From NCBI GenBank assembly GCA_029262455.1, contig JAJCZJ010000027.1, positions 1-64,000 on the forward strand: a stretch of 64,000 nucleotides of DNA. The letters run 5' to 3'. Positions 1 through 64,000 of the stretch are shown here, piece by piece; the first letter of the stretch is position 1, and each line of letters begins with the position of its first letter. The notes beneath the pieces were generated by a model. It saw only the letters and a program-made list of their open reading frames with translations. It did not search any database and was not told where the DNA came from. Source of the DNA: Deltaproteobacteria bacterium. GTDB lineage: Bacteria; Desulfobacterota; Binatia; HRBIN30; CADEER01. The position numbers and the translations under genes are program-made.

Positions 1-207
1 TCCCTCCCGCTCTATGCTGACGCGGCTCGGCGGCGCCTCTCCCTCCCGCTCTATGCTGACGCGGCTCGGCGGCGCCTCTCCCTCCCGCTCTATGCTGACG
101 CGGCTCGGCGGCGCCTCTCCCTCCCGCTCTATGCTGACGCGGCTCGGCGGCGCCTCTCCCTCCCGCTCTTATGCTGACGCGGCTCGGCGGCGGATCTCCG
201 TCCCGGT
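1..207. repeat. 39-bp tandem repeat, about five copies
   Basis: A 39-bp unit starts at 1, 40, 79, 118 and 157. The first four copies are identical; the fifth carries a one-base T insertion and decays after about 192. Because 39 is a multiple of three, one plus-strand frame stays open and repeats a 13-residue unit (MLTRLGGASPSRS), but there is no recognisable domain, and the single-base insertion changes the frame. I regard it as a non-coding minisatellite that may continue left of the window. Confidence 0.9.
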
Positions 208-272
208 ATTCGGCTGCTCCCGCCCGCTTCGATCAAAGTGACCCTCTACCCGGGGGGAGGACCTCAACAACC

Positions 273-1040
273 TCACTTCGTGATCTGAGTCACCATCCAC
301 GAGACGATCTCGCGCAGGAGAGCGGCTCGCTGGTCGGGATCTGAGAATCGATGATCGGCTCCGTCGTAGAGTCGGACTTCTGCCGGGCCCGCTGCCACAT
401 CGGCGAGCGCTTGGGCGTCGTCGACCGGTACGATCTGATCGGCGGTGCCGTGGGTCAGGAGCAGCGGTCGGTCGACGCGGGGCATTGCTGCCGGCACGTC
501 GAGCCGCTCGACGTCGTCGAGGAAGGCGGAGCCGACACGAGTTCCGAACAGGTCATAGGCCCCCTCGTTTCTCCACTGTGCGCGTTCGGCCTCCGACAGC
601 GCCCGGGCGCGTCGGCCCGGATACGCCACCGCGGCAATGGTCGCGATCGCGGCGATGCCCGGTTGCTCGGCTGCGAAGAGTAGCGACACAGTTCCTCCGA
701 GCGACGAGCCGATGATCCCGATCGGCCCGGTAACTCGTTGGCGCACGAAGGTCCAGGCACCGGCCAGATCCTCGACTTCACCACTGACCGTGATGTCCTC
801 GAAGTTGCCCTCGGATTCGCCTACGAACGAAAAGTCGAAACGCAGGACATCGACGCCGGCCGTCGCCAGCATGTCGGCCAGCGCCACCGACTTGTCCCCT
901 TCCTTACAGGACTCCATCCCGTGACAGATGATCACCGCCCGGTCTGCGCCAGCGGAGTGCCAACATCCCACAAGCTCTGCTGCGCTGCGGCTTCGGAACA
1001 CCACTCGTTGCCACTCTTCTGCGACCTCTTGGCCTTGCAT
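273..1040 (-). CDS. Alpha/beta hydrolase (serine hydrolase / acyl esterase type)
   Basis: The roughly 255-residue single-domain protein has an early oxyanion-type HGME motif, the nucleophile elbow GSSLGG, an acid residue in the THGTADQIVP strand end and the catalytic His in DGADHRF, so the Ser-Asp-His triad is complete. It has no signal peptide and is probably cytoplasmic; the substrate cannot be told. I chose the ATG at 1040, with GGAG about 10 bases upstream, over an in-frame TTG at 1055. It is divergent from xerC, and the 92-bp gap must hold both promoters. Confidence 0.8.
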   Translation of the reverse strand: MQGQEVAEEWQRVVFRSRSAAELVGCWHSAGADRAVIICHGMESCKEGDKSVALADMLATAGVDVLRFDFSFVGESEGNFEDITVSGEVEDLAGAWTFVRQRVTGPIGIIGSSLGGTVSLLFAAEQPGIAAIATIAAVAYPGRRARALSEAERAQWRNEGAYDLFGTRVGSAFLDDVERLDVPAAMPRVDRPLLLTHGTADQIVPVDDAQALADVAAGPAEVRLYDGADHRFSDPDQRAALLREIVSWMVTQITK

Positions 1041-1132
1041 CGCTACGGTCTCCAACTCGGACTACTTTTTTGCTAAATATAGCTGCGATCGAGCAGCGAA
1101 TCGATCAATGAATTGGGGAGGTTGCGGAAGCG

Positions 1133-2044
1133 ATGGCCAAACTGGCGAAGGAAATCGACCAATTTCTCTATCTCTTGGAGGTCGAGGAGAACATTTCTCC
1201 CAATACTTTGCGTGCGTACGGGAGCGATCTCAAGCAGTTGCTCGCGTTTGCCAGTGAGCGAAACGGATGTGAACCCAGCGATATCGAGTGCAGCGTGCTC
1301 GATCAAACACTCGTCCGCGGACTACTCGTACAAATGCTGGGGACGACTTCTGCTGCTTCGGTAGCCCGCAAGATCTCGGCGATTCGCCGCTTCGGGCGCC
1401 ATCTGATTCGCAACGAAATCCTCGTGGCTGACCCTTGCGCCGGGGTGACGGCGCCCAAGCAGGAGAAGAAGCTTCCCAACCATCTGACCGTGGACGACCT
1501 GTTCCGCCTGCTCGAAGCGCCGGACGTCAGCAAGGCGGCTGGTCAGCGCGACCGTGCGATCTTGGAGGTGATCTACTCGTGTGGTCTGCGCGTCAGCGAA
1601 GTCGTCGGCCTCAACTGGGATGATCTCGATGAGCAGGTCGAAGTCGTCCGGGTGCGCGGCAAGGGGCGCAAGGAGCGAATCGTCCCGATCGGCAAAGCCG
1701 CCCTCGATGCGGTGAGTGCCTATCGCGAGCGACGCGCCGAAGTGTGCAAGCGCGGCGTCAAAGACGACAACGCAATCTTCCTCAACAATCGCGGTGGACG
1801 GTTGACGACGCGTTCGGTAGCGAGAGCCGTGGACCAATACACAATCGAATCGGGCATCGCTTCAAAGATCAGCCCCCACGCCCTCCGCCACAGCTTCGCT
1901 ACGCACTTGCTCGGTGCCGGCGCCGACCTGCGTGCGATTCAGGAGCTGCTCGGCCACGCGTCGTTGTCGACGACGCAGAAATATACGCACGTGAATTTGG
2001 ATCAGCTGATGGAGACGTATGACAAGGCGCATCCGCGCGCGTAG
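1133..2044 (+). CDS. xerC: Tyrosine recombinase XerC
   Basis: This is a 303-residue site-specific recombinase of the XerC/XerD family, which resolves chromosome dimers at dif. It has an N-terminal SAM-like core-binding domain (about 1-90) and a C-terminal catalytic domain (about 115-300). Catalytic residues are visible: R153 (CGLRVSEV), a Lys in GKGRKERIVP, H249 and R252 (HALRHSF), H275 (LLGHASLS) and the nucleophile Y284 (TQKYTHV). I favour XerC over XerD because hslVU lies next door, as in the known xerC(codV)-hslV-hslU order. A GGGAGG precedes the ATG by about 12 bases. Confidence 0.9.
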   Translation: MAKLAKEIDQFLYLLEVEENISPNTLRAYGSDLKQLLAFASERNGCEPSDIECSVLDQTLVRGLLVQMLGTTSAASVARKISAIRRFGRHLIRNEILVADPCAGVTAPKQEKKLPNHLTVDDLFRLLEAPDVSKAAGQRDRAILEVIYSCGLRVSEVVGLNWDDLDEQVEVVRVRGKGRKERIVPIGKAALDAVSAYRERRAEVCKRGVKDDNAIFLNNRGGRLTTRSVARAVDQYTIESGIASKISPHALRHSFATHLLGAGADLRAIQELLGHASLSTTQKYTHVNLDQLMETYDKAHPRA

Positions 2045-2062
2045 AAACCTTTTCCCATGGAG

Positions 2063-3532
2063 TCAGTCCGCCGCTCTCTTTCGCTCGCGGATGGCGAAGT
2101 CTTCTTCGGGCGAGAACACCAACTGGTGCCGGCCGAATACCTGGAAGTAGAGCAGCCCGAGCGCATACCAGACCGCCGCGCCGACCACCACCTTCTGATA
2201 CACCGGGTCGACGACGAAGAGCGCGACCAACGTGACCCCTGCGATGACTCCGGCGACGACAGCGCCCGGAATCCCCAAGCGGCTGCGATACGGTCGCTCC
2301 ATCTTGGGCAAGCGGAGGCGCAGCAGGACGAACGACGCCATCTGCAAGATGTAGGAGATGACCGCTCCGAACACGGCGAGATTGAGAAGCACGGCGCCGA
2401 CCGGATGCTCCGGCCCGAGGGTATGAATAACCAGCGCCACGCCGTAGCCGAGCACGGCACCAGCGATCAGAGCGGCGTGCGGTGTTTCGCGTTGCGCGCC
2501 GGTGTATGACAACCAGCGCGGGAAATAGCCGGCGCGCGACAGCGAATAAATCTGCCGACCGTACGCAAAGACGATGCTGTGAAAGCTCGCCACCAACCCT
2601 GCGACGGCAATCAACGCCAGCGCTCGGGTTCCCATGCCGGCGCCGAAGATGGTGCGGAAACCATCGAACAACGGCTCCTCCGATTGGCCGAGGGCGGCCG
2701 CTCCTGGGGCAATGGAGGTATTCAAGATCAGAGTCAGGAACGCCGCCACGACCAACGTCAGAAACCCGAGAAGGATGCCTCGCGGCAGGTCGCGGCGCGG
2801 GTCGTGTGATTCCTCAGCGGCGAGCGGGAGCTGCTCGATGGCCAGGTAGAACCAAATCGCAAATGGCAGCGCCGCAAGAACACCCGAGACGCCCATTGGC
2901 AACCAGCGGCTGTTGCCGGGCTGTGGCACGATGTCCAAGGCGAAGCGTTCGACATCGACATGAGCGAGAGCACCGACCCAGAACACGACCAAGATTCCGA
3001 GAGCGAGTAAGGTAATGGCGACCGTAAAGCGAAAGCTGGCCTCGACGCCGATGATGTTGAGTCCGACGAACATCACATAAGCCGCGAGCCACCAAAGCGG
3101 CGCCCACGAATCCGGCGTTCCGAAAATGGCGCCGAGATATCCGCCGATGCCCACGACAATGACGGCGGGCGTCAGGACGTACTCCATGTTCTCGGCAAGG
3201 CCGGTAATGTAAGCACCCCACGGTCCCATCGCCGAACGCGCAAACGAATAGGCGCCGCCGGTATGCGGCAGGGCCGCCGACATCTCTGCGATCGAAAAGC
3301 ACAGCCCGGCGTACATTACCGTGATGATGACCGTGGCAATGAATAATCCGCCAAAACCGCCGGCGGCGAGGCCGAAATTCCAGCCAAAGAAATCCCCGGA
3401 AATGACCGCCCCAACCCCCAGCGCCCACAGCGAACCTACCCCGGCATAGCGGCGCAGCGTGCGGGACTCGAAATACTCATCGCCGACGCGTTCGTACTCG
3501 ACGCCTTGCCCCTCACCATTTGGTCCAGTCAC
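2063..3532 (-). CDS. APC-family amino acid/amine permease, ethanolamine-permease type
   Basis: The 489-residue inner-membrane transporter has about 12 predicted hydrophobic segments. The first segments carry the APC signature ([18 protein letters not shown]), closely resembling the ethanolamine permease subfamily. The GTG start at 3532 is preceded by GGGAG. No ethanolamine ammonia-lyase genes are nearby, so the substrate (ethanolamine or an amino acid) is unproven. It sits on the opposite strand between xerC and hslV, breaking an otherwise common gene order, and converges on xerC with 18 bp between stops. Confidence 0.8.
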
Positions 3533-3673
3533 ACAACTCCCCCGGTAGACTCAGCGCACCATAACAATTGCAGCCACTGCGATCGAAGCGCCGGGCCATG
3601 GGCCACCGGGGCCGTCCCCTTGGAGGCCCGCTTGCCTATGCTGGACCCCAGGCGCATGGTAGCCAACTTTGAG

Positions 3674-4225
3674 ATGAAACGACGCGAAACACAGATCAAG
3701 GTACGCAGCACCACCGTCTTGGCGCTACGGCACAAAGGCAAAGTCGTCATGGCCGGCGACGGCCAGGTTTCGATGGGGAGCACCGTCATGAAGCACGGCG
3801 CCCGCAAGGTACGCCGCATACACGGTGACAAGATACTCGCAGGATTTGCGGGAGCTACAGCCGATGCCTTCACCCTTTTCGACAAATTTGAGGGTAAGTT
3901 GCAGGAACATAACGGAAATCTCCTGCGGGCGGCTGTCGAACTGAGCAAGGACTGGCGCACCGATCGGGTCCTGCGCCGCCTCGAGGCCCTGCTGGTGACG
4001 GCGAGCCAAGACACCATCCTCGTGCTGAGCGGGAGCGGCGATGTCATCGAGCCGGATCAGGACGCGATCGCCATCGGCTCGGGCGGCAACTTCGCCCTCG
4101 CCTCGGCCCGCGCTCTGATCGCTCACACCGACATGAGCGCCCGCGAAATCGCCGAGGAGTCCATGAAGATCGCCGCCTCTCTCTGTGTCTATACAAACGA
4201 CCAGCTGGTCATCGAAGAGCTTTGA
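3674..4225 (+). CDS. hslV: ATP-dependent protease subunit HslV
   Basis: HslV is the N-terminal-threonine peptidase of the HslVU (ClpQY) protease, a cytoplasmic proteasome-like complex. The mature active site begins at the [11 protein letters not shown] stretch, leaving a propeptide of about 12 residues from the ATG at 3674. Upstream in-frame starts (3656, 3638) would lengthen it unusually. Conserved blocks include [29 protein letters not shown] and IGSGGNFA; the sequence is closer to Bacillus ClpQ-type HslV than to E. coli. hslU begins 4 bp after its stop, so they are co-translated. Confidence 0.95.
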
Positions 4226-4229
4226 TCAG

Positions 4230-5573
4230 ATGTCTCAGATGACGCCCCGCGAGATCGTCTCCGAGCTCGATCGTTTCATCGTCGGCCAGCGCAACGCCAA
4301 ACGCGCCGTCGCCATCGCCCTGCGCAATCGCTGGCGCCGCCAGCAGGTAGACGAAGGCCTGCGCGACGAGATCGCACCCAAGAACATTATTATGATCGGC
4401 CCGACCGGAGTCGGCAAAACCGAGATCGCTCGGCGCCTGGCCAAGCTCGCACAGGCCCCTTTCGTCAAGGTCGAAGCGACCAAGTTCACCGAGGTCGGCT
4501 ACGTCGGGCGCGACGTCGAATCGATGATTCGCGACCTGATCGAGCAGGGCATCACGATCGTGCGTGAAGAAGAACGGGCCAAAGTCGAGATCCAAGCCCG
4601 CCAACGGGCCGAAGAGCGCATCCTCGACCTTCTGCTTCCGCCGCCATCGACTGCCGCAGAAGCAACGGAGGTCCGTGCCGAGACGAGCGACTCCGACAGC
4701 ACCCGTGAGAAGTTGCGGCGCATGCTGCGCGATGGCCAGCTCGATGAACGGGAAGTCGACCTCGAGACGACGAAGTCGGCGATGCCGATGGTCGAGGTCA
4801 TCACACCGCAGGGCCTCGAAGAGATGGAGTTCAACCTCAAGGACATGTTCTCGAACATGATGCCCAAGCATACCGTCAAACAGTCTCTGCCGGTCAAGGA
4901 CGCGCTCGAAGCTCTCAGCCAAGAAGAAGCCTCCAATCTTCTCGATCAGGACGCCGTGACCCGCGAAGCGGTGCGCCGGGTCGAGCAGAACGGCATCATC
5001 TTCATCGACGAGGTCGACAAGATCACCGCGCGCCAGTCCGCCGGCGGCGCCGACGTGTCACGCGAGGGCGTGCAGCGTGACCTACTGCCAATCGTCGAGG
5101 GCTGCACGGTCAGCACCAAGCACGGCGCCGTGCAAACCGATCATATCTTGTTCATCGCCTCGGGCGCCTTTCACACCAGCAAGCCGTCCGATCTGGCGCC
5201 GGAGTTCCAAGGCCGTTTTCCAACCCGCGTCGAGCTAGAGCCTCTGACCCGGGAGGACTTCGTTCGAATCCTCACCGAGCCCGACAACGCGCTACTGAAA
5301 CAGTACCAGGCATTGCTCGCCACCGAGGGCATCACCCTGCACTTCACCGAGGACTCGATTGCCGAAATCGCCGACGTTGCAGCGCGAGTCAATGAGCGAA
5401 CCGAGAACATCGGAGCCCGCCGTCTTCACACGGTCATGGAACGACTACTTGACCAAATCTCCTTCGACGCGCCAGAGATGCCTCCTACTTCCGTGACCAT
5501 CGACGCAGATGAAGTGCGCAACCGACTCGAGGCTGTCGTAAGTGATGAAGACCTTTCCCGATACATCCTGTAA
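4230..5573 (+). CDS. hslU: HslU ATPase subunit of HslVU protease
   Basis: This is the AAA+ unfoldase that feeds substrates to HslV, about 447 residues, near the usual length. It begins [20 protein letters not shown], typical of the family. Walker A is GPTGVGKTE, the variable I-domain spans roughly residues 110-240, Walker B is [10 protein letters not shown], and the sensor-2 region ([16 protein letters not shown]) lies near the C terminus, which ends in the expected SRYIL tail that docks into HslV. argB starts 12 bp downstream, pointing to transcription with the arginine genes. Confidence 0.96.
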
Positions 5574-5585
5574 GAAGGCATCCAC

Positions 5586-6485
5586 ATGAGCTCCGCCGAG
5601 ACTGCCAAGGTTCTTTTAGATGCCCTGCCCTACATTCAGCGGTTTCAGGGCAAAACCATCGTCATCAAGTACGGTGGCAATGCGATGGTCGACGAGGCCC
5701 TCAAGGAGAGCTTCGCCCGCGACATCGTCCTCTTGAAGTACACCGGCATGAATCCAGTCATCGTGCACGGCGGCGGCCCGCAGATCGGGACTATGCTCGG
5801 CAAGCTCGGGATCGAGTCGCGTTTCGTCCGTGGCATGCGGGTAACCGACGCGGCGACGATGGAGGTCGTCGAGATGGTTCTCGCGGGCAAGGTCAACAAG
5901 TCGATCGTCAATCTGATCAACCAGCACGGCGGCCGCGCCGTCGGACTGTCGGGCAAGGATGGGAATCTGATCAAAGTGAGAAAGCTCGGCGGCTCAGGCA
6001 AGCGAGCGCCCGAGCCGGCAGAGTCAGAAGATTTGGGGATGGTCGGTGAGGTCGCCGCCATCGATGCTGACGTCATCGAAACCCTCGATCGCAGTGGTTA
6101 CATTCCTGTGATCGCGCCGATCGGAACCGACGGTAGCGGTGCGACCTACAACATCAACGCCGACTTGGTAGCAGCACATGTCGCAGCGGCGCTCGGAGCT
6201 GAAAAGTTGATTCTGCTCACCGATGTTGCCGGGATCCTCGGCGGTGACAAGGTGATCCACCCAACCGTAGACAGCGCCAAAGCCAAGCACTTCATCGAGG
6301 AAGGAATTATCGCCGGCGGAATGATTCCAAAAGTCGAGTGCTGCCTCGAAGCACTGGCCGGCGGCGTTGCAAAGACCCACATCATCGACGGCCGTGTCGA
6401 GCACGCACTCCTGCTCGAGATCTTCACTTCACAGGGCGTCGGTACGCAGGTCGTATCGGACGCGGCCACAGACGAGTCCCGATAG
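5586..6485 (+). CDS. argB: Acetylglutamate kinase
   Basis: ArgB phosphorylates N-acetyl-L-glutamate, the second step of arginine synthesis. The protein is 299 residues, a full-length amino acid kinase fold: KYGGNAM near the N terminus (phosphate-binding Lys), VHGGGPQIG (acetylglutamate site), and [14 protein letters not shown] near the C terminus. The N-terminal extension [20 protein letters not shown] resembles the helix of arginine-inhibited hexameric ArgB proteins, so feedback control by arginine is plausible. It is followed 11 bp later by argD. Confidence 0.96.
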
Positions 6486-6496
6486 AGGTTTCCAAC

Positions 6497-7672
6497 GTGA
6501 ACACAGCCGAAATCAAATCGATCAGCGATCAGTACCTGTTCCCGACCTACACCCGCGCTCCATTGGCGCTGGTGCGTGGCGAAGGAACAAAGGTCTGGGA
6601 TGCTGACGGCCGCGAGTATCTCGATTTCTTTTCGAGCACCGTGGTGACCGTAGTGGGCCATTGCCACCCGGCTCTGGTCGCCGCCGTGGAGGAGCAAGCA
6701 CGCAAACTCTTTCACGTTTCAAATCTGCACTACTGCGAGCCCCAGGCATTACTGGCTCAGCGACTCGTCGAGGCGTCGTTCGCTGATCGCGTCTTCTTGT
6801 GCAACAGCGGCGCCGAAGCGAACGAGGCGGCCATCAAGTTGGCTCGCAAATACGGCCACAGCACCGGCGGAGGGCGCTACGAGATCATCACCGCGCTCGG
6901 TTCCTTTCACGGCCGTACTCTGGCGACGATCGCGGCGACCGGCCAAGAGAAAGTTCGCGTCGGCTTCGAGCCGACGCAAGATGGATTCCGCTACGTCGAG
7001 TACGGCGATATCGGGGCGATCGAGGCCGCGGTGAACGATCGCACGATCGCGATCATGCTTGAGCCGATCCTCGGCGAGAGCGGTGTCGTCGTTCCTCCGG
7101 ATGGATACTTGCGCGAACTCAGAGCGCTGTGTGACCGACTCGATCTGTTGCTCATCCTAGACGAAGTTCAGACTGGAGTTGGCCGAACTGGAGCGATGTT
7201 CGCCTACGAGCACGAGGCAATCGAACCGGACATCATTAGTTTGGCAAAGGGCCTCGGCGGCGGCTTCCCGATCGGCGCGATGTTGGCGCGCAACCCGATT
7301 GCCGGCAGCTTCGACGCCGGTTCGCACGGTTCGACGTTCGGCGGCAACGCTCTTGCGTCCGCCGTCGGGCTCGCTGTTTTGGACACCATCGACAGCGAAG
7401 AACTACTCGAAAATTGCCGCGCGATGGGGCAACGCCTGCGCGACGGCATCGACGCCCTGCCCGGATCGAAGGTCGAATCGACCCGCGGCAAAGGGCTGTT
7501 GATCGCTGCTGTTCTCGATGCTCCCAGTGCGCCCTACGTCGATGCCTGTCGCGAGCTCGGATTGATCGTCAACAGCACTGGCGGCAACGTGATGCGGTTG
7601 GCACCGCCTCTTACGATCACCGCTGACGAAGTCGACAGCGGACTCGAGATTCTCGGTGAGGTATTGCAATGA
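6497..7672 (+). CDS. argD: Acetylornithine aminotransferase
   Basis: ArgD is a class III PLP aminotransferase making N-acetylornithine, and often succinyl-DAP in the lysine route, which matters here because dap genes lie downstream. I chose the GTG at 6497 (VNTAEIKSISDQYLFPTY), with AGAGG 8 bases upstream; about 391 residues fits the family. Features are CNSGAEANEAAIKLARK, ILDEVQTGVGRTG, the PLP lysine in SLAKGLGGGFPIG, and HGSTFGGNALA. Its stop overlaps the argF start (ATGA). Confidence 0.95.
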   Translation: MNTAEIKSISDQYLFPTYTRAPLALVRGEGTKVWDADGREYLDFFSSTVVTVVGHCHPALVAAVEEQARKLFHVSNLHYCEPQALLAQRLVEASFADRVFLCNSGAEANEAAIKLARKYGHSTGGGRYEIITALGSFHGRTLATIAATGQEKVRVGFEPTQDGFRYVEYGDIGAIEAAVNDRTIAIMLEPILGESGVVVPPDGYLRELRALCDRLDLLLILDEVQTGVGRTGAMFAYEHEAIEPDIISLAKGLGGGFPIGAMLARNPIAGSFDAGSHGSTFGGNALASAVGLAVLDTIDSEELLENCRAMGQRLRDGIDALPGSKVESTRGKGLLIAAVLDAPSAPYVDACRELGLIVNSTGGNVMRLAPPLTITADEVDSGLEILGEVLQ

Positions 7673-8592
7673 AGCGTGACTTTTTGGCCCTGGCAGACTT
7701 CGCGACAGCGGAGCTCATCGAGATTCTCGATCTCGGCGCGCAGCTCAAACGCGAGCTGAAGTCGGGTCAGCGCACTACGCTGCTAGCCGGCAAGACGCTG
7801 GCGATGATCTTCGAGAAGCCAAGCCTGCGCACGCGGGTCACCTTCCAAGTCGGCATGACCCAGCTTGGCGGCTACGCGGTCTATCTGACTCCGGCTGACA
7901 TTCGCCTTGGCGAACGCGAGTCGGTTGCCGACATTGCACGCAACCTGGACCGCCTCGTGGATTTCATCATGGCCAGAACGATGCGCCACGAGTCGCAACT
8001 CGAGCTGGCTCGCTACGCGAGCGCACCGGTCATCAATGGACTCTCCGACCTGCTGCACCCCTGCCAGGTGCTGAGCGATTGCTTCACGGTGCGCGAACGC
8101 CGCGGTGCGCTCGACAACCAGAAGGTCGCCTTCCTCGGCGACGGCAACAATATGGCCAACTCTTGGATCAGTGCCGCGGCGCGTTTCGGCTTCCATTTCG
8201 CTCTCGCCTGCCCCAAGGGGTACGAACCCAACGCCGCGATCCTCGCTGCGGCGCGGGCCGATGGGGCACAAGTCACGGTTACGCACGATCCAGCCGAGGC
8301 CCTTGCTGAGGCCGACATCGCCTACACCGACGTCTGGGCTAGCATGGGACAAGAGGACGAAGCTGAAGAACGCAAAGAAATTTTCGCGCCGTTCCAGCTC
8401 AACACCGCGGCCATGAAGAAGGCCAAGAAAGACGCACTGGTCATGCACTGCCTCCCTGCACACCGCGGCGAAGAAGTGACCGACGAAATCATCGAGGGAC
8501 CGGCATCGATCGTATTTGATCAAGCTGAGAACCGGTTGCACGTACAAAAAGCCGTTCTCGTCTGGCTCAACAACCAAATGACGCGAGGCTAG
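7669..8592 (+). CDS. argF: Ornithine carbamoyltransferase
   Basis: ArgF converts ornithine and carbamoyl phosphate to citrulline. The 307-residue protein has the carbamoyl phosphate loop EKPSLRTRVTF (SLRTR in place of the usual STRT), HPCQVLSDCFTV, the DGNNMANSW ornithine-domain motif and the catalytic HCLPAHRGEEVT. All expected motifs are intact. It overlaps argD by 4 bp and is followed by a 51-bp gap before argG. Confidence 0.95.
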   Translation: MKRDFLALADFATAELIEILDLGAQLKRELKSGQRTTLLAGKTLAMIFEKPSLRTRVTFQVGMTQLGGYAVYLTPADIRLGERESVADIARNLDRLVDFIMARTMRHESQLELARYASAPVINGLSDLLHPCQVLSDCFTVRERRGALDNQKVAFLGDGNNMANSWISAAARFGFHFALACPKGYEPNAAILAAARADGAQVTVTHDPAEALAEADIAYTDVWASMGQEDEAEERKEIFAPFQLNTAAMKKAKKDALVMHCLPAHRGEEVTDEIIEGPASIVFDQAENRLHVQKAVLVWLNNQMTRG

Positions 8593-8643
8593 AGCGAAGC
8601 GAGACCAGCGGCGCGCGCAGCGCACACGAGGGATTAACCCACA

Positions 8644-9852
8644 ATGAACAAACCCAACAAGATTGTCTTAGCTTACTCCGGCGGACTCGACACGTCCGTC
8701 ATCCTCGCGTGGTTGATCGAGACCTACGAAGCACCGGTGGTGGCGTTTTGCGCCGACTTGGGCCAGGGCGAGGAGTTGGACCCGGTCGACGGCAAAGCCC
8801 GCGCCGGTGGCGCTTGCGCGGTGTATATCGATGACCTGCGAGAAGAGTTCGTGCGCGACTTCGTGTTTCCGGTATTTCGAGCCAGCGCGGTTTACGAGCA
8901 CACCTACTTGCTCGGGACTTCGATTGCGCGACCGCTGATCGCCAAGCGACAGATCGAGATCGCCCGCAAAGAAGGAGCCGACGCCGTCTCGCACGGTGCG
9001 ACCGGAAAAGGCAACGACCAGGTCCGCTTCGAGCTTGCCTTCTATGCTCTACAGCCAGACGTCCAAGTGATCGCGCCGTGGCGCACTTGGGACCTCAACT
9101 CGCGCACCAAGCTGATCGAGTACGCCGAGAGCAAGGGAATCCCCGTACCGGTGACTCGAGAGAAGCCCTACAGCATGGACCGCAATCTCCTGCACATCTC
9201 TTTCGAGGGCGGAATCCTCGAAGATCCCTGGCAGGAGCCGTACGAGGACATGTTCATGCTTTCGGTATCTCCGGAAAAGGCGCCGGACAAACCCGAGTAC
9301 ATCGAGATCGACTTTCAGGGCGGCGACCCGGTACGGATCGACGGTGAGGAGCTGTCTCCGGCGAACCTGTTGGCTCGTCTCAACGAAGTCGGCGGCAAAC
9401 ACGGCATCGGCCGCGTCGACTTGGTAGAGAACCGTTTCGTGGGCATGAAATCGCGCGGCGTGTACGAAACGCCTGGTGGAACGATATGGCACGCCGCCCA
9501 CCGCGGCCTCGAGTCGCTGACGTTGGACCGCGAGGTCATGCACCTACGCGATTCGATGATGCCACGCTACGCCGAGATGGTGTACTACGGCTACTGGTTC
9601 GCTCCCGAGCGAGAGATGCTGCAGGCGGCCATCGACGAGAGCCAAAAAGTCGTCAACGGCACCGTGCGCATGAAGCTCTACAAAGGCAGCGCGAGCGTCG
9701 TCGGGCGCAAATCTGATCAGTCCCTGTACAATCCCGAAGTCGCGACGTTCGAGGAGGACGAAGTGTACCGGCAGTCCGACGCCGAGGGCTTCATCCGTCT
9801 CAACGCCCTGCGTCTGCGCATCCGCGCCACGGTTGCCGGGCAAGGTTCGTAA
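8644..9852 (+). CDS. argG: Argininosuccinate synthase
   Basis: ArgG ligates citrulline and aspartate using ATP. At 402 residues it is the normal length for the type I family. The PP-loop [11 protein letters not shown] lies at residues 9-19, [15 protein letters not shown] is the citrulline/aspartate-binding stretch, and [12 protein letters not shown] precedes the synthetase domain. The ATG at 8644 begins a canonical N terminus ([13 protein letters not shown]). argH starts 8 bp after the stop. Confidence 0.96.
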
Positions 9853-9860
9853 GACAGTCC

Positions 9861-11264
9861 ATGGCGAAGAGTCGAAAAACAAAGGCGGGGCAAAAGGCCT
9901 GGGCTGGGCGCATGGAAGAGGCGACCCACCCGCTCGTCGAAGCCTTCACGACATCCTTTCCGATCGATCGGCGGATGTACGCCCAGGACATCGCCGGGAG
10001 TATCGCCCACTGCCGCATGTTGGGGCGCCAGAAGATCATCCGCGACACCGAGGCAAAACGCATCATCAGGGCGCTAGGCGCGATCGAAAAGGAGTTTTCC
10101 AGCGGACGCTTCGAGTCTCTCCCGAGCGATGAAGATGTTCATATGGCGATCGAGCGGCGCCTGATCGAGAAGATCGGTGCCGTTGGCGGTAAGTTGCACA
10201 CGGCGCGCTCACGCAACGACCAGGTCGCGCTCGACCTGCGCCTCTACATGCGCGACGTCGTCGATCAGATGGTCGACCAGATAACCAACTTACAGCGTGC
10301 ATTGGCGACGCTGGCGCGTGCCAATGCCGGGGTCATCATGCCCGGGTACACGCACCTGCAGCCGGCCCAGCCGGTGCTCTTTGGTCACCACCTCCTCGCC
10401 TATTGCGACATGCTGGAGCGCGATGAAGGCCGTCTCAGAGACTGCCGCACGCGGATCAACGTCATGCCCCTGGGAGCAGGCGCGCTCGCCGGAACGACCT
10501 TTCCGATCGATCGCGAATACGTCGCCGACCTGCTCGACTTCGATGCGGTTACGCAGAACAGTCTCGACACCGTGAGTGACCGCGACTTCGCGCTGGAGTT
10601 TCTCGCCGCCGGTTCCATCCTCGCCATGCATCTCAGCCGCCTCGCCGACGAGGTCGTACTCTGGGCGTCGCCACACTTCGCCTTTATCGAGTTACCCGAC
10701 GCCTTTGCTACCGGCTCTTCGATGATGCCACAGAAAAAGAACCCCGACGTCGCCGAGCTAGTGCGCGGAAAGACCGGCCGGGTTTACGGTGACCTGATGG
10801 CCCTTCTGACGACAATGAAGGGATTGCCGCTAGCCTACAATCGCGACATGCAGGAAGACAAAGCCCCGCTCTTCGATGCAGTGGATACCCTGACGGCATC
10901 GCTCGCGGTCATGACCGAGATGATGCCGCGGTTACGCGTTCGGGCCGATCGAATGCGCGAGGCAGCTGACGCCGGATATACACTGGCGACCGAGCTCGCG
11001 GACTACTTGGCAACGCGCGACGTCCCCTTTCGCGAGGCGCACGGAATCGTCGGAGCGATCGTTCGCAAGGCGATAGCCGAGAAACGTTCGCTGTCGTCCC
11101 TGACAGTCGACGAGCTGCGCCAACACTCGAAAGCATTTCGCGCAGACGTCCTCGAGTGGTTGACCGCCGAGGCTGCGGTCAAGCGTCGTAGCGCTACCGG
11201 CGGAACCGCGGCGCGCAACGTGCAGCGACGCCTGCGATCGAAAAAGCTCCGCGAAACCCAATGA
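9861..11264 (+). CDS. argH: Argininosuccinate lyase
   Basis: ArgH releases fumarate to give arginine, the last step. The 467-residue protein belongs to the fumarase/aspartase superfamily. HTARSRNDQVA and TPGYTHLQ-type blocks (here MPGYTHLQPAQP) are present, and the flexible signature loop is GSSMMPQKKNPD, with the catalytic serine in SSMMP. It has a slightly long basic N terminus (AKSRKTKAGQKAW) before the conserved WAGRMEEATHPLVEAF. The stop overlaps the following lipoprotein start by 4 bp. Confidence 0.96.
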   Translation: MAKSRKTKAGQKAWAGRMEEATHPLVEAFTTSFPIDRRMYAQDIAGSIAHCRMLGRQKIIRDTEAKRIIRALGAIEKEFSSGRFESLPSDEDVHMAIERRLIEKIGAVGGKLHTARSRNDQVALDLRLYMRDVVDQMVDQITNLQRALATLARANAGVIMPGYTHLQPAQPVLFGHHLLAYCDMLERDEGRLRDCRTRINVMPLGAGALAGTTFPIDREYVADLLDFDAVTQNSLDTVSDRDFALEFLAAGSILAMHLSRLADEVVLWASPHFAFIELPDAFATGSSMMPQKKNPDVAELVRGKTGRVYGDLMALLTTMKGLPLAYNRDMQEDKAPLFDAVDTLTASLAVMTEMMPRLRVRADRMREAADAGYTLATELADYLATRDVPFREAHGIVGAIVRKAIAEKRSLSSLTVDELRQHSKAFRADVLEWLTAEAAVKRRSATGGTAARNVQRRLRSKKLRETQ

Positions 11265-11713
11265 GATCCGCATCGGCTACCACCAGGCTGGTCGTCGCGC
11301 TAGCACTGACCGCCGCTTGTGCGAGCGCGTGCGGACGAAAGACTCCAGTGCGACCGCCCGACCTGGTGGCGCCGAGAGTCGTCACCGACGTGGTGGCGAC
11401 GAACACGGCCGATGGTATCGAGGTAAGCTGGGGTCGCCCAACGCGCTACGTCGACGGCTCCCATATGCTCGACCTTGCAGCATTCCGGATCGAGCGCGGC
11501 CGGCCCTGCTGCGGGCTGCGCAACCTCGCCACCGTCGAGATCGAGGATCGTCACCGGTTTCGCCGCGCCAAGACCTTTCGCTATCTCGATACCGCCGTGG
11601 AGCCCGGCCAGAGCTATTCCTACCGCATCTACGCCCTGACCGTCGATGAATACAGCAGCCAGCCATCCGAGCTGGTTCGCATCCAACGGGCTCTGGTCAC
11701 ACCACAGCCCTGA
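11261..11713 (+). CDS. Lipoprotein with LptM-like N terminus and fibronectin-III-like domain
   Basis: The roughly 150-residue precursor has a signal peptide rich in Ala/Leu and a lipobox ending ASAC, followed by CGRKTPVRPP. This matches the CGxKGP pattern of LptM (YifL)-type lipoproteins, which usually sit beside lysA/dapF as here. Unlike short LptM, it continues into about 100 residues with beta-sandwich character (GIEVSWGRPT, then YSYRIYALTVDEYSS near the end), resembling an FN3 domain. A role in LPS-translocon maturation is only an inference from the N terminus. It overlaps argH by 4 bp. Confidence 0.65.
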   Translation: MRSASATTRLVVALALTAACASACGRKTPVRPPDLVAPRVVTDVVATNTADGIEVSWGRPTRYVDGSHMLDLAAFRIERGRPCCGLRNLATVEIEDRHRFRRAKTFRYLDTAVEPGQSYSYRIYALTVDEYSSQPSELVRIQRALVTPQP

Positions 11714-11787
11714 GCACGCCGCTTCACACGCCTGTGGCAACGGCCCGCCTTCACCGCAGCCGCCCTGCATGCTATCCACGCCTCATT

Positions 11788-12660
11788 ATGCTTCTTCCAT
11801 TCACCAAAATGCATGGCATCGGCAACGACTACGTCTACGTCGACTGCTTTGAGCATCAAGTAGCCGACCCCGCGGCGTTGGCGCGTCGGGTGAGCCCGCG
11901 CAATACCGGTATCGGCTCCGACGGGCTCATCCTGATCTGCCCTTCCGAGCAGGCTGATTGCCGCATGGAAATGTACAACGCCGACGGCGGGCGCGGCGAA
12001 ATGTGTGGCAACGGAATACGCTGCGTAGCGAAGTACGCGTACGAGCACGGACGCTCTCGTACGAACCCGATGCGGGTCGAAACCGATGCCGGCGTCAAGT
12101 CGATCGTGCTCAACCTCGATGGCGATCGAGTCAACCAGGTGACGGTCGACATGGACGCCCCGATTCTCGACGGAGCGGCGATCCCGGTGAACGCCGAGGG
12201 ACGCGTCGTCGATGGCGCTCTGGAAGTGGCCGGCCAGGACTACAAGGTTACCTGCGTCTCCATGGGCAATCCTCACTGCGTGGTCTTCGTGGACGAGGTC
12301 GTTGGAATGGATCTCGAGGAGATTGGACCGAACTTCGAAAAGCACCCGTTCTTTCCAAACGGTGTCAACACTGAGTTCGTGCGGGTCGATAGCCCGACGT
12401 CGCTGACGATGCGCGTTTGGGAGCGCGGCTCCGGCGAAACCGCAGCTTGCGGCACCGGCGCCTGCGCCGTCCTGGTCGCGGCGGTGCTCAACGGCCACTG
12501 CGAACGATCGGCAACGGTCCATCTCAACGGAGGAGACTTGAAGATCGAGTGGAGAGAGTCCGACGACCACGTACTCATGACCGGGGCAGCCGAGGAAGTC
12601 TTCCAAGGAACCTTAGAGATCGCATCGCGCGAGATCACAGCACGCGAGGTGGCATCATGA
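11788..12660 (+). CDS. dapF: Diaminopimelate epimerase
   Basis: DapF interconverts LL- and meso-diaminopimelate for lysine and peptidoglycan. The start is the ATG at 11788, giving LLPFTKMHGIGNDYV, the canonical N terminus. The two catalytic cysteines are C73 in GEMCGNGIRC and C221 in ETAACGTGACA. The length of 290 residues is normal. Its last codons overlap the dapA start (ATGA). lysA, which often separates the lipoprotein and dapF in other genomes, is absent here. Confidence 0.95.
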   Translation: MLLPFTKMHGIGNDYVYVDCFEHQVADPAALARRVSPRNTGIGSDGLILICPSEQADCRMEMYNADGGRGEMCGNGIRCVAKYAYEHGRSRTNPMRVETDAGVKSIVLNLDGDRVNQVTVDMDAPILDGAAIPVNAEGRVVDGALEVAGQDYKVTCVSMGNPHCVVFVDEVVGMDLEEIGPNFEKHPFFPNGVNTEFVRVDSPTSLTMRVWERGSGETAACGTGACAVLVAAVLNGHCERSATVHLNGGDLKIEWRESDDHVLMTGAAEEVFQGTLEIASREITAREVAS

Positions 12661-13541
12661 GTCCGCGCTTCTCGGGGTCGATGACGGCACTGATCACCCC
12701 CTTTCGAGACGGCAAGATCGACAACGAGGCGCTCGAAAAGCTGGTCTTGTTCCAGCTCGAGAGCGGCACATCCGCGCTAGTCCCGTGCGGCAGCACTGGC
12801 GAGTCTGCAACCCTGTCGCACGCCGAGCACATCGAGGTCGTCGAGCGCGTCGTGGCGATCACCAACGGGCGCGTACCGATCATCGCCGGCACCGGCTCGA
12901 ACTCGACCAGTGAGGCGATCGCGCTGACCACTGCCGCCAAGAAGGCCGGGGCCAGCGCTGCGCTGCTCATTTCGCCCTACTACAACAAGCCAACGCAAGA
13001 CGGGATCTACCATCACTACAAGGAGATCGCCGAGCGCAGCCAAACGCCGCTCATCGTGTACAACATCCCGGGCCGTACCGGTTCGAAGATCGAGGCCGAA
13101 ACGTTGGCGCGACTCGCCGAAGTCGACGGAATCGTCGGACTGAAGGAAGCCACGGGCTCTCTCGACGAAGCCCAGGAGGTAGCGCGGCTGTGCGGCGACG
13201 CTCTCGAGATTTACTCCGGGGATGACTCGCTAACGCTACCGCTCATGGCCGTCGGCGCGGTCGGGGTGATTTCTGTCATCGCGAATGTGTGGCCGCAGCA
13301 GAGTGCAGCCTCTGTTGCCGCAGCCGCGCGCGGGGATTTCGCTCAGGCACGCGTTGAACACTTCAAGATGCTGCCATTGATGAGAAAGCTATTCATCGAG
13401 ACGAATCCGATCCCCGTGAAAGCAGCCTTGGCGATGCTGGGCTACTGTAGAAACGAGTTGCGACTACCGCTGCTGCCTATGACTGAATCCAACCAAACGG
13501 CTCTGCGTTCCGCTCTAGTGGACGCAGGACTTCTCACCTGA
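12657..13541 (+). CDS. dapA: 4-Hydroxy-tetrahydrodipicolinate synthase
   Basis: DapA condenses pyruvate with aspartate semialdehyde. The 294-residue TIM-barrel begins SPRFSGSMTALITPF. The Schiff-base lysine is K163 (GLKEATG), the catalytic tyrosine is Y135 (VYNIPGRTG), and T46/T47 lie in CGSTGES. The start is the ATG at 12657, overlapping dapF by 4 bp, which signals translational coupling. dapB follows after 37 bp. Confidence 0.95.
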   Translation: MSPRFSGSMTALITPFRDGKIDNEALEKLVLFQLESGTSALVPCGSTGESATLSHAEHIEVVERVVAITNGRVPIIAGTGSNSTSEAIALTTAAKKAGASAALLISPYYNKPTQDGIYHHYKEIAERSQTPLIVYNIPGRTGSKIEAETLARLAEVDGIVGLKEATGSLDEAQEVARLCGDALEIYSGDDSLTLPLMAVGAVGVISVIANVWPQQSAASVAAAARGDFAQARVEHFKMLPLMRKLFIETNPIPVKAALAMLGYCRNELRLPLLPMTESNQTALRSALVDAGLLT

Positions 13542-13578
13542 GAAGCTCGCCAAAGGATGCCTCGAGGGTGACGATTCA

Positions 13579-14382
13579 ATGACTGTTCCAATCATCGTAT
13601 GCGGCGCCGCTGGTCGGATGGGCCGCGCCCTGATCCGCCTCGTTCACGAGAACCCCGCGTCCCACCTCCACGGGGCGATCGAGAGTCCTGGAAACAGCGC
13701 TCTCGGCATCGACGCCGGCACACTGGCTGGTGTCGAAGCGCTCGGCGTGCCGGTTGCGAACAGCTACGCGGAAATTGCCACGCCCGAGAGCGTCGCCCTC
13801 GATTTTACGGTGCCACAGGCGTCGATGGATCACCTCGGCATCGCTGTCGCTAAAGGAGCCGGGATCGCGATCGGCACAACCGGCTTCGACAACGAGCAGC
13901 AGGCCCAGATCGACGAGCTAGCGGGCAAGACACGCACGGTAATCGCTCCGAACATGAGCGTTGGCGTCAACGTATTGCTGACCCTCGTGCGATCGGCAGC
14001 GAAGGCCCTAGGAGACGGATTCGACCCTGAGATCGTCGAGATGCACCATCGCAACAAGGTCGATGCCCCCAGCGGCACCGGCCTCGCTCTCGGACGCGCT
14101 GTCGCCGAGGCAACCGGTCGAGACTTTGAGAAGACCGCTGTCATGGCGCGCGAGGGGCAAGTCGGAGCTCGAACCGACCAGGAAATCGGCATCATGACCT
14201 TACGCGGCGGTGACGTGATCGGCGATCACAGCGTAATATTCGCCGGCCTGGGAGAGCGGATCGAGCTAACGCATCGAGCACAGAGTCGCGATTGCCTGGC
14301 GCGTGGGGCGGTTCGAGCCGCCATTTGGCTCGCCGACCGCAGTCCGGGCGCATACGGCATGGCCGACGTCCTGGGCCTCTGA
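13579..14382 (+). CDS. dapB: 4-Hydroxy-tetrahydrodipicolinate reductase
   Basis: DapB reduces the DapA product with NAD(P)H. The 267-residue protein has the N-terminal Rossmann motif GAAGRMGRALIRLV, the GTTGFDNEQ loop, and the catalytic/substrate signature EMHHRNKVDAPSGTG with the paired histidines and lysine. It is the last gene of the tightly spaced hslV-dapB block; 190 bp follow before folK. Confidence 0.95.
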   Translation: MTVPIIVCGAAGRMGRALIRLVHENPASHLHGAIESPGNSALGIDAGTLAGVEALGVPVANSYAEIATPESVALDFTVPQASMDHLGIAVAKGAGIAIGTTGFDNEQQAQIDELAGKTRTVIAPNMSVGVNVLLTLVRSAAKALGDGFDPEIVEMHHRNKVDAPSGTGLALGRAVAEATGRDFEKTAVMAREGQVGARTDQEIGIMTLRGGDVIGDHSVIFAGLGERIELTHRAQSRDCLARGAVRAAIWLADRSPGAYGMADVLGL

Positions 14383-14479
14383 GGTACGGCAACCTCCCCT
14401 CCGCCCCTAGCCCCATCAAAATCGACCATTTGCGCTAATTCCGTCTGATCGGTATATCTGCTTGCGATTGCTCACGGAC

Positions 14480-14570
14480 GGCGATGAGATCGCCGAGCCA
14501 GGTGTCCAAGGAGTTAGACGACCTCCGCTTGGAGGTGTGTTGCGGATGGTGTTGCGGGGAGGTCGGTAGG
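14480..14570 (+). promoter_or_regulatory. folK leader with alternative SD-sequestering hairpins
   Basis: GGCGAT-GAG-ATCGCC (14480-14494) forms a perfect 6-bp hairpin. Downstream, ACCTCC (14521-14526) can pair with GGAGGT (14531-14536) across a GCTT loop. With the preceding G, the same GACCTCC (14520-14526) can instead pair over 7 bp with GGAGGTC (14558-14564), the folK ribosome-binding site. The two pairings exclude one another. Function is inferred from pairing only. Confidence 0.35.
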
Positions 14571-14571
14571 C

Positions 14572-15063
14572 ATGCCCCACCGAGTTTTTATAGGAATCGG
14601 ATCAAACTTAGGCGAACGCAAGGACAACTGCCGCGAAGCTAGGCAGAAGATCAGCGAATTGCCCGATACCCGCGTGGTTGCAGCGTCCTCCTACTACGAG
14701 AGCGAGCCGCACGGAAACGCCAAGACTTGGTTCGTCAACTCGGTGATCGAGATCGAAACCGAGTTCTCGCCTCCCGACCTCCTCAAGCAGACCAAGGCCA
14801 TCGAAGAAGCGATGGGACGCCGCCGGGTCAAGGGTAAGAAGTGGGGCTCGCGGGTCATTGATCTCGATATCCTATTGTTCAACAACGAGATCCTAAATAA
14901 GCGAAATCTAAAGCTTCCCCACCCAAGATTAGCAGAACGCAAGTTCGTCCTGGCGCCACTCGCCGAGCTCGCACCACAGCTGGTACATCCGTCGCTCAAT
15001 CTGACCATTTCCCAGATGCTGGCGACGGTAAAGGACAACAAACAGATCCACATGATGTTCTAG
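14572..15063 (+). CDS. folK: 2-Amino-4-hydroxy-6-hydroxymethyldihydropteridine pyrophosphokinase
   Basis: HPPK transfers pyrophosphate from ATP to 6-hydroxymethyldihydropterin in folate synthesis. The 163-residue protein has the N-terminal FIGIGSNLGERKDNC, the substrate strand WFVNSVIEIET, the signature WGSRVIDLDILLF with the two Mg-binding aspartates, and the LPHPRLAERKFVLAPL motif. The GGAGGTC site at 14558-14564 precedes the ATG by about 7 bases. No folB or folP is adjacent; a PTPS-III-type enzyme that could supply its substrate lies at 21307. Confidence 0.93.
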   Translation: MPHRVFIGIGSNLGERKDNCREARQKISELPDTRVVAASSYYESEPHGNAKTWFVNSVIEIETEFSPPDLLKQTKAIEEAMGRRRVKGKKWGSRVIDLDILLFNNEILNKRNLKLPHPRLAERKFVLAPLAELAPQLVHPSLNLTISQMLATVKDNKQIHMMF

Positions 15064-15188
15064 TTCAGCCCCGGGGGCATGTCACCGGTCGACGACTATC
15101 CGCCACTTTCCAGCGGCTGACCGACAGGAACCTCCCGTCGAATCTGACCCGTCTCGCGTAGGCACGCCGTTCGCAACTAACCAGTGCC

Positions 15189-15269
15189 ATGACAGAGACC
15201 TTGCAGATCTGGACCACCATGTCGTTACTCGCCCTGCTACTCGCAATGGGTGTGTCGATCCCGCTGTAG
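15189..15269 (+). CDS. Possible 26-residue single-pass membrane micropeptide
   Basis: A short frame (MTETLQIWTTMSLLALLLAM..., 26 residues) lies between folK and a convergent TusA-like gene and ends 4 bp before that gene's stop. It is strongly hydrophobic over about residues 8-26. There is no clear ribosome-binding site, so coding status is doubtful; it is listed because nothing else explains the gap. Confidence 0.2.
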   Translation: MTETLQIWTTMSLLALLLAMGVSIPL

Positions 15270-15273
15270 AGCC

Positions 15274-15498
15274 CTAAACTTCGATCAGAAGCCGCCAGCT
15301 GTCGCCGACCGCTGTCGCTTCGTTTGCGACATAGCCTGCGGCTTCGGCCGCGATCGGGATGTCGCGCAGCGCCCGCGGTTCGTCCAGCAGCAAAACGAGC
15401 TTCTCACCGACGTCCATTTCGTCGAGCCGCACTCGTGCCCTCGCCCAACTCATTGGGCAGCGAACTCCGCGTAGATCTAACTCTGGCGTAGGGCTCAC
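15274..15498 (-). CDS. TusA/SirA-family sulfur carrier protein
   Basis: The 74-residue protein has the family N terminus ELDLRGVRCPMSWARARVRL, with the sulfur-accepting cysteine in place. The usual CPxP motif reads CPMS, so the second proline is lost. The family relays persulfide sulfur for tRNA thiolation, molybdenum cofactor or sulfur oxidation; there is no partner gene nearby to choose among these. It is convergent with the folK side. Confidence 0.75.
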   Translation of the reverse strand: MSPTPELDLRGVRCPMSWARARVRLDEMDVGEKLVLLLDEPRALRDIPIAAEAAGYVANEATAVGDSWRLLIEV

Positions 15499-15627
15499 CG
15501 TTGCGACGCTAGCACGTCGAATGACGAATGAGCATCCGGCACGCCAAGGTCCGATTCCGGTACCAAATCATGGGACCTGCGAGTTGACCCCCCCGCCAAC
15601 GCCAGACAGTGTCGTACGGGACCGCCA

Positions 15628-17607
15628 ATGGCAACTTCCAATACCTACGTACTGCGGCCGAAGCCGACACGCGAACCCGAATTTCGCATCGACTATGACA
15701 ACTTGCTCAACGCGGCCCAGCTCGAAGCCGCGACGACGACGGAAGGGCCGGTTCTCGTCATTGCCGGAGCTGGCAGCGGCAAGACGCGCACGCTGGTCTT
15801 TCGCGTCGCGCGCCTGGTCGAGATGGGGATCGAGCCGAGCTCCCTTCTGCTGCTGACGTTCACCCGCAAAGCTTCTTCGGAAATGCTCCAACGAGCCAGC
15901 TCGCTCCTCGACGGGCGTTGCGACGATGTATCAGGGGGGACGTTTCACTCGTTCGCCAATATCGTTCTTCGCCGCAACGCCAAAGCGCTCGGCATGGACA
16001 GCGGCTTTACGATCCTCGACCGCGGCGACAATGAAGACGTCATCAGTCTGGTGCGCGCGCGGCTCGGCTTCGACAAGAAAGAGAAGCGGTTCCCTCGCAA
16101 GCAGACGATCGGCTCGATCTTCAGTATGGCGGTCAACAAGTCGCGTCCCCTGCCGGATCTCATCGAAGACTCCTACAGCCATCTAATCGACCACACCGAC
16201 GACTTACAGGCGTTGCACGCGACATACGTGGAGTACAAAACGGAGCGCCAGCTACTCGACTACGACGACCTGCTCCTGACCCTGCACCGCCTCCTCGAGA
16301 CCAACGACAAGGTCCGCAGCGAGCTTTCCCGGCGCTACAAGTACATCATGGTCGACGAGTACCAGGACACCAATCCGCTGCAGGCCGCCATTGTGCGCCT
16401 GCTCGCCTCCGAGCACGACAACGTCATGGCGGTCGGCGACGACGCGCAGAGTATTTACGCATTTCGCGGCGCCAGCTTTCGCAACATCATGGACTTCCCG
16501 GACCTTTTTCCTGGCACCCACATGATCACCCTCGAGGAGAACTACCGCAGCACACAGCAAATTCTCGACGTGACCAATCACGTCATCGCTCAGGCGCGCG
16601 AGCGCTATTCCAAAACACTCTTCACGAACAACGGCGATGGCGACATTCCCCTGTTGATCGCGGCCGAGGGCGAGAATTATCAGTCTCGCTTCGTGTGCCA
16701 GCGCATCCTCGAGTTGCGCGAGGAGGGAGTTCCCCTACCGGAACTCGCAGTCTTGTTTCGGTCGAGTTTTCACTCCTTCGATCTCGAGCTCGAACTGACG
16801 CGCCACGACATCCCGTTCGTCAAACGCGGCGGCTTTAAGTTCATCGAAACGGCCCACGTCAAAGACGCCTTGGCCCATCTACGCATTATCGCGAATCCGC
16901 GCGACACCGTCTCGTGGCACCGGGCCTTGCTGCTGCTCGAAGGGATCGGACCGCGCACCGCCCAGGCGCTAACCGCCGAGATCACCACCAGCGCCGACCC
17001 TACAGCGGTCCTCGATGCATCGTCGGGTAAGGCCTATTCGACGTCCCTGCGCGCCCTGGCCGGGCTGCTTCGCAAGCTCGGCGGCTCGCGGCAGCATCCC
17101 GAAGAGCAACTCAATCAAGTGTTGAAGTACTACGACCCGCACCTCAAGCGCCTGCACCGAGACGATTACCCGAAGCGCTCCAAGGACCTCGAACATATGG
17201 TGAGCATTGCAGCGCGCTACAAAACACTCGATACGCTGCTGGCCGACATGGCCCTCGAGCCACCGAACAACAGCGTCGGCGACGTCGTTGCCATCGACGA
17301 GCCGGAGGGCCTTCTAACATTGTCCACGATTCACTCTTCCAAGGGGCTGGAGTGGCATAGTGTCTTCATTCTTTGGGCGGTGGACGGTCGATTCCCGTCG
17401 ATGCAGAGCATGCACGACGACGTAGAACTGGAAGAAGAGCGCCGCTTGCTGTATGTCGCCGCGACGCGGGCCAAGCAAAACCTCCATATCTGCTATCCGA
17501 TCAATATGTACGACCGAGCCGCAGGGATGGTACTCTCCAAACCGTCGCGATTCCTAGATGGAATCCCAGAGGCCACCTTGCAGCCGATGCAGCTCGTCGA
17601 AGAGTAG
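15628..17607 (+). CDS. UvrD/PcrA/Rep-type superfamily 1A DNA helicase
   Basis: The 659-residue 3'-5' helicase has all SF1A motifs in order: I GAGSGKTRTL (about 49-58), Ia LTFTRKASSEM, II IMVDEYQDTN, III GDDAQSIYAFRGA, IV LEENYRST, V LSTIHSSKGLEW and VI EERRLLYVAATRAK. The C terminus is short, without the long PcrA/UvrD tail. The family acts in repair and replication restart; the paralogue (Rep, UvrD or PcrA) cannot be fixed by eye. Confidence 0.92.
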   Translation: MATSNTYVLRPKPTREPEFRIDYDNLLNAAQLEAATTTEGPVLVIAGAGSGKTRTLVFRVARLVEMGIEPSSLLLLTFTRKASSEMLQRASSLLDGRCDDVSGGTFHSFANIVLRRNAKALGMDSGFTILDRGDNEDVISLVRARLGFDKKEKRFPRKQTIGSIFSMAVNKSRPLPDLIEDSYSHLIDHTDDLQALHATYVEYKTERQLLDYDDLLLTLHRLLETNDKVRSELSRRYKYIMVDEYQDTNPLQAAIVRLLASEHDNVMAVGDDAQSIYAFRGASFRNIMDFPDLFPGTHMITLEENYRSTQQILDVTNHVIAQARERYSKTLFTNNGDGDIPLLIAAEGENYQSRFVCQRILELREEGVPLPELAVLFRSSFHSFDLELELTRHDIPFVKRGGFKFIETAHVKDALAHLRIIANPRDTVSWHRALLLLEGIGPRTAQALTAEITTSADPTAVLDASSGKAYSTSLRALAGLLRKLGGSRQHPEEQLNQVLKYYDPHLKRLHRDDYPKRSKDLEHMVSIAARYKTLDTLLADMALEPPNNSVGDVVAIDEPEGLLTLSTIHSSKGLEWHSVFILWAVDGRFPSMQSMHDDVELEEERRLLYVAATRAKQNLHICYPINMYDRAAGMVLSKPSRFLDGIPEATLQPMQLVEE

Positions 17608-17713
17608 GCATCCAGGCCTGACACCCACGGTCCCAGGTTGCCCAGCAACGCGGAAATACGTTGACATCCCCAACCCGGCGCCGTACCTGTCGTAGGATAA
17701 CTCGGAGGACATT

Positions 17714-18025
17714 GTGGGCGCGCTACATTGGCTAATTCTATTCCCGTACTATTTTTTCACCGCTCTGACGCTTTTTCTGGTCTTCTCCATTGTCAGTCGC
17801 GTGACCCGAGCCGGCTCCGGAGCGAACTCTCTGGCGCTAGGGGCGATCGTCGTCAGTGTCGTTCTGACAGCCTTGCCTCTGATCACGGGTACGACCTACA
17901 TCGCTGACTACTCTTGGCCAGGACTGGTATTCCTGCTGGTCGTCAGCCTTGGACTCGCGCTGATCGACACAGTGCTCAAGCCGAGTCTCGACCTGCCCCT
18001 CGATCAAGAGCTGGAGGACGTTTAG
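17714..18025 (+). CDS. Small three-helix membrane protein, unknown function
   Basis: The 103-residue protein starts at a GTG (17714) preceded by a strong GGAGGAC. It has three predicted hydrophobic segments (about 5-28, 40-58 and 66-85) and an acidic C-terminal tail (DLPLDQELEDV). I do not recognise the family. It stands alone after the helicase gene, with convergent acyl-CoA dehydrogenase genes beyond. Confidence 0.6.
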   Translation: MGALHWLILFPYYFFTALTLFLVFSIVSRVTRAGSGANSLALGAIVVSVVLTALPLITGTTYIADYSWPGLVFLLVVSLGLALIDTVLKPSLDLPLDQELEDV

Positions 18026-18134
18026 CCGACACACGGCCCGACCGGGAGGGATTGAACGCCCGCTGGTTGGATGGGCCGAGGCGCGGCGGAAGCCTAGCCC
18101 TCCACGGGTTTGTTGGGGTGCGCCCTGAACGGGG

Positions 18135-19214
18135 TTATTCGTCCAACAGGGCAGCGGCGACTGCAGCTAGAGCCTCAGCCTCCGGGGCGTAGCGAATCGA
18201 CAGCGATTGGGCTCGTTCTGAGTGGAAGTGCAGGGTGTGCTCGACGACGTAGCCTGCGCCGCCGTGGAGATGGTGCGCGGTCATGGTGATGTCTTTGAAC
18301 GAACGCGCCACGTAAGCGGCTGCGGTTTCTAGCTCGACTCCCTGCTCAGTGCCGTTGGCGAGGCGCGATATCGCTTGCCAGGCAAGGTGCCGCGATGCAG
18401 TTTTCGCCAGCGCCATGTCTGCGACTTGGTGCTGCACCGCCTGGAACACCCCGATCTTCTGGCCGAACTGCTCGCGCTCTTGGACGTAAGCCACCGTCGC
18501 GTCCAGCGCGGCCGTCATGCCACCCAACATTTCCGCCAAGGCGAGAGCCGTTTCGATCCGCCGTATTTTCGTCAGCACCTCTGCTCCACGACTCGCTTCG
18601 GCAACGATTCGGGAGCTGCGCACGTTGTCGTAACGCACGGTTCCCTGCTCGGCACCATCAAAGGCCCGCAACGGATCGACCGCGGCGGCGGCGCCCTCGA
18701 CCAACGCAAGGCCCACACCGGATGCGCCTGCCCCCGCAACGAGATGCCAGTCGGCGGTTGGATCCGGAACACACCACTTCTCACCACTGATTGTTCCCGC
18801 CGCATCGATCACGGTCGTGAAATTCTCGGGGCGTCTCGCCTGCCGCTCGTCGATGGCAAGTGTCACCGTCTTGCTGCCATCGGCGAGATCCGTCAGCTCC
18901 GGTGCACTGGGATCGATTGCCGCCAGGATCGACGCCCCCCGAATCGCTCGAATGACGCGCAACGGCACCAATCCTCGTGCGCACTCTTCGACAACGCAGG
19001 CGACTTCGATCAACGTGAGCCCGCTGCCGCCGCGCTCAGTCGGTATACCGATGCCAATCCAGCCCAACGCGCGGATCGCATCCCAAGCGCCGCCGTCGAT
19101 TCCAGCCGGGATATCCGCCCAGGCCGCCAGTCGCTCCGGGGAGATCTCGTCGCGCCAGAAACGCTCGACCGAGGCCTTGAGCTCGACTTGTTCTTCTGTG
19201 GCTTCGGGACGCAT
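18135..19214 (-). CDS. Acyl-CoA dehydrogenase, second subunit of a pair
   Basis: The 359-residue FAD enzyme starts at the ATG at 19214, with GGAGAGC directly upstream. The C-terminal domain shows QEREQFGQKIGVFQAVQHQVADM and HLHGGAGYVVEHTLHFHSER-type sequence, the latter holding the usual catalytic-glutamate region. It is shorter and more divergent than its neighbour, and the two stop/start codons are 8 bp apart. This arrangement fits heteromeric dehydrogenases (such as FadE28/FadE29 types acting on steroid or other bulky side chains), though the substrate is unknown. Confidence 0.85.
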   Translation of the reverse strand: MRPEATEEQVELKASVERFWRDEISPERLAAWADIPAGIDGGAWDAIRALGWIGIGIPTERGGSGLTLIEVACVVEECARGLVPLRVIRAIRGASILAAIDPSAPELTDLADGSKTVTLAIDERQARRPENFTTVIDAAGTISGEKWCVPDPTADWHLVAGAGASGVGLALVEGAAAAVDPLRAFDGAEQGTVRYDNVRSSRIVAEASRGAEVLTKIRRIETALALAEMLGGMTAALDATVAYVQEREQFGQKIGVFQAVQHQVADMALAKTASRHLAWQAISRLANGTEQGVELETAAAYVARSFKDITMTAHHLHGGAGYVVEHTLHFHSERAQSLSIRYAPEAEALAAVAAALLDE

Positions 19215-19222
19215 ACGCTCTC

Positions 19223-20395
19223 CTACTTGCGCGGCAAACCACAACCCATTGTGGCGATAATGGTGCGCTGCACTTCGTTCGTACCGCCGCCAAACGCGAG
19301 CAGCGGGGCTGTGCGATAAAGCCACTGCATCCTGCCGTGCATCGCCGACTCCGGTTCTTGCGGATGGAGCTGCCCGGCCAATCCGAGGATCGACGTACCG
19401 GCATCAGCGACTCGGTGGGCAAGCTCACTGACGAAGATCTTGGCCATCGAGGATTGCGCCGACGGCACTTCTCCTTTGCTGAGCACCCACGCCGTCTCCA
19501 ATCCGAGCATGCGCGCCGCTTCGATATCGACCGCGATACGGGCCATTCGCTCGCGCACCCACGGCACCGTGCGCAACGGCGCACCGTCCATCTCGGTGTC
19601 ACGCACCAGCGCGGTCAACTCGCGAAAGTAGCGTCGCACCATTCCGACCGATCCGATCGAGAGGCGCTCAAAGTTCAAAGCCATCGCGGCGTAGTAGAAA
19701 CCCATGCCGCGCTCTCCAACCAAATAGTTGCGAGGGACCCGCACGTTGTCCAAGAAAAGCGCGTTCGTGCGCAGTCCCGGCCAAACATAGATCGGCTGTA
19801 CCGTGACTCCCGGCGCGTCCATCGGGACGATCATCATCGAGATGCCCTTGTGCTTCGGGGCATCGGGCTCGGTGCGGATGGCAATCCAGTTGTGCGAGGA
19901 CTGATGCGCCATCGTATTCCACATCTTTTGCCCGTTGATGACCCATTCGTCACCGTCGAGCACGGCCTTGGTGCGCAGCGCGGCCATGTCGGTGCCGGCG
20001 TCCGGCTCCGAATAGGCGACGGCGAAGTCGACCTCGGCTGCCGTGATGCGCGGCAACCACTCCTTGCGTTGCTCCTCGCTGCCGATGCGCATGATCGTCG
20101 GCGCCACCGATGTGACCGTCAGCGGCAACATCGGAGCACCTGCGCTCTCGAGCTCGTCGACAAAGATCCATTGATCGATCGCCGTCCGCCCGAGTCCGCC
20201 GTACTCCTCCGGCCACGCCAGTCCCCAGTAGCCCGAATCACGCATGGCCAAGATGAAGTTCTTCGCCAGCGGCCCACGCCCTTCATTGCCGGCGGCGCGG
20301 AGTTCATTGAGCAGATCGGGCGTCAGGTTGGCCTTGATGAAACGGTGTACCTCGCTCCGCCATTCCTCTTGCTCCGGCGTGAAGTCGTATCGCAT
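19223..20395 (-). CDS. Acyl-CoA dehydrogenase, first subunit of a pair
   Basis: The 390-residue acyl-CoA dehydrogenase starts MRYDFTPEQEEWRSEV. Conserved blocks are GLAWPEEYGGLGR, AYSEPDAGTDMAAL, WVINGQKMWNT (FAD-binding middle domain) and the C-terminal FGGGTNEVQRTIIA. It oxidises acyl-CoA to enoyl-CoA, passing electrons to ETF. It is translated just before the partner gene at 18135-19214, so the two probably form one complex. Confidence 0.9.
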   Translation of the reverse strand: MRYDFTPEQEEWRSEVHRFIKANLTPDLLNELRAAGNEGRGPLAKNFILAMRDSGYWGLAWPEEYGGLGRTAIDQWIFVDELESAGAPMLPLTVTSVAPTIMRIGSEEQRKEWLPRITAAEVDFAVAYSEPDAGTDMAALRTKAVLDGDEWVINGQKMWNTMAHQSSHNWIAIRTEPDAPKHKGISMMIVPMDAPGVTVQPIYVWPGLRTNALFLDNVRVPRNYLVGERGMGFYYAAMALNFERLSIGSVGMVRRYFRELTALVRDTEMDGAPLRTVPWVRERMARIAVDIEAARMLGLETAWVLSKGEVPSAQSSMAKIFVSELAHRVADAGTSILGLAGQLHPQEPESAMHGRMQWLYRTAPLLAFGGGTNEVQRTIIATMGCGLPRK

Positions 20396-20478
20396 CTGTC
20401 TTTTCTACCCGACAGTAGAATTTGCGCAAGAAGTGCGTCTTGCTCAAGTCGGCCCGCGATGAGACCGTAGGTTCAACC

Positions 20479-21261
20479 GTGCAGCGCTTTACGACGATCG
20501 TCGGCTACGGCTCTCTCATGAGCGCCTACGGCATTAGCCACCAGGGGCCTATCCGGATAGCCCGGACCCGCCGAATCGCCGTCAACAACGCTCGACGCGG
20601 CTTCGGCAAGGCCTCACTCCACGGCGACCGATTTGCCATGGTTCTGGAGCCCATCGAGACAGCCCGGCGGATATCCGGGGCCATCTCGCGGCGCTACTCA
20701 GGCAGCATCGAGGCGTTGGCTTTCGACGCCACTGACGCCGTCATGCCGGCGATCTGCCAGAGGGAGGGCTACAGCCCCTCGGCGTGGGCCTCTCTCGAGC
20801 GCTTCGCCACCGAAGCCGACCGATCGGTGTCACGCTACCTTGCCGTCTTGATGGACGAAGCGAATGGAGATCTCGTCGGCTACCGGCGCGCCCTTTACGC
20901 GCTGTTGGGCTACACATCGAGCCACTACATCCCCCATCCGATCGACGTCGACGGCGAAGACGCCGTGATCTTTCTCTCTCCGGGAGCCGAGGGCACCGGG
21001 GCTACCGACGTCACCTCGGTGCGGATAACGACCGGCGTCTGTGATCTCATGTCGATCAGCCAAGTCTGGCAGAGGAAGCCGACCCCGGCCCAACTCGACT
21101 ACATCGCCATGTGCTGGCTGGCGACTGCCCACGACATCGACATCGGCGATTTGGGCTCAGACATCCCATCGGAGGTTCTCCAAGGGCTGGCGTCCTACGA
21201 GACGCACCTCGCCAACGAGAAGCAGCGACTCCGCCAGCTGGCCTACACTGAGGATCATTGA
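20479..21261 (+). CDS. Gamma-glutamylcyclotransferase-like protein
   Basis: The roughly 260-residue protein opens with TIVGYGSLMSAYG, matching the YGSL substrate-cradle motif of the gamma-glutamylcyclotransferase (BtrG) fold. The rest is not recognisable to me, and I cannot locate the catalytic glutamate with confidence. The start is uncertain: the GTG at 20479 puts this motif at the N terminus as usual, while a TTG at 20422 would add 19 residues. It is divergent from the acyl-CoA dehydrogenase operon. Confidence 0.6.
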   Translation: MQRFTTIVGYGSLMSAYGISHQGPIRIARTRRIAVNNARRGFGKASLHGDRFAMVLEPIETARRISGAISRRYSGSIEALAFDATDAVMPAICQREGYSPSAWASLERFATEADRSVSRYLAVLMDEANGDLVGYRRALYALLGYTSSHYIPHPIDVDGEDAVIFLSPGAEGTGATDVTSVRITTGVCDLMSISQVWQRKPTPAQLDYIAMCWLATAHDIDIGDLGSDIPSEVLQGLASYETHLANEKQRLRQLAYTEDH

Positions 21262-21306
21262 GTCACTACCTTGGAACCTTCGCCAATCCCCGATACTTCA
21301 ATCGCA

Positions 21307-21804
21307 ATGGCAAATTTCGAAGAATCATTTCGCGTTCAAGTCACCAAGGACTATCTCAAGTTTTCGGCGGCACACTTCATCGCCTACCCCGGATTCCGCG
21401 AGCGCTTGCACGGTCACAACTACCGCGTCTCCGTAGCCGCCGGTGGCGCACTGGGCGCACAGGGGTACGTCGTCGATTTCGGCGTGGTTAAAAAAATTGC
21501 TCGCAAGCTTTGCGATCGACTGGACGAACGGGTCCTGGTCCCGGCGCGCAGCGATTGTATGACGATCGAAGAACGCGGAACGAACATCGTGTTGAACTAC
21601 GAGGGCGACGAGTTCCTCTTTCCGTCGGCTGACGCCATCCTTCTCCCAATCATCCACTCCTCGGCGGAAGAGCTCGCCCAGTATTTGGCTGCCGAACTCG
21701 AAACCGAGCTCGAAGCCGAGGGAATCGACTCACTGCATTGGATCGAAATCGGAGTCGAGGAGAGTTTTGGCCAAGCCGCTGTGTACCGGCGCGAACGCAA
21801 CTAG
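21307..21804 (+). CDS. 6-Pyruvoyltetrahydropterin synthase homologue, PTPS-III type
   Basis: The 165-residue COG0720 enzyme has zinc ligands at H23 (SAAHF) and in the HGH at 35-37. The catalytic Cys of QueD (CxxxHGH) is missing; instead E32 forms ERLHGH, the ExxHGH signature described for PTPS-III. Those enzymes cleave dihydroneopterin triphosphate straight to 6-hydroxymethyldihydropterin, bypassing FolB. That would feed FolK, encoded at 14572. The ATG at 21307 is preferred to a TTG at 21271. The call rests on the motif, not on assay. Confidence 0.75.
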   Translation: MANFEESFRVQVTKDYLKFSAAHFIAYPGFRERLHGHNYRVSVAAGGALGAQGYVVDFGVVKKIARKLCDRLDERVLVPARSDCMTIEERGTNIVLNYEGDEFLFPSADAILLPIIHSSAEELAQYLAAELETELEAEGIDSLHWIEIGVEESFGQAAVYRRERN

Positions 21805-21809
21805 CTCCC

Positions 21810-22121
21810 ATGCTCCCAATAAAAGCGTCCGTCCCAGCAGCCGCTCTGCTGGCAACCTTGCTGTGCGGCCTCCCCGGCTGCACGCCCGATCTGCCAGAAC
21901 CCCAATCCAACGCTGCACGCCTCTACACAAACCGCTGCGGCACCTGCCATCGACTTTACCCGCCGAACGTGATGACGGCAGCAACTTGGGATGCGATGCT
22001 TAAACGAATGCAAGGCGAGATGCGGCGGCGCGGTTTCCCTCCTCTGACCGACGAGGAAAGTACCGAAGTGACCGCGTACCTACATCGACACGCTCTCGGA
22101 GCTCAACCAGAAAACAAGTAG
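21810..22121 (+). CDS. Monohaem c-type cytochrome lipoprotein
   Basis: The roughly 103-residue precursor has a hydrophobic signal peptide ending in the lipobox LPGC (C24), then one haem-binding motif CGTCH at 43-47. A methionine-rich helix follows (WDAMLKRMQGEM), from which the distal haem ligand could come. It is predicted to be a periplasm-facing, membrane-anchored electron carrier; haem attachment would need the Ccm system encoded at 50.9-53.2 kb. It starts 5 bp after the pterin gene's stop. Confidence 0.8.
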   Translation: MLPIKASVPAAALLATLLCGLPGCTPDLPEPQSNAARLYTNRCGTCHRLYPPNVMTAATWDAMLKRMQGEMRRRGFPPLTDEESTEVTAYLHRHALGAQPENK

Positions 22122-22148
22122 ACTCGATCTCGAATAGGGGACCCAAAG

Positions 22149-23618
22149 ATGAAGGCAAGTACGTGTAGCATCGCGAAGGCGATCGCCGGCAAAGCCCCAC
22201 TAGTCGTGGTCGTCGGCCAACGATGGGCCGCAGACCCCTTGGTTCGCGAACTCGACCAGCGTTGCAAGGGAAGCTTGGTCCGCGAAGCGCGTCGCCAAAA
22301 GTTCCGCGCCGAACCCGACACATCCGCCGTCATCCAAACGCACGGGGCGGTAGGCGCACCGATCATCGCGTTGGTGCCGCTCAGCGCCGATCCGGGAGCC
22401 CCTGGGTTGGCCGGCCTGGCGCAGAACGTCAGCGACATCGCAGCGCAACAGAACGCGGCTCGCGTCGCCGTTCGACTCCCGGAAGGCAGCTCCTTCGGCG
22501 ACTACCGCGTAGTCGCCGAAGGAGTGGCAATGGCGCGCTATACCTTCGAAGACTACCGCTCGGAACCCAGCAAAAGCCCCGATCTTCGAGTGGTCTTTGC
22601 CATCGACCGCGCAGTACCTGCGATCGCCGAAGCTCTGCTCCAAGCCCAGGCACGCGCCGCTGCGGTTTGTCTAGCGCGCGACCTTGCCAACACACCAGCC
22701 GCAGACCTCGGACCCGCAGCACTAGCCGACCGGGCTGCCTCCCTGGCCGGCGGCGACCTCGTCGTGCGTTGCCACGGACCCCGCAAGCTCGAGAAGCTCG
22801 CGATGGGAGCCCTGCTCGCGGTTGGGCAAGGGAGCCGGCAGACGCCTCGGCTGATCGAGATGGTTTACGAACCGAAATCGGCTCCGGTCGGCCACTACAC
22901 ACTCGTCGGCAAAGGAATCACCTTCGATTCCGGTGGCCTGTCGCTCAAGACATCGGCCTCAATGGAATTGATGAAGCGCGACATGGCCGGCGGAGCCACA
23001 GTCATCGCCGCGATCGCTGCCATCGCCGAGATGCAGCTGCCGATTCGCGTACGCACTTACGTACCGGCCGCCGAAAACATGCCCGACGGAAACGCGATCC
23101 GGCCCGGAGATGTCGTCAAGGCTTGCAACGGCAAGACGATCGAGATTCTCAACACCGACGCCGAGGGCCGTCTCGTCCTGGCCGACGCCCTATCCCACGC
23201 CTGTACTGAAAAACCACGGGCCCTGGTCAACTTCGCCACTCTCACCGGGGCTGTGCGACACGCTCTAGGGAAGCGCTACGCCGCCGTCATGGGCAACGAT
23301 CAAACGTTGGTGGATGCCGCGCTGGCGTCAGCTGCCGACAACGGGGAAGGACTCTGGCAGTTGCCGCTGGTCGAGAGCTACCGCGCCGACATCGAGAGCC
23401 GGATCGCCGACATCAAAAACACTGGCGCCGGTGGGGCCGGCACGATTATCGCCGGGTTATTCTTGCGCGAGTTTGTCGGCGACACCCCTTGGGCCCACGT
23501 CGACTTCTCGAGCACCGTCATGTCGGACGGCTATGCCTGCCACCCTGCCGGCCCCAGCGGGTACGGTGTTCGTACCGCCATCGGACTCATCGAGCGACTG
23601 GCGGCCGCCTCAGATTGA
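22149..23618 (+). CDS. pepA: Leucyl aminopeptidase (M17)
   Basis: The 489-residue cytosolic metallo-aminopeptidase has a divergent N-terminal domain (about 1-165) and a conserved catalytic domain: GKGITFDSGGLSLK with metal-binding lysine and aspartate, MKRDMAGGATV, the NTDAEGRLVLADAL signature, and GTIIAGLFLREFV near the C terminus. All metal ligands appear intact. It removes N-terminal residues from peptides. Confidence 0.93.
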   Translation: MKASTCSIAKAIAGKAPLVVVVGQRWAADPLVRELDQRCKGSLVREARRQKFRAEPDTSAVIQTHGAVGAPIIALVPLSADPGAPGLAGLAQNVSDIAAQQNAARVAVRLPEGSSFGDYRVVAEGVAMARYTFEDYRSEPSKSPDLRVVFAIDRAVPAIAEALLQAQARAAAVCLARDLANTPAADLGPAALADRAASLAGGDLVVRCHGPRKLEKLAMGALLAVGQGSRQTPRLIEMVYEPKSAPVGHYTLVGKGITFDSGGLSLKTSASMELMKRDMAGGATVIAAIAAIAEMQLPIRVRTYVPAAENMPDGNAIRPGDVVKACNGKTIEILNTDAEGRLVLADALSHACTEKPRALVNFATLTGAVRHALGKRYAAVMGNDQTLVDAALASAADNGEGLWQLPLVESYRADIESRIADIKNTGAGGAGTIIAGLFLREFVGDTPWAHVDFSSTVMSDGYACHPAGPSGYGVRTAIGLIERLAAASD

Positions 23619-23635
23619 TCGAGCCAGATCCAATC

Positions 23636-24499
23636 TCACGCTTTGCCGCGCGGTAGACCCGGGAGCCAAGATTCCGGATCGGCGGCGAAGCGTTGCGCAC
23701 ACGCGGGCGAGCAGAAGAAAAAAGTCGACTCGCCATACGTATGAGTCGGCGTACCGGCCCGGCAACGAACCGACGAGCCACAAACGGGGTCGGTCTCCGA
23801 GCGTCGCGACACGACGCGAAGCCCGGCGCGTTGCTCCTGTACGCGGTACCCTGACACGACATCCCTGTCGCGACCACCTCCAGCGACTTCGCACGACGTG
23901 AAAGTCACCGCGTCCTCGAGACAACGGTGCGCCGTCGCGTAGGTCATCTCATCAATCAGAGTGTCCGCGCCCCCTGCTCTAGAGCAGAGCTCCTGGGCAC
24001 GGTTCAAGGGTTCCCCAAAGGGAATGGAATGAACCCCAGGGACTCCGTCGATCTGCGCGAGAATCAGAGGACCGGTAGCAACGCCGAGGGCCAGTATTAC
24101 CGGGATGTCGCCGACAGAGTCGTCGGCTTGCCAGCGATTGCGCAGACCAAGATAAGCTCGCTGCAAATCAATCGACGCGTGGACCGCTCGAGCGCTGTCA
24201 TCCTGGCGGGACCCCGTAGTCTGGAACACCACCACGAAGACATCGCCAACGACTCGATCGACGGCGGCACTGTAACCAACGGCGATGTCGGCGAGGGACG
24301 AATAGAAGTCCTGCAATAATGCGACGGAGGATTCGGGTTCGACGCGTTTAGCAAACGCGGAGAGACCGCGCAGCTCGCCAACCAGGAGAGTCGCTCGGGC
24401 ACGGACACTCGACCGCCCCGACGACGCGGACTCGGATGCGAATGAACGTTCCGCAGCCGCATTCCCCTTGCGGGATCGAACCCCACGTTCGTTGGCCAT
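23636..24499 (-). CDS. Degenerate class III nucleotide cyclase domain fused to YHS domain
   Basis: This 287-residue protein has two domains. Residues about 35-225 resemble a class III adenylyl/guanylyl cyclase: LLVGELRGLSAF matches the usual DIxGF strand with the first metal Asp changed to Glu, and GDVFVVVF keeps the second. Residues 235-280 form a YHS domain (DPVCG with C240, then FFCSPACAQRF with C263 and C267), a small metal-binding module. Whether it makes cyclic nucleotide is unknown. It lies 31 bp behind pckA on the same strand and is probably co-transcribed. Confidence 0.7.
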   Translation of the reverse strand: MANERGVRSRKGNAAAERSFASESASSGRSSVRARATLLVGELRGLSAFAKRVEPESSVALLQDFYSSLADIAVGYSAAVDRVVGDVFVVVFQTTGSRQDDSARAVHASIDLQRAYLGLRNRWQADDSVGDIPVILALGVATGPLILAQIDGVPGVHSIPFGEPLNRAQELCSRAGGADTLIDEMTYATAHRCLEDAVTFTSCEVAGGGRDRDVVSGYRVQEQRAGLRVVSRRSETDPVCGSSVRCRAGTPTHTYGESTFFFCSPACAQRFAADPESWLPGLPRGKA

Positions 24500-24530
24500 A
24501 GGAGCGTAAAAGCTCCGCCGCCAACAAATG

Positions 24531-26135
24531 TCAAGCGGCGTCGGGTGCCGTCGCCCTGACGTCCGCCGAGACGTGCTGCTCGTAGTTCTTGAAGTTGGCG
24601 TTGAAACGGCCCGCCAACTCGCGCGCCTTTACCTCGTATGCCGACGAATCCTTCCAAGTCGAACGCGGCGTCAGCACTTCGGACGGTACGTCCGGACACT
24701 CGCTAGGTACATCGACACCAAACACTGAGTCGCGCCCGTAGCTGACCGTATCCAAGCGCCCGTCCAGCGCCGCGTGCAACATGCTCCGCGTGTACGGAAG
24801 CTTCATCCGCGCACCAACACCATACGGACCACCGCTCCAACCGGTATTGACCAGCCATACACGGACCTCGTGCTTGGCGATCTTCTCACCCAAGAGCTTG
24901 GCGTAGACTGTCGGGTGCAGCGGCATGAACGGCGCCCCGAAACACGTACTGAACGTCGCTTCGGGTTCGGTTACTCCCTGCTCGGTGCCCGCGACCTTGG
25001 CGGTGTACCCGGACAAGAAGTGGTACATCGCCTGCGCCGAGTTGAGTTTGGAGATCGGCGGTAAAACGCCAAACGCGTCGCAGGTCAACATGATGATGTC
25101 GCTGGGGTGTCCAGCCGTGCCGCTCAGCGATGCGTTGGGAATGTGCGTGATCGGGTAAGCCGCACGCGTATTCTCCGTGAAGGACGCGTCGTCGAGATCG
25201 AGAATACGCGTGGTGTCATCCATGACCACATTCTCGATGATCGTGCCGAATCTCCGCGTCGTCGCGTAGATTTCCGGTTCCGTCTCCGGCGACAGGCGAA
25301 TCACCTTGGCGTAACAGCCGCCCTCAAAATTGAAGATACCGTCGTCACTCCAACCGTGCTCGTCGTCGCCGATCAGAGTGCGTGCTGGATCGGCCGACAA
25401 TGTCGTCTTGCCTGTGCCGGACAGACCGAAGTAGACCGCCGAGTCGCCGCCCGGGCCGACGTTGGCCGAGCTGTGCATGGACAGCACCCCGTCCTGCGGC
25501 AAGATGTAGTTCATGAACCCGAATACCGACTTCTTCACTTCGCCGGCGTAGGCAGTGCCGCCAACCAGAACCAGGCGCTTTTCGAAGTTCACCAGGATGA
25601 AAGCGTCCGAATGAGTTCCATCGAACTCGGGCTCGGCGCGCATTTCCGGCACCTGAATGATCGTGAACTCGGGCTGCATGCCCGGCAGCTCATCGAGCTC
25701 GGGCCGGATGAACATGTTCTGCGCGAAGAGACTGTGCCACGCCCGTTCGCTGACCACACGGACACTGCGCCGGTACCCCTTTGACGCGCCGACGAAACAG
25801 TCCTGGACAAAGAGGTCGCGGTTCTGCAAATAGGCCAGCACCCGACGGTGCATGCGGTCGAAGTCTTCAGGCTCGAACGGCTTGTTCACCGCCCCCCAAG
25901 CGATTTTGTCCTCGCTCGACGGTTCGCGCACGATAAAGCGGTCATGGGGGGCACGTCCGGTGTGCTTGCCGGTGCGGGTGACCAGCGGACCTTGCATAGC
26001 AATCTGGCCTTCGCCACGTCGAATCGCCTGTTCGTAAAGACTCGGTGCAGGAAGATTCCAGTAAACCGTGCCCGCGTTGACGATTCCGTGGTGATCAAGA
26101 CCGTAGCTACTGATCCCGCGTCCTTCTTGCTGCAT
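24531..26135 (-). CDS. pckA: Phosphoenolpyruvate carboxykinase (ATP)
   Basis: PckA converts oxaloacetate to PEP in gluconeogenesis. The 534-residue protein has the kinase-specific loop GLSGTGKTTLSADP, the metal-binding IGDDEHGW and the conserved block FEGGCYAKVIRLS. The start at 26135 (ATG) has AAGGGG about 7 bases upstream; an upstream in-frame TTG (26174) is less likely. Length and motifs are normal for the ATP-dependent family. Confidence 0.95.
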   Translation of the reverse strand: MQQEGRGISSYGLDHHGIVNAGTVYWNLPAPSLYEQAIRRGEGQIAMQGPLVTRTGKHTGRAPHDRFIVREPSSEDKIAWGAVNKPFEPEDFDRMHRRVLAYLQNRDLFVQDCFVGASKGYRRSVRVVSERAWHSLFAQNMFIRPELDELPGMQPEFTIIQVPEMRAEPEFDGTHSDAFILVNFEKRLVLVGGTAYAGEVKKSVFGFMNYILPQDGVLSMHSSANVGPGGDSAVYFGLSGTGKTTLSADPARTLIGDDEHGWSDDGIFNFEGGCYAKVIRLSPETEPEIYATTRRFGTIIENVVMDDTTRILDLDDASFTENTRAAYPITHIPNASLSGTAGHPSDIIMLTCDAFGVLPPISKLNSAQAMYHFLSGYTAKVAGTEQGVTEPEATFSTCFGAPFMPLHPTVYAKLLGEKIAKHEVRVWLVNTGWSGGPYGVGARMKLPYTRSMLHAALDGRLDTVSYGRDSVFGVDVPSECPDVPSEVLTPRSTWKDSSAYEVKARELAGRFNANFKNYEQHVSADVRATAPDAA

Positions 26136-26224
26136 TCGGACCCCTTCCCCAAAATACCGATGACACCAGGTCAAAAATAACCCGAATCATGATCAAATCC
26201 CCGCTCGAAAGGCAACATACCATT

Positions 26225-26303
26225 GCAGCCTGTCTTTGATGCAGCCTGTTTTTGCAGCCTGTCTTTGCAGCCTGTCTTTGATCGGAAGCCGATCAAAGAC
26301 AGG
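26225..26303. repeat. Four 13-bp direct repeats running into a perfect 15-bp hairpin
   Basis: GCAGCCTGTCTTT occurs at 26225, 26241 (one mismatch), 26254 and 26267. The last copy merges with a perfect inverted repeat, CCTGTCTTTGATCGG (26271-26285), loop AAG, and its complement (26289-26303). The hairpin sits 5 bp past the MATE gene stop, so it may end or protect that transcript, but no T-run follows on either strand. Confidence 0.85.
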
Positions 26304-26308
26304 GCTGA

Positions 26309-27667
26309 TCAAACCGCAACTCGCTTCCAGCGGTCGCCGCGAAATCGAGTCGTCTTGAGGAGCGACCGCACTGCGTAATCACCCAATAGAGCTACCCAAA
26401 CCCAGGTCAGTCCCAAATCGAAGGCGTAGGTAACGACCGAAGCGAATCCGAGCCGGGCACCGTAAAAACCAAGAATTAGACAGTACAAGGGGAAGCGCGT
26501 ATCGCCCGCACCGCGCAGCGCTCCGCCGAGAGTGAAATCGAGCGCCATCAAGGGCTGAGCGACGGCCAAGGTGCGGATGAACGGCACTGCGTCGGCAATG
26601 ACTTTGGGATCCGAAACGAAAGCACGCGCGATCGTTTCAGCGCCGAAAAAAATGATGACGCCAGCCGCCGACATCAAATAGACCGAGAGTCGCGCCGCCT
26701 CCCAACCCGCTCGCTGCGCTTCTTCGACGTCGCCTGCGCCGAGCTTTTGTCCGACGATCGTAGAGGCAGCTGCGCTGAAGCCCAGCCCGGGCAAGAACGA
26801 CAGGGCCAAGATCCGAACTCCGATGAAATATGCTGCGATCGCTTCCGTGCCGTAATTCGATGCGACGATGAGATAAAGGAAAAATCCGATCTGCAAGAAA
26901 CACTGCTCGACGGCTGCCGGAAAGCCGATGCGGAGAATACGCCGTGTCAGACCGAGATCGAGTTTGAGGCCCTCGCGGCGCAAACGCAGCACTGAACCCG
27001 GTCGCCGCACCACGAAGAACGCCAACACAGCCCCCAAGGTGAAGGCCAATGAACTTGCCAATCCGGACCCGCGCGCACCGAGCGCCGGAAATCCGAGCGC
27101 GCCGAAGATCAACACATAGTTCGCTGCGATGTTGAACACGTTGACCGTCGCTCCAATGACCAGAGGCGTGCGCATGTCTCCCGCACCTCGATACGCGGCG
27201 GCGAATATCTCGAAACAAGCCGCCATTGGGATGCCGAGCGCCAACAAGCGCAGATACCCGGCGCCCTGCTCGACCACTTCCGGCTCGACCCCGAACGCCG
27301 CCACCAACTCGTACGAAAACAGGAAGATCGGCAGAGCCACACCCACTCCGAACAAAGCGGCTGTGTAGATCGATTGCGCCAGAACCTTCTCGGCGTCGAG
27401 CATTCGACCCGCTCCGACGAAGCGAGCAACCGTCGCGATGGTCCCGGTACCGACCGCGACCATTACAACGTGCGCCGCATGTAGGACCTGCGCTCCAACT
27501 CCCACACCTGCGAGCGGCTGCGCACCGAGCCGCCCGACCATCAGAGTGTCTACCAGCCCGACCAAGGACTCGAGCCCAAAGGTGAGGATTGCCGGCCAGG
27601 CCAGCAGCCAGACTTTTCGCATGAGGCTCTGCGACTCTTGGTCCCCGATCGCCTCACCCGCCCCCAT
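26309..27667 (-). CDS. MATE-family multidrug/cation efflux protein
   Basis: The 452-residue inner-membrane antiporter has about 12 hydrophobic segments in two homologous halves. The N-terminal half carries the family start (LAWPAILTFGLESLVGLVDTLMVGRLG), and the repeat at mid-protein begins IGFPAAVEQCFLQIGFF. MATE proteins expel cationic compounds using Na+ or H+ gradients; the substrate is not predictable. It stands alone upstream of pckA. Confidence 0.88.
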   Translation of the reverse strand: MGAGEAIGDQESQSLMRKVWLLAWPAILTFGLESLVGLVDTLMVGRLGAQPLAGVGVGAQVLHAAHVVMVAVGTGTIATVARFVGAGRMLDAEKVLAQSIYTAALFGVGVALPIFLFSYELVAAFGVEPEVVEQGAGYLRLLALGIPMAACFEIFAAAYRGAGDMRTPLVIGATVNVFNIAANYVLIFGALGFPALGARGSGLASSLAFTLGAVLAFFVVRRPGSVLRLRREGLKLDLGLTRRILRIGFPAAVEQCFLQIGFFLYLIVASNYGTEAIAAYFIGVRILALSFLPGLGFSAAASTIVGQKLGAGDVEEAQRAGWEAARLSVYLMSAAGVIIFFGAETIARAFVSDPKVIADAVPFIRTLAVAQPLMALDFTLGGALRGAGDTRFPLYCLILGFYGARLGFASVVTYAFDLGLTWVWVALLGDYAVRSLLKTTRFRGDRWKRVAV

Positions 27668-27772
27668 CCCCTTACGCCACCGGAAGGTACCAGCGAAGTC
27701 AATTGGCCTTGTTTCTACGATAGTGAACGACGCGTCCGCGTCGAGTCGAGCCCACCCCGACGCCGACGCCCA

Positions 27773-28414
27773 CTACAAGATGTCGACGGTCACCAATTCG
27801 ACATTGCGAAATCGGTAGAGCTCGGCCGGCCGGTGGGCGCCGCCACGCTTGCGGCCGACCGCCTCGAGAAGATTGGTGGCGCGTAACTTTTTCTGGAAAT
27901 TGCGTCGATCGAGCTGGCGCCCCAAGATTACTTCATAGGCGATCTGCAGCTCGCTGAGAGTGAAGTCGGGTGCGAGCAAGGCGCGGACGATATTGGTGTA
28001 GCCCAGTTTCGCGCGCAGGCGCTCGACCGCCTCGCCTGCGACGAGCGAATGGTCGTAGGCGAGTGGCGGCAGCGCCCCCACATCGGCCCACTGGGTGTCT
28101 GCATAGCGTTGCGAAACCCTGACCGCATCGACTGAGGGCACCAGCGCCAGGTAGGCAGTCGATACGACGCGGGCACCCGGATCACGGTTGGGATCGCCGA
28201 AGGTCCGCAACTGCTCGAGGTAGACATTCTCCGGTCGCTCGAGGTCGAGCTCGCGGCGCGCCACTTCTTCGAGCGACTCGTCATCTCCGACCAGACTACC
28301 GGGAAAAGCCCAGTGACCCGCAAACGGCCCGTCGCGGATTTCGACCAGACGCGCCAAGAGATTCCGCTCGCCCAAGGCGAGCACGACGACGTCCACCGCG
28401 ACCAGGGCCGGCAT
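27773..28414 (-). CDS. nrtR: NrtR-type Nudix/winged-helix repressor of NAD synthesis
   Basis: The 213-residue protein has an N-terminal Nudix fold (about 1-140) and a C-terminal winged helix (about 145-213). The Nudix box is degenerate: GSLVGDDESLEEVARREL continues LDLERP rather than REETG, as in NrtR regulators that bind ADP-ribose without hydrolysis. RTFGDPNRDPGARVVSTAYLALVP and DRRNFQKKL are typical of NrtR. It lies 15 bp after nadA on the same strand, and a palindrome overlaps the shared promoter, so autoregulation is likely. Confidence 0.88.
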   Translation of the reverse strand: MPALVAVDVVVLALGERNLLARLVEIRDGPFAGHWAFPGSLVGDDESLEEVARRELDLERPENVYLEQLRTFGDPNRDPGARVVSTAYLALVPSVDAVRVSQRYADTQWADVGALPPLAYDHSLVAGEAVERLRAKLGYTNIVRALLAPDFTLSELQIAYEVILGRQLDRRNFQKKLRATNLLEAVGRKRGGAHRPAELYRFRNVELVTVDIL

Positions 28415-28429
28415 GAGACTCCGCCGCCG

Positions 28430-29434
28430 TCAGCTCAGCTCAAACATTCGACGCAGCGACTTCTCGGCGTCGGCTCTCAGCCCCTCCTCGAGGTGGATCT
28501 CATGACGCATTTGGCGCAACGACTCGAGAGTCGCGTCGAGGGTGATCATCTTCATGAACTGACAGAGCTTGCAGGCTTTGTAGAATTTCTTCTCCGGCAC
28601 TTCGAGGATCAGCTTGTCGGACAAGCCACACTCGGTGACGATGAGAAACTCGTCGGCGGGACTTTCCTTGGCATAGCGCACCATACCGCTGGTCGACAAG
28701 ACGGCGTCGGCGAGTTCGAGCACGTCCGACCGACACTCCGGGTGCACGAGAACTTTCAAGTTCGGAATCCCCTTCTTCACCGACAGAATGTTCTCCGGCG
28801 TAATCTGATGGTGCACATAACAATTGCCATCCCAGGAGATCACCGTCTTCGAGGTCTCCTTCTGCACGTAGTTGGCCAGGTGCTCATCCGGCACGAAAAG
28901 GATGTGTTCCGAATCGAGTTGTTCGACGACCTTCACGGCGTTTGACGAAGTAACGCACACATCGACCACAGCCTTCACCGCTGCCGTAGTGTTGACGTAA
29001 GCGACGACCATCAGATCGGGATAGAGCTTGCGCAACTCATCGCGGCGCTCGACCAACTCGTCGGGATCGACGCTGTCGGCAAGCGAACAGCCGGCCCGCA
29101 TGTCGGGCAACAGCACGGTCTTCGAAGGCGCCAGAATCTTCGCGGACTCGGCCATGAAGTGAACACCACAAAAGACGATGACGTCCTCTTCGAGCTCGGT
29201 CCCACGGCGCGCCAGCTCGAGCGAATCGCCCACGAAATCCGCAACCTGATAGATCTCCGGCCGCTGGTAATTGTGCGCCAAGATTGCCGCGTTGCGCTCT
29301 TTCTTGAGCGCCTCGATTTCCGCAATGACTCCCGCCATCCGATCGCACTCTTCGGCCGAGTAGATCGTCGGCATGTCGAGTGCCTGAAACTTGGTATTGA
29401 GATCCTGTCCGGTCACGGCAGTTTCGGTTGTCAT
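28430..29434 (-). CDS. nadA: Quinolinate synthase
   Basis: NadA condenses iminoaspartate with dihydroxyacetone phosphate using a [4Fe-4S] cluster. The 334-residue protein has AHNYQRPEIYQVADFVGDS (N terminus), VFCGVHFMAES, AYVNTTAAVKA, CVTSSNAVKVV, ECGLSDKL and CKLCQFMKMITL; the Cys residues in these blocks include the cluster ligands. GGAGGAACC precedes the ATG. nadB and nadC are not in the window. Probably repressed by the co-transcribed NrtR. Confidence 0.95.
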   Translation of the reverse strand: MTTETAVTGQDLNTKFQALDMPTIYSAEECDRMAGVIAEIEALKKERNAAILAHNYQRPEIYQVADFVGDSLELARRGTELEEDVIVFCGVHFMAESAKILAPSKTVLLPDMRAGCSLADSVDPDELVERRDELRKLYPDLMVVAYVNTTAAVKAVVDVCVTSSNAVKVVEQLDSEHILFVPDEHLANYVQKETSKTVISWDGNCYVHHQITPENILSVKKGIPNLKVLVHPECRSDVLELADAVLSTSGMVRYAKESPADEFLIVTECGLSDKLILEVPEKKFYKACKLCQFMKMITLDATLESLRQMRHEIHLEEGLRADAEKSLRRMFELS

Positions 29435-29446
29435 AGCGGTTCCTCC

Positions 29447-29482
29447 GTTTGTGTATTATGTACACAAACACGTCAGGGTCAA
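29447..29482 (-). promoter_or_regulatory. nadA-nrtR promoter with palindromic NrtR operator
   Basis: On the minus strand, TTGACC (29477-29482) and CATAAT (29455-29460) are separated by 16 bp, a good sigma70-type promoter. GTTTGTGTA (29447-29455) and TACACAAAC (29461-29469) form a perfect 9-bp inverted repeat with a 5-bp centre, containing GT-N7-AC, the core I recall for NrtR boxes. The palindrome covers the -10 and start region and ends next to the nadA ribosome-binding site, well placed for repression. Confidence 0.75.
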
Positions 29483-29546
29483 GCCTTGGGCCGAAAAAAG
29501 GCGCTGCAAGCATTGCCAGCAGCGCCACAGCACCTATTCTCCGAGC

Positions 29547-29732
29547 ATGACTCTCACCACCGCTCACAAGATTCTCATCGCCAGCGCGGTCGCTTTCTTC
29601 CTCTTCTTTACCGTCCACCAGGCGCGGTCCTACAGCGCCAGCGGTGACACCCAAGCACTCGTTGCCGCGCTACTTTCGCTAGCCGCATGCGTCGGCCTCG
29701 CCCTCTATTATCAGACCATCGGTTCGAAATGA
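29547..29732 (+). CDS. Small two-helix membrane protein, unknown function
   Basis: The 61-residue protein (MTLTTAHKILIASAVAFF...) has two hydrophobic segments, about residues 8-25 and 38-56. It is divergent from nadA and convergent with the agmatine deiminase gene, leaving only 8 bp between stops. I do not recognise the family; the ribosome-binding site is weak. Confidence 0.5.
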   Translation: MTLTTAHKILIASAVAFFLFFTVHQARSYSASGDTQALVAALLSLAACVGLALYYQTIGSK

Positions 29733-29740
29733 CTCTGGCT

Positions 29741-30790
29741 TCACGCAGGTTGCTGCTGCGTAATACAGTGAAACGCCCCCAACCCCGCCACCAGGTCGAC
29801 CGCCTCGATTCCGACGATCCGACGGCCGGGAAACAACGCCGCTAGACACTGCAGCGCCGCGTCGTCCCGGTCGCATCCGAAGACCGGCACCACCACCAGC
29901 GAATTGGCAATATAGAAGTTCGCGTAGCTCGCCGGCAGGCGATGACCGTCGTCGTACAACGCCGGTGGCATCGGCAGAGTGTGAATCTCCAGAGATCGCC
30001 CCTCTTCGTCGACCGCGCGTTCCAATCGCTGCACATTGGCGCGCAATGGCTCGAAGTTGGCATCGCCCCGATCGTGCTCGATCGCCGTCACCACGCTGCG
30101 CGGGCCGACGAAACGAGTGACGTCATCGATATGACCGTCGGTATCGTCGCCGACGATTCCGTCGCCCAACCAAATACAGTGGCTGAGTCCGAGCGTCGCG
30201 CGCAGCACTTCCTCGATCTGCTCGCGCGCGTACGTCGGGTTGCGATTCGGATTGAGCAAACACGACTCCGTCGTCAGCACTGTCCCGCTGCCGTTGACGT
30301 CGATCGATCCGCCTTCGAGAACGACGCCCGGCGAGTACAGCGGCATCCCGAGGATTTCCTGCAAGCGCGACGGTACCAGGTCGTCGGCATCCCAAGGCGG
30401 ATACTTGCCGCCCCAGGCGTTGTAGGACCAGTCGATCAACATAGTCTCGCGCTCACCGTCGCGATCCCGCACGACGAAGGTCGGCCCGTGGTCGCGCATC
30501 CACGCGTCGTTGGTCGCGACCTCGTATAGGGCGACTCGATCGAGCCCGGCGCCCTCGCTTGTCAGCAAGTCCCGGACACGATCCGTCGACGACCGCGGAT
30601 CGACGAGGATGTGGACGCTCTCGACAGAACTCAGCTCCGCCGCCAGCTTCGCCCATATCCGAGGAACGGCCTCCATTTTGCCCGGCCAGGTTTCGGGGTT
30701 GTGTGGCCAGGACAGCCAAGTTGCAGCGTGCGGCTCCCACTCCGCCGGCATTCTGAAGCCGGCAGAAGCGGGGGGTCTATCGCCCATCAT
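29741..30790 (-). CDS. aguA: Agmatine deiminase
   Basis: AguA hydrolyses agmatine to N-carbamoylputrescine. The roughly 349-residue guanidino-modifying enzyme starts at the ATG at 30790, overlapping the aguB stop (ATGA). Motifs are MPAEWEPHAATWLSWPHNPETWPG, NDAWMRDHGPTFV, VLEGGSIDVNG, DTDGHIDDVTRFV (catalytic His/Asp) and, near the C terminus, the nucleophile Cys in FHCITQQQP. Together with aguB it makes putrescine. Confidence 0.94.
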   Translation of the reverse strand: MMGDRPPASAGFRMPAEWEPHAATWLSWPHNPETWPGKMEAVPRIWAKLAAELSSVESVHILVDPRSSTDRVRDLLTSEGAGLDRVALYEVATNDAWMRDHGPTFVVRDRDGERETMLIDWSYNAWGGKYPPWDADDLVPSRLQEILGMPLYSPGVVLEGGSIDVNGSGTVLTTESCLLNPNRNPTYAREQIEEVLRATLGLSHCIWLGDGIVGDDTDGHIDDVTRFVGPRSVVTAIEHDRGDANFEPLRANVQRLERAVDEEGRSLEIHTLPMPPALYDDGHRLPASYANFYIANSLVVVPVFGCDRDDAALQCLAALFPGRRIVGIEAVDLVAGLGAFHCITQQQPA

Positions 30791-31659
30791 TCGTCGAGAT
30801 AACGCCGCTCGATGCCGCCGTAGGCGTCGATGCGTCGATCGCGCAGAAACGGCCAGTTGCGCCGCGTCTCCGAGATCAAACCGAGATCGCACTCGACGAC
30901 CAGCACCTCTTCGCGGTCTTCGCTAGCGCGGGCGAGGATATTGCCGAAGGGGTCGCAGACGAAGGAGCCGCCCCAGAACTCCAGCCCCTCCTCGGTGCCG
31001 ATCCGATTCGCAGCGGCCACGAAAACACCGTTGGCGATCGCGTGTCCGCGCTGCACCGTCTCCCAGGCCGAGTGCTGCTGGGCGCCAAACTCTTTCTTCT
31101 CCGCGTGATGCCAGCCGATCGCTGTCGGGTAGAACAGCAACTCCGCACCGCGCAGCGCGGTCAGCCGTGCCGCCTCGGGAAACCATTGATCCCAGCAGAT
31201 CAGGGTTCCGACCTTCATGTGCTGCGTCGGGAACGAGAGGAAGCCTCGATCCCCCGGCGCGAAGTAGAACTTCTCGTAATACAGTGGGTCATCCGGGATG
31301 TGCATCTTGCGATAGACCCCGAGCAACCGGCCATCGGCGTCGTTCACTGTGGCGGAGTTGTGAAAGACTCCCTCGGCGCGCTTCTCGAAGATCGAGCCGA
31401 TCACCACGACTCCGTGCCGCGCCGCGGCCTCGCCCAGCGCCTGCGTCGTCGGCCCCGGGATCGGCTCCGCCATGTCGAATCGACCGGGATCCTCGACCTG
31501 GCAAAAGTAGTCGGAGAGGAAAAGTTCCTGAAGACCGACGATCTTGGCGCCACGCGACGCCGCCTCAGCTATCCCGTCGAGCGCCTTGCTCAGATTTTCC
31601 GAGGCGTTGCCGCTGCTGCGCATCTGGACCAAGCCCAAACCAACCGAAGACCCACTCAT
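30787..31659 (-). CDS. aguB: N-carbamoylputrescine amidase
   Basis: AguB hydrolyses N-carbamoylputrescine to putrescine, CO2 and ammonia. The roughly 290-residue nitrilase-superfamily protein starts at the ATG at 31659. The triad is visible: Glu in LQELFLSDYF, Lys in YRKMHIPDDP, Cys in GTLICWDQWFPE. The motif HRxxWPFLRDRRID-like end (RRNWPFLRDRRIDAYGG) is characteristic. No arginine decarboxylase is in the window, so agmatine must come from elsewhere. Confidence 0.94.
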   Translation of the reverse strand: MSGSSVGLGLVQMRSSGNASENLSKALDGIAEAASRGAKIVGLQELFLSDYFCQVEDPGRFDMAEPIPGPTTQALGEAAARHGVVVIGSIFEKRAEGVFHNSATVNDADGRLLGVYRKMHIPDDPLYYEKFYFAPGDRGFLSFPTQHMKVGTLICWDQWFPEAARLTALRGAELLFYPTAIGWHHAEKKEFGAQQHSAWETVQRGHAIANGVFVAAANRIGTEEGLEFWGGSFVCDPFGNILARASEDREEVLVVECDLGLISETRRNWPFLRDRRIDAYGGIERRYLDE

Positions 31660-31746
31660 GGCCACGACACTACACTCTGCACTTCGCGTCGTCGATTGAA
31701 GTGTGGGCATGGTGTCGACTGTCTCCGCGCGATAGCGTCACTTCGC

Positions 31747-34314
31747 ATGGAAGACATCGAGCGCCGATTCTCCGAAGAAGCCAAGCAGGCACTGCAGCTC
31801 GCCGTCCGCGACGCTGGCGGCAATGAGGTATTCGCGCTCGGCTCGGTACTCGATGGTCGCATTTCCGATGTACGCGTGCTGGCTCGGGGGAACCGAAGCG
31901 CCGTACCGGCGTTGATGCAGATTCCGCGCCCAGGCGAAGTCGTAGTCCACAACCATCCATCCGGCAATCTAGAGCCGTCGGAGGCCGACCTGCAGATTGC
32001 CTCGGCTCTCGGTAATGACGGAGTCGGATTCTACATTGTCGACAACGTCGTAGGCCGCGTCTACGCGGTCGTCGAGCCACACCAAGAAGAGCGCGACAAG
32101 CTCATCGATCCGGAAGCAGCCATGCAGATCCTCGGACCGGCGGGGTTGCTTGCCAGTAAGCTCGACGACTACGAGCACCGTCCACAGCAGCTGGAAATGA
32201 TGAACTCCGTGGTGCAGGCTTTCAACGATCGCGAGGTCCTGCTGGTCGAAGCCGGCACGGGTACGGGCAAGTCGCTCGCGTACTTGGTCCCGGCGATTCT
32301 CTGGGCCCGGGCAAATCGTCAAAGAATCATTGTTTCGACGCACACCATCAACCTGCAAGAACAACTCGTCAGCAAGGATCTTCCTGAGCTTGCCGAGCTT
32401 GCCGAGCCCGCCAAACAATTCGGTCTAGAGTTCTCCTTTGCCCTGGTCAAAGGACGCGGCAACTATCTGTGCCAGCGCAAAGCAGCACAGGTGGAAGCGC
32501 AGCCCGGATTGTTGATCGAGGACGACTTATCGCGCGAGATGAGCGACATCCTCGCCTGGTCGCACAAGACGACTGACGGGAGTTTGGCCGACCTTCCGAA
32601 CCGCCCACACCCCGCCGTCTGGGAGCAAGTCATATCCGAGAGCGACAATTGCCTGCGCGCTCGGTGCCCATTCTACTCGAAGTGCTTCTTCTACAGCGCG
32701 CGTCGTCGAGCCGCCGCCGCTGACATTCTGGTCGTCAACCACCACTTGCTACTCGCCGACCTCGCGCTGCGCAGCGAAACCCAGAACCGCACCCAGAATG
32801 CCGTCCTGCCACCGGCGCAACACGTCATCATTGACGAAGCGCACCACCTCGAGGATGTCGCCACCGCGCACTTCGGATTCCGCACCAGCCTGCTAGCACT
32901 CGAACGCACTCTGTCGCGCTTGCAGGGCCGCCGCGATCCGTCGCGCGGAGTCCTGCCTTCCCTCTCGATGGCGCTCGACTCGACGCCGAACATCGACACC
33001 AGCGCCAGCCGCTGGATCGACGAGCGGCTCACGCCGCGACGTCACAGCGTCCAACTCGACGCCGAGCAATGCTTCGGGGAGATGACCGAGGCGTACATCG
33101 CCATGTTCGAAAACGACGGATCGACGACGGCACCGCCCAAAGTCCGCATCACCGAACAAATCGCAGACACTCCGATGTGGCGCAACTTCCGCGAGCGCCT
33201 CGGACGACTCGCCGCCGCTGTCGACGTGTTTGCCCGCGAATCCGCGGCGCTGATGGAGTTGATCGACACGGCATTTCCAGAGAAACGGCCGCAACAGATC
33301 GATTTCCTCACGACGGAACTCAACGCCCACCGAGGACGTCTCCAGGGATTCGCAACCGCGATCGAGGCCTTCCTCGTCGATGAGATCGGTGTCTGCCGCT
33401 GGCTAGAGCTGCGCAGAAGGCCGAAGCGTCCGCCGAGCCTCGAGCTGCACACGGCTCCCATCGACGTCGCCAGCGGGCTACACGACGGACTCCTGGAACC
33501 GTTCCATACGATCGTCATGACATCCGCCACGCTGGCCGTAGACCGGCGCTTCGATTACCCGCGCACGCGGCTCGGAATCAACCGCATCGATCCGCCCGAA
33601 CGCGCCCGCGAAAGCCTGATCGACTCGCCGTTCGATTACCAGCGGCAGGTTGCGCTGATCTGCCCGGTCAACATCCCCGCACCCGGCAGCGGCGGCTACG
33701 AACAAGCCTCACACGAGGCGATGCAGCTCGGCCTGCGCTTGGCAGGTGGGGGGACGTTTGTCCTGCTCACATCCTACGGTGCTCTCAACAGGGCGGCCGA
33801 GGCTTTGGGCCCGTCGCTGGTACGCGACGGGTGGACCGTGCTGCGCCAGGGGGAGATGTCGCGGCCGGTGCTGCTCGACCGCTTCCGCCATGCGGAGAAA
33901 GGCGTACTCTTCGCCACCGACAGCTTCTGGGAGGGAGTCGACGTGCGCGGCGACAGTCTGCGCTGCGTCATCATCGCCCGCCTGCCCTTTCGGGTACCGT
34001 CCGAACCGATCGAGCAAGCACGTGTCGAGGCGATCGAGCTACGCGGCGGCCAGCCGTTTCAAGAACACTCGATTCCGCAGGCCGTCCTCAAATTGAAGCA
34101 GGGCTTCGGCAGGTTGATCCGCACACAAACCGATCGCGGCTGTGTCTTGATCCTCGACAGCCGACTCGCAACACGATCGTACGGAGCGACATTCCTGAAG
34201 TCGCTGCCACCAGCGCAGCAACACATCGGCAAGACTCACGTCGTTTTTCAACGTATGCGCGAGTTCTTTCGCGGACCGGGAGCACCGCATGAGGCGATGC
34301 CACCCCGGAACTAG
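31747..34314 (+). CDS. RadC-like JAB domain fused to DinG/XPD-family helicase
   Basis: The roughly 855-residue protein starts at ATG 31747. Residues about 1-110 carry a JAB/MPN metalloprotease-type domain of RadC style: VVVHNHPSGNLEPSEADL gives H68, H70, S72 and D81, with E27 as candidate acid. From about 145 it is a DinG-type SF2 helicase: Walker A EAGTGTGKSLAYL, four cysteines for a Fe-S cluster (NYLC, DNCLRARC, YSKC), DEAH in IIDEAHHLED, and QGFGRLIRTQTDRG as motif VI. The likely role is DNA repair; the JAB partner or substrate is unknown. Confidence 0.88.
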   Translation: MEDIERRFSEEAKQALQLAVRDAGGNEVFALGSVLDGRISDVRVLARGNRSAVPALMQIPRPGEVVVHNHPSGNLEPSEADLQIASALGNDGVGFYIVDNVVGRVYAVVEPHQEERDKLIDPEAAMQILGPAGLLASKLDDYEHRPQQLEMMNSVVQAFNDREVLLVEAGTGTGKSLAYLVPAILWARANRQRIIVSTHTINLQEQLVSKDLPELAELAEPAKQFGLEFSFALVKGRGNYLCQRKAAQVEAQPGLLIEDDLSREMSDILAWSHKTTDGSLADLPNRPHPAVWEQVISESDNCLRARCPFYSKCFFYSARRRAAAADILVVNHHLLLADLALRSETQNRTQNAVLPPAQHVIIDEAHHLEDVATAHFGFRTSLLALERTLSRLQGRRDPSRGVLPSLSMALDSTPNIDTSASRWIDERLTPRRHSVQLDAEQCFGEMTEAYIAMFENDGSTTAPPKVRITEQIADTPMWRNFRERLGRLAAAVDVFARESAALMELIDTAFPEKRPQQIDFLTTELNAHRGRLQGFATAIEAFLVDEIGVCRWLELRRRPKRPPSLELHTAPIDVASGLHDGLLEPFHTIVMTSATLAVDRRFDYPRTRLGINRIDPPERARESLIDSPFDYQRQVALICPVNIPAPGSGGYEQASHEAMQLGLRLAGGGTFVLLTSYGALNRAAEALGPSLVRDGWTVLRQGEMSRPVLLDRFRHAEKGVLFATDSFWEGVDVRGDSLRCVIIARLPFRVPSEPIEQARVEAIELRGGQPFQEHSIPQAVLKLKQGFGRLIRTQTDRGCVLILDSRLATRSYGATFLKSLPPAQQHIGKTHVVFQRMREFFRGPGAPHEAMPPRN

Positions 34315-34332
34315 ACAGACAGTTGGGGACCG

Positions 34333-35007
34333 TCAGGACGTGCGCGGCGGAATGTCTGCGGCAACCACACTTTCGACACCCTCGGACCGATCTTCCTGAG
34401 CCAACCCAGGATCGAGCCGCGCTGCGACCAACGAAACGATGATTTGGCGCATGTCCGCGAAGGCGGCGTCGAGGGAAATGCTCGGATCGCGCTCGCGTCC
34501 GATCACGACTGCCTGCAGCAGCCCGAGAAACACGTTCCCCACACCGTCGGCACCCGGGACCTCGGCGCCTACCGCCTCGTTGAGACTTCCGGTGATCGTC
34601 CTTCGCGCCCGCAGGAAGATTTCCGACATTGCCTTGCGGACTTCGGGCTTGTCGTCAGCAACTTCGAGAGTAAGCAATGTGAGAAGCTTTAGAATCCACG
34701 GCTTCTCTTCGATCATGGACCGCATTCGACTCAATGCGGTGTCGAGTGCGTCCTCCGGAGTGGTCGCCCTGTCGGCCGACTCGCGAATACTCTCCATCCA
34801 CGCCGTCGCCGCTCGATCCAAGACTGCCGCTAGCAGTCCCTCTTTGTTGCCGAAGTGGTAGTAAATCGCGGTCTTGGCGATTCCGGATCTCTCAGCCAGG
34901 CGGTCAACTCCCGTCCCAGCATAACCACGCTGAGCAAAGAGCTCGGTTGCCGCGCCGAGAATCTTCTCTCGGGTCACGTCACTTTTTTGATACGGCCCTC
35001 TTGGCAT
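34333..35007 (-). CDS. TetR-family transcriptional regulator
   Basis: The 224-residue protein has an N-terminal helix-turn-helix (REKILGAATELFAQRGYAGTGVDRLAERSGIAKTAIYYHFGNKEGLLAAV, about residues 10-57, here quoted in part) and an all-alpha ligand domain. I chose the ATG at 35007 over a GTG at 35022. It is convergent with the JAB-DinG gene. The upstream region has short palindromes (AGTGCACT at 35009-35016 and AGCACAGTGCT at 35061-35071) that could be its operator. Confidence 0.87.
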   Translation of the reverse strand: MPRGPYQKSDVTREKILGAATELFAQRGYAGTGVDRLAERSGIAKTAIYYHFGNKEGLLAAVLDRAATAWMESIRESADRATTPEDALDTALSRMRSMIEEKPWILKLLTLLTLEVADDKPEVRKAMSEIFLRARRTITGSLNEAVGAEVPGADGVGNVFLGLLQAVVIGRERDPSISLDAAFADMRQIIVSLVAARLDPGLAQEDRSEGVESVVAADIPPRTS

Positions 35008-35107
35008 CAGTGCACTCTGCACTTTCGCTACAGAGACTGGGCAGAAGCGTCAAGCCCTAGAGCACAGTGCTAGGCTGGAAATTTCGGACGGCTGCCGCAG
35101 CGCGGCC

Positions 35108-36652
35108 CTACCCACGCACGGCGGGCACGGTGTGATTCACCTCCAGAGGTAACCATACATAGAATTTCGAGCCGACATCGATCTCACTCTCGACGCGGAG
35201 TCTGCCACCCAACATCGCGACTAGCCGACGCACGATATAAAGACCGAGACCGACCCCGTCGAAAGCTGCTGCCGGGGTTTCCCCGACCTGTCGGAAAGCA
35301 TCGAAGACGTAGTGGACGGCTGCGGCGTCGATGCCAATTCCTGTGTCTTCGACCGTGAATTCGACGCCATCCTGTCGGCCGGCCGCTCGCAGCGTGATAC
35401 TGCCGTGATCGGTAAACTTCGCCGCGTTTGCGATCAGGTTTTTTAAGATGACTCGGACCTTGCCCGGATCTGAAACAAGGATCGGGAGATCGGCGGGAAC
35501 GTCCCAAATGTACTCGAGATCACGCCGAGATTGCCATTCTCGGGTGTCCGCCTCGAGTTCCCGCAACAGATCCACGACCGAGACTTCACGCGTCGTCAAC
35601 GCGACTTGCCCACCGGCTACACCCGGAAGATCGAGCGTAGCAGCCACCACCTCGAGCAATCCCCGGGCTCGATCACCCACCCGACGCAAGATCCGCTTCT
35701 GCTCGTCGTCGAGCGGTCCGAACGCTTCCTCGGTCAACAGCTCGGAATAGCCGATGACCGTAGTGAGTGGAGTACGAAGCTCGTGTGACACCGTCCGCAC
35801 GAACTCGGTCTTGATACTGTTCGCCCGCGCCAGTTGCGCTAGCGTCTGGCGCCGAGCCAGTGCGAGCCCAGCAAGATTCGCGAAGCTCGCCAGCAAGCCG
35901 CGCTCGCTCGCGCTGAAGGCTATACCGCGACGGGCCACAATCTGTGCCCCGACGCTGCGGTCATCTGCAACCAGCTCGACGCAGTCGCGCTCCAACGCAG
36001 GAGTCAGTCTGTTGACCCAAGCCTCCCACGCGTCGCTACCGATCGCATCCAGGGAGACCCCAGGCCCGAGCTCCGGTAGTACACTCGTCTGGGCCCTCGG
36101 AAATGCGCCCGCCAGAACCAACTCTCCACCTCGGCCAGTGTCCAGAATCATCGCCTGGTCTGCGCCGAACCCCTCAGCGAGCGCGTCGCAGAAATCGTCG
36201 AGCCCACCTGAGCCGGAGAACTCCGAAAAGAGAGCTTCGGCAATCTTAGCCTTGCTATGGTCCCGGAGGCGCGATTCTACGGCACACCGCAAAGTGCGGG
36301 CCAATAGATCGCGGTCGCCAAGCACCAGCCAATCATCGACTCCCATTGTCGCTCCGCGCCTAACGTCGAGTGGCTGATAGGTGTCGCACAAAACAATGAA
36401 CGAAACCGGCCAGATAGGCCGCGATGCGAACAAGCTCAACGCGTCGCATTGCTCGTGCACGACCACCGCCGCGCAACCCGGCTCGGCCGAGGATGCGGCT
36501 AAACTCTGGTTCGATGAACAAGCGACTGCCTTCATTCCCGTTGCCGCAGCCGCCTCCTTGACAGCTTCCTCACCCTGCCCGGGCGGGAGTAAGTACAACA
36601 CGCGCCAAGGGGAGCGGGCGGCATGGCGTCGGTCTAAGTCGTCTGTCTGCAT
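35108..36652 (-). CDS. Sensor histidine kinase with pseudo-receiver and GAF-like domains
   Basis: The roughly 514-residue soluble kinase has three parts: an N-terminal receiver-like fold (about 15-125) without clear phospho-acceptor Asp, a GAF-like sensor domain (about 140-270), and a transmitter with the H-box FVRTVSHELRTPLTTVIGYSELL, N-box NLIANAAKFTDHG, and G-boxes DTGIGID and GVGLGLYIV. No membrane segments are seen, so it senses a cytoplasmic signal. No response regulator is adjacent. The ATG at 36652 is preferred to a TTG at 36658. The 240 bp upstream, to 36892, hold nothing I can support. Confidence 0.88.
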   Translation of the reverse strand: MQTDDLDRRHAARSPWRVLYLLPPGQGEEAVKEAAAATGMKAVACSSNQSLAASSAEPGCAAVVVHEQCDALSLFASRPIWPVSFIVLCDTYQPLDVRRGATMGVDDWLVLGDRDLLARTLRCAVESRLRDHSKAKIAEALFSEFSGSGGLDDFCDALAEGFGADQAMILDTGRGGELVLAGAFPRAQTSVLPELGPGVSLDAIGSDAWEAWVNRLTPALERDCVELVADDRSVGAQIVARRGIAFSASERGLLASFANLAGLALARRQTLAQLARANSIKTEFVRTVSHELRTPLTTVIGYSELLTEEAFGPLDDEQKRILRRVGDRARGLLEVVAATLDLPGVAGGQVALTTREVSVVDLLRELEADTREWQSRRDLEYIWDVPADLPILVSDPGKVRVILKNLIANAAKFTDHGSITLRAAGRQDGVEFTVEDTGIGIDAAAVHYVFDAFRQVGETPAAAFDGVGLGLYIVRRLVAMLGGRLRVESEIDVGSKFYVWLPLEVNHTVPAVRG

Positions 36653-36892
36653 CGGCAAGGCAACGCATTGTCTCCCAGAAACGCCTCATCCGCTACTGCT
36701 TTCCAAAGCGCCGCAGTGGCCTAGCCTGGAAAATCCAGTGTGCCGCGCAAAGGCTTTGGTGACCAGGCCGGCCCGCGACTTGCCATTGATGTGTCGGCGA
36801 GAGCCCGTACGAGCGCATGGGCGCCCGCAACAGGCGACCTGCCTTTTGGTCCAGTCCTCATTATTCTTGCGCGATTGCTTTTGGATCAGATC

Positions 36893-39799
36893 TTAGAACC
36901 GCGCGCCCACGCTAACCGAGAACGCCCCGAGAGACTCGCGCTCCGTTGCATCTCCGGCGAGATCCCGGACGCGGCGGTCGAGTTTGACGCCGTAGTCGAC
37001 ACTAATCGGGCCGACCGGTGTTACATAGCGAAGCCCAAGGCCAGCGCTGCGTCTAAAATTGTCGAATGACAGGGCTGCGTCATGGATCGAGTTCGCTGAG
37101 TCACTCCCGTCGGCGTCACGGCAGATCCCGTCGCACCGCAGCAAATAGTTGCCGCCACCGTCCAAGAAAACCACGAGGCCGAGCCCCCAAAAGAGAGGGA
37201 TCCTGACCTCGGACTTCACCACAATCGCCAAGTCCCCCCCGATCTCATTGCCGTTCCCGTCATACGGACCAATACTGTTGACGGCAAAGCCGCGAACCGA
37301 CTCTCCGCCGCCAACGAAGAAGCGCTGCCGGATGGGAACTAACGGATTGCGATCGAGACTACGCACCCACCCCGCGCGCAACGAGTAGACAAACACCCAA
37401 TCCCACCAGAGCGGGATCAACTGGGTATGCTGCGCACCGAGCTCGAACAGTGGTGTGTTGGATATACCCGGTATCGCGTAGCGAAGGCGGAGGCTCTCAA
37501 AGAACCCGGAGCGTGGATTGAAGGCACTGTCTCGGCCGTCGTAAACCAAGAACGGTGACACCGAGGTGTTCCAAGAATCACGCTGGTCTCGCTCGCGAAA
37601 CGGCACGGGAAGCACGTCGAAGACATTGGCTCTTTCCGTTTGGACATCGGCTCCCACTTGAACGCCGTCGGCGAAATCGAGTCGTCGGCTCGCGCCGAGT
37701 GCAAGGCTGAATCGCTCGATACTGTACTGATCGATCGATCGAGTATTGCGCTCCGCCAAAGCGTTAAGATGTAGCTCCCAACTACCGTCGGCAACGCTTG
37801 GCTCGTCGAATCCCAGGTTGAGAAGATACTGCGTGGGCTCGGCGACTTGGGTCGAGTCCACACCGATCGTGCCGCGCAAACGGATGGTTTGCGCTCGGTG
37901 ATTCAAGTTGGCGTACGAAGTCTCAGCAAAGGCGGTCAAGCCACGACGCGTGTCGTAGCCGACGCCGTAACCAAAACGGCCAGGAGCCCGCGGAACGACT
38001 GTGACTTCGATATCCGTCTTCCTGGTAGCCGCACTCGCGTCGCTTTCACCTAGCGGCCGCGTCGTGATCGAGACATTGCGAAACACGCCGCTGTTATAGA
38101 TCTCCTGCTGGGCGTCGAGCAGCTCCTCGCTATCGAGGCGGCGACCAGGCTCGAGTTTGAGCTCCCTCCTTACGACAATGTCACGGACGTCGGCATTGCC
38201 TTGGACCACGACTTTACCGACTTGGTAAAGAGGACCCTCTCGAGTCGTCCAAGTGATGTCGACATCGACCACCTCCCCAACGTGGCTTCGTGCGACCTCG
38301 GTTTCGACGGAGGCATCGCGATAGCCACGTTGTTGCAACAGAGACTCCGTTCGATCGCGATTCGCTTCCAGAGCCACGGAGTCAAACGGGTCGCCCTCGC
38401 TGGCGTTCCACGGGACTGCGACGCCAAGTTTGCGGGCAGTGTCCATACCCCGAGCCGACCGGATCATGCTGCGCGGCCCTTCCTCGATCGAGTAAACTAC
38501 GTTGACCTTCTCGCGTGCGTCGTCTATCGAAACGTCCGCGGAAATCTGCGCCGACTCGAACCCACGGGTCAGGTACAAACGGCTTATCCGCTCGATGTCC
38601 GCACCAATCGTCTCGTCGTCTGCGCGCGGCGGCTTAACCCACGACAGCCATCGCGAGCGACCCGTCGCCACCACCACCTCGATCGACGCGCTGTCGACGG
38701 AGCGGTTCCCGACGAATTCAACATCCCCGAGCCGAAGCCGCGGCCCCTCCGTTACGACGAGCCTGACCGTGTCCTGATTGGACGTGTCGACCTCGACGCT
38801 GGCTTTGTAGAAACCTTCGACTTGGTACCGCTGGCGCATACGTTTCGCAGCCCGCGCCCAACTGTTTGCCGAGAACACCAGGCGATCGAAGACCTGGCTA
38901 TGCGATAGCAGCTCGTCCTTGCTGATCGACCGGTTCCCAACGATCTCGATCGCGCTCTTCGCCCCCGGGTCAACCGTTGCGCGAAGCTCCCCAGCCTCGC
39001 TGGCAAACCCTACCCAATCGAGACGAACTCGCGCACTAAAGAATCCCGCCCGGCGCAGGCGACTGAGGACCTGACGGCGCATTTTTCGCTCGACAGAACG
39101 CGTTCGAGGTTTCCCGATCAGCGGCGTCAGCTCTTCCAAGACCAGCGCGGCGGCCTCTTCATCGTCACAGACCGCTCCAAGTTGCCGGATGACGACTGGC
39201 TGACGCGCTCGCACGCGCATCGAGAGGTCCGCCGCGCCAGCCGACTCCAGGACCCTGGTGGCAACTTGCGCTCTCGGAAAGCCGGCGGCGGCGTAGCGTT
39301 CGAGAATCCTTTCAGTCCCGTGCCGCAGTGCAGCGTCGTCGAGCATCGAGCCGACACGCACCCCCAAGAGCCTGCGAGTCTCCCGGTCACTAGGCGGTCG
39401 TACGGGTTCGTCCTGCCCTGTGATCCAGAACCAAAAACCGCGCGCGACGCCGAGTCGTTCGACCTCCGTACCGCGCAAGTCGACGGAGCGCACCATGGGC
39501 TTTCTGTCCAGGGTGACGGTCAATCTACAACCGCGAGCGGATGGCCTTGTCGCAAACGACACCTTGCGAAAAAGCTTGGTCGCCGTAAACTTGTCGTCGG
39601 CCGCGACACGCTGCTGCTCGTTCCACAACATCCCCTCGGACCAGCTGGCCAACTCCAAGAGGCCTACTTCGTCGACCCAGCCGTTTGCCTCGAACTCGAT
39701 CTCATCAACCGTAACTTCAGGGGCAAAACAGCTAGTGTCTGCCCGCGCGCCAAAGGAGGTCGCAACGACTTGCAACAACAGCAACACGGACCAACGCAT
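36893..39799 (-). CDS. tamA: BamA/TamA-family outer-membrane protein with about seven POTRA domains
   Basis: The roughly 968-residue Omp85 protein starts at ATG 39799 with a signal peptide (RWSVLLLLQVVATSFGARA). By eye, seven POTRA-like units span residues about 20-610, seen as repeating hydrophobic strands with ERILERYAAAGFPRA-, RMRQRYQVEGFYKA- and YNSGVFRNVSI-type elements. A 16-strand barrel follows, with the FFVGGGESVRGF lid-lock region and terminal SVSVGARF (aromatic end). Canonical TamA has three POTRAs and BamA five. Its place after tamB argues for the TAM role in outer-membrane protein or lipid transport. Confidence 0.85.
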   Translation of the reverse strand: MRWSVLLLLQVVATSFGARADTSCFAPEVTVDEIEFEANGWVDEVGLLELASWSEGMLWNEQQRVAADDKFTATKLFRKVSFATRPSARGCRLTVTLDRKPMVRSVDLRGTEVERLGVARGFWFWITGQDEPVRPPSDRETRRLLGVRVGSMLDDAALRHGTERILERYAAAGFPRAQVATRVLESAGAADLSMRVRARQPVVIRQLGAVCDDEEAAALVLEELTPLIGKPRTRSVERKMRRQVLSRLRRAGFFSARVRLDWVGFASEAGELRATVDPGAKSAIEIVGNRSISKDELLSHSQVFDRLVFSANSWARAAKRMRQRYQVEGFYKASVEVDTSNQDTVRLVVTEGPRLRLGDVEFVGNRSVDSASIEVVVATGRSRWLSWVKPPRADDETIGADIERISRLYLTRGFESAQISADVSIDDAREKVNVVYSIEEGPRSMIRSARGMDTARKLGVAVPWNASEGDPFDSVALEANRDRTESLLQQRGYRDASVETEVARSHVGEVVDVDITWTTREGPLYQVGKVVVQGNADVRDIVVRRELKLEPGRRLDSEELLDAQQEIYNSGVFRNVSITTRPLGESDASAATRKTDIEVTVVPRAPGRFGYGVGYDTRRGLTAFAETSYANLNHRAQTIRLRGTIGVDSTQVAEPTQYLLNLGFDEPSVADGSWELHLNALAERNTRSIDQYSIERFSLALGASRRLDFADGVQVGADVQTERANVFDVLPVPFRERDQRDSWNTSVSPFLVYDGRDSAFNPRSGFFESLRLRYAIPGISNTPLFELGAQHTQLIPLWWDWVFVYSLRAGWVRSLDRNPLVPIRQRFFVGGGESVRGFAVNSIGPYDGNGNEIGGDLAIVVKSEVRIPLFWGLGLVVFLDGGGNYLLRCDGICRDADGSDSANSIHDAALSFDNFRRSAGLGLRYVTPVGPISVDYGVKLDRRVRDLAGDATERESLGAFSVSVGARF

Positions 39800-39813
39800 T
39801 GAGTGCGGTCGCC

Positions 39814-42800
39814 TCAATCGCCCGTGCCCCACGTCAACCACCGGGGCAGACCCCAGAACTCAACTCGCTGGCTGAGTTCGCCTCCGAAAGCGCCCTCTTG
39901 CGAGGCAGTCTGACTCTCCCAACGGAGGATCGTGGCCAACTGATGGCCTAGTTGGTAGTTCGCTTCGATCGACGTTTGCGATTGGACACCGAAGGTTTGA
40001 GCGACCCAAGCACTAAAGTTTTCGCTGAGCCGCTTACCAACCCGAATCTGTGGTTCGAACTCCCCTGTCAACGTCGAAAAGCCGGGGCGCAGCTCGACTT
40101 CGTCGAACGGCAGGGTTGCGACGAGCTCTCCCGACACCAGGTTTCCAAGCTGCCCGCCGGCAACGTCAAACAGACTTTCGACCGACAAGCCCGCGTCACC
40201 GGCACCGCCATCTTGCAACTGCGCAACGGTCTTGCCGAACGCTATCAGACTCGCAATATCAGTCTGGCCGAGCCCCTCATCAGATTCGAGCGCCACCCGA
40301 TAGCGTTCGGTGGTTCCGGAAACTCGGACCTGAACCCCATAGCTCGTATCACTGGTGTCGATGACGCTCTCGGCCAGAAAGTCGAGGCCAGCGGCGCCAC
40401 GGCGCTCAGGTGAGAAAGCCATTCTTCCATTGACGATTTCGAAGGTTCGGTCGCGCACCTTCACCTGTCCGTCGATCACCTCAATCGATCCGTCGAGAAC
40501 CGGTCGCGACAAGTCTCCGGTAATATGTAGATCCGTACGCGCTTCTAAAACGGCGACATTGTTCTCGACATAGAGGCCATCGGCGGCTTTCACGCGCAGG
40601 TCGAGAATCAGCGGCGAGGTCGCCGGACGCGCCGTAGGCGCCGGATCGACGACTCGGTTGAACGATGGAATCACATCTTGAAGACTTAGGTTTCGATCGT
40701 AGAGGAGGTCTGCAAGCCGAAGGGCTCCGCTCAGGACCACCGCGCCCCAAGGGCCGTCCAAACGCCCTTCACCTCCGACGACAACTTCGAGGTGGTCAGC
40801 AGGTTCAACTGATACATTGCGCGCCTGCCATCCGAGGCTGACCCCTTCGGCGTCGCTGACTCGCCCAACCACGGACGCCTTGCCGCCACCGATGTCGCCG
40901 CTCAGATGCTTGAAGTCCGCACCATCCATGTCGAAATCGATCGTTGCGTCGACGCCGGTCACCGGCAGGCCGCCGGGAAACTCGAAGGCCGCGTTTTTCA
41001 CTTCCCCATGGCCCCGGAGAGACTCGATATTTCCTCCCCGCCCTTCGATCTCGGCTCGAACCTGCGCGAAGCCTTTGACGATCTCAAAAGGAGCGACCCA
41101 ACGGTCGACCCACGCCAAGCCAAGTGGACCCTCTACCTCCAGGCGAAACGCACTATTCCGTTGAATTTGCCCAAGGACCTGCAGGTTGGTGTCGCCACCG
41201 CGTAGCGAAAACGGCGATAGCTGGGCGCCGTCGCTCCCAAAGCGCAGCGATATGGCCCCATCGTTCTGAAGCGTTCCCTGTCCCGATACGAGTCGAAAAT
41301 GGGAGATCTCAGCACTTCCCAAGGGCTCGGCGCCGCGCCGATCAGCCCTGACCGATACGAGTCCCGTCGTCTCAATCTGGAACTCTCCATGCTCATCGAG
41401 GAGCCACTGCGGCACCGCCAACTCGTTCCACGACATTTGAAGCGCGTAGCCGGAATCACTGCCTTGGCCGGCTTGCCCTTCGACGAGCGCGGCGCCTCCG
41501 AGGAGATCGCCGACGACCTTCCACTCACGCCCATCGGCGGTAACTTGTAGCGTTGAACCCTCGAGCGCCCGATCCCCAGTGTGAACGGCCACCAACTTCA
41601 CGTCGCTCCGACCGGTAGTGCGGCCGTCGGCGACGGTGAAGTTTAACGTCGCCTCGAGTTTGCCCTTGGCTGCCGCGCCGATGTCATACCCAAGGTTCGC
41701 GATCGGCCAGCCGTCGACCTCGCCCCGTAGTGCCTCGACCTGGGTGCCTCGCCCCGACAAGGAAAATTCGGCTCGGCCATCCGGCGGCGTCGCTACCGTC
41801 GTGGCCGTCCATGCAGATCCGTCACCACTGACATTGCTTTGAACTGTTCCGAACCCCAGGTCCCCCAATGAAACATTGGAGCCCGACACTTCCAGGCCAA
41901 ATTGGGGCGACCCCTGCGATCCTCGGACGAACAATTCCAGATCACATCGACCACGTAAGGCCGGACCACCGGCCGAGGTTACACGTCGCAAGAGCTCGTC
42001 GACCGCACCGAGGTCGAGAGCCTTCCCCGACAACTGCCAATCATGCTTCGCACTGCTTGAAAGGGCCAATTTCCCACGCCCGGTCAACGTCCCCCAACTC
42101 CCGACGACTGCCAGGCGTTCGACATCGACAGCCGAACCGTTCCACACTCCCCGGCCCGCGACCGAGGCGCCCCGACCATCAGCCAACGCGACGTCGGGAC
42201 TCGCCACTTGAACGGCAACTTTCGGCTGCATCCCGGAGCCCGACAATTCAGCCGTGAGTCGAACCGCACCGTCTAGGTCGATCGAAGGCTTTAGATCGAG
42301 GGCCTTGCTCAAGGCTTTTAATGACCTGACGTCGACCGAAGCGCGCCCGCTCAAATCGTCCCAATCGAGACGATCCAAGAGGATCTCAAACGGACCCGCG
42401 CGACCGATCTGACCCGAAACCTGGGCGGTTCGCCTCCCGCGGCTCTGAAGGAATTCGACATTGAACGGGACGTCTTCGCGCCCCTGCCCTCCAACCCGAC
42501 CGGAGCCCGAGACGCCGATCGTCTCCTGCCCCAGATCACCTTCTATCGTGGCATCGCCCGAGCTCATGAGCTTCCACTGCTGCGGCACAATTCCAGTGAA
42601 CCGGCTCAAGCCAACTCGGCGCCAACCGACCGTGCCCCGCCACTTCCGCTCCACCTCATCGAAGGCTAACTCAGCCTCGGCGCGGCCGTCGGCACTCTCG
42701 AGGACCAGATCCGATACCGTCCAACTTGCACGATCGCGGCTCACCACACCTTTAAAGCGATCGAAATCGAGATCACCCCAGCGCGGATGATCTACGCTCG

Positions 42801-43629
42801 CCGCCGCGCGAAGCTCTAAGTCCCACAGGTTGCCGCCGACCGCCAGATGCACCGTCGCGTCGCCGTCGATTCCGATTGGAGACCAAAATAGACCATCGAT
42901 ATCCGAGAGGTCTGCGGTGATCTCTAGGTCTGTCGGGGCCACGATCGTGCCGTCGGACGAGGCGATGTCATCCGTGGACGATGCGCCGCTGACCCGGACC
43001 CCGGCACCCTCGATCGATAGCGCACTCAGGCGGATGACGCCCTGCCGCCAATCTACCGCCGCGTTGGCTGACGGTACGTGCACGACGCGGCCACCTTCTC
43101 TAATTCGGAGTCCCTCAGCTTCGACCCGCGTGCGACCCGACTCGCCATGATCGACTTCTAGCCCGATCGAAAGCGACCGAACCCCGACCGATCGGTCGCC
43201 TGCAAGAATCGCTTCCGACTCGGCTAGGGTCACTCGCAAGTCTAATGGAAAGGCCCATCCTGCATCCCCGCTCTGGGCAGCACTCTGCTCGGCTGGAAGC
43301 TGCGTTTCGTCGAAACCCAAACGGCGAAAGTTGACTCGCACGACGGGGCGCCGCCGCCGTAAACTCTCTACAAGCCGCACGTCGATTTGCATCTCAGCCG
43401 CGACGGCGAAGATCGGGTCGCCAACCTCGATGCGGGTCACTCGAAGGCCTTGGACAAAGGGGGCGCCGGCGACGGACCCGGCCCTAACCCTGTATCCCAA
43501 AGAGTCTGATACGAGAACTAGGATTCTCTCGTGGAAGGCGCTCAACAGAACCGGCGAGGCTATTGCAAGCACAATCGCGAGGCAGGCGGCCAAAAAGACC
43601 AGCGAAACAATCCATCGCAGCGCTCTCAT
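39814..43629 (-). CDS. tamB: TamB-like translocation and assembly module protein
   Basis: The 1271-residue AsmA-like protein has one N-terminal membrane anchor (RWIVSLVFLAACLAIVLAIA), a long periplasmic beta-rich body and a C-terminal DUF490 domain containing DIASLIAFGKTVAQL and FSTLTGEFEPQIRVGKRLSENF. It would bridge the inner membrane to TamA, possibly moving phospholipids. The ATG at 43629 (AGGTG upstream) is preferred to a GTG at 43638. It lies 15 bp before tamA, so one operon. Confidence 0.88.
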   Translation of the reverse strand: MRALRWIVSLVFLAACLAIVLAIASPVLLSAFHERILVLVSDSLGYRVRAGSVAGAPFVQGLRVTRIEVGDPIFAVAAEMQIDVRLVESLRRRRPVVRVNFRRLGFDETQLPAEQSAAQSGDAGWAFPLDLRVTLAESEAILAGDRSVGVRSLSIGLEVDHGESGRTRVEAEGLRIREGGRVVHVPSANAAVDWRQGVIRLSALSIEGAGVRVSGASSTDDIASSDGTIVAPTDLEITADLSDIDGLFWSPIGIDGDATVHLAVGGNLWDLELRAAASVDHPRWGDLDFDRFKGVVSRDRASWTVSDLVLESADGRAEAELAFDEVERKWRGTVGWRRVGLSRFTGIVPQQWKLMSSGDATIEGDLGQETIGVSGSGRVGGQGREDVPFNVEFLQSRGRRTAQVSGQIGRAGPFEILLDRLDWDDLSGRASVDVRSLKALSKALDLKPSIDLDGAVRLTAELSGSGMQPKVAVQVASPDVALADGRGASVAGRGVWNGSAVDVERLAVVGSWGTLTGRGKLALSSSAKHDWQLSGKALDLGAVDELLRRVTSAGGPALRGRCDLELFVRGSQGSPQFGLEVSGSNVSLGDLGFGTVQSNVSGDGSAWTATTVATPPDGRAEFSLSGRGTQVEALRGEVDGWPIANLGYDIGAAAKGKLEATLNFTVADGRTTGRSDVKLVAVHTGDRALEGSTLQVTADGREWKVVGDLLGGAALVEGQAGQGSDSGYALQMSWNELAVPQWLLDEHGEFQIETTGLVSVRADRRGAEPLGSAEISHFRLVSGQGTLQNDGAISLRFGSDGAQLSPFSLRGGDTNLQVLGQIQRNSAFRLEVEGPLGLAWVDRWVAPFEIVKGFAQVRAEIEGRGGNIESLRGHGEVKNAAFEFPGGLPVTGVDATIDFDMDGADFKHLSGDIGGGKASVVGRVSDAEGVSLGWQARNVSVEPADHLEVVVGGEGRLDGPWGAVVLSGALRLADLLYDRNLSLQDVIPSFNRVVDPAPTARPATSPLILDLRVKAADGLYVENNVAVLEARTDLHITGDLSRPVLDGSIEVIDGQVKVRDRTFEIVNGRMAFSPERRGAAGLDFLAESVIDTSDTSYGVQVRVSGTTERYRVALESDEGLGQTDIASLIAFGKTVAQLQDGGAGDAGLSVESLFDVAGGQLGNLVSGELVATLPFDEVELRPGFSTLTGEFEPQIRVGKRLSENFSAWVAQTFGVQSQTSIEANYQLGHQLATILRWESQTASQEGAFGGELSQRVEFWGLPRWLTWGTGD

Positions 43630-43704
43630 CGCCGGCACCTCACCTGGAGCGGGGTTGACCCTCGCTCGCCCACCTCATAAGTCGCGAGAACGCGAGGCGG
43701 GTGC

Positions 43705-44790
43705 GTGAAACCAGGAAACTCCGAAAACCAATCAGAGCAAGCAACAGTGCCGCAACCTCTCGAAGAGGCAAAGCCAGGCTGGATTGGCGGTGCCGTCGTC
43801 CTCGGCCTGGTGGCGTTCGCGATTCTATTCGCCTTCACCGACATCAGCGAACTGATCCGCGTGTTGGCTAACGCCGAGTGGCACCTACTCATTCTACCAT
43901 TGCTCTGTGTCGTCGGCAGCTACTTCACGATGGCGTTGTCGTACCATGGAATAGCGAAGGCGGCTGGGGGGCAAATCGACTTCTTCGACATGCTCAAAAT
44001 CACCTTGGTAGCCAATTCACTCAACTACATACTCGCCACTGGCGGCCTGTCTGGTTTCGCGGCGCGCATGTACTACTTCACCCGTCGCTCGATCCCAGCG
44101 AGCACAGCCATCGTCATCTCGTTGGCCCAGACTTTCCTTACGAACCTGACGCTCTTGGCCTTCGTCCTCATTGGATTCGCCTACGTTTTTTCATCTCAGG
44201 AGCTCGACGGCGCCGCGCTGACTAGCACGGCGGTCATGCTCTTCCTATTCCTGTCTATCGCTGCACTCGCCACTGCATTGCTATTGCATCCGACATTGCG
44301 CCGCAAAACCTTGGCGATCGGCGGGCAACTCGTCCTCCGTGCGACCCGACGGTTTGTTCCAAACTCGGAGCTCTCGCGGGTCGGCGTCCGGCGCTACGAA
44401 GCAACTCTCGACCGTGGTATTGCGTTCCTTCTACGCGACAAACGATCGATGATCATGCCTTTGGTCTTCATCACGATCGACTGGGTTCTGACCATCATGA
44501 TTCTTCACACGTCGTTCCTGGCCCTACGCTACACCCTCCCTTTCGGAGAAACCGTAGTCGGCTTCTCCGTCGGGATCGTCCTTTCCTTCGTATCCCTCGT
44601 GCCTGGCGGTCTCGGCGTGATGGAAGGATCCATGTCGGCAATCTTCTCTGGCATGGGGGTTCCTTTTGAGACCGCCGTAGCGTCGGTACTGCTGTTTCGG
44701 ATTGTCTACTATATCGCCCCGTTGATCGTCAGTGTCATCTTCTTCCGTGAGATGATCGCCCAGGTTCGTTCGGCTAAGGACCGCTCGTAA
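43705..44790 (+). CDS. LPG-synthase-TM/UPF0104-family integral membrane protein
   Basis: The 361-residue protein has about 8 hydrophobic segments and matches the lysylphosphatidylglycerol synthase transmembrane domain family: ATGGLSGFAARMYYF, LSFVSLVPGGLGVMEGSM and a final YYIAPLIVSVIFF. It lacks the cytosolic acyl-transfer domain, so it may be a flippase-like or lipid-handling protein. It starts at GTG 43705 with GAGGCGG upstream and is divergent from tamB, fitting an envelope role. Confidence 0.75.
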   Translation: MKPGNSENQSEQATVPQPLEEAKPGWIGGAVVLGLVAFAILFAFTDISELIRVLANAEWHLLILPLLCVVGSYFTMALSYHGIAKAAGGQIDFFDMLKITLVANSLNYILATGGLSGFAARMYYFTRRSIPASTAIVISLAQTFLTNLTLLAFVLIGFAYVFSSQELDGAALTSTAVMLFLFLSIAALATALLLHPTLRRKTLAIGGQLVLRATRRFVPNSELSRVGVRRYEATLDRGIAFLLRDKRSMIMPLVFITIDWVLTIMILHTSFLALRYTLPFGETVVGFSVGIVLSFVSLVPGGLGVMEGSMSAIFSGMGVPFETAVASVLLFRIVYYIAPLIVSVIFFREMIAQVRSAKDRS

Positions 44791-44809
44791 GAACATCAAC
44801 ACCGGCTCT

Positions 44810-45340
44810 TCAGCGCCACGTGCGGCTGAGGATCGACGCCGCGCTGTAGATCGGGATCGCCGCAACGGCCAGGTCGATGACCGGGGTCGGGATGCCAAAA
44901 GGCAACGACGAGGCGTTGATGACCAGGCCCCATAGAATCAAATAGTTGAGAACGCCCGAGAGGTGGCCCAAGCGGCTCCCCACCAGCGTGCTACCGGACG
45001 TCTGCCGGAGCGAGTCGGCCACGTAGAAGGAAAACGCCGCGCCAATCGCGAACGGGACGTACCAGGCGACACGACCGATGACGCAAGCAGACGCATAACC
45101 TACGAGTAAGAAAACGATGTCGGCGACATGGTCGACCCAGCGTCCGCGTTCACTCGCAGCACCCAACGCCCGGGCGACCCGCCCATCAACAAAGTCCGAG
45201 ACCGCCGCTAGGGATATACAAACCAACGCGAGATCGGTGGCCCCATAGACCATGGCCCAGGCAAACGGGAGCGCCAGCACGATACGCGAAGCGCTCAAGG
45301 CATCGGGGATCGCACTTCGATTGGCGGTTGTGACCGTCAC
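44810..45340 (-). CDS. CDP-alcohol phosphatidyltransferase family protein
   Basis: The roughly 176-residue membrane enzyme has the full CDP-alcohol phosphotransferase signature SDFVDGRVARALGAASERG followed by RWVDHVAD, with all four aspartates and the DG-AR-G spacing. The family makes phospholipid headgroups such as PgsA or cardiolipin-type products. The GTG at 45340 overlaps the preceding gene's stop (GTGA), which fixes the start. Confidence 0.82.
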   Translation of the reverse strand: MTVTTANRSAIPDALSASRIVLALPFAWAMVYGATDLALVCISLAAVSDFVDGRVARALGAASERGRWVDHVADIVFLLVGYASACVIGRVAWYVPFAIGAAFSFYVADSLRQTSGSTLVGSRLGHLSGVLNYLILWGLVINASSLPFGIPTPVIDLAVAAIPIYSAASILSRTWR

Positions 45341-45759
45341 TCGCCACCGACGACCGTTCGACGTGTCTCGTCGATTTGTTGCTGAATGTCGGCAGCAGCG
45401 CTTGCTAGGGTCGGCTGAAAATCGTGCCATCGCGACGAATCTCCACGTGCCGCGTCGATGGACTGAATCAGCCCTGCGTATGCCTCGACGAGCCCCGCGA
45501 ATTGTTCATACGACAGGCGATCCGCGTGATCGTCGTACGTCACCAAAAAACCTCGCGCCCGACCCAGCGGATACAGGAGCTCGGTCAAATCGTTCGGCGC
45601 GAGGTGCCCGCCTGATGCAGCGACTGAGCTTGCCTTCGCCAAAAGCCCGCCGATCACATCTAGGTGCACTTCCATGACACGCTCGTACCGATCGCGCCCG
45701 AAAGTCTCGAATAGCACGAGCCCGACAATCGCAATAAGAATGATCTGCCGACGCGTCAT
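45337..45759 (-). CDS. Hypothetical protein with N-terminal membrane anchor
   Basis: The 140-residue protein begins TRRQIILIAIVGLVLFETF, a likely membrane anchor or signal, followed by a helical soluble part. No family is recognised. It is translationally coupled to the CDP-alcohol phosphatidyltransferase gene through a 4-bp overlap, suggesting a shared envelope function. Confidence 0.55.
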   Translation of the reverse strand: MTRRQIILIAIVGLVLFETFGRDRYERVMEVHLDVIGGLLAKASSVAASGGHLAPNDLTELLYPLGRARGFLVTYDDHADRLSYEQFAGLVEAYAGLIQSIDAARGDSSRWHDFQPTLASAAADIQQQIDETRRTVVGGE

Positions 45760-45760
45760 G

Positions 45761-45829
45761 AACCTACGAGCGTATCAGGCCGGGTCCTACGAGCCTAGCA
45801 GGCCGGAACCTACGAGCCGAACAGATCGG
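45761..45829. repeat. Three 23-bp tandem repeats
   Basis: Units start at 45761, 45784 and 45807. All share CCTACGAGC near the start and end GGCCGG or ATCGG; copies 1 and 2 are closest. They begin immediately upstream of the ATG at 45759 (minus strand), between it and the divergent holin-like gene, so they lie where a regulator or leader would act. Confidence 0.75.
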
Positions 45830-45888
45830 TGCCCTCCTATATTTCCGCCGCCTTGGACTCTCGCCGCATCCTGGTATTCTGAATCACT

Positions 45889-46272
45889 ATGACTGGACTA
45901 ATGTTACGTTGGCTCACGAGCGCAGCGGCTTTGTGGATCACCAGCCTTTTCTTCGACGGTATTCAAATCGGTGGCGTTTTTTCGCTCTTGTTTGCAGCGC
46001 TCGCGTTGGCGGCGTTGAACACCGTCGTACGACCGTTGCTCCTATTGGTTACGCTGCCGCTCACTGTCGTAAGCCTCGGACTATTTGTGTTCGTCGTGAA
46101 CGCCATCGTTCTGAAATTGGCTGCAGCCTTAGTCATCGGCTTTCAGGTGAAGGGATTCTTCACAGCGTTGTTCGGGGCCGTCATCTTGAGTGTGGTGAAC
46201 CTGATCCTGACGTCCCTCTTAGGCGATCGCGACACGCCCGAGTACGTGTACATCGAGCGACGAATCGAATAA
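45889..46272 (+). CDS. Phage holin family 4-2 (DUF360-type) membrane protein
   Basis: The 127-residue protein has four hydrophobic segments and the family core LALAALNTVVRPLLLLVTLPLTVV (about 40-63, quoted in part) plus NAIVLKLAAALV and VVNLILTSLLGD. Despite the name, such genes are common chromosomal genes of unknown role, not lysis genes; no phage genes are nearby. Confidence 0.78.
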   Translation: MTGLMLRWLTSAAALWITSLFFDGIQIGGVFSLLFAALALAALNTVVRPLLLLVTLPLTVVSLGLFVFVVNAIVLKLAAALVIGFQVKGFFTALFGAVILSVVNLILTSLLGDRDTPEYVYIERRIE

Positions 46273-46346
46273 TTCCGCACAACGAACTGCTACGGTGAAT
46301 GGCCGGGATGCGGGGCCGCAAAAAACTCGCGGGCAAGAACTTTGCA

Positions 46347-46488
46347 CGCAAGCGCCTTGCGGGAATGAGCCCCGGTAGCTGCTGCAGATGACTTCTGCCT
46401 CGCGGGTGATTAACGCGAGAGCTACCGGGTTCGTGGTGCCTGGGTCTCCAGGCTGGATCACCTCATGACAATGTGCCTTGCGGCACGT
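46347..46488. ncRNA. Candidate structured RNA: three-way junction with flanking hairpins and pseudoknot
   Basis: A perfect three-way junction spans 46371-46429: a 10-bp closing stem (CCCGGTAGCT with AGCTACCGGG), a 5-bp stem (GCAGA-TGACT-TCTGC) and a 6-bp stem (CTCGCG, 9-base loop, CGCGAG), leaving only GCT unpaired. The 9-base loop contains GGTGAT (46405-46410), which can pair with ATCACC (46457-46462). Hairpins flank it at 46347-46361, 46438-46453 and 46471-46488. Strand is undecided; a T6 run closes it on the minus strand near 46320. It matches no riboswitch class I know. Confidence 0.4.
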
Positions 46489-46589
46489 ACACCCGCCGTC
46501 CGTTGTTTCGCTGCACCTAGACCACGTCGCCCAATGCGACGGCGTCAGCTTCTCAACGGCGATACGAGTGCGAATCAATCGGAGTCGGC

Positions 46590-46634
46590 CTAAAGGGCCA
46601 CCACCTCACAAATCACCAAATAAATACTCGCCAC
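46590..46634 (-). CDS. Possible 14-residue leader peptide with extended ribosome-binding site
   Basis: On the minus strand AGAAGGGAGGTGATCCAG (46634-46651) is complementary to about 13 bases of the 16S rRNA 3' end. Seven bases past its GGAGG core is a GTG opening MASIYLVICEVVAL, a hydrophobic 14-residue peptide ended by TAG. The spacing is ideal, but no minus-strand gene follows closely, so it may be chance. Confidence 0.25.
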   Translation of the reverse strand: MASIYLVICEVVAL

Positions 46635-46882
46635 TGGATCACCTCCCTTCTCGGCGCCGCCAAACATTTGCAACGTCCCATCGTTGCTTCCGGGGGAGCG
46701 GTCGCCGACTACCGCGTCCCTCGATCGGCCCACTGGAAGCCGGCCCTTTGCCGTCTCCGTAGCCTGGTGGGGTCTGTGAAACCCGGACCGAAAATGCCAT
46801 GCCTCTAGATATACTCCTGTCTGTACTCGCGTTCCAATAAATTCGTTTCAACAAAGGTGGGGGGCCACCACTGCCCGCGCTA

Positions 46883-47965
46883 ATGCAAAAACCTTCATCG
46901 CTCCTTTACAATCTCATCCGACCGGCGCTGTTCCGCCTCTCGCCGGAAACTGCCCACGAGCTTGCGATGAGCCTTCTCCGCTTGGTTGAGCACCTACCAA
47001 TCCCGGTGGCTTCGACCGATGCGGGGCTGCGACAAGATCTTTGGGGACTTGAGTTCCCCAACCCCATCGGCCTCGCCGCCGGCTTCGACAAGAGTGCCAA
47101 ATTGCCACATGCCTGGTCGCGTTTCGGGTTCGGTTTCGCCGAACTCGGAACCATCACCGCTCGCCCACAGCCCGGAAACCCCAAGCCGCGGATCTTCCGA
47201 TTGCCCGAGGTCGAAGCCCTGATTAATCGCCTCGGCTTCAACAACGACGGCGCCGAAGCGGTTTCGCGCCGCCTTGGCCCGCAACTCCAGGCGGCGCCGG
47301 CGGCGATTCCGCTGGGACTCAACATCGGTAAGTCGGCAATCGCCCCGCTTACCGGGGCCGAGGAAGACTACCGCAGCAGCTACCGCTTGCTGGCGCCATT
47401 GGCAGACTACATCGCGATCAACGTGAGCTCTCCGAACACCAAAGGACTCCGCGATCTGCAGACCAGCGACGCCCTACTCCGGATACTCCAAGCCATTCGC
47501 GCGGATCCCCTACCACGCCGGCCGCCACTTCTGATCAAGATTTCACCCGACCTCGAGCCGTCGCAGCTACGCGACATCGTGACGTTCTGCCTCGACAACG
47601 AGGTCGCAGGCATCATTGCCACGAACACGACGCTAAGTCGCGACGGTATTTCGGCAGAAGCAAGGAATGGCTCCGAAAGCGGCGGGCTCAGTGGACGGCC
47701 GCTGACCGCACGCGCCACGAAGGTGATCGGCGAAGTGTGGCGTCTGAGCAGCGGAAACTTGCCCATCGTGGGTGCCGGCGGTGTGTTCAACGCTGATGAC
47801 GCCTTCGAAAAGATTCGCGCCGGGGCCAATCTCGTCCAAGTCTATACAGGTTTTGTCTACGGTGGCCCGGGACAGCCGCGCGCGATTGTCGAAGGATTGG
47901 GCCAGCGCCTCGAGCGAGAGGGCTTTGGGTCGATCGCCGATGCGGTCGGTTCGGCGGCTGGTTGA
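46883..47965 (+). CDS. pyrD: Dihydroorotate dehydrogenase (quinone), class 2
   Basis: PyrD oxidises dihydroorotate to orotate, passing electrons to membrane quinone. The 360-residue protein has the class 2 N-terminal helical extension (YNLIRPALFRLSPETAHELAM), GLAAGFDKSAKLP, the catalytic-serine loop NVSSPNTKGLRDLQ, ATNTTLSRDG, and the FMN-phosphate site GVFNADDAFEKI...GANLVQVYTGF. A GGTGG-CCACC hairpin covers the presumed ribosome-binding region. thiC follows after 50 bp. Confidence 0.94.
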   Translation: MQKPSSLLYNLIRPALFRLSPETAHELAMSLLRLVEHLPIPVASTDAGLRQDLWGLEFPNPIGLAAGFDKSAKLPHAWSRFGFGFAELGTITARPQPGNPKPRIFRLPEVEALINRLGFNNDGAEAVSRRLGPQLQAAPAAIPLGLNIGKSAIAPLTGAEEDYRSSYRLLAPLADYIAINVSSPNTKGLRDLQTSDALLRILQAIRADPLPRRPPLLIKISPDLEPSQLRDIVTFCLDNEVAGIIATNTTLSRDGISAEARNGSESGGLSGRPLTARATKVIGEVWRLSSGNLPIVGAGGVFNADDAFEKIRAGANLVQVYTGFVYGGPGQPRAIVEGLGQRLEREGFGSIADAVGSAAG

Positions 47966-48015
47966 ACCCAACCCACCCCCGACATACGGTTACCTCACGA
48001 ACCTCAGGAGTTTAG

Positions 48016-49650
<1,635 letters not shown>

Positions 49651-49745
49651 CGGCTCGCGTTCTTGTGGCCCAGCCTTTGGTCGAAAACTGGGCGTCGCGG
49701 GCGTCGAATATTGTGACGAATTAGTGGTTCAGGTCACGCAGGACA

Positions 49746-50810
49746 CTAGTTCGCCGACCAAACTCCGATTCCGGCGGCACGCGCGTCAGCCTGCGCTGCG
49801 AGCAAGCGCCCCAAATGACGCACTCTCACCTTGGGATCGACGCGAGCGTTGCCACCTCGAATGATCTCGAGGTTCAGAACTTGGCTGGCCTCGGTTTCAA
49901 CGTAAGCCAAAAGATTTCCGGCGCGATCTCGGTGTCCCTGCGGGATGAACACATCATCGAGCTCAATCGCTACGCACGCGCCGACGACCTGGCTCAAGAT
50001 ACGATCGACTCCACTCGAGCGCTCGAGGTCGACGCCGATCAAACGAACCGTTTCGTTGCCCGATAGTGCCAGGATACCGTCGCTCGCCTTGCGAACCCGG
50101 AATCTGCCGTCGCGGCACCCGCGATGCCCACTTCCGGCCATGACATCGGTGGCTCTTGCCAGGACACCTCGTCGCTGGTCCTCCAGCTGCGGCGCGCCGG
50201 CCCGCTGCCTCGGCACGTGAACCTGTGCGGAATTTGCGCCAACGGCCGCCGTGCCCAATGCCTCCGGCAATCCCTCGCCATCCCCGGTCGCCGTCCGACC
50301 ATCCAAGACCACAGGCTCGGGTTGCAGTGCACTCATCGCTCCCGTCCACTTGCCGTCGAGGTGGCCAATCGTCGATGCCTCGAACCGGCACTCAGCGACG
50401 GGTACGCCGCCGTCATCGTTAAGCCACCCGCGCCAGGTGTTCGCGGAGAACTCGGCTGACAGAAAGTACTGGGTGCGCGCTTCAAAGCGGAAGTCGATGA
50501 CACAGTCGCGCCGCGATTCGATCCTACCGGACAGGGTTTCGCGATAGAATCGGACGGCCACGCGATGCTGCCCGGGGCCCAGCCGCACCCCTCGATCGCG
50601 ATCGAATTTTCGGTGTACGGACACACCATCGACGCGGGAAACCACGAGGAAGGACGAAGCGGAGAGGCCTACTTCGACGGCGTTGACGACAGAAGCCGCT
50701 GCCTCTGAGCCGTCCGCAAGGTCGATCGTTCTAGTCGCCGAGCAAGAAACCGAGGCCGCCAACAGCAAAATCGACAGACTCGGCCCGAATGTCGATTTCA
50801 GGCTGCTCAC
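49746..50810 (-). CDS. Lipoprotein with degenerate thermonuclease-like C-terminal domain
   Basis: I place the start at GTG 50810, which gives a signal peptide (SLSILLLAASVSC) with a lipobox Cys; longer frames lack one. The central region is unrecognised. The last 130 residues resemble the staphylococcal nuclease fold: VRLIGVDLERSSG, DRAGNLLAYVET, LNLEIIRGGNARV and DARAAGIGVWS. The catalytic Arg of the GRLLAYV strand is Asn here and the VDTPE motif reads VDLE, so nuclease activity is doubtful. It is divergent from ccmA. Confidence 0.6.
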   Translation of the reverse strand: MSSLKSTFGPSLSILLLAASVSCSATRTIDLADGSEAAASVVNAVEVGLSASSFLVVSRVDGVSVHRKFDRDRGVRLGPGQHRVAVRFYRETLSGRIESRRDCVIDFRFEARTQYFLSAEFSANTWRGWLNDDGGVPVAECRFEASTIGHLDGKWTGAMSALQPEPVVLDGRTATGDGEGLPEALGTAAVGANSAQVHVPRQRAGAPQLEDQRRGVLARATDVMAGSGHRGCRDGRFRVRKASDGILALSGNETVRLIGVDLERSSGVDRILSQVVGACVAIELDDVFIPQGHRDRAGNLLAYVETEASQVLNLEIIRGGNARVDPKVRVRHLGRLLAAQADARAAGIGVWSAN

Positions 50811-50904
50811 GGGATCCGTGAATAGAGCAGGCGCCTTGAAAAGGAAAGGCCAGCACGGGCCTCCGGTCGTTGAAAAACAGCCGTGAGACTGCGAAGGGGA
50901 AACG

Positions 50905-51624
50905 ATCGACCAGTCAGCCCTCAAACTGAATGATGTCACGCGATCCTTCGGACGCGTGCGCGCCCTCGATCGAATTCGCCTGGACCTGGCCTCCGGATCT
51001 TCCACGGCCCTGATGGGACCCAACGGAGCCGGCAAGACGACGCTGTTGCGGCTGTGTGCGACGTTGGTGGCACCATCCGCCGGTGATTTGCGAGTCTTCG
51101 GGATCGACCCGGCGTCCGACGGCCCAGCGGTCCGGGCGACGATTGCGTACCTTGGTCACGAGTCCCAGCTCTATGGCGATCTCAACGCAATCGAGAATCT
51201 GAACTTCACCGCCCGGCTACACAGAGTCGAGAACGCCGAAGCCGCGATTGCGGTCGCGTTGGAGCGATGCGGCCTCGTCGGGGCATCTCGCCGACCCGTG
51301 CGAACCTACTCGCGCGGCATGCAACAGCGCTGCGCCTTGGCCCGGGTCCTCTTACTGCGGCCCCGACTCCTGCTGCTCGATGAACCTTCGACTGGCCTGG
51401 ACTCAGAGGCCAAGGCTACATTGCATGAGATCGTCACTGAGCTGCGCAGGGCGAAGACCACCGTGGTCCTGACAACCCACGATAGCGCCGAGGCCGTTCG
51501 CCTGTGCGAAGCCGCTGCCGTTCTGTCCAGAGGGCGAGTTCATTGGCACGGCCGAATCGAGAACGAAAGTCAGCTGGCCGAACAGTTGGCGGCATTGCCC
51601 GCAAGCCGCGGCGGCCAACCCTGA
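50905..51624 (+). CDS. ccmA: Haem exporter ATP-binding protein CcmA
   Basis: CcmA is the ATPase that powers the CcmABCD haem-handling complex in cytochrome c maturation. Walker A is GPNGAGKTT, the signature is YSRGMQQRCALARVLL, Walker B is LLLLDEPSTGLD. Family-like residues (ALKLNDVTRSFGRVRAL) extend upstream of the first usual start, GTG 50956, but that stretch has no ATG, GTG or TTG. GAAGGGG ends 5 bases before an ATC at 50905, so I draw the gene from there as a possible rare start; CTG 50926 is another choice. Confidence 0.88.
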   Translation: MDQSALKLNDVTRSFGRVRALDRIRLDLASGSSTALMGPNGAGKTTLLRLCATLVAPSAGDLRVFGIDPASDGPAVRATIAYLGHESQLYGDLNAIENLNFTARLHRVENAEAAIAVALERCGLVGASRRPVRTYSRGMQQRCALARVLLLRPRLLLLDEPSTGLDSEAKATLHEIVTELRRAKTTVVLTTHDSAEAVRLCEAAAVLSRGRVHWHGRIENESQLAEQLAALPASRGGQP

Positions 51625-51627
51625 GCG

Positions 51628-52287
51628 ATGATTGCCCTGATCTGGAAGGACCTTCTGGTCGAGCTGCGCACGGGAGAGACCATTGCGTCGCTGTTTCTCC
51701 TCGGTGTGCTGTTGTTGCTGGTCCTTAGTTTTGCCTTCGATCCGACCCATCCCCTGCGGGAACAGTCCGCGCCAGGTGTGCTTTGGGTCGCCATCATCTT
51801 TGCCGGCACGACCGCGATCAATCGTACTCTTCTTCGAGAACGCGAGAACGATTGCTTCTCCGCCCTATTGCTCGCACCGATCGACCGCGGGTCGATCTTC
51901 TTGGCCAAGGTCACCGTCAACTTCTCTCTTCTGATCGTGGCCGAGCTGTTTCTTCTGCCGCTGTTCATCTTCTTCTTCAATCTTCCGTTCGCGTCGACCC
52001 TGTCACGCGTCGCGCTAGTGCTTCCGCTCACGACTCTCGGATTCGCGGCCATTGGGACCCTCTTCTCCGCGGTCGCCCTGCAGACCCGCGCCCGTGAGAT
52101 TATCCTGCCTTTGCTCATGTTGCCATTAGCCACACCGCTCTTTCTGGCTGCGGTCGAGACTACGGCCGCTTTGATGGGCGGTGCGCCGGTGAGTAGTGTC
52201 GCCCACTGGTTCAGACTCACGGCCGCATTTGATGTGATCTTCCTGGTTGTCGGCTGGTTGGCCTTCGAATATGCTGTCGTCGAGTAA
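51628..52287 (+). CDS. ccmB: Haem exporter permease CcmB
   Basis: CcmB is the membrane partner of CcmA. The 219-residue protein has six hydrophobic segments and the family N terminus IALIWKDLLVELRTGETIAS, plus ENDCFSALLLAPIDRGSIFLAK. It starts 3 bp after ccmA and its end overlaps the ccmC frame. Motifs and spacing are normal. Confidence 0.92.
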   Translation: MIALIWKDLLVELRTGETIASLFLLGVLLLLVLSFAFDPTHPLREQSAPGVLWVAIIFAGTTAINRTLLRERENDCFSALLLAPIDRGSIFLAKVTVNFSLLIVAELFLLPLFIFFFNLPFASTLSRVALVLPLTTLGFAAIGTLFSAVALQTRAREIILPLLMLPLATPLFLAAVETTAALMGGAPVSSVAHWFRLTAAFDVIFLVVGWLAFEYAVVE

Positions 52288-52990
52288 CCTGATGACTTCG
52301 GCAAAACCCAACACAGATTACATCGTCCCTGCTTCGGTCATTCTTTCGATGCTGGTGGCGCTGTACTTTGTGTTCATCGCCGTACCGAACGACTCGTTCC
52401 AGGGCCCGGTGCAACGCATTTTTTATGTTCACCTATCGATGTGGCTGCCGACATTCGTGGCCTTCGGCATTGTCGGCGTGACCAGCCTGCTTTTTCTTTG
52501 GAAGAAGGACTTGCGATGGGATCGCATCGCGACGGCTTCGGCTGAGCTCGGGCTACTTTTTTGTACGCTGGGCCTCGCTACCGGCTGCATTTGGGCGAAG
52601 CCGATCTGGAATACCTGGTGGACGTGGGATCCCCGTCTCACCCTGACCTTGGTTCTGTGGATGATCTACGCCGCCTACCTGCTGCTCAGGTCGCTGGCGA
52701 CTGACCCGAGCCAAGGCTCGGTTTTAGCCGCGATTCTGGGTGTCTCCGGAGTCGTCGACCTGTATCTCGTCAATCGGGCCGTCTACTGGTGGCGCGGGAT
52801 TCACCCCGCCGTCGTGGTGACCAAGGAAGGCGACAGCGGCCTGACCGACCCGATGATGCGGATCACGCTGATCCTCTGCATGCTGGCATTCTTCCTGTTG
52901 TTTCTTTGGCTTCTCCGGCTGCGCGTCCATACGGCAAAACTCGAGACCGACATCGACGATCTGCGTCACGATGTCCTTGCAGCCGCTTAA
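52271..52990 (+). CDS. ccmC: Haem lyase/transfer protein CcmC
   Basis: CcmC presents haem to CcmE in the periplasm. The roughly 240-residue membrane protein has six hydrophobic segments and the tryptophan-rich haem motif IWNTWWTWDPRLT, with flanking histidines in YVHLSMWLP and GIHPAV. Start is uncertain: ATG 52271 overlaps ccmB by 17 bp, ATG 52292 follows ccmB by 4 bp. Other ccm genes (E, F, G, H) are not in the window. Confidence 0.92.
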   Translation: MLSSSNLMTSAKPNTDYIVPASVILSMLVALYFVFIAVPNDSFQGPVQRIFYVHLSMWLPTFVAFGIVGVTSLLFLWKKDLRWDRIATASAELGLLFCTLGLATGCIWAKPIWNTWWTWDPRLTLTLVLWMIYAAYLLLRSLATDPSQGSVLAAILGVSGVVDLYLVNRAVYWWRGIHPAVVVTKEGDSGLTDPMMRITLILCMLAFFLLFLWLLRLRVHTAKLETDIDDLRHDVLAAA

Positions 52991-53010
52991 ACTAGACACG
53001 AAAAGAGCCC

Positions 53011-53175
53011 ATGAACTTATCATTCCTGTTTGCCGCCTTCGCGGTGGTTTGGGTTGGGGTGTTGCTCTACGTCCTCACTTTGGCGCGCCGCAATCGAGAA
53101 CTCGCCAACGACCTGGAGGACCTGCGGGCCGTTGTCGCGCGCCAGCAGAACCGCAGCAGCCCGTCTAAGGATTGA
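53011..53175 (+). CDS. ccmD: CcmD-like small membrane protein
   Basis: The 54-residue protein (MNLSFLFAAFAVVWVGVLL...) has one transmembrane helix at about 4-24 followed by a positively charged, helical cytoplasmic tail, matching CcmD. CcmD releases holo-CcmE from the CcmABC complex. Its position 20 bp after ccmC supports the call. AAAAGAG precedes the ATG. Its stop codon overlaps the end of the convergent gene by 11 bp. Confidence 0.82.
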   Translation: MNLSFLFAAFAVVWVGVLLYVLTLARRNRELANDLEDLRAVVARQQNRSSPSKD

Positions 53176-53857
53176 GGTCGAGCAGTCCGCGGCGCCGCCA
53201 GTCGGTCAGTACTTCGGCTGTCGCCGGCATCGCGCAATCACGCGAGATATGTCGCGCCAATAGGCGAACATCATTCAGGTCGTCGATGTCAAAGCTCGTC
53301 GCCAGCTCGTGTAGCGACAGGCCTTGCAACTGGCAGGCGGCGCGCGTTTCGTCCAAGACTTTTTCGGTGCTCATCTCGACCTCTGAGAAGACGTCGTGCA
53401 GTGCCCGCATCGCGACTAAGCAATAGCCGCCGTCACGACTCGGAACGACGACCACATCGCTGTGCTGCAATGCTGCCAACGAACGCTTGACCGTATCCGC
53501 TCCGAGGTGTGGCACGTCGGCCCCGACCATCACGACGCGGCCAGCCCCCGCGGCGAAAAGATCCGAGAAACAATGCAACATCCTACTCGCGAGCCCCGCA
53601 CCGCGTTGATCGAGGTAGCCAAGCGCCTCTCGACCGATCACATCGTTGAGGCGTGACCCTGCTGGTGCCATCGCCCAGACCAGCCCCCACTGCTCGCTGC
53701 GCAGCGTCCGGTCGAGGTCGACCAGGAATGCGCGGTAAAGTGTGCAGGCATGCAAGTCACCGACTGCGGCCGCCAAGCGAGTTTTGACGGTTCCGGGAGT
53801 TGGGTACTTTGCCATGACCACGACCACGTCCGCGCCGTTTTCTAATTTCGCCAACAT
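53165..53857 (-). CDS. DUF2064 / rSAM-associated-type glycosyltransferase
   Basis: The 230-residue protein matches the DUF2064 GT-A-like family: VVVMAKYPTPGTVKTRLAA near the N terminus, VVMVGADVPHLGADTVKRSLAAL, VVVPSRDGGYCLVAMR and SFDIDDLNDVRLL. The family resembles nucleotidyl/glycosyltransferases; substrate unknown. The ATG at 53857 is preferred to an upstream frame start. It is divergent from hemD. Confidence 0.82.
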   Translation of the reverse strand: MLAKLENGADVVVVMAKYPTPGTVKTRLAAAVGDLHACTLYRAFLVDLDRTLRSEQWGLVWAMAPAGSRLNDVIGREALGYLDQRGAGLASRMLHCFSDLFAAGAGRVVMVGADVPHLGADTVKRSLAALQHSDVVVVPSRDGGYCLVAMRALHDVFSEVEMSTEKVLDETRAACQLQGLSLHELATSFDIDDLNDVRLLARHISRDCAMPATAEVLTDWRRRGLLDLNP

Positions 53858-53982
53858 CCCCGACAGCTTCCCTCTGCTGGCGTTCACGGGCAAGGACCAT
53901 CGGGAGGCAACCGGCCGCAACCGGCGGCCGGCCGCCTTCGACGATTGACCGTCGAAGGCTGGCCCGACATGGTTGGAGAGCA

Positions 53983-54840
53983 ATGAGGGCGCTACCGCTG
54001 ACCGACATGTCCGTACTCAGCTTCGAGAGCCGTCGAGCCACTGAGATTGCAAGATTGATCAGCGGCTACGGTGGCCAGCCCATTTCCGCCCCATCCATGA
54101 GAGAGATCCCTCTCTCCGACAATGAGTTCACCCAGGCGTTCCTCGCCGAGCTGGAGTCGGGTGCGATCGATATCGTCATCCTCCTCACCGGGGTCGGCAC
54201 GACGGCACTCATCGACATTTTGACGCCACAGTGCCCAACAGAGCGGTTGCGAGCGCTGCTCGACCGCCCGATCGTCGTCGCCCGCGGCCCAAAGCCACGC
54301 GCCGTACTTCGGACCCATGGCATGCAGCCGGATCTCACCGTTCCGGAGCCGAACACCTGGCGCGAGATCGTCGACCTCGTAGCCGGCACCGGTCCACTGT
54401 CCGGGAAACGAATCGCGATCCAGGAGTATGGCAGGAGCAACGACGAGCTGACCTCGGCGCTGACCAACCGCGGGGCGACCGTGCTGAACGTCCCGGTTTA
54501 TCGGTGGGCGTTGCCCGAGGATTTGGACCCGCTGCGCCACGGCGTTCGTACGATGGCCAGCGGCGGATCCGACGTCGCCGTGTTCACGAGTGCCCAGCAA
54601 TGCGCACATGTTTTCGAGATCGCCCGCCAACTCGGACTCGAGCCACAGGTGTTGCAAGCATCTGAAACAACAGTCGTCGCCTCAATCGGGCCTGTTTGCA
54701 GTGAAGCCCTGGCGGGATACGGTTTCACCGTCGACATCGAGCCAAAGAAGCCGAAGATGGGGCCGTTGATTCGCGAGATCGCGGAGGCGGCGCCGACCAT
54801 CCTTGCAACCAAACGCTTGCGTCAGAACGATCGAGGTTAA
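53983..54840 (+). CDS. hemD: Uroporphyrinogen-III synthase
   Basis: HemD closes hydroxymethylbilane to uroporphyrinogen III. The 285-residue protein has the two-lobed pattern: VLSFESRRATEIARLI at the start, LTGVGTTALIDIL, RKxxVQEYG-like GKRIAIQEYGRSN, and VAVFTSAQQCAHVFEIA. The family is poorly conserved, so the neighbour hemE 3 bp downstream is strong support. hemC and hemB are absent locally. Confidence 0.88.
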   Translation: MRALPLTDMSVLSFESRRATEIARLISGYGGQPISAPSMREIPLSDNEFTQAFLAELESGAIDIVILLTGVGTTALIDILTPQCPTERLRALLDRPIVVARGPKPRAVLRTHGMQPDLTVPEPNTWREIVDLVAGTGPLSGKRIAIQEYGRSNDELTSALTNRGATVLNVPVYRWALPEDLDPLRHGVRTMASGGSDVAVFTSAQQCAHVFEIARQLGLEPQVLQASETTVVASIGPVCSEALAGYGFTVDIEPKKPKMGPLIREIAEAAPTILATKRLRQNDRG

Positions 54841-54843
54841 ATC

Positions 54844-55869
54844 TTGGATTCTTCCCCATTCATCCGCGCTTGCCGGCGCCAGGAAACCCCACACACGCCG
54901 ATTTGGCTCATGCGCCAGGCGGGACGCTACATGGCGGAATATCGGGCCGTCCGTGAGCGATTCTCATTCCTCGACCTTTGTCACGAACCCGAGGCCGCCA
55001 CGGAGGTGACTGTCACCGCCGCTCGAATTCTCGGCGTCGATGCGGCGATCATTTTCGCCGATATCCTCCTCATACTCGAGCCACTCGATGTCGGCCTCGA
55101 GTTTGTCAAAGGAGACGGGCCGAGGATACGGCAGCCGGTGCGGTCGACCGAACGGATTTCTGAGCTGGCCGACTACGACACAGGTGATCGGCTGTCGTTC
55201 GTGTACGAGGCGATTCGCCGGACCACGGCCGAACTTGCTGACGTTCCGCTGATCGGCTTTGCCGGCGCACCGTTTACCCTCGCTTCCTACCTCATCGAAG
55301 GCGGTGGGTCACGAAACTATCTCGCGACGAAGCGGTTCATGTACGAACACGAAGCGTCTTGGCATCAGTTGCTCGACTTACTGGCTCGACTGGTCAATTC
55401 CTACCTCGGCCATCAGGTCGATGCCGGAGCCCATGCGCTGCAGCTCTTCGATAGCTGGGTGGGATGCCTGTCTCCCGCCGATTATCAAACTTATGTAGCG
55501 AAACACACGGCCACCGCCCTCGCCGGACTTTCGCAGCGAGTCCCCGTCATCCACTTCGGGACGGCGACCTCGGGAATGTTGCCGCAGATTCGCGATGCCG
55601 GCGGTGACGTCATCGGGGTAGACTGGCGCATCCGCATGGATCAGGCCTGCCAGATTATCGGGCCGAACCACGCCGTCCAGGGCAACCTGGATCCTTTAAC
55701 TCTCTTCGCGCCCAAAGATAAGCTGCGCAATGCTGCAAAGGCGATTCTCGAACAGGTCGGCGGGCGACCAGGTCATATCTTCAACCTTGGCCACGGTATC
55801 GTACCCGAAACGCCTGTGGATCACGTTCGATTTCTGGTCGATACCGTACACGAGCTGAGCCAGCGCTAG
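54844..55869 (+). CDS. hemE: Uroporphyrinogen decarboxylase
   Basis: HemE decarboxylates the four acetate side chains of uroporphyrinogen III. The 341-residue protein starts at a TTG (54844) with GAGGT 7 bases upstream. Signature motifs PIWLMRQAGRYMAEYR, IIFADILLILEPLD, IGFAGAPFTLASYLIEGGGSRNY and DSWVGCLSPADY are intact. hemY follows after 7 bp. Confidence 0.95.
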   Translation: MDSSPFIRACRRQETPHTPIWLMRQAGRYMAEYRAVRERFSFLDLCHEPEAATEVTVTAARILGVDAAIIFADILLILEPLDVGLEFVKGDGPRIRQPVRSTERISELADYDTGDRLSFVYEAIRRTTAELADVPLIGFAGAPFTLASYLIEGGGSRNYLATKRFMYEHEASWHQLLDLLARLVNSYLGHQVDAGAHALQLFDSWVGCLSPADYQTYVAKHTATALAGLSQRVPVIHFGTATSGMLPQIRDAGGDVIGVDWRIRMDQACQIIGPNHAVQGNLDPLTLFAPKDKLRNAAKAILEQVGGRPGHIFNLGHGIVPETPVDHVRFLVDTVHELSQR

Positions 55870-55876
55870 AGACACC

Positions 55877-57310
55877 TTGGCCTCCACCGATCGACGAAAA
55901 TCGAACCCACGCGTCGCCGTCATCGGCGCCGGCATCACCGGCCTTGCCGCGGCGCACCGACTATTCGAGCTGAGCCGTGATCACGGCGAGCCGGTCGACA
56001 TTCAAGTCCTCGAAGCGAGCGATCGGATCGGCGGCGTCATCAAAACTGAGCAGCGCTCCGACTTTGTCATCGACCACGGGCCCGACTCATTTTTGTCCGA
56101 AAAGCCGGCGGCCTTGGCACTCTGTGAGCGACTCGGCATCACCAGTCGCCTGGTCGGGACGCAGGAGCAGTTCCGCCGGACCTATGTCGCCTTCAATGGC
56201 CGTCTCCACCCGTTGCCCAATGGCTTTTCGCTGATGGCACCAACCCATCTGTGGCCGCTCGCTGCAACCAAACTGTTTTCACCGCTCGGCAAGCTGCGCA
56301 TGGCTCTTGATCTGGTCTTGCCGTCCAGACCTAGAAAGGACGAAAGCCTCGAGTCTTTCGTCAAGAGACGGCTGGGCAGGCAGGCGCTCGAACGTGTGGC
56401 GCAACCCCTGGTGGGGGGCATCTACACCGCGGATCCCTCGACTCTCAGTCTGGCGGCGACGATGCCGCGGTTCATGGAGATGGAGAGAAATTACGGCAGC
56501 GTCATTCGTGCCCTGCGCGCCCAAGCGCGAAACTCCACCGCGACCCGCGAAGCTAGCGGCGCACGCTGGAGCCTGTTTCTGAGCTTCGGCGATGGGATGC
56601 AGTCGCTGGTCGACGCCCTCGGCGACCGACTCGGCCGCCAACGAATTCAGCTCGAACACGCAATCGAATCGATCCTCCCAAAAGGCGGGTCGTGGGAAAT
56701 CGACAAGACCGATCGCTATGACGGAGTGATTGTCGCGCTGCCGGCACAACGGTCGGGGAAGGTCCTGCGAGGAGTCGACTCCGCCCTGGCGTCGGACCTC
56801 GAATCAATTCGCTACGCTTCCTCAGCGGTGGTCAACCTGGCGTATCCACGCGAGGCGATCCCCAACCCACTCGATGGATTTGGTTTTGTCGTTCCCCACG
56901 TTGAGAAACGAAACATCATTGCCTGTAGCTATAGCAGTATGAAGTATGCTGGCCGCGCTCCTGCCGGCTTCGCGCTGCTGCGCGTCTTCGTCGGCGGCGC
57001 GCTGCGGGCGGAGGTCGCCGAGCTCAGCGACGATAAGATCTCTGCGGCGGTTCGCAAGGAGTTGCGAGAGCTGCTCGGGATTCGACAAGAGCCCAGCATC
57101 ACGACGATCCAACGCTACCCGGCTTCGATGCCTCAATACGAACTCGGCCATCTCGAGCGCGTGCAGCGGATCGAAAATCGTATCGATTCGCACAAACATC
57201 TGGAAATCGCCGGTAACGGATTTCGAGGTGTTGGGATCCCGGATTGCATCGCCAGCGGCGAACGCGCGGCAACGGCCCTATTCGGGGATCTTTTTGGAAT
57301 GATCGAATAG
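55877..57310 (+). CDS. hemY: Protoporphyrinogen oxidase (oxygen-dependent type)
   Basis: The 477-residue FAD enzyme oxidises protoporphyrinogen IX. The dinucleotide-binding motif is RVAVIGAGITGLAAAHRLFE, followed by LEASDRIGGVIKTE and DHGPDSFLSEKP; the C terminus has IAGNGFRGVGIPDCIASGERAA. It starts at TTG 55877. Together hemD-hemE-hemY form one unit. In the 160 bp after it nothing can be supported. Confidence 0.92.
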   Translation: MASTDRRKSNPRVAVIGAGITGLAAAHRLFELSRDHGEPVDIQVLEASDRIGGVIKTEQRSDFVIDHGPDSFLSEKPAALALCERLGITSRLVGTQEQFRRTYVAFNGRLHPLPNGFSLMAPTHLWPLAATKLFSPLGKLRMALDLVLPSRPRKDESLESFVKRRLGRQALERVAQPLVGGIYTADPSTLSLAATMPRFMEMERNYGSVIRALRAQARNSTATREASGARWSLFLSFGDGMQSLVDALGDRLGRQRIQLEHAIESILPKGGSWEIDKTDRYDGVIVALPAQRSGKVLRGVDSALASDLESIRYASSAVVNLAYPREAIPNPLDGFGFVVPHVEKRNIIACSYSSMKYAGRAPAGFALLRVFVGGALRAEVAELSDDKISAAVRKELRELLGIRQEPSITTIQRYPASMPQYELGHLERVQRIENRIDSHKHLEIAGNGFRGVGIPDCIASGERAATALFGDLFGMIE

Positions 57311-57470
57311 CCCATAACTACTTGTGTTTATTGCGTTTATGCCACTCGTCCCGGAGGTTGATGGCGGCCAGTTGGCGGCGCTGCCACCGCACCGGGGCAA
57401 CAGAAAGTGCCCTTGTGCTGGAAGACAGGTTTCCCTACTGTATGTCCAGTCAGGTCGAGCTGTCTAAACG

Positions 57471-58055
57471 ATGCTGGCGATATCTGAGATTCGAGCACCA
57501 CAACGTGACATTCCTCGCTACTGCCGAGAGCAGCCGCTTCCAGCCTACCGCTTCGTACCCGGGTTCAACCCGCACCCGCGTCGCGATCCCGCCGGGCACT
57601 CATACGCCCGAGCATCAACGGGGATGCACTCCTGGGATCCTAGCGAGTGGCGAAATTTGGACAACTGGCTCTGGGGCGTGGACCTCTTCAACCGCTTCTA
57701 CTTCTGGGAGGCGCACGAGGCTTGGGAAGAGTTGTGGACCGTATCCCCGCGCGCAACATCACCTTCACTATTCCTCCAGGGACTGATTCAGGTGAGTGCG
57801 GCGCTTTTGAAAGTTCACCTCCGATCCACGCGCGGCTCGCGCAAGCTTTCCGTCGCCGGGATCGAGAAATTATCGCAGGTCTCCGACACATTCCCATCGT
57901 TTATGGGACTCGATGTCGTGCAGACCATCACCGAAATGGAAGACTACTTCCGTCCACTGGCGCGCGACGTCCTACCGCTACTCGACGCGCACGCACCGGT
58001 ATTGAGCCTGGACACCGACAATTTCAACGGCGACAGCGTAGGCGCGCGACCATGA
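57471..58055 (+). CDS. DUF309-family protein
   Basis: The 194-residue protein carries the DUF309 core: LFNRFYFWEAHEAWEELW and LFLQGLIQVSAALLKV (about 70-115), an all-alpha domain often found near haem or tRNA genes, of unknown function. The N terminus (LPAYRFVPGFNPHPRRDP) also recurs in this family. The ATG at 57471 lacks a clear ribosome-binding site. Confidence 0.78.
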   Translation: MLAISEIRAPQRDIPRYCREQPLPAYRFVPGFNPHPRRDPAGHSYARASTGMHSWDPSEWRNLDNWLWGVDLFNRFYFWEAHEAWEELWTVSPRATSPSLFLQGLIQVSAALLKVHLRSTRGSRKLSVAGIEKLSQVSDTFPSFMGLDVVQTITEMEDYFRPLARDVLPLLDAHAPVLSLDTDNFNGDSVGARP

Positions 58056-58185
58056 TGGGCTGTACCAGCCCGAACGAGTGGCCGCCGAGCTTTCGCCGGT
58101 TGCCGGGTAACGTGCACGTTGCCAAGAGCACGCCGAATTTTTTGTCTTGAGCAGAGGTGTTGGTGGATGGTTCGAAGGAGGATGA

Positions 58186-60723
58186 ATGCCCAAGGTAATG
58201 TTAATCAATGTCACCCACTCAGAAGAAAGTCGGGTTGGCATCATGAACGACGGAGTCCTCGAATCGTTTGAGATCGAGTCCGTCAGCAGATCACATCTCA
58301 AAGGCAACCTTTACAAGGGTGTCGTACATCGGATCCACCCGGCCCTAGAAGCGGCTTTCGTCGATATTGGCGCCGACAAGGATGCCTTTCTCCCACTCGA
58401 CGAAATCTGCTTCAACAATCTCGACTCGGTACCGAAAGCCAATGGGTCGAACGGCAATAGCGGCGGACGGCGCTCGCTGCGCATTCGCGACGTCCTTCGA
58501 CCGGGCCAAGAACTCCTGGTCCAAATTACAAAGGAACAGTTTGCGAACAAGCCGCCCACGGTGACGACCTTCTACTCATTGCCGGGGCGTTATCTCGTTC
58601 TTCTTCCGGGCTCTGAGGACACAGGAATCTCGCGGCGTATCGAAGGTGAAGAACGGGACCGCCTGAGGAAGATCGTCGATGGGCTGAAACCCGATGAAGG
58701 GTTCGGATTGATCGTTCGCACGGTCGCCGGACTCGAGGACAATGGCAACGATTTACCGCGCGACCTCGAGTACTTGCGACGCCTCTGGAACAACGTCCGC
58801 AACGCCGCCAACGGGCAGCGCGGCCCCTCACTCGTCTACCGCGAGCACGACATCGTACAGCGCGCCATCCGCGATTTTTACACCCCGGATATCAGCGAAA
58901 TCCACATCGACGACGAGGACGCTTACGATCGCGCCCGCGGTTTTTTGGGAACGTTCATGCCTGGCAGCGAGGCGGTGCTGCGGCACTATCGCGGCGAGCA
59001 GCCGATGTTCTCGGCATTCAAGGTCGAAGAACAGATCGAGTCGGTATTCGCCCGACGCGTGCGTTTGAGATCGGGTGGCTCGATCGTCATCGACGGCACC
59101 GAGGCGTTGACCGCCATCGACGTCAACTCGGGTGGGGCGGTTCGCGGGGCCAATCCCGAGGAGACCGCATTTCGGACCAACCGTGAGGCTGCGGTCGAGG
59201 TCGCCCGCCAACTGAGACTGCGCGACATTGGAGGGATCATTGTTGTCGACTTCATCGACATGCGCGAGTCCAAGAACATCCGCGAGATCGAGCAGCTCAT
59301 GAAACACGAGATGCGCCTCGACAAGGCGCGACACGAGACAAGCCGCCTATCGAGTCTCGGGCTGATGCAGATTTCAAGGCAGCGCATGCGACCCGCAGCG
59401 ACCGCCAGCAGTCACGCCACCTGCACCCACTGCCAAGGCTTTGGGTCGGTTCGTACTTCAGCATCGGCGGCACTCGGTGCCCTGCGCAGCATCCACAATC
59501 GGATGTCGCTCGGCGATGTCGAGACGATGCGAATCCGACTTCCGAAGGATGTCGGGCTGCATCTACTCAACCACATGCGAGAAGACGTCGCGGGCCTCGA
59601 GAGCCGTTATCAGAGCACCGTCGAGATCGAACTCTGCGACACGTTTCTACCGCACGAGATCGAGACCGAGGTCAAAGAGCGCTCGCGCACCCAAACCCGA
59701 CGCAAGGCCGTCGAACCCGGCTCGGTAGCCGAAGCGAGAGAGACCTCGAAACCCGCCGACGCGAGGGAGACCTCAAAATCCGCCGACGCGGACGGCGATG
59801 GCAAACGCCGACGCCGACGCCGACGCCGACGTGGCGGCAATGGTTCTTCCGGTGATGCGGATTCCTCACAGACGAATTCCGCTGAGGCGGCATCCAGCGA
59901 GTCGTCAGCCTCGACGGTGGATCGCGGCCGCAGCCGCAGCGGCGCAAGTGAGGAGTCTTCCAAGAAGTCGACCGAGACGGCGTCGACCGAGACGGCGGCG
60001 CGCGAGACGGCGTCAACCGAGACGGCGTCAACCGAGACGCCCGCGTCAGTGTCATCCGCGTCCGAGGCGACCACCCAGGCCGCCGGGGACAGTGGCAACG
60101 GGGAAAAACCGGAGTCCTCGAGCGCGGAGAGTGGTCGTCGAGGACGTTCCCGATCGCGCGGCAGACGCGGCGGTCGCCGGCACCGCTCTGGCAGAAGCGG
60201 CGCCCAACAAGAGGGCAACTCGAGCCAAGCGAACGAGACCGCAAGCCCCGAGTCATCGGCGCGCCAATCTGCGGAGGAACGCCCTCGCCGAACTGAGGCC
60301 GTCGAACGGACCCGAGCGCAGAAGACGGCAGGAGACGCTGCGAAATCCAACCCAAGTGAAACACAGGCGGCGGCCCCACCGGTCGCTGCGACAAAGCCCG
60401 CCCCAACGGTCGCTGCAACTAAGCCTTCAGCTCGGCCCGTTCGTACCGAAACCGCGATTGCCAGAGAGCCGGTAAAAGCCACGAAGGCGCCAGCTACGAG
60501 GAAACCGGCGGCCAAGAAGACAACGGCCAAGAAGGCCACTCCGAGGAAGGCTGCGGCGAAGAAAACGACAGCCAAGAAGACGACGACCAAGAAAGCGGCC
60601 GCCAAGAAGACGACTGCGAAGAAAACGACAGCCAGGAAGACGGCTGCGAAGAAAACTACAGCCAAGAAGACGACCAAGAAAGCGGCGCCGAAAGCGGCCG
60701 CTCCGGCTGTCTCTGGCGAATAG
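58186..60723 (+). CDS. rne: Ribonuclease E/G family with histone-H1-like tail
   Basis: The 845-residue endoribonuclease processes rRNA and decays mRNA. The catalytic half (about 1-480) has the S1 domain ([23 protein letters not shown]), the DNase-I-like core with TAIDVNSGG and VVDFIDM (metal aspartates), and the zinc-link CTHCQG. The remainder is low complexity: Arg tracts ([11 protein letters not shown] near 59805-59835), Ser/Glu/Thr repeats, and a final Lys-Ala-Thr tail (about 60505-60700). GGAGG precedes the ATG. Confidence 0.92.
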
Positions 60724-60740
60724 AATCAGCGCGTCTTCCG

Positions 60741-61478
60741 TCACTCGCCAGCGCGGTGGCGGAAGACGCGCCCACGCCTCGACGACGACGACAACTCGAG
60801 GAACAGTAAGCCGCGCAGTATCATGGCGAAATAGATGAAGATTCCGCCCGCAACCACTTCCAACGCGTACCCGAAGCCGCCGCCCACTTGCACGAACCAG
60901 ATTCCGCCGCCGGCGAGCGCCAACAGAATGTTGATCGGGAACCATTCGATCCAATTCTGCGAAACAAAGTCGTAGCTCTCGCTCATCAGTTCCATGGTCG
61001 AGTTGTGGCCCAAATAGATCAACTCGGGAACGGCGTTGAATAGGACTCCGACGAGCAATGCGGAGAACGTGGCGATGGCCGTGCCGCCCGGGGTCGCCGC
61101 CACCATGCCCCCCACCATCGCGATGATCCACAGCGCGAACATCACACCCAGCACGTCACCGAAGTAGGTACCGAAACTCCCCCGGAAGTCTTCGAGAGTC
61201 ACCTTGCCCGTGCGAACGATGACCTCGACAGACGCCAGGAACGCCCCGCAGCAGAAGGCGCAGAGCGCCGCCATAGCAAACCCGGCCAGTGGGCCGAAGA
61301 ACGATGCCACGACCAATCCAAAACGAAAGATGAAGACGTACGCAAGTAACGCCGCGAACATCAACCAGTTTCTCACGGCGAGTCCGCCCGCTTGGCGTAT
61401 GCAGCGAACGTAAATCGCCATCGTGGTGCTCAGCCAGTCCACTCCGCTCAGCGTAACTTCCCAACGAAGGTCGGTCAA
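60741..61478 (-). CDS. Membrane protein, about six helices, unknown function
   Basis: The roughly 245-residue protein has several hydrophobic segments ([38 protein letters not shown], and others). I chose a TTG start at 61478 because GGAGGAGG lies 8 bases upstream. No family is recognised. It converges on the RNase E gene and diverges from the MetE-like gene. Confidence 0.6.
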
Positions 61479-61532
61479 CGCGCTCGCCTCCTCCGGTTGC
61501 TCCGGGAGGAGCAATCGCTATGGTTGCCGGGT

Positions 61533-62414
61533 ATGAGGATTGAGGTTTGCAACTTTGGACCGGTGGCAGCGCCGAGCGGAATTCCCGCATCGCAACGGAT
61601 GGCTGGGGTCGACTATCCGACACCGGAGCTCGGGGCCTCGATCGACCCAGTCACGGGAATCGCAAACCAACTCTCGGGAACGTGCCCGGGTGAACCAATT
61701 TCGGTCGCCTTCCGACCGAACCCGGTGCGACAAGTGCGGATTCAGGCGCGGCTCCGAAACCGCGGCACCAACCTGTCGGAGCCATACAAGACATCGACGG
61801 CAGCTGATGGAGCGCGACTCAAGTTGTCGCTCTGCGGTCCATACACTTTGTCCCGTCTCTCGTTCATCGAAACCACAGCGTATAGCGACTACGTTCATTT
61901 GGCCCACGATCTATCGAATCATCTGGCCGACGAGGTTCGCCATTGTGTACGTCTCGGCGCCCGCCTCATTCAGGTCGATGAACCATGGATCCTCCAGGCG
62001 CCGGAAGACATCCGCTTGGTGCGTGAGCTTCTAGAGCCCCTACAAGACGCGGTCGAACCTGAGGGAACACTGATTGTCGCCACCTACGGAGCCGCTGTTG
62101 GCGACATGTTTGCACACCTAAACTCGTTGCCAGGAGCTGCGGTCGGGCTCGATTGTACATCGAGCCCCGAGATCATCGCCGATCTGGCTGCGACCGGCTC
62201 GGGTAAACCGCTCGCGCTCGGACTGATCGGCCTTGGCGAGGATGGAGACATCGCATCGCTGGCCCGAGACGTCAAAGTCGCAACCCGACGCTACCAACAC
62301 GAGATCCTATATCTGCAGCCTGCCTGCAGCCTCGATACTCTCGATACGGCAGTGGTGGACGCAAAGTTACGCCGATTGGCCGCCGTGCGTTCCGAAGTGC
62401 TCGCAAACCCGTGA
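61533..62414 (+). CDS. MetE-like (UROD/MetE superfamily) protein lacking H-x-C
   Basis: The roughly 293-residue protein resembles the C-terminal catalytic barrel of cobalamin-independent methionine synthase: KLSLCGPYTLSRLS, IQVDEPWILQAPED and LYLQPACSLDTL, matching the NPDCGL block that supplies the third zinc Cys. The HxC pair of MetE is replaced by ATYGAAVG and the zinc Glu region reads LDCTS, so it probably does not bind zinc as MetE does. It could be a paralogue with another methyl or decarboxylation chemistry; substrate unknown. The ATG at 61533 is the start. Confidence 0.65.
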   Translation: MRIEVCNFGPVAAPSGIPASQRMAGVDYPTPELGASIDPVTGIANQLSGTCPGEPISVAFRPNPVRQVRIQARLRNRGTNLSEPYKTSTAADGARLKLSLCGPYTLSRLSFIETTAYSDYVHLAHDLSNHLADEVRHCVRLGARLIQVDEPWILQAPEDIRLVRELLEPLQDAVEPEGTLIVATYGAAVGDMFAHLNSLPGAAVGLDCTSSPEIIADLAATGSGKPLALGLIGLGEDGDIASLARDVKVATRRYQHEILYLQPACSLDTLDTAVVDAKLRRLAAVRSEVLANP

Positions 62415-62598
62415 TGGTTCTCGGACCCCGGCCGGGCGTGCGCCGAGCCTACCGGCGACAACTTTCTTGACGATCTCGGGAAAGCACGGGCATGGGCGGA
62501 TCGCTTTTGCCCCCCTCGCAATCTTTCGTTATCTAAGTGTGTCCGCAAGTATCGTCGGATGCAGCAAACCAATTAATCGTTTGTACCTATCAGAATAG

Positions 62599-63381
62599 AT
62601 GAAACTGACCGAAAAGGCGGCAACCCAGCTGCAGCAACTGCCGATCGCTGGCAAGAATGTCCTCGTCGATGCTGCGTTCGAGCAGCGCAAAGATGCGGAG
62701 ATGTTCAACAATCTCGTGCGAGCCGCCGTAGGCAGTACCGGCACAATCGTGATGCCCGCGTTCACCAACACCTGGACACTACTCGATGAAGCGCCGTCAC
62801 CTGTCCCCTACCATCAGGATTTACCTCTCAGCTCTCCGGTCGGAATGGTCGCTGAGGCGTTTCGCAAGCAACCAGGGGCACTGCGCAGCGGACACCCCTC
62901 CCATTCCTTCACGGCACTCGGGCATCGCGCCCACGATGTGCTTTCCACAAACCGCGACAACAACCCACTCGGGCCAGTGAAGAAACTCAATGTGATGAAC
63001 GGTGCCAGTTTGCTGGCGGGCCTTCCGCTCAGCCGGTGTACCGCAATCCACCTCGCCGAGGCTCTTGCCCTTCCGGAGATTCGTTTTCGCTCGACTGCGA
63101 AAAGAATCAATCTGGCAGGCTACGAAGAGCGTGTGGTCGTCGAACGGCTACCGAGCTGCACAATCGGGTACGATCGACTGGAGTCGGTGGTCGGCGACGC
63201 GACCCTGACATCCGTAGTCATCGAACGACAATCGATACGGCTATTCGAGCTGCGCCCCCTGGTGAGGGCCTGCATCGCGGCCATCGCCCTCGAGCCTCGC
63301 CTACTGCTCTGCGGCAAAACCGAGTGCCCCACCTGCGTCGTCCGGCAGGAGGTCTTGTCCGGAGCTGTCGGCTCGGCCTGA
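62599..63381 (+). CDS. AAC(3)/YokD-family N-acetyltransferase homologue
   Basis: The 260-residue protein has the antibiotic-acetyltransferase fold pattern TIVMPAFTNTW, LSSPVGMVAEAFRKQPGALRSGHPSHSFTALG with the conserved HP-S-A-G stretch. It differs from resistance enzymes in ending with a CGKTECPTC cysteine cluster. It lies 184 bp after the MetE-like gene on the same strand and has no resistance neighbours, so a biosynthetic or unknown acyltransferase role seems likelier than drug resistance. Confidence 0.72.
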   Translation: MKLTEKAATQLQQLPIAGKNVLVDAAFEQRKDAEMFNNLVRAAVGSTGTIVMPAFTNTWTLLDEAPSPVPYHQDLPLSSPVGMVAEAFRKQPGALRSGHPSHSFTALGHRAHDVLSTNRDNNPLGPVKKLNVMNGASLLAGLPLSRCTAIHLAEALALPEIRFRSTAKRINLAGYEERVVVERLPSCTIGYDRLESVVGDATLTSVVIERQSIRLFELRPLVRACIAAIALEPRLLLCGKTECPTCVVRQEVLSGAVGSA

Positions 63382-63394
63382 CGGCCCCCGCCCG

Positions 63395-63679
63395 CTAAGG
63401 TCTCTGGCGGCCCAGTAGCGCCGACATTCCAGCCGCGGTGAGGGCCGGTGTCCATGTCTGGTAGTCCACTTCGACCCAGCCCTCGCCTTCGAGTTCGGTC
63501 AGGGCAGCGCGAACTGCATCCGGGCTCGCATGCACGGCTGCGGCTATCGAGTCGGCCCCGAGGCCGAGGTCCTCATCCCACAATACACGCCGTGCCAGCA
63601 TGAGACGGCATATGCGAAACGTTACTTCTCCAAGCCGTTGGTTCGTGGTGTCTTCTTGCCAAGCTTCACTTCGTTGCAT
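63395..63679 (-). CDS. Small winged-helix-like protein
   Basis: The roughly 94-residue protein reads as a helix-turn-helix with wing: ADSIAAAVHASPDAVRAALTELEGEGWVEV followed by a beta strand pair (quoted in part). That suggests a DNA-binding regulator, but the family was not identified. It is convergent with the acyltransferase gene, and 63680-63850 contains nothing I can support. Confidence 0.5.
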   Translation of the reverse strand: MQRSEAWQEDTTNQRLGEVTFRICRLMLARRVLWDEDLGLGADSIAAAVHASPDAVRAALTELEGEGWVEVDYQTWTPALTAAGMSALLGRQRP

Positions 63680-63850
63680 TGTATGGAGACAGAGCAACGC
63701 TCATGCCAGGTCCCGTACAACCACGAATCGACCTCCCCAGGCGAAACGCCACAGCGTATGCCACTAAGCCTGTGCATTATCGGCGCCGATAAAGCAGCAA
63801 TCGTCAACCGCCACTCCCACCCGCTGCAATCCAGCGAGAAGACCTCTGCT

Positions 63851-64000
63851 TCACTCCCCGAGCAGTTGGCGAATTGCCTGGAGCTCGCGGCGCACTTGAT
63901 CGATCGCCTCGCGGTAGCGACCAGCCCCTAGCGGTAAGTCCATCTGCTCGTCGCCATCAGCGGCAACGTCCGCGTCGAGAGCTTCTTCCGATGCCTCTTC
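63851..64000 (-). CDS. C-terminal fragment of a gene continuing past the window edge
   Basis: A minus-strand frame enters at base 64000 and ends in TGA at 63851-63853. The visible 49 residues are an acidic stretch (EEASEEALDADVAADG) then a probable helix (YREAIDQVRRELQAIRQLLGE, quoted in part). The start lies outside the window and the product is unknown; continuous codons and a clean end support real coding. Confidence 0.45.
   Translation of the reverse strand, partial: EEASEEALDADVAADGDEQMDLPLGAGRYREAIDQVRRELQAIRQLLGE

Follow-up and report, generated by a model that had tools for sequence, protein, structure and literature searches.

In the leader-peptide attenuators tnaC and trpL, a ribosome on a short ORF selects which of the alternative helices forms beside a terminator, and SgrS/SgrT represents the type of small RNA (sRNA) that encodes a peptide. 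Peptide-encoding sRNAs were surveyed in PMC5521070, in the accessible text of which a term search for the RNA described here gave no match. For S. aureus, an extended pairing of the Shine-Dalgarno sequence (SD) with the anti-SD, comprising two extra base pairs, was seen in the cryo-EM structure of one mRNA (PMC13009471, accessible text). Ms_IGR-5 (Rfam RF02471) is described, in the accessible parts of its sources, only as an actinobacterial sRNA: it is listed for Streptomyces lividans with support from RNA-seq (PMC8079986), S. avermitilis has it as an sRNA unit (PMC8780764), and in M. abscessus and M. smegmatis its homologues carried ribosome reads (PMC4974804), with the caution in the same paper that many non-coding RNAs carry ribosome footprints. 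The accessible portions of the open-access literature on Ms_IGR-5 describe no mini-ORF, 16S complementarity or function; in one open-access library, none of the titles listed named the present RNA, and none of those listed for its peptide strings was relevant.

In the window (the whole stretch of 64,000 nucleotides analysed), an initial annotation had placed a perfect three-way junction with a loop-to-downstream pseudoknot at 46347–46488. A genuine structured RNA lies there, but the interval covers only the 3' part of a longer element; as read from the sequence, the three-way junction is only the predicted 3' terminator domain of a longer small RNA on the minus strand, divergent from pyrD, the boundaries of which would lie near 46801 (start) and 46320 (end). 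This RNA, which several bacterial phyla share, probably works through contact with ribosomes; it carries a mini-gene of about 12–15 amino acids, preceded by a landing site for ribosomes that is unusually strong (Table 1). It is read here, with a modest degree of preference, as a stand-alone minus-strand sRNA of the Ms_IGR-5 (RF02471) superfamily that may serve as a ribosome-engaging sensor or parking RNA, its fold depending on translation of the mini-ORF. The predicted anatomy of the RNA is well supported; the function we infer.

Table 1. Predicted features of the small RNA and its surroundings (window coordinates).
Feature	Position	Strand	Basis and remarks
-35-like hexamer TTGGAA	46832..46837	-	by eye; 18 nt before the TATA-rich hexamer; common to L002-L004
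-10-like hexamer TATATC	46808..46813	-	sequence; probable transcript start near 46801
5' domain	46652..46801	-	CACAG and CGGCGGTC motifs common to Binatia and Rokubacteria loci, by eye
extended SD AGAAGGGAGGTGATCCAG	46634..46651	-	complementary to 16S rRNA 3' tail
mini-ORF GTG...TAG, 14 codons, MASIYLVICEVVAL	46590..46634	-	conservation of frame, spacing and stop
internal SD-like GAGGUG, exactly 9 nt before stop	46602..46607	-	counts in non-pattern loci
small hairpin around stop codon, GGCC-CUUUA-GGCC	46587..46599	-	by eye
insertion	46489..46580	-	also in L003, L005, L006, L010 (from the window's taxonomic order)
second GAGGUGAUCCAG copy	46453..46464	-	holds the pseudoknot partner first proposed; similar in L003-L005
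GCCUGG/CCAGGC hairpin	46438..46453	-	in fold; CCTGG..CCAGG recurs in many relatives
CACCAC strand, can pair with ORF GGUGGU	46433..46438	-	compensatory example L209
three-way junction, 3' domain, loop AUCACC	46371..46429	-	minimum-energy fold, shuffles, covariation
TTTTTT run after a further stem	46320..46325	-	sequence; probable end of RNA

The locus region was found by DNA search in 28 of 58 genomes (own genome and relatives) and contained two conserved blocks in those 28: the junction, and a block around 46580–46664 that in the oriented alignment reads, on the minus strand, as a ribosome-binding site followed by a mini-ORF. The RNA was assigned to the minus strand because of the mini-ORF, U-runs after the junction in relatives and promoter-like hexamers. 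The pair TTGGAA-18-TATATC (46837–46808) was seen by eye also in three congeners, counterparts of the -10-like hexamer being TATAAA (L002), TATAGA (L003) and TATAAA (L004); a generic promoter scan returned no promoter-like site, this pair included. A U-run after the junction was present in 78 of 101 loci by a loose pattern that gave some false hits and missed some true ones. An intrinsic terminator would have a GC stem followed by such a run; the window's T-run does not come until about 45 nt past the junction, and it is taken as the probable 3' end because no U-run directly follows the window's junction. Where actinobacterial loci were read over their whole length, a -10-like element stood just upstream of the SD; a separate 5' domain is apparently absent from Actinobacteria. 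A plus-strand reading, with CTGGATCACCTC twice in 200 nt as a mimic of the 16S 3' end, was dropped because the minus strand gave an SD and a conserved frame.

The initial annotation had linked the element to the pyrD–thiC genes and offered a metabolite-sensing RNA as one idea. The RNA is not their leader, because it is on the minus strand and transcribed away from them (pyrD at 46883, plus strand, PF01180), and no evidence of metabolite sensing emerged from the sequence comparisons. In the genus, and likewise in G004, about 0.25 kb separates pyrD from the RNA; the gap is about 0.8 kb in G013 and 2.6 kb in G006. Ten other class genomes compared (G018, G019, G024, G025, G031, G032, G038, G039, G045, G051) have the two unlinked, either on separate contigs or with more than 150 kb between them. 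A leader or attenuator of the gene downstream of the RNA itself would look similar in its mini-ORF, alternative pairings and terminator, but this reading is most improbable: the window's next gene is convergent with the RNA (holin-like, PF04020, 45889–46272, plus strand), and in 64 loci, by crude ORF calling, the nearest downstream ORF was on the same strand in 34 and on the opposite strand in 30, with no consistent same-strand gene. By eye, convergent downstream ORFs were DEAD-box-like at L081, L085, L091, L093, L103, L124, L139 and L142 and cold-shock-like at L121 and L145; Rokubacteria-type loci include both kinds.

The junction is real, conserved and covarying. Its 10-bp closing stem (46371–46380/46420–46429, 100% complementary), inner stems of 5 and 6 bp and three unpaired junction bases were found, as first described, in the minimum-energy fold of both strands (plus strand: −70.1 kcal/mol, z −3.4, a fold as good arising in 1 of 200 shuffles; minus strand: −63.0 kcal/mol, z −4.2, in 0 of 200). 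Covariation was counted over relatives in a 37-row alignment (A2; window included; loci without a cleanly cuttable stem omitted, e.g., L007, L118, L052, L056, L127, L010), with these results: closing stem, 97.8% of cells paired and double-sided changes at 6 of 10 pairs; helix 2, which is small and poorly aligned, 69.7% of cells paired; whole structure, 105 cells with changes on both sides, where shuffling gave 31.8 on average; covariation score 0.393, with shuffling 0.168 and with sliding 0.100 at most. These values bear out the earlier statement that the pairing exceeds chance. The excised 3' domain gave a three-way junction in 85 of 88 relatives' cores (of 96 cores, 8 could not be cut) against 85 of 440 dinucleotide shuffles. 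RNAalifold on a further alignment (A1), in which MAFFT misaligned the terminal stem, gave 17 pairs, none with double changes.

The other structural claims fared less well. Both segments of the proposed pseudoknot exist (GGTGAT 46405–46410; ATCACC 46457–46462), but the pairing lacked covariation support, and the partner segment is missing or altered in relatives beyond the window's close kin. Three separate flanking hairpins were seen in the fold; the four first described were not clear. A pseudoknot of the P3 loop with the ORF or the SD was likewise rejected for want of covariation: the loop base next to CACC agreed with the ORF GGUG in 46 of 61 cases (44.1 shuffled; 447 of 2000 shuffles as high) and with the SD GGUG in 63 of 84 (62.6 shuffled). 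A single default fold of the whole RNA was rejected as well, the predicted free folds being heterogeneous.

Relatives were collected by DNA similarity, by covariance models and by a sequence pattern. Model R1 was built on A1 from 40 sequences; it is mainly a sequence model with rough E-values, and at E ≤ 0.001 it matched 60 genomes out of 148 in the window's class (the window's genome among them; the RNA was undetected by R1 in the remaining 88), 82 out of 95 in Methylomirabilota, the phylum of the Rokubacteria (a minority of matches inspected singly), and 32 of 282 genomes in the phylum of a Myxococcales-titled locus (30 of the 32 inspected singly). Usually one locus per genome was present, double rows being mostly one locus split by an insertion. 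The match on the window (64.9 + 34.1 bits) is divided in two by the insertion listed in Table 1; in G158, G167 and G170 inserted sequence likewise separates ORF and terminal stem and breaks the match in two, so that these apparently represent a second lineage in which the middle region has expanded. The pattern scan of genome contigs returned 83 stretches, reduced to 80 loci, mainly from Rokubacteria/Methylomirabilota, Binatia and MAGs filed as Deltaproteobacteria, with two Myxococcales-titled and 7 from Actinobacteria. No match was obtained in a plasmid search with the element, and none (0) in the viral contigs searched. A MAG titled Klebsiella pneumoniae carries the RNA (L122, CAMBFS010000068.1); the title looks wrong. 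Genomes of family f5 gave 9 weak matches, of which L248, L249 and L250 were read; these copies are very divergent (27–39 bits; peptides ..CTDCEVAET or ..CCDCEVAET) and form a further branch of the family.

As the initial annotation had stated, no known riboswitch, ribozyme, 6S, SRP or tmRNA is recognisable; at Rfam gathering thresholds 0 matches were found in the 64 kb window. The window gave no match to the RF02471 model up to E 5, and neither it nor 12 related loci reached the gathering cut-off of 45 bits. The RF02471 model nevertheless matched 8 of these 12 non-actinobacterial loci at the RNA (25–36 bits, E 9e-5 to 0.05; the best, E 9e-5, over the full length 1–184), the matched relatives being used in or close to R1, and the other 4 gave no match up to E 0.5. 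In the opposite direction R1, trained without actinobacteria, picked up 23 of 30 RF02471-chosen loci at the corresponding position with E ≤ 1; 17 of them reached E ≤ 0.01, the lowest value being 6.5e-11. Within the phylum of a Nocardioides locus, 40 of the 198 genomes had RF02471 itself (20 over the cut-off); in control genomes the count was 0 of 14. The shared features recognised here (not Rfam's definition), namely the SD, GAGGUG 9 nt before the stop and the terminal stem, are present. Because the covariance-model matches are reciprocal, we conclude that the RNA and RF02471 share remote common descent, which is not formal Rfam membership; the superfamily spans Actinobacteria, Myxococcota, Methylomirabilota and Binatia (groups as titled in the records).

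The 16S tails used for comparison read CGGCTGGATCACCTCCTTT followed by AC or CT (one genome each, from Myxococcota and Methylomirabilota). As no 16S copy was identified in the window's MAG genome, we infer pairing in this organism from these tails of two related genomes. Contiguous SD–tail pairing of at least 13 nt, G-U allowed, was predicted in 142 of 147 loci (87/89 Binatia/Methylomirabilota/pattern, 28/30 Myxococcota/divergent, 27/28 actinobacterial) and of at least 16 nt in 126 of 147 (84, 15 and 27 in the same groups); one tail was applied to all lineages, that of Myxococcota differing at the last letters, and the 147 loci are counted without L056, L246, L193 and 7 actinobacterial pattern loci. 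In the 58 Myxococcota/divergent and actinobacterial loci that were not pattern-chosen, 73 changes at the distal positions 13, 15, 16 and 17 (G-U possible) keep the pairing and 8 break it; position 18 (no G-U possible) is broken in 19 of the 58 and position 12 in 2. The window's 7.3 Mb genome contains a single exact copy of the 13-mer CTGGATCACCTCC, the one at this locus, and 20 further sites with one mismatch. The complementarity extends over up to 21 nt tested, as would be expected of an RNA that pairs (pre-)16S 3' ends as a chaperone of assembly or 3' processing, the ORF marking productive ribosomes; this is very improbable, since the SD, the normally spaced start and the conserved frame already explain the complementarity.

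A conserved minus-strand protein had been named at the outset as evidence against the element; unexpectedly, the conserved mini-ORF at 46590–46634 was found on that strand, just outside the interval. All 28 loci obtained by DNA similarity keep the SD (13–18 of 18 reference letters), a start at 7–10 nt, an open frame of 13–15 codons and a stop. After removal of duplicates, 157 unique loci remained of up to 211. Those picked with GGAGGTGRTC and GTGAGGTGGT..CC...TAR (65 unique) were counted apart because this search pattern includes the ORF end, and its letters are invariant in them by design, having been used to pick them; the other 92, obtained by DNA similarity or covariance models, are related and not independent, and the model-chosen ones are biased toward GAGGUG because the covariance models contain it. 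An in-frame ATG, GTG or TTG start was present in 86 of the 92 (84 of these with 12–15 codons), near-cognate CTG, ATT or ATC stood at the start position in 5 more, and L270 had none; the other two frames gave 0 and 11 starts. The near-cognate codons were noted at the expected place in actinobacterial L272, L275, L277, L278 and L282, and the AUU start codon of infC is a parallel.

The GAGGUG site of the mini-ORF, complementary to CACCUC of the 16S rRNA, keeps its distance to the stop. In the 92 loci GAGGTG is kept in 89 and the stop (TAG 73, TGA 14, TAA 5) follows exactly 9 nt after this site in 91, being displaced in L198; the Glu codon is GAG in 90 (others AAG, CAG) and the Val codon GTG in 91; in six genes of the window, by comparison, GAG and GAA stand at 94 to 68, and GTG makes up 55 of the 248 Val codons. 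The Glu and Val codons thus appear fixed at the nucleotide level, unlike under pure protein constraint. Instead of an internal SD, pairing with CACC or an E-V motif in the peptide could account for the conservation of GAGGUG. A peptide ending in ..EVxxx-stop and acting as a small protein, the product proper of the RNA, would account for E-V at −5/−4 from the stop in nearly all loci (ends seen: ..CEVVAS, ..TASEVVAS, ..TAGEVVSC, ..TREVAAG, ..WTCEVIVT, ..CTDCEVAET), but is improbable: the N-terminal half varies freely, Glu and Val are held as GAG and GTG, and codons around the stop seem, by eye and uncounted, to co-vary with bases after it. By eye and uncounted as well, the arms of the stop-codon hairpin co-change in several relatives (GACC/GGUC, GCCC/GGGC, CGCC/GGCG, UGCC/GGCA), with exceptions (e.g., L101, L121). 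The findings suggest that an RNA filed as non-coding hides an ORF under strong selection.

The ORF can also pair downstream, the CACCAC partner of its GGUGGU standing just before the junction. L209, with the only GTA codon, has GGUAGUG and a matching downstream CACUACC; L244 and L246 have GGUGAU paired with GUCACC or AUCGCC; L249–L250 have GGUGGCUGAG with CUCAG(U/C)C(C/U)ACC. With own instead of foreign downstream strands the ORF duplex was 0.8–1.2 kcal/mol better in three large groups and 2.4–3.2 kcal/mol better in two groups of 3 loci. In several loci (e.g., L074, L248, L199, L265, L274) the best ORF duplex lay elsewhere than at the CACC strand; in many relatives, moreover, another GGUGG, located between the ORF and the junction, competes for this strand. 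By a rough ensemble cut, the strand's mean pairing with the ORF was 0.20, as against 0.37 with the middle region. Pairing of the ORF 3' half with the downstream strand is supported by examples but weakly by the aggregate. The same strand (CACCACC) and the UCACC loop of the junction might pair with GGUGA/GGUGG in target mRNA starts, which would make this a dual-function or plain antisense sRNA, its mini-ORF merely switching or stabilising the RNA. Invariance of the loop ACC in the 37 rows of A2 (L010, outside A2, has CGCC) and the fact that the gene stands alone agree with this; it is rather unlikely, and it leaves the fixed 9-nt stop distance and the long 16S-tail complement unexplained.

According to the preferred reading, that of a ribosome-engaging sensor or parking RNA, the extended SD would capture 30S subunits very tightly, and the ribosome would translate the mini-ORF, opening the pairing between ORF and CACCACC strand. 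Once the stop codon occupies the A site, GAGGUG would sit 6 nt upstream of the P-site codon, a usual SD spacing, so that the anti-SD could re-pair with it; re-pairing would hold the terminating or post-termination ribosome at the stop, with the downstream pairing kept open, and fix the RNA in a ribosome-bound fold. The published ribosome reads over MS_IGR-5 homologues agree with this reading, subject to the caution given in the same paper. The conformation of the RNA would then report initiation and termination capacity, possible outputs being ribosome storage, a sensor of termination/initiation capacity, or exposure of CACC-rich strands as antisense seeds. Tentatively, the RNAs of about four phyla could form a ribosome-parking class in which a mini-ORF lies between two anti-SD sites, the first spanning the 16S tail during initiation and the second re-pairing when the stop is in the A site, and a refolding RNA with a three-way-junction tail stores ribosomes or reports their status; actinobacterial Ms_IGR-5 would then be one branch of it.

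By its homology, an orphan actinobacterial sRNA becomes part of a superfamily across four groups. The mechanism proposed is specific and testable: an SD that spans the 16S tail would act with another anti-SD site, which keeps a constant 9 nt to the mini-ORF stop. It is testable in Mycobacterium smegmatis or Streptomyces, for which Ms_IGR-5 transcripts or ribosome reads were reported. Ms_IGR-5 has the same SD, mini-ORF, GAGGUG-9-stop and terminal stem; the present RNA differs in its 5' domain before the SD, its occurrence in other phyla and its peptide end (..CEVVAS against ..TREVAAG). With tnaC and trpL it shares a short ORF with alternative helices beside a terminator, whereas no regulated downstream gene is seen here and an extended SD and a stop-linked internal SD are present. 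It resembles the SgrS/SgrT type as an sRNA with a small ORF, but here the ORF lies inside a conserved fold, in fixed geometry to its stop, across phyla. With the S. aureus extended SD–anti-SD (PMC13009471, accessible text) it has pairing beyond the core in common; here, however, the long contiguous pairing (at least 16 pairs) is predicted in most loci and stands on an sRNA.
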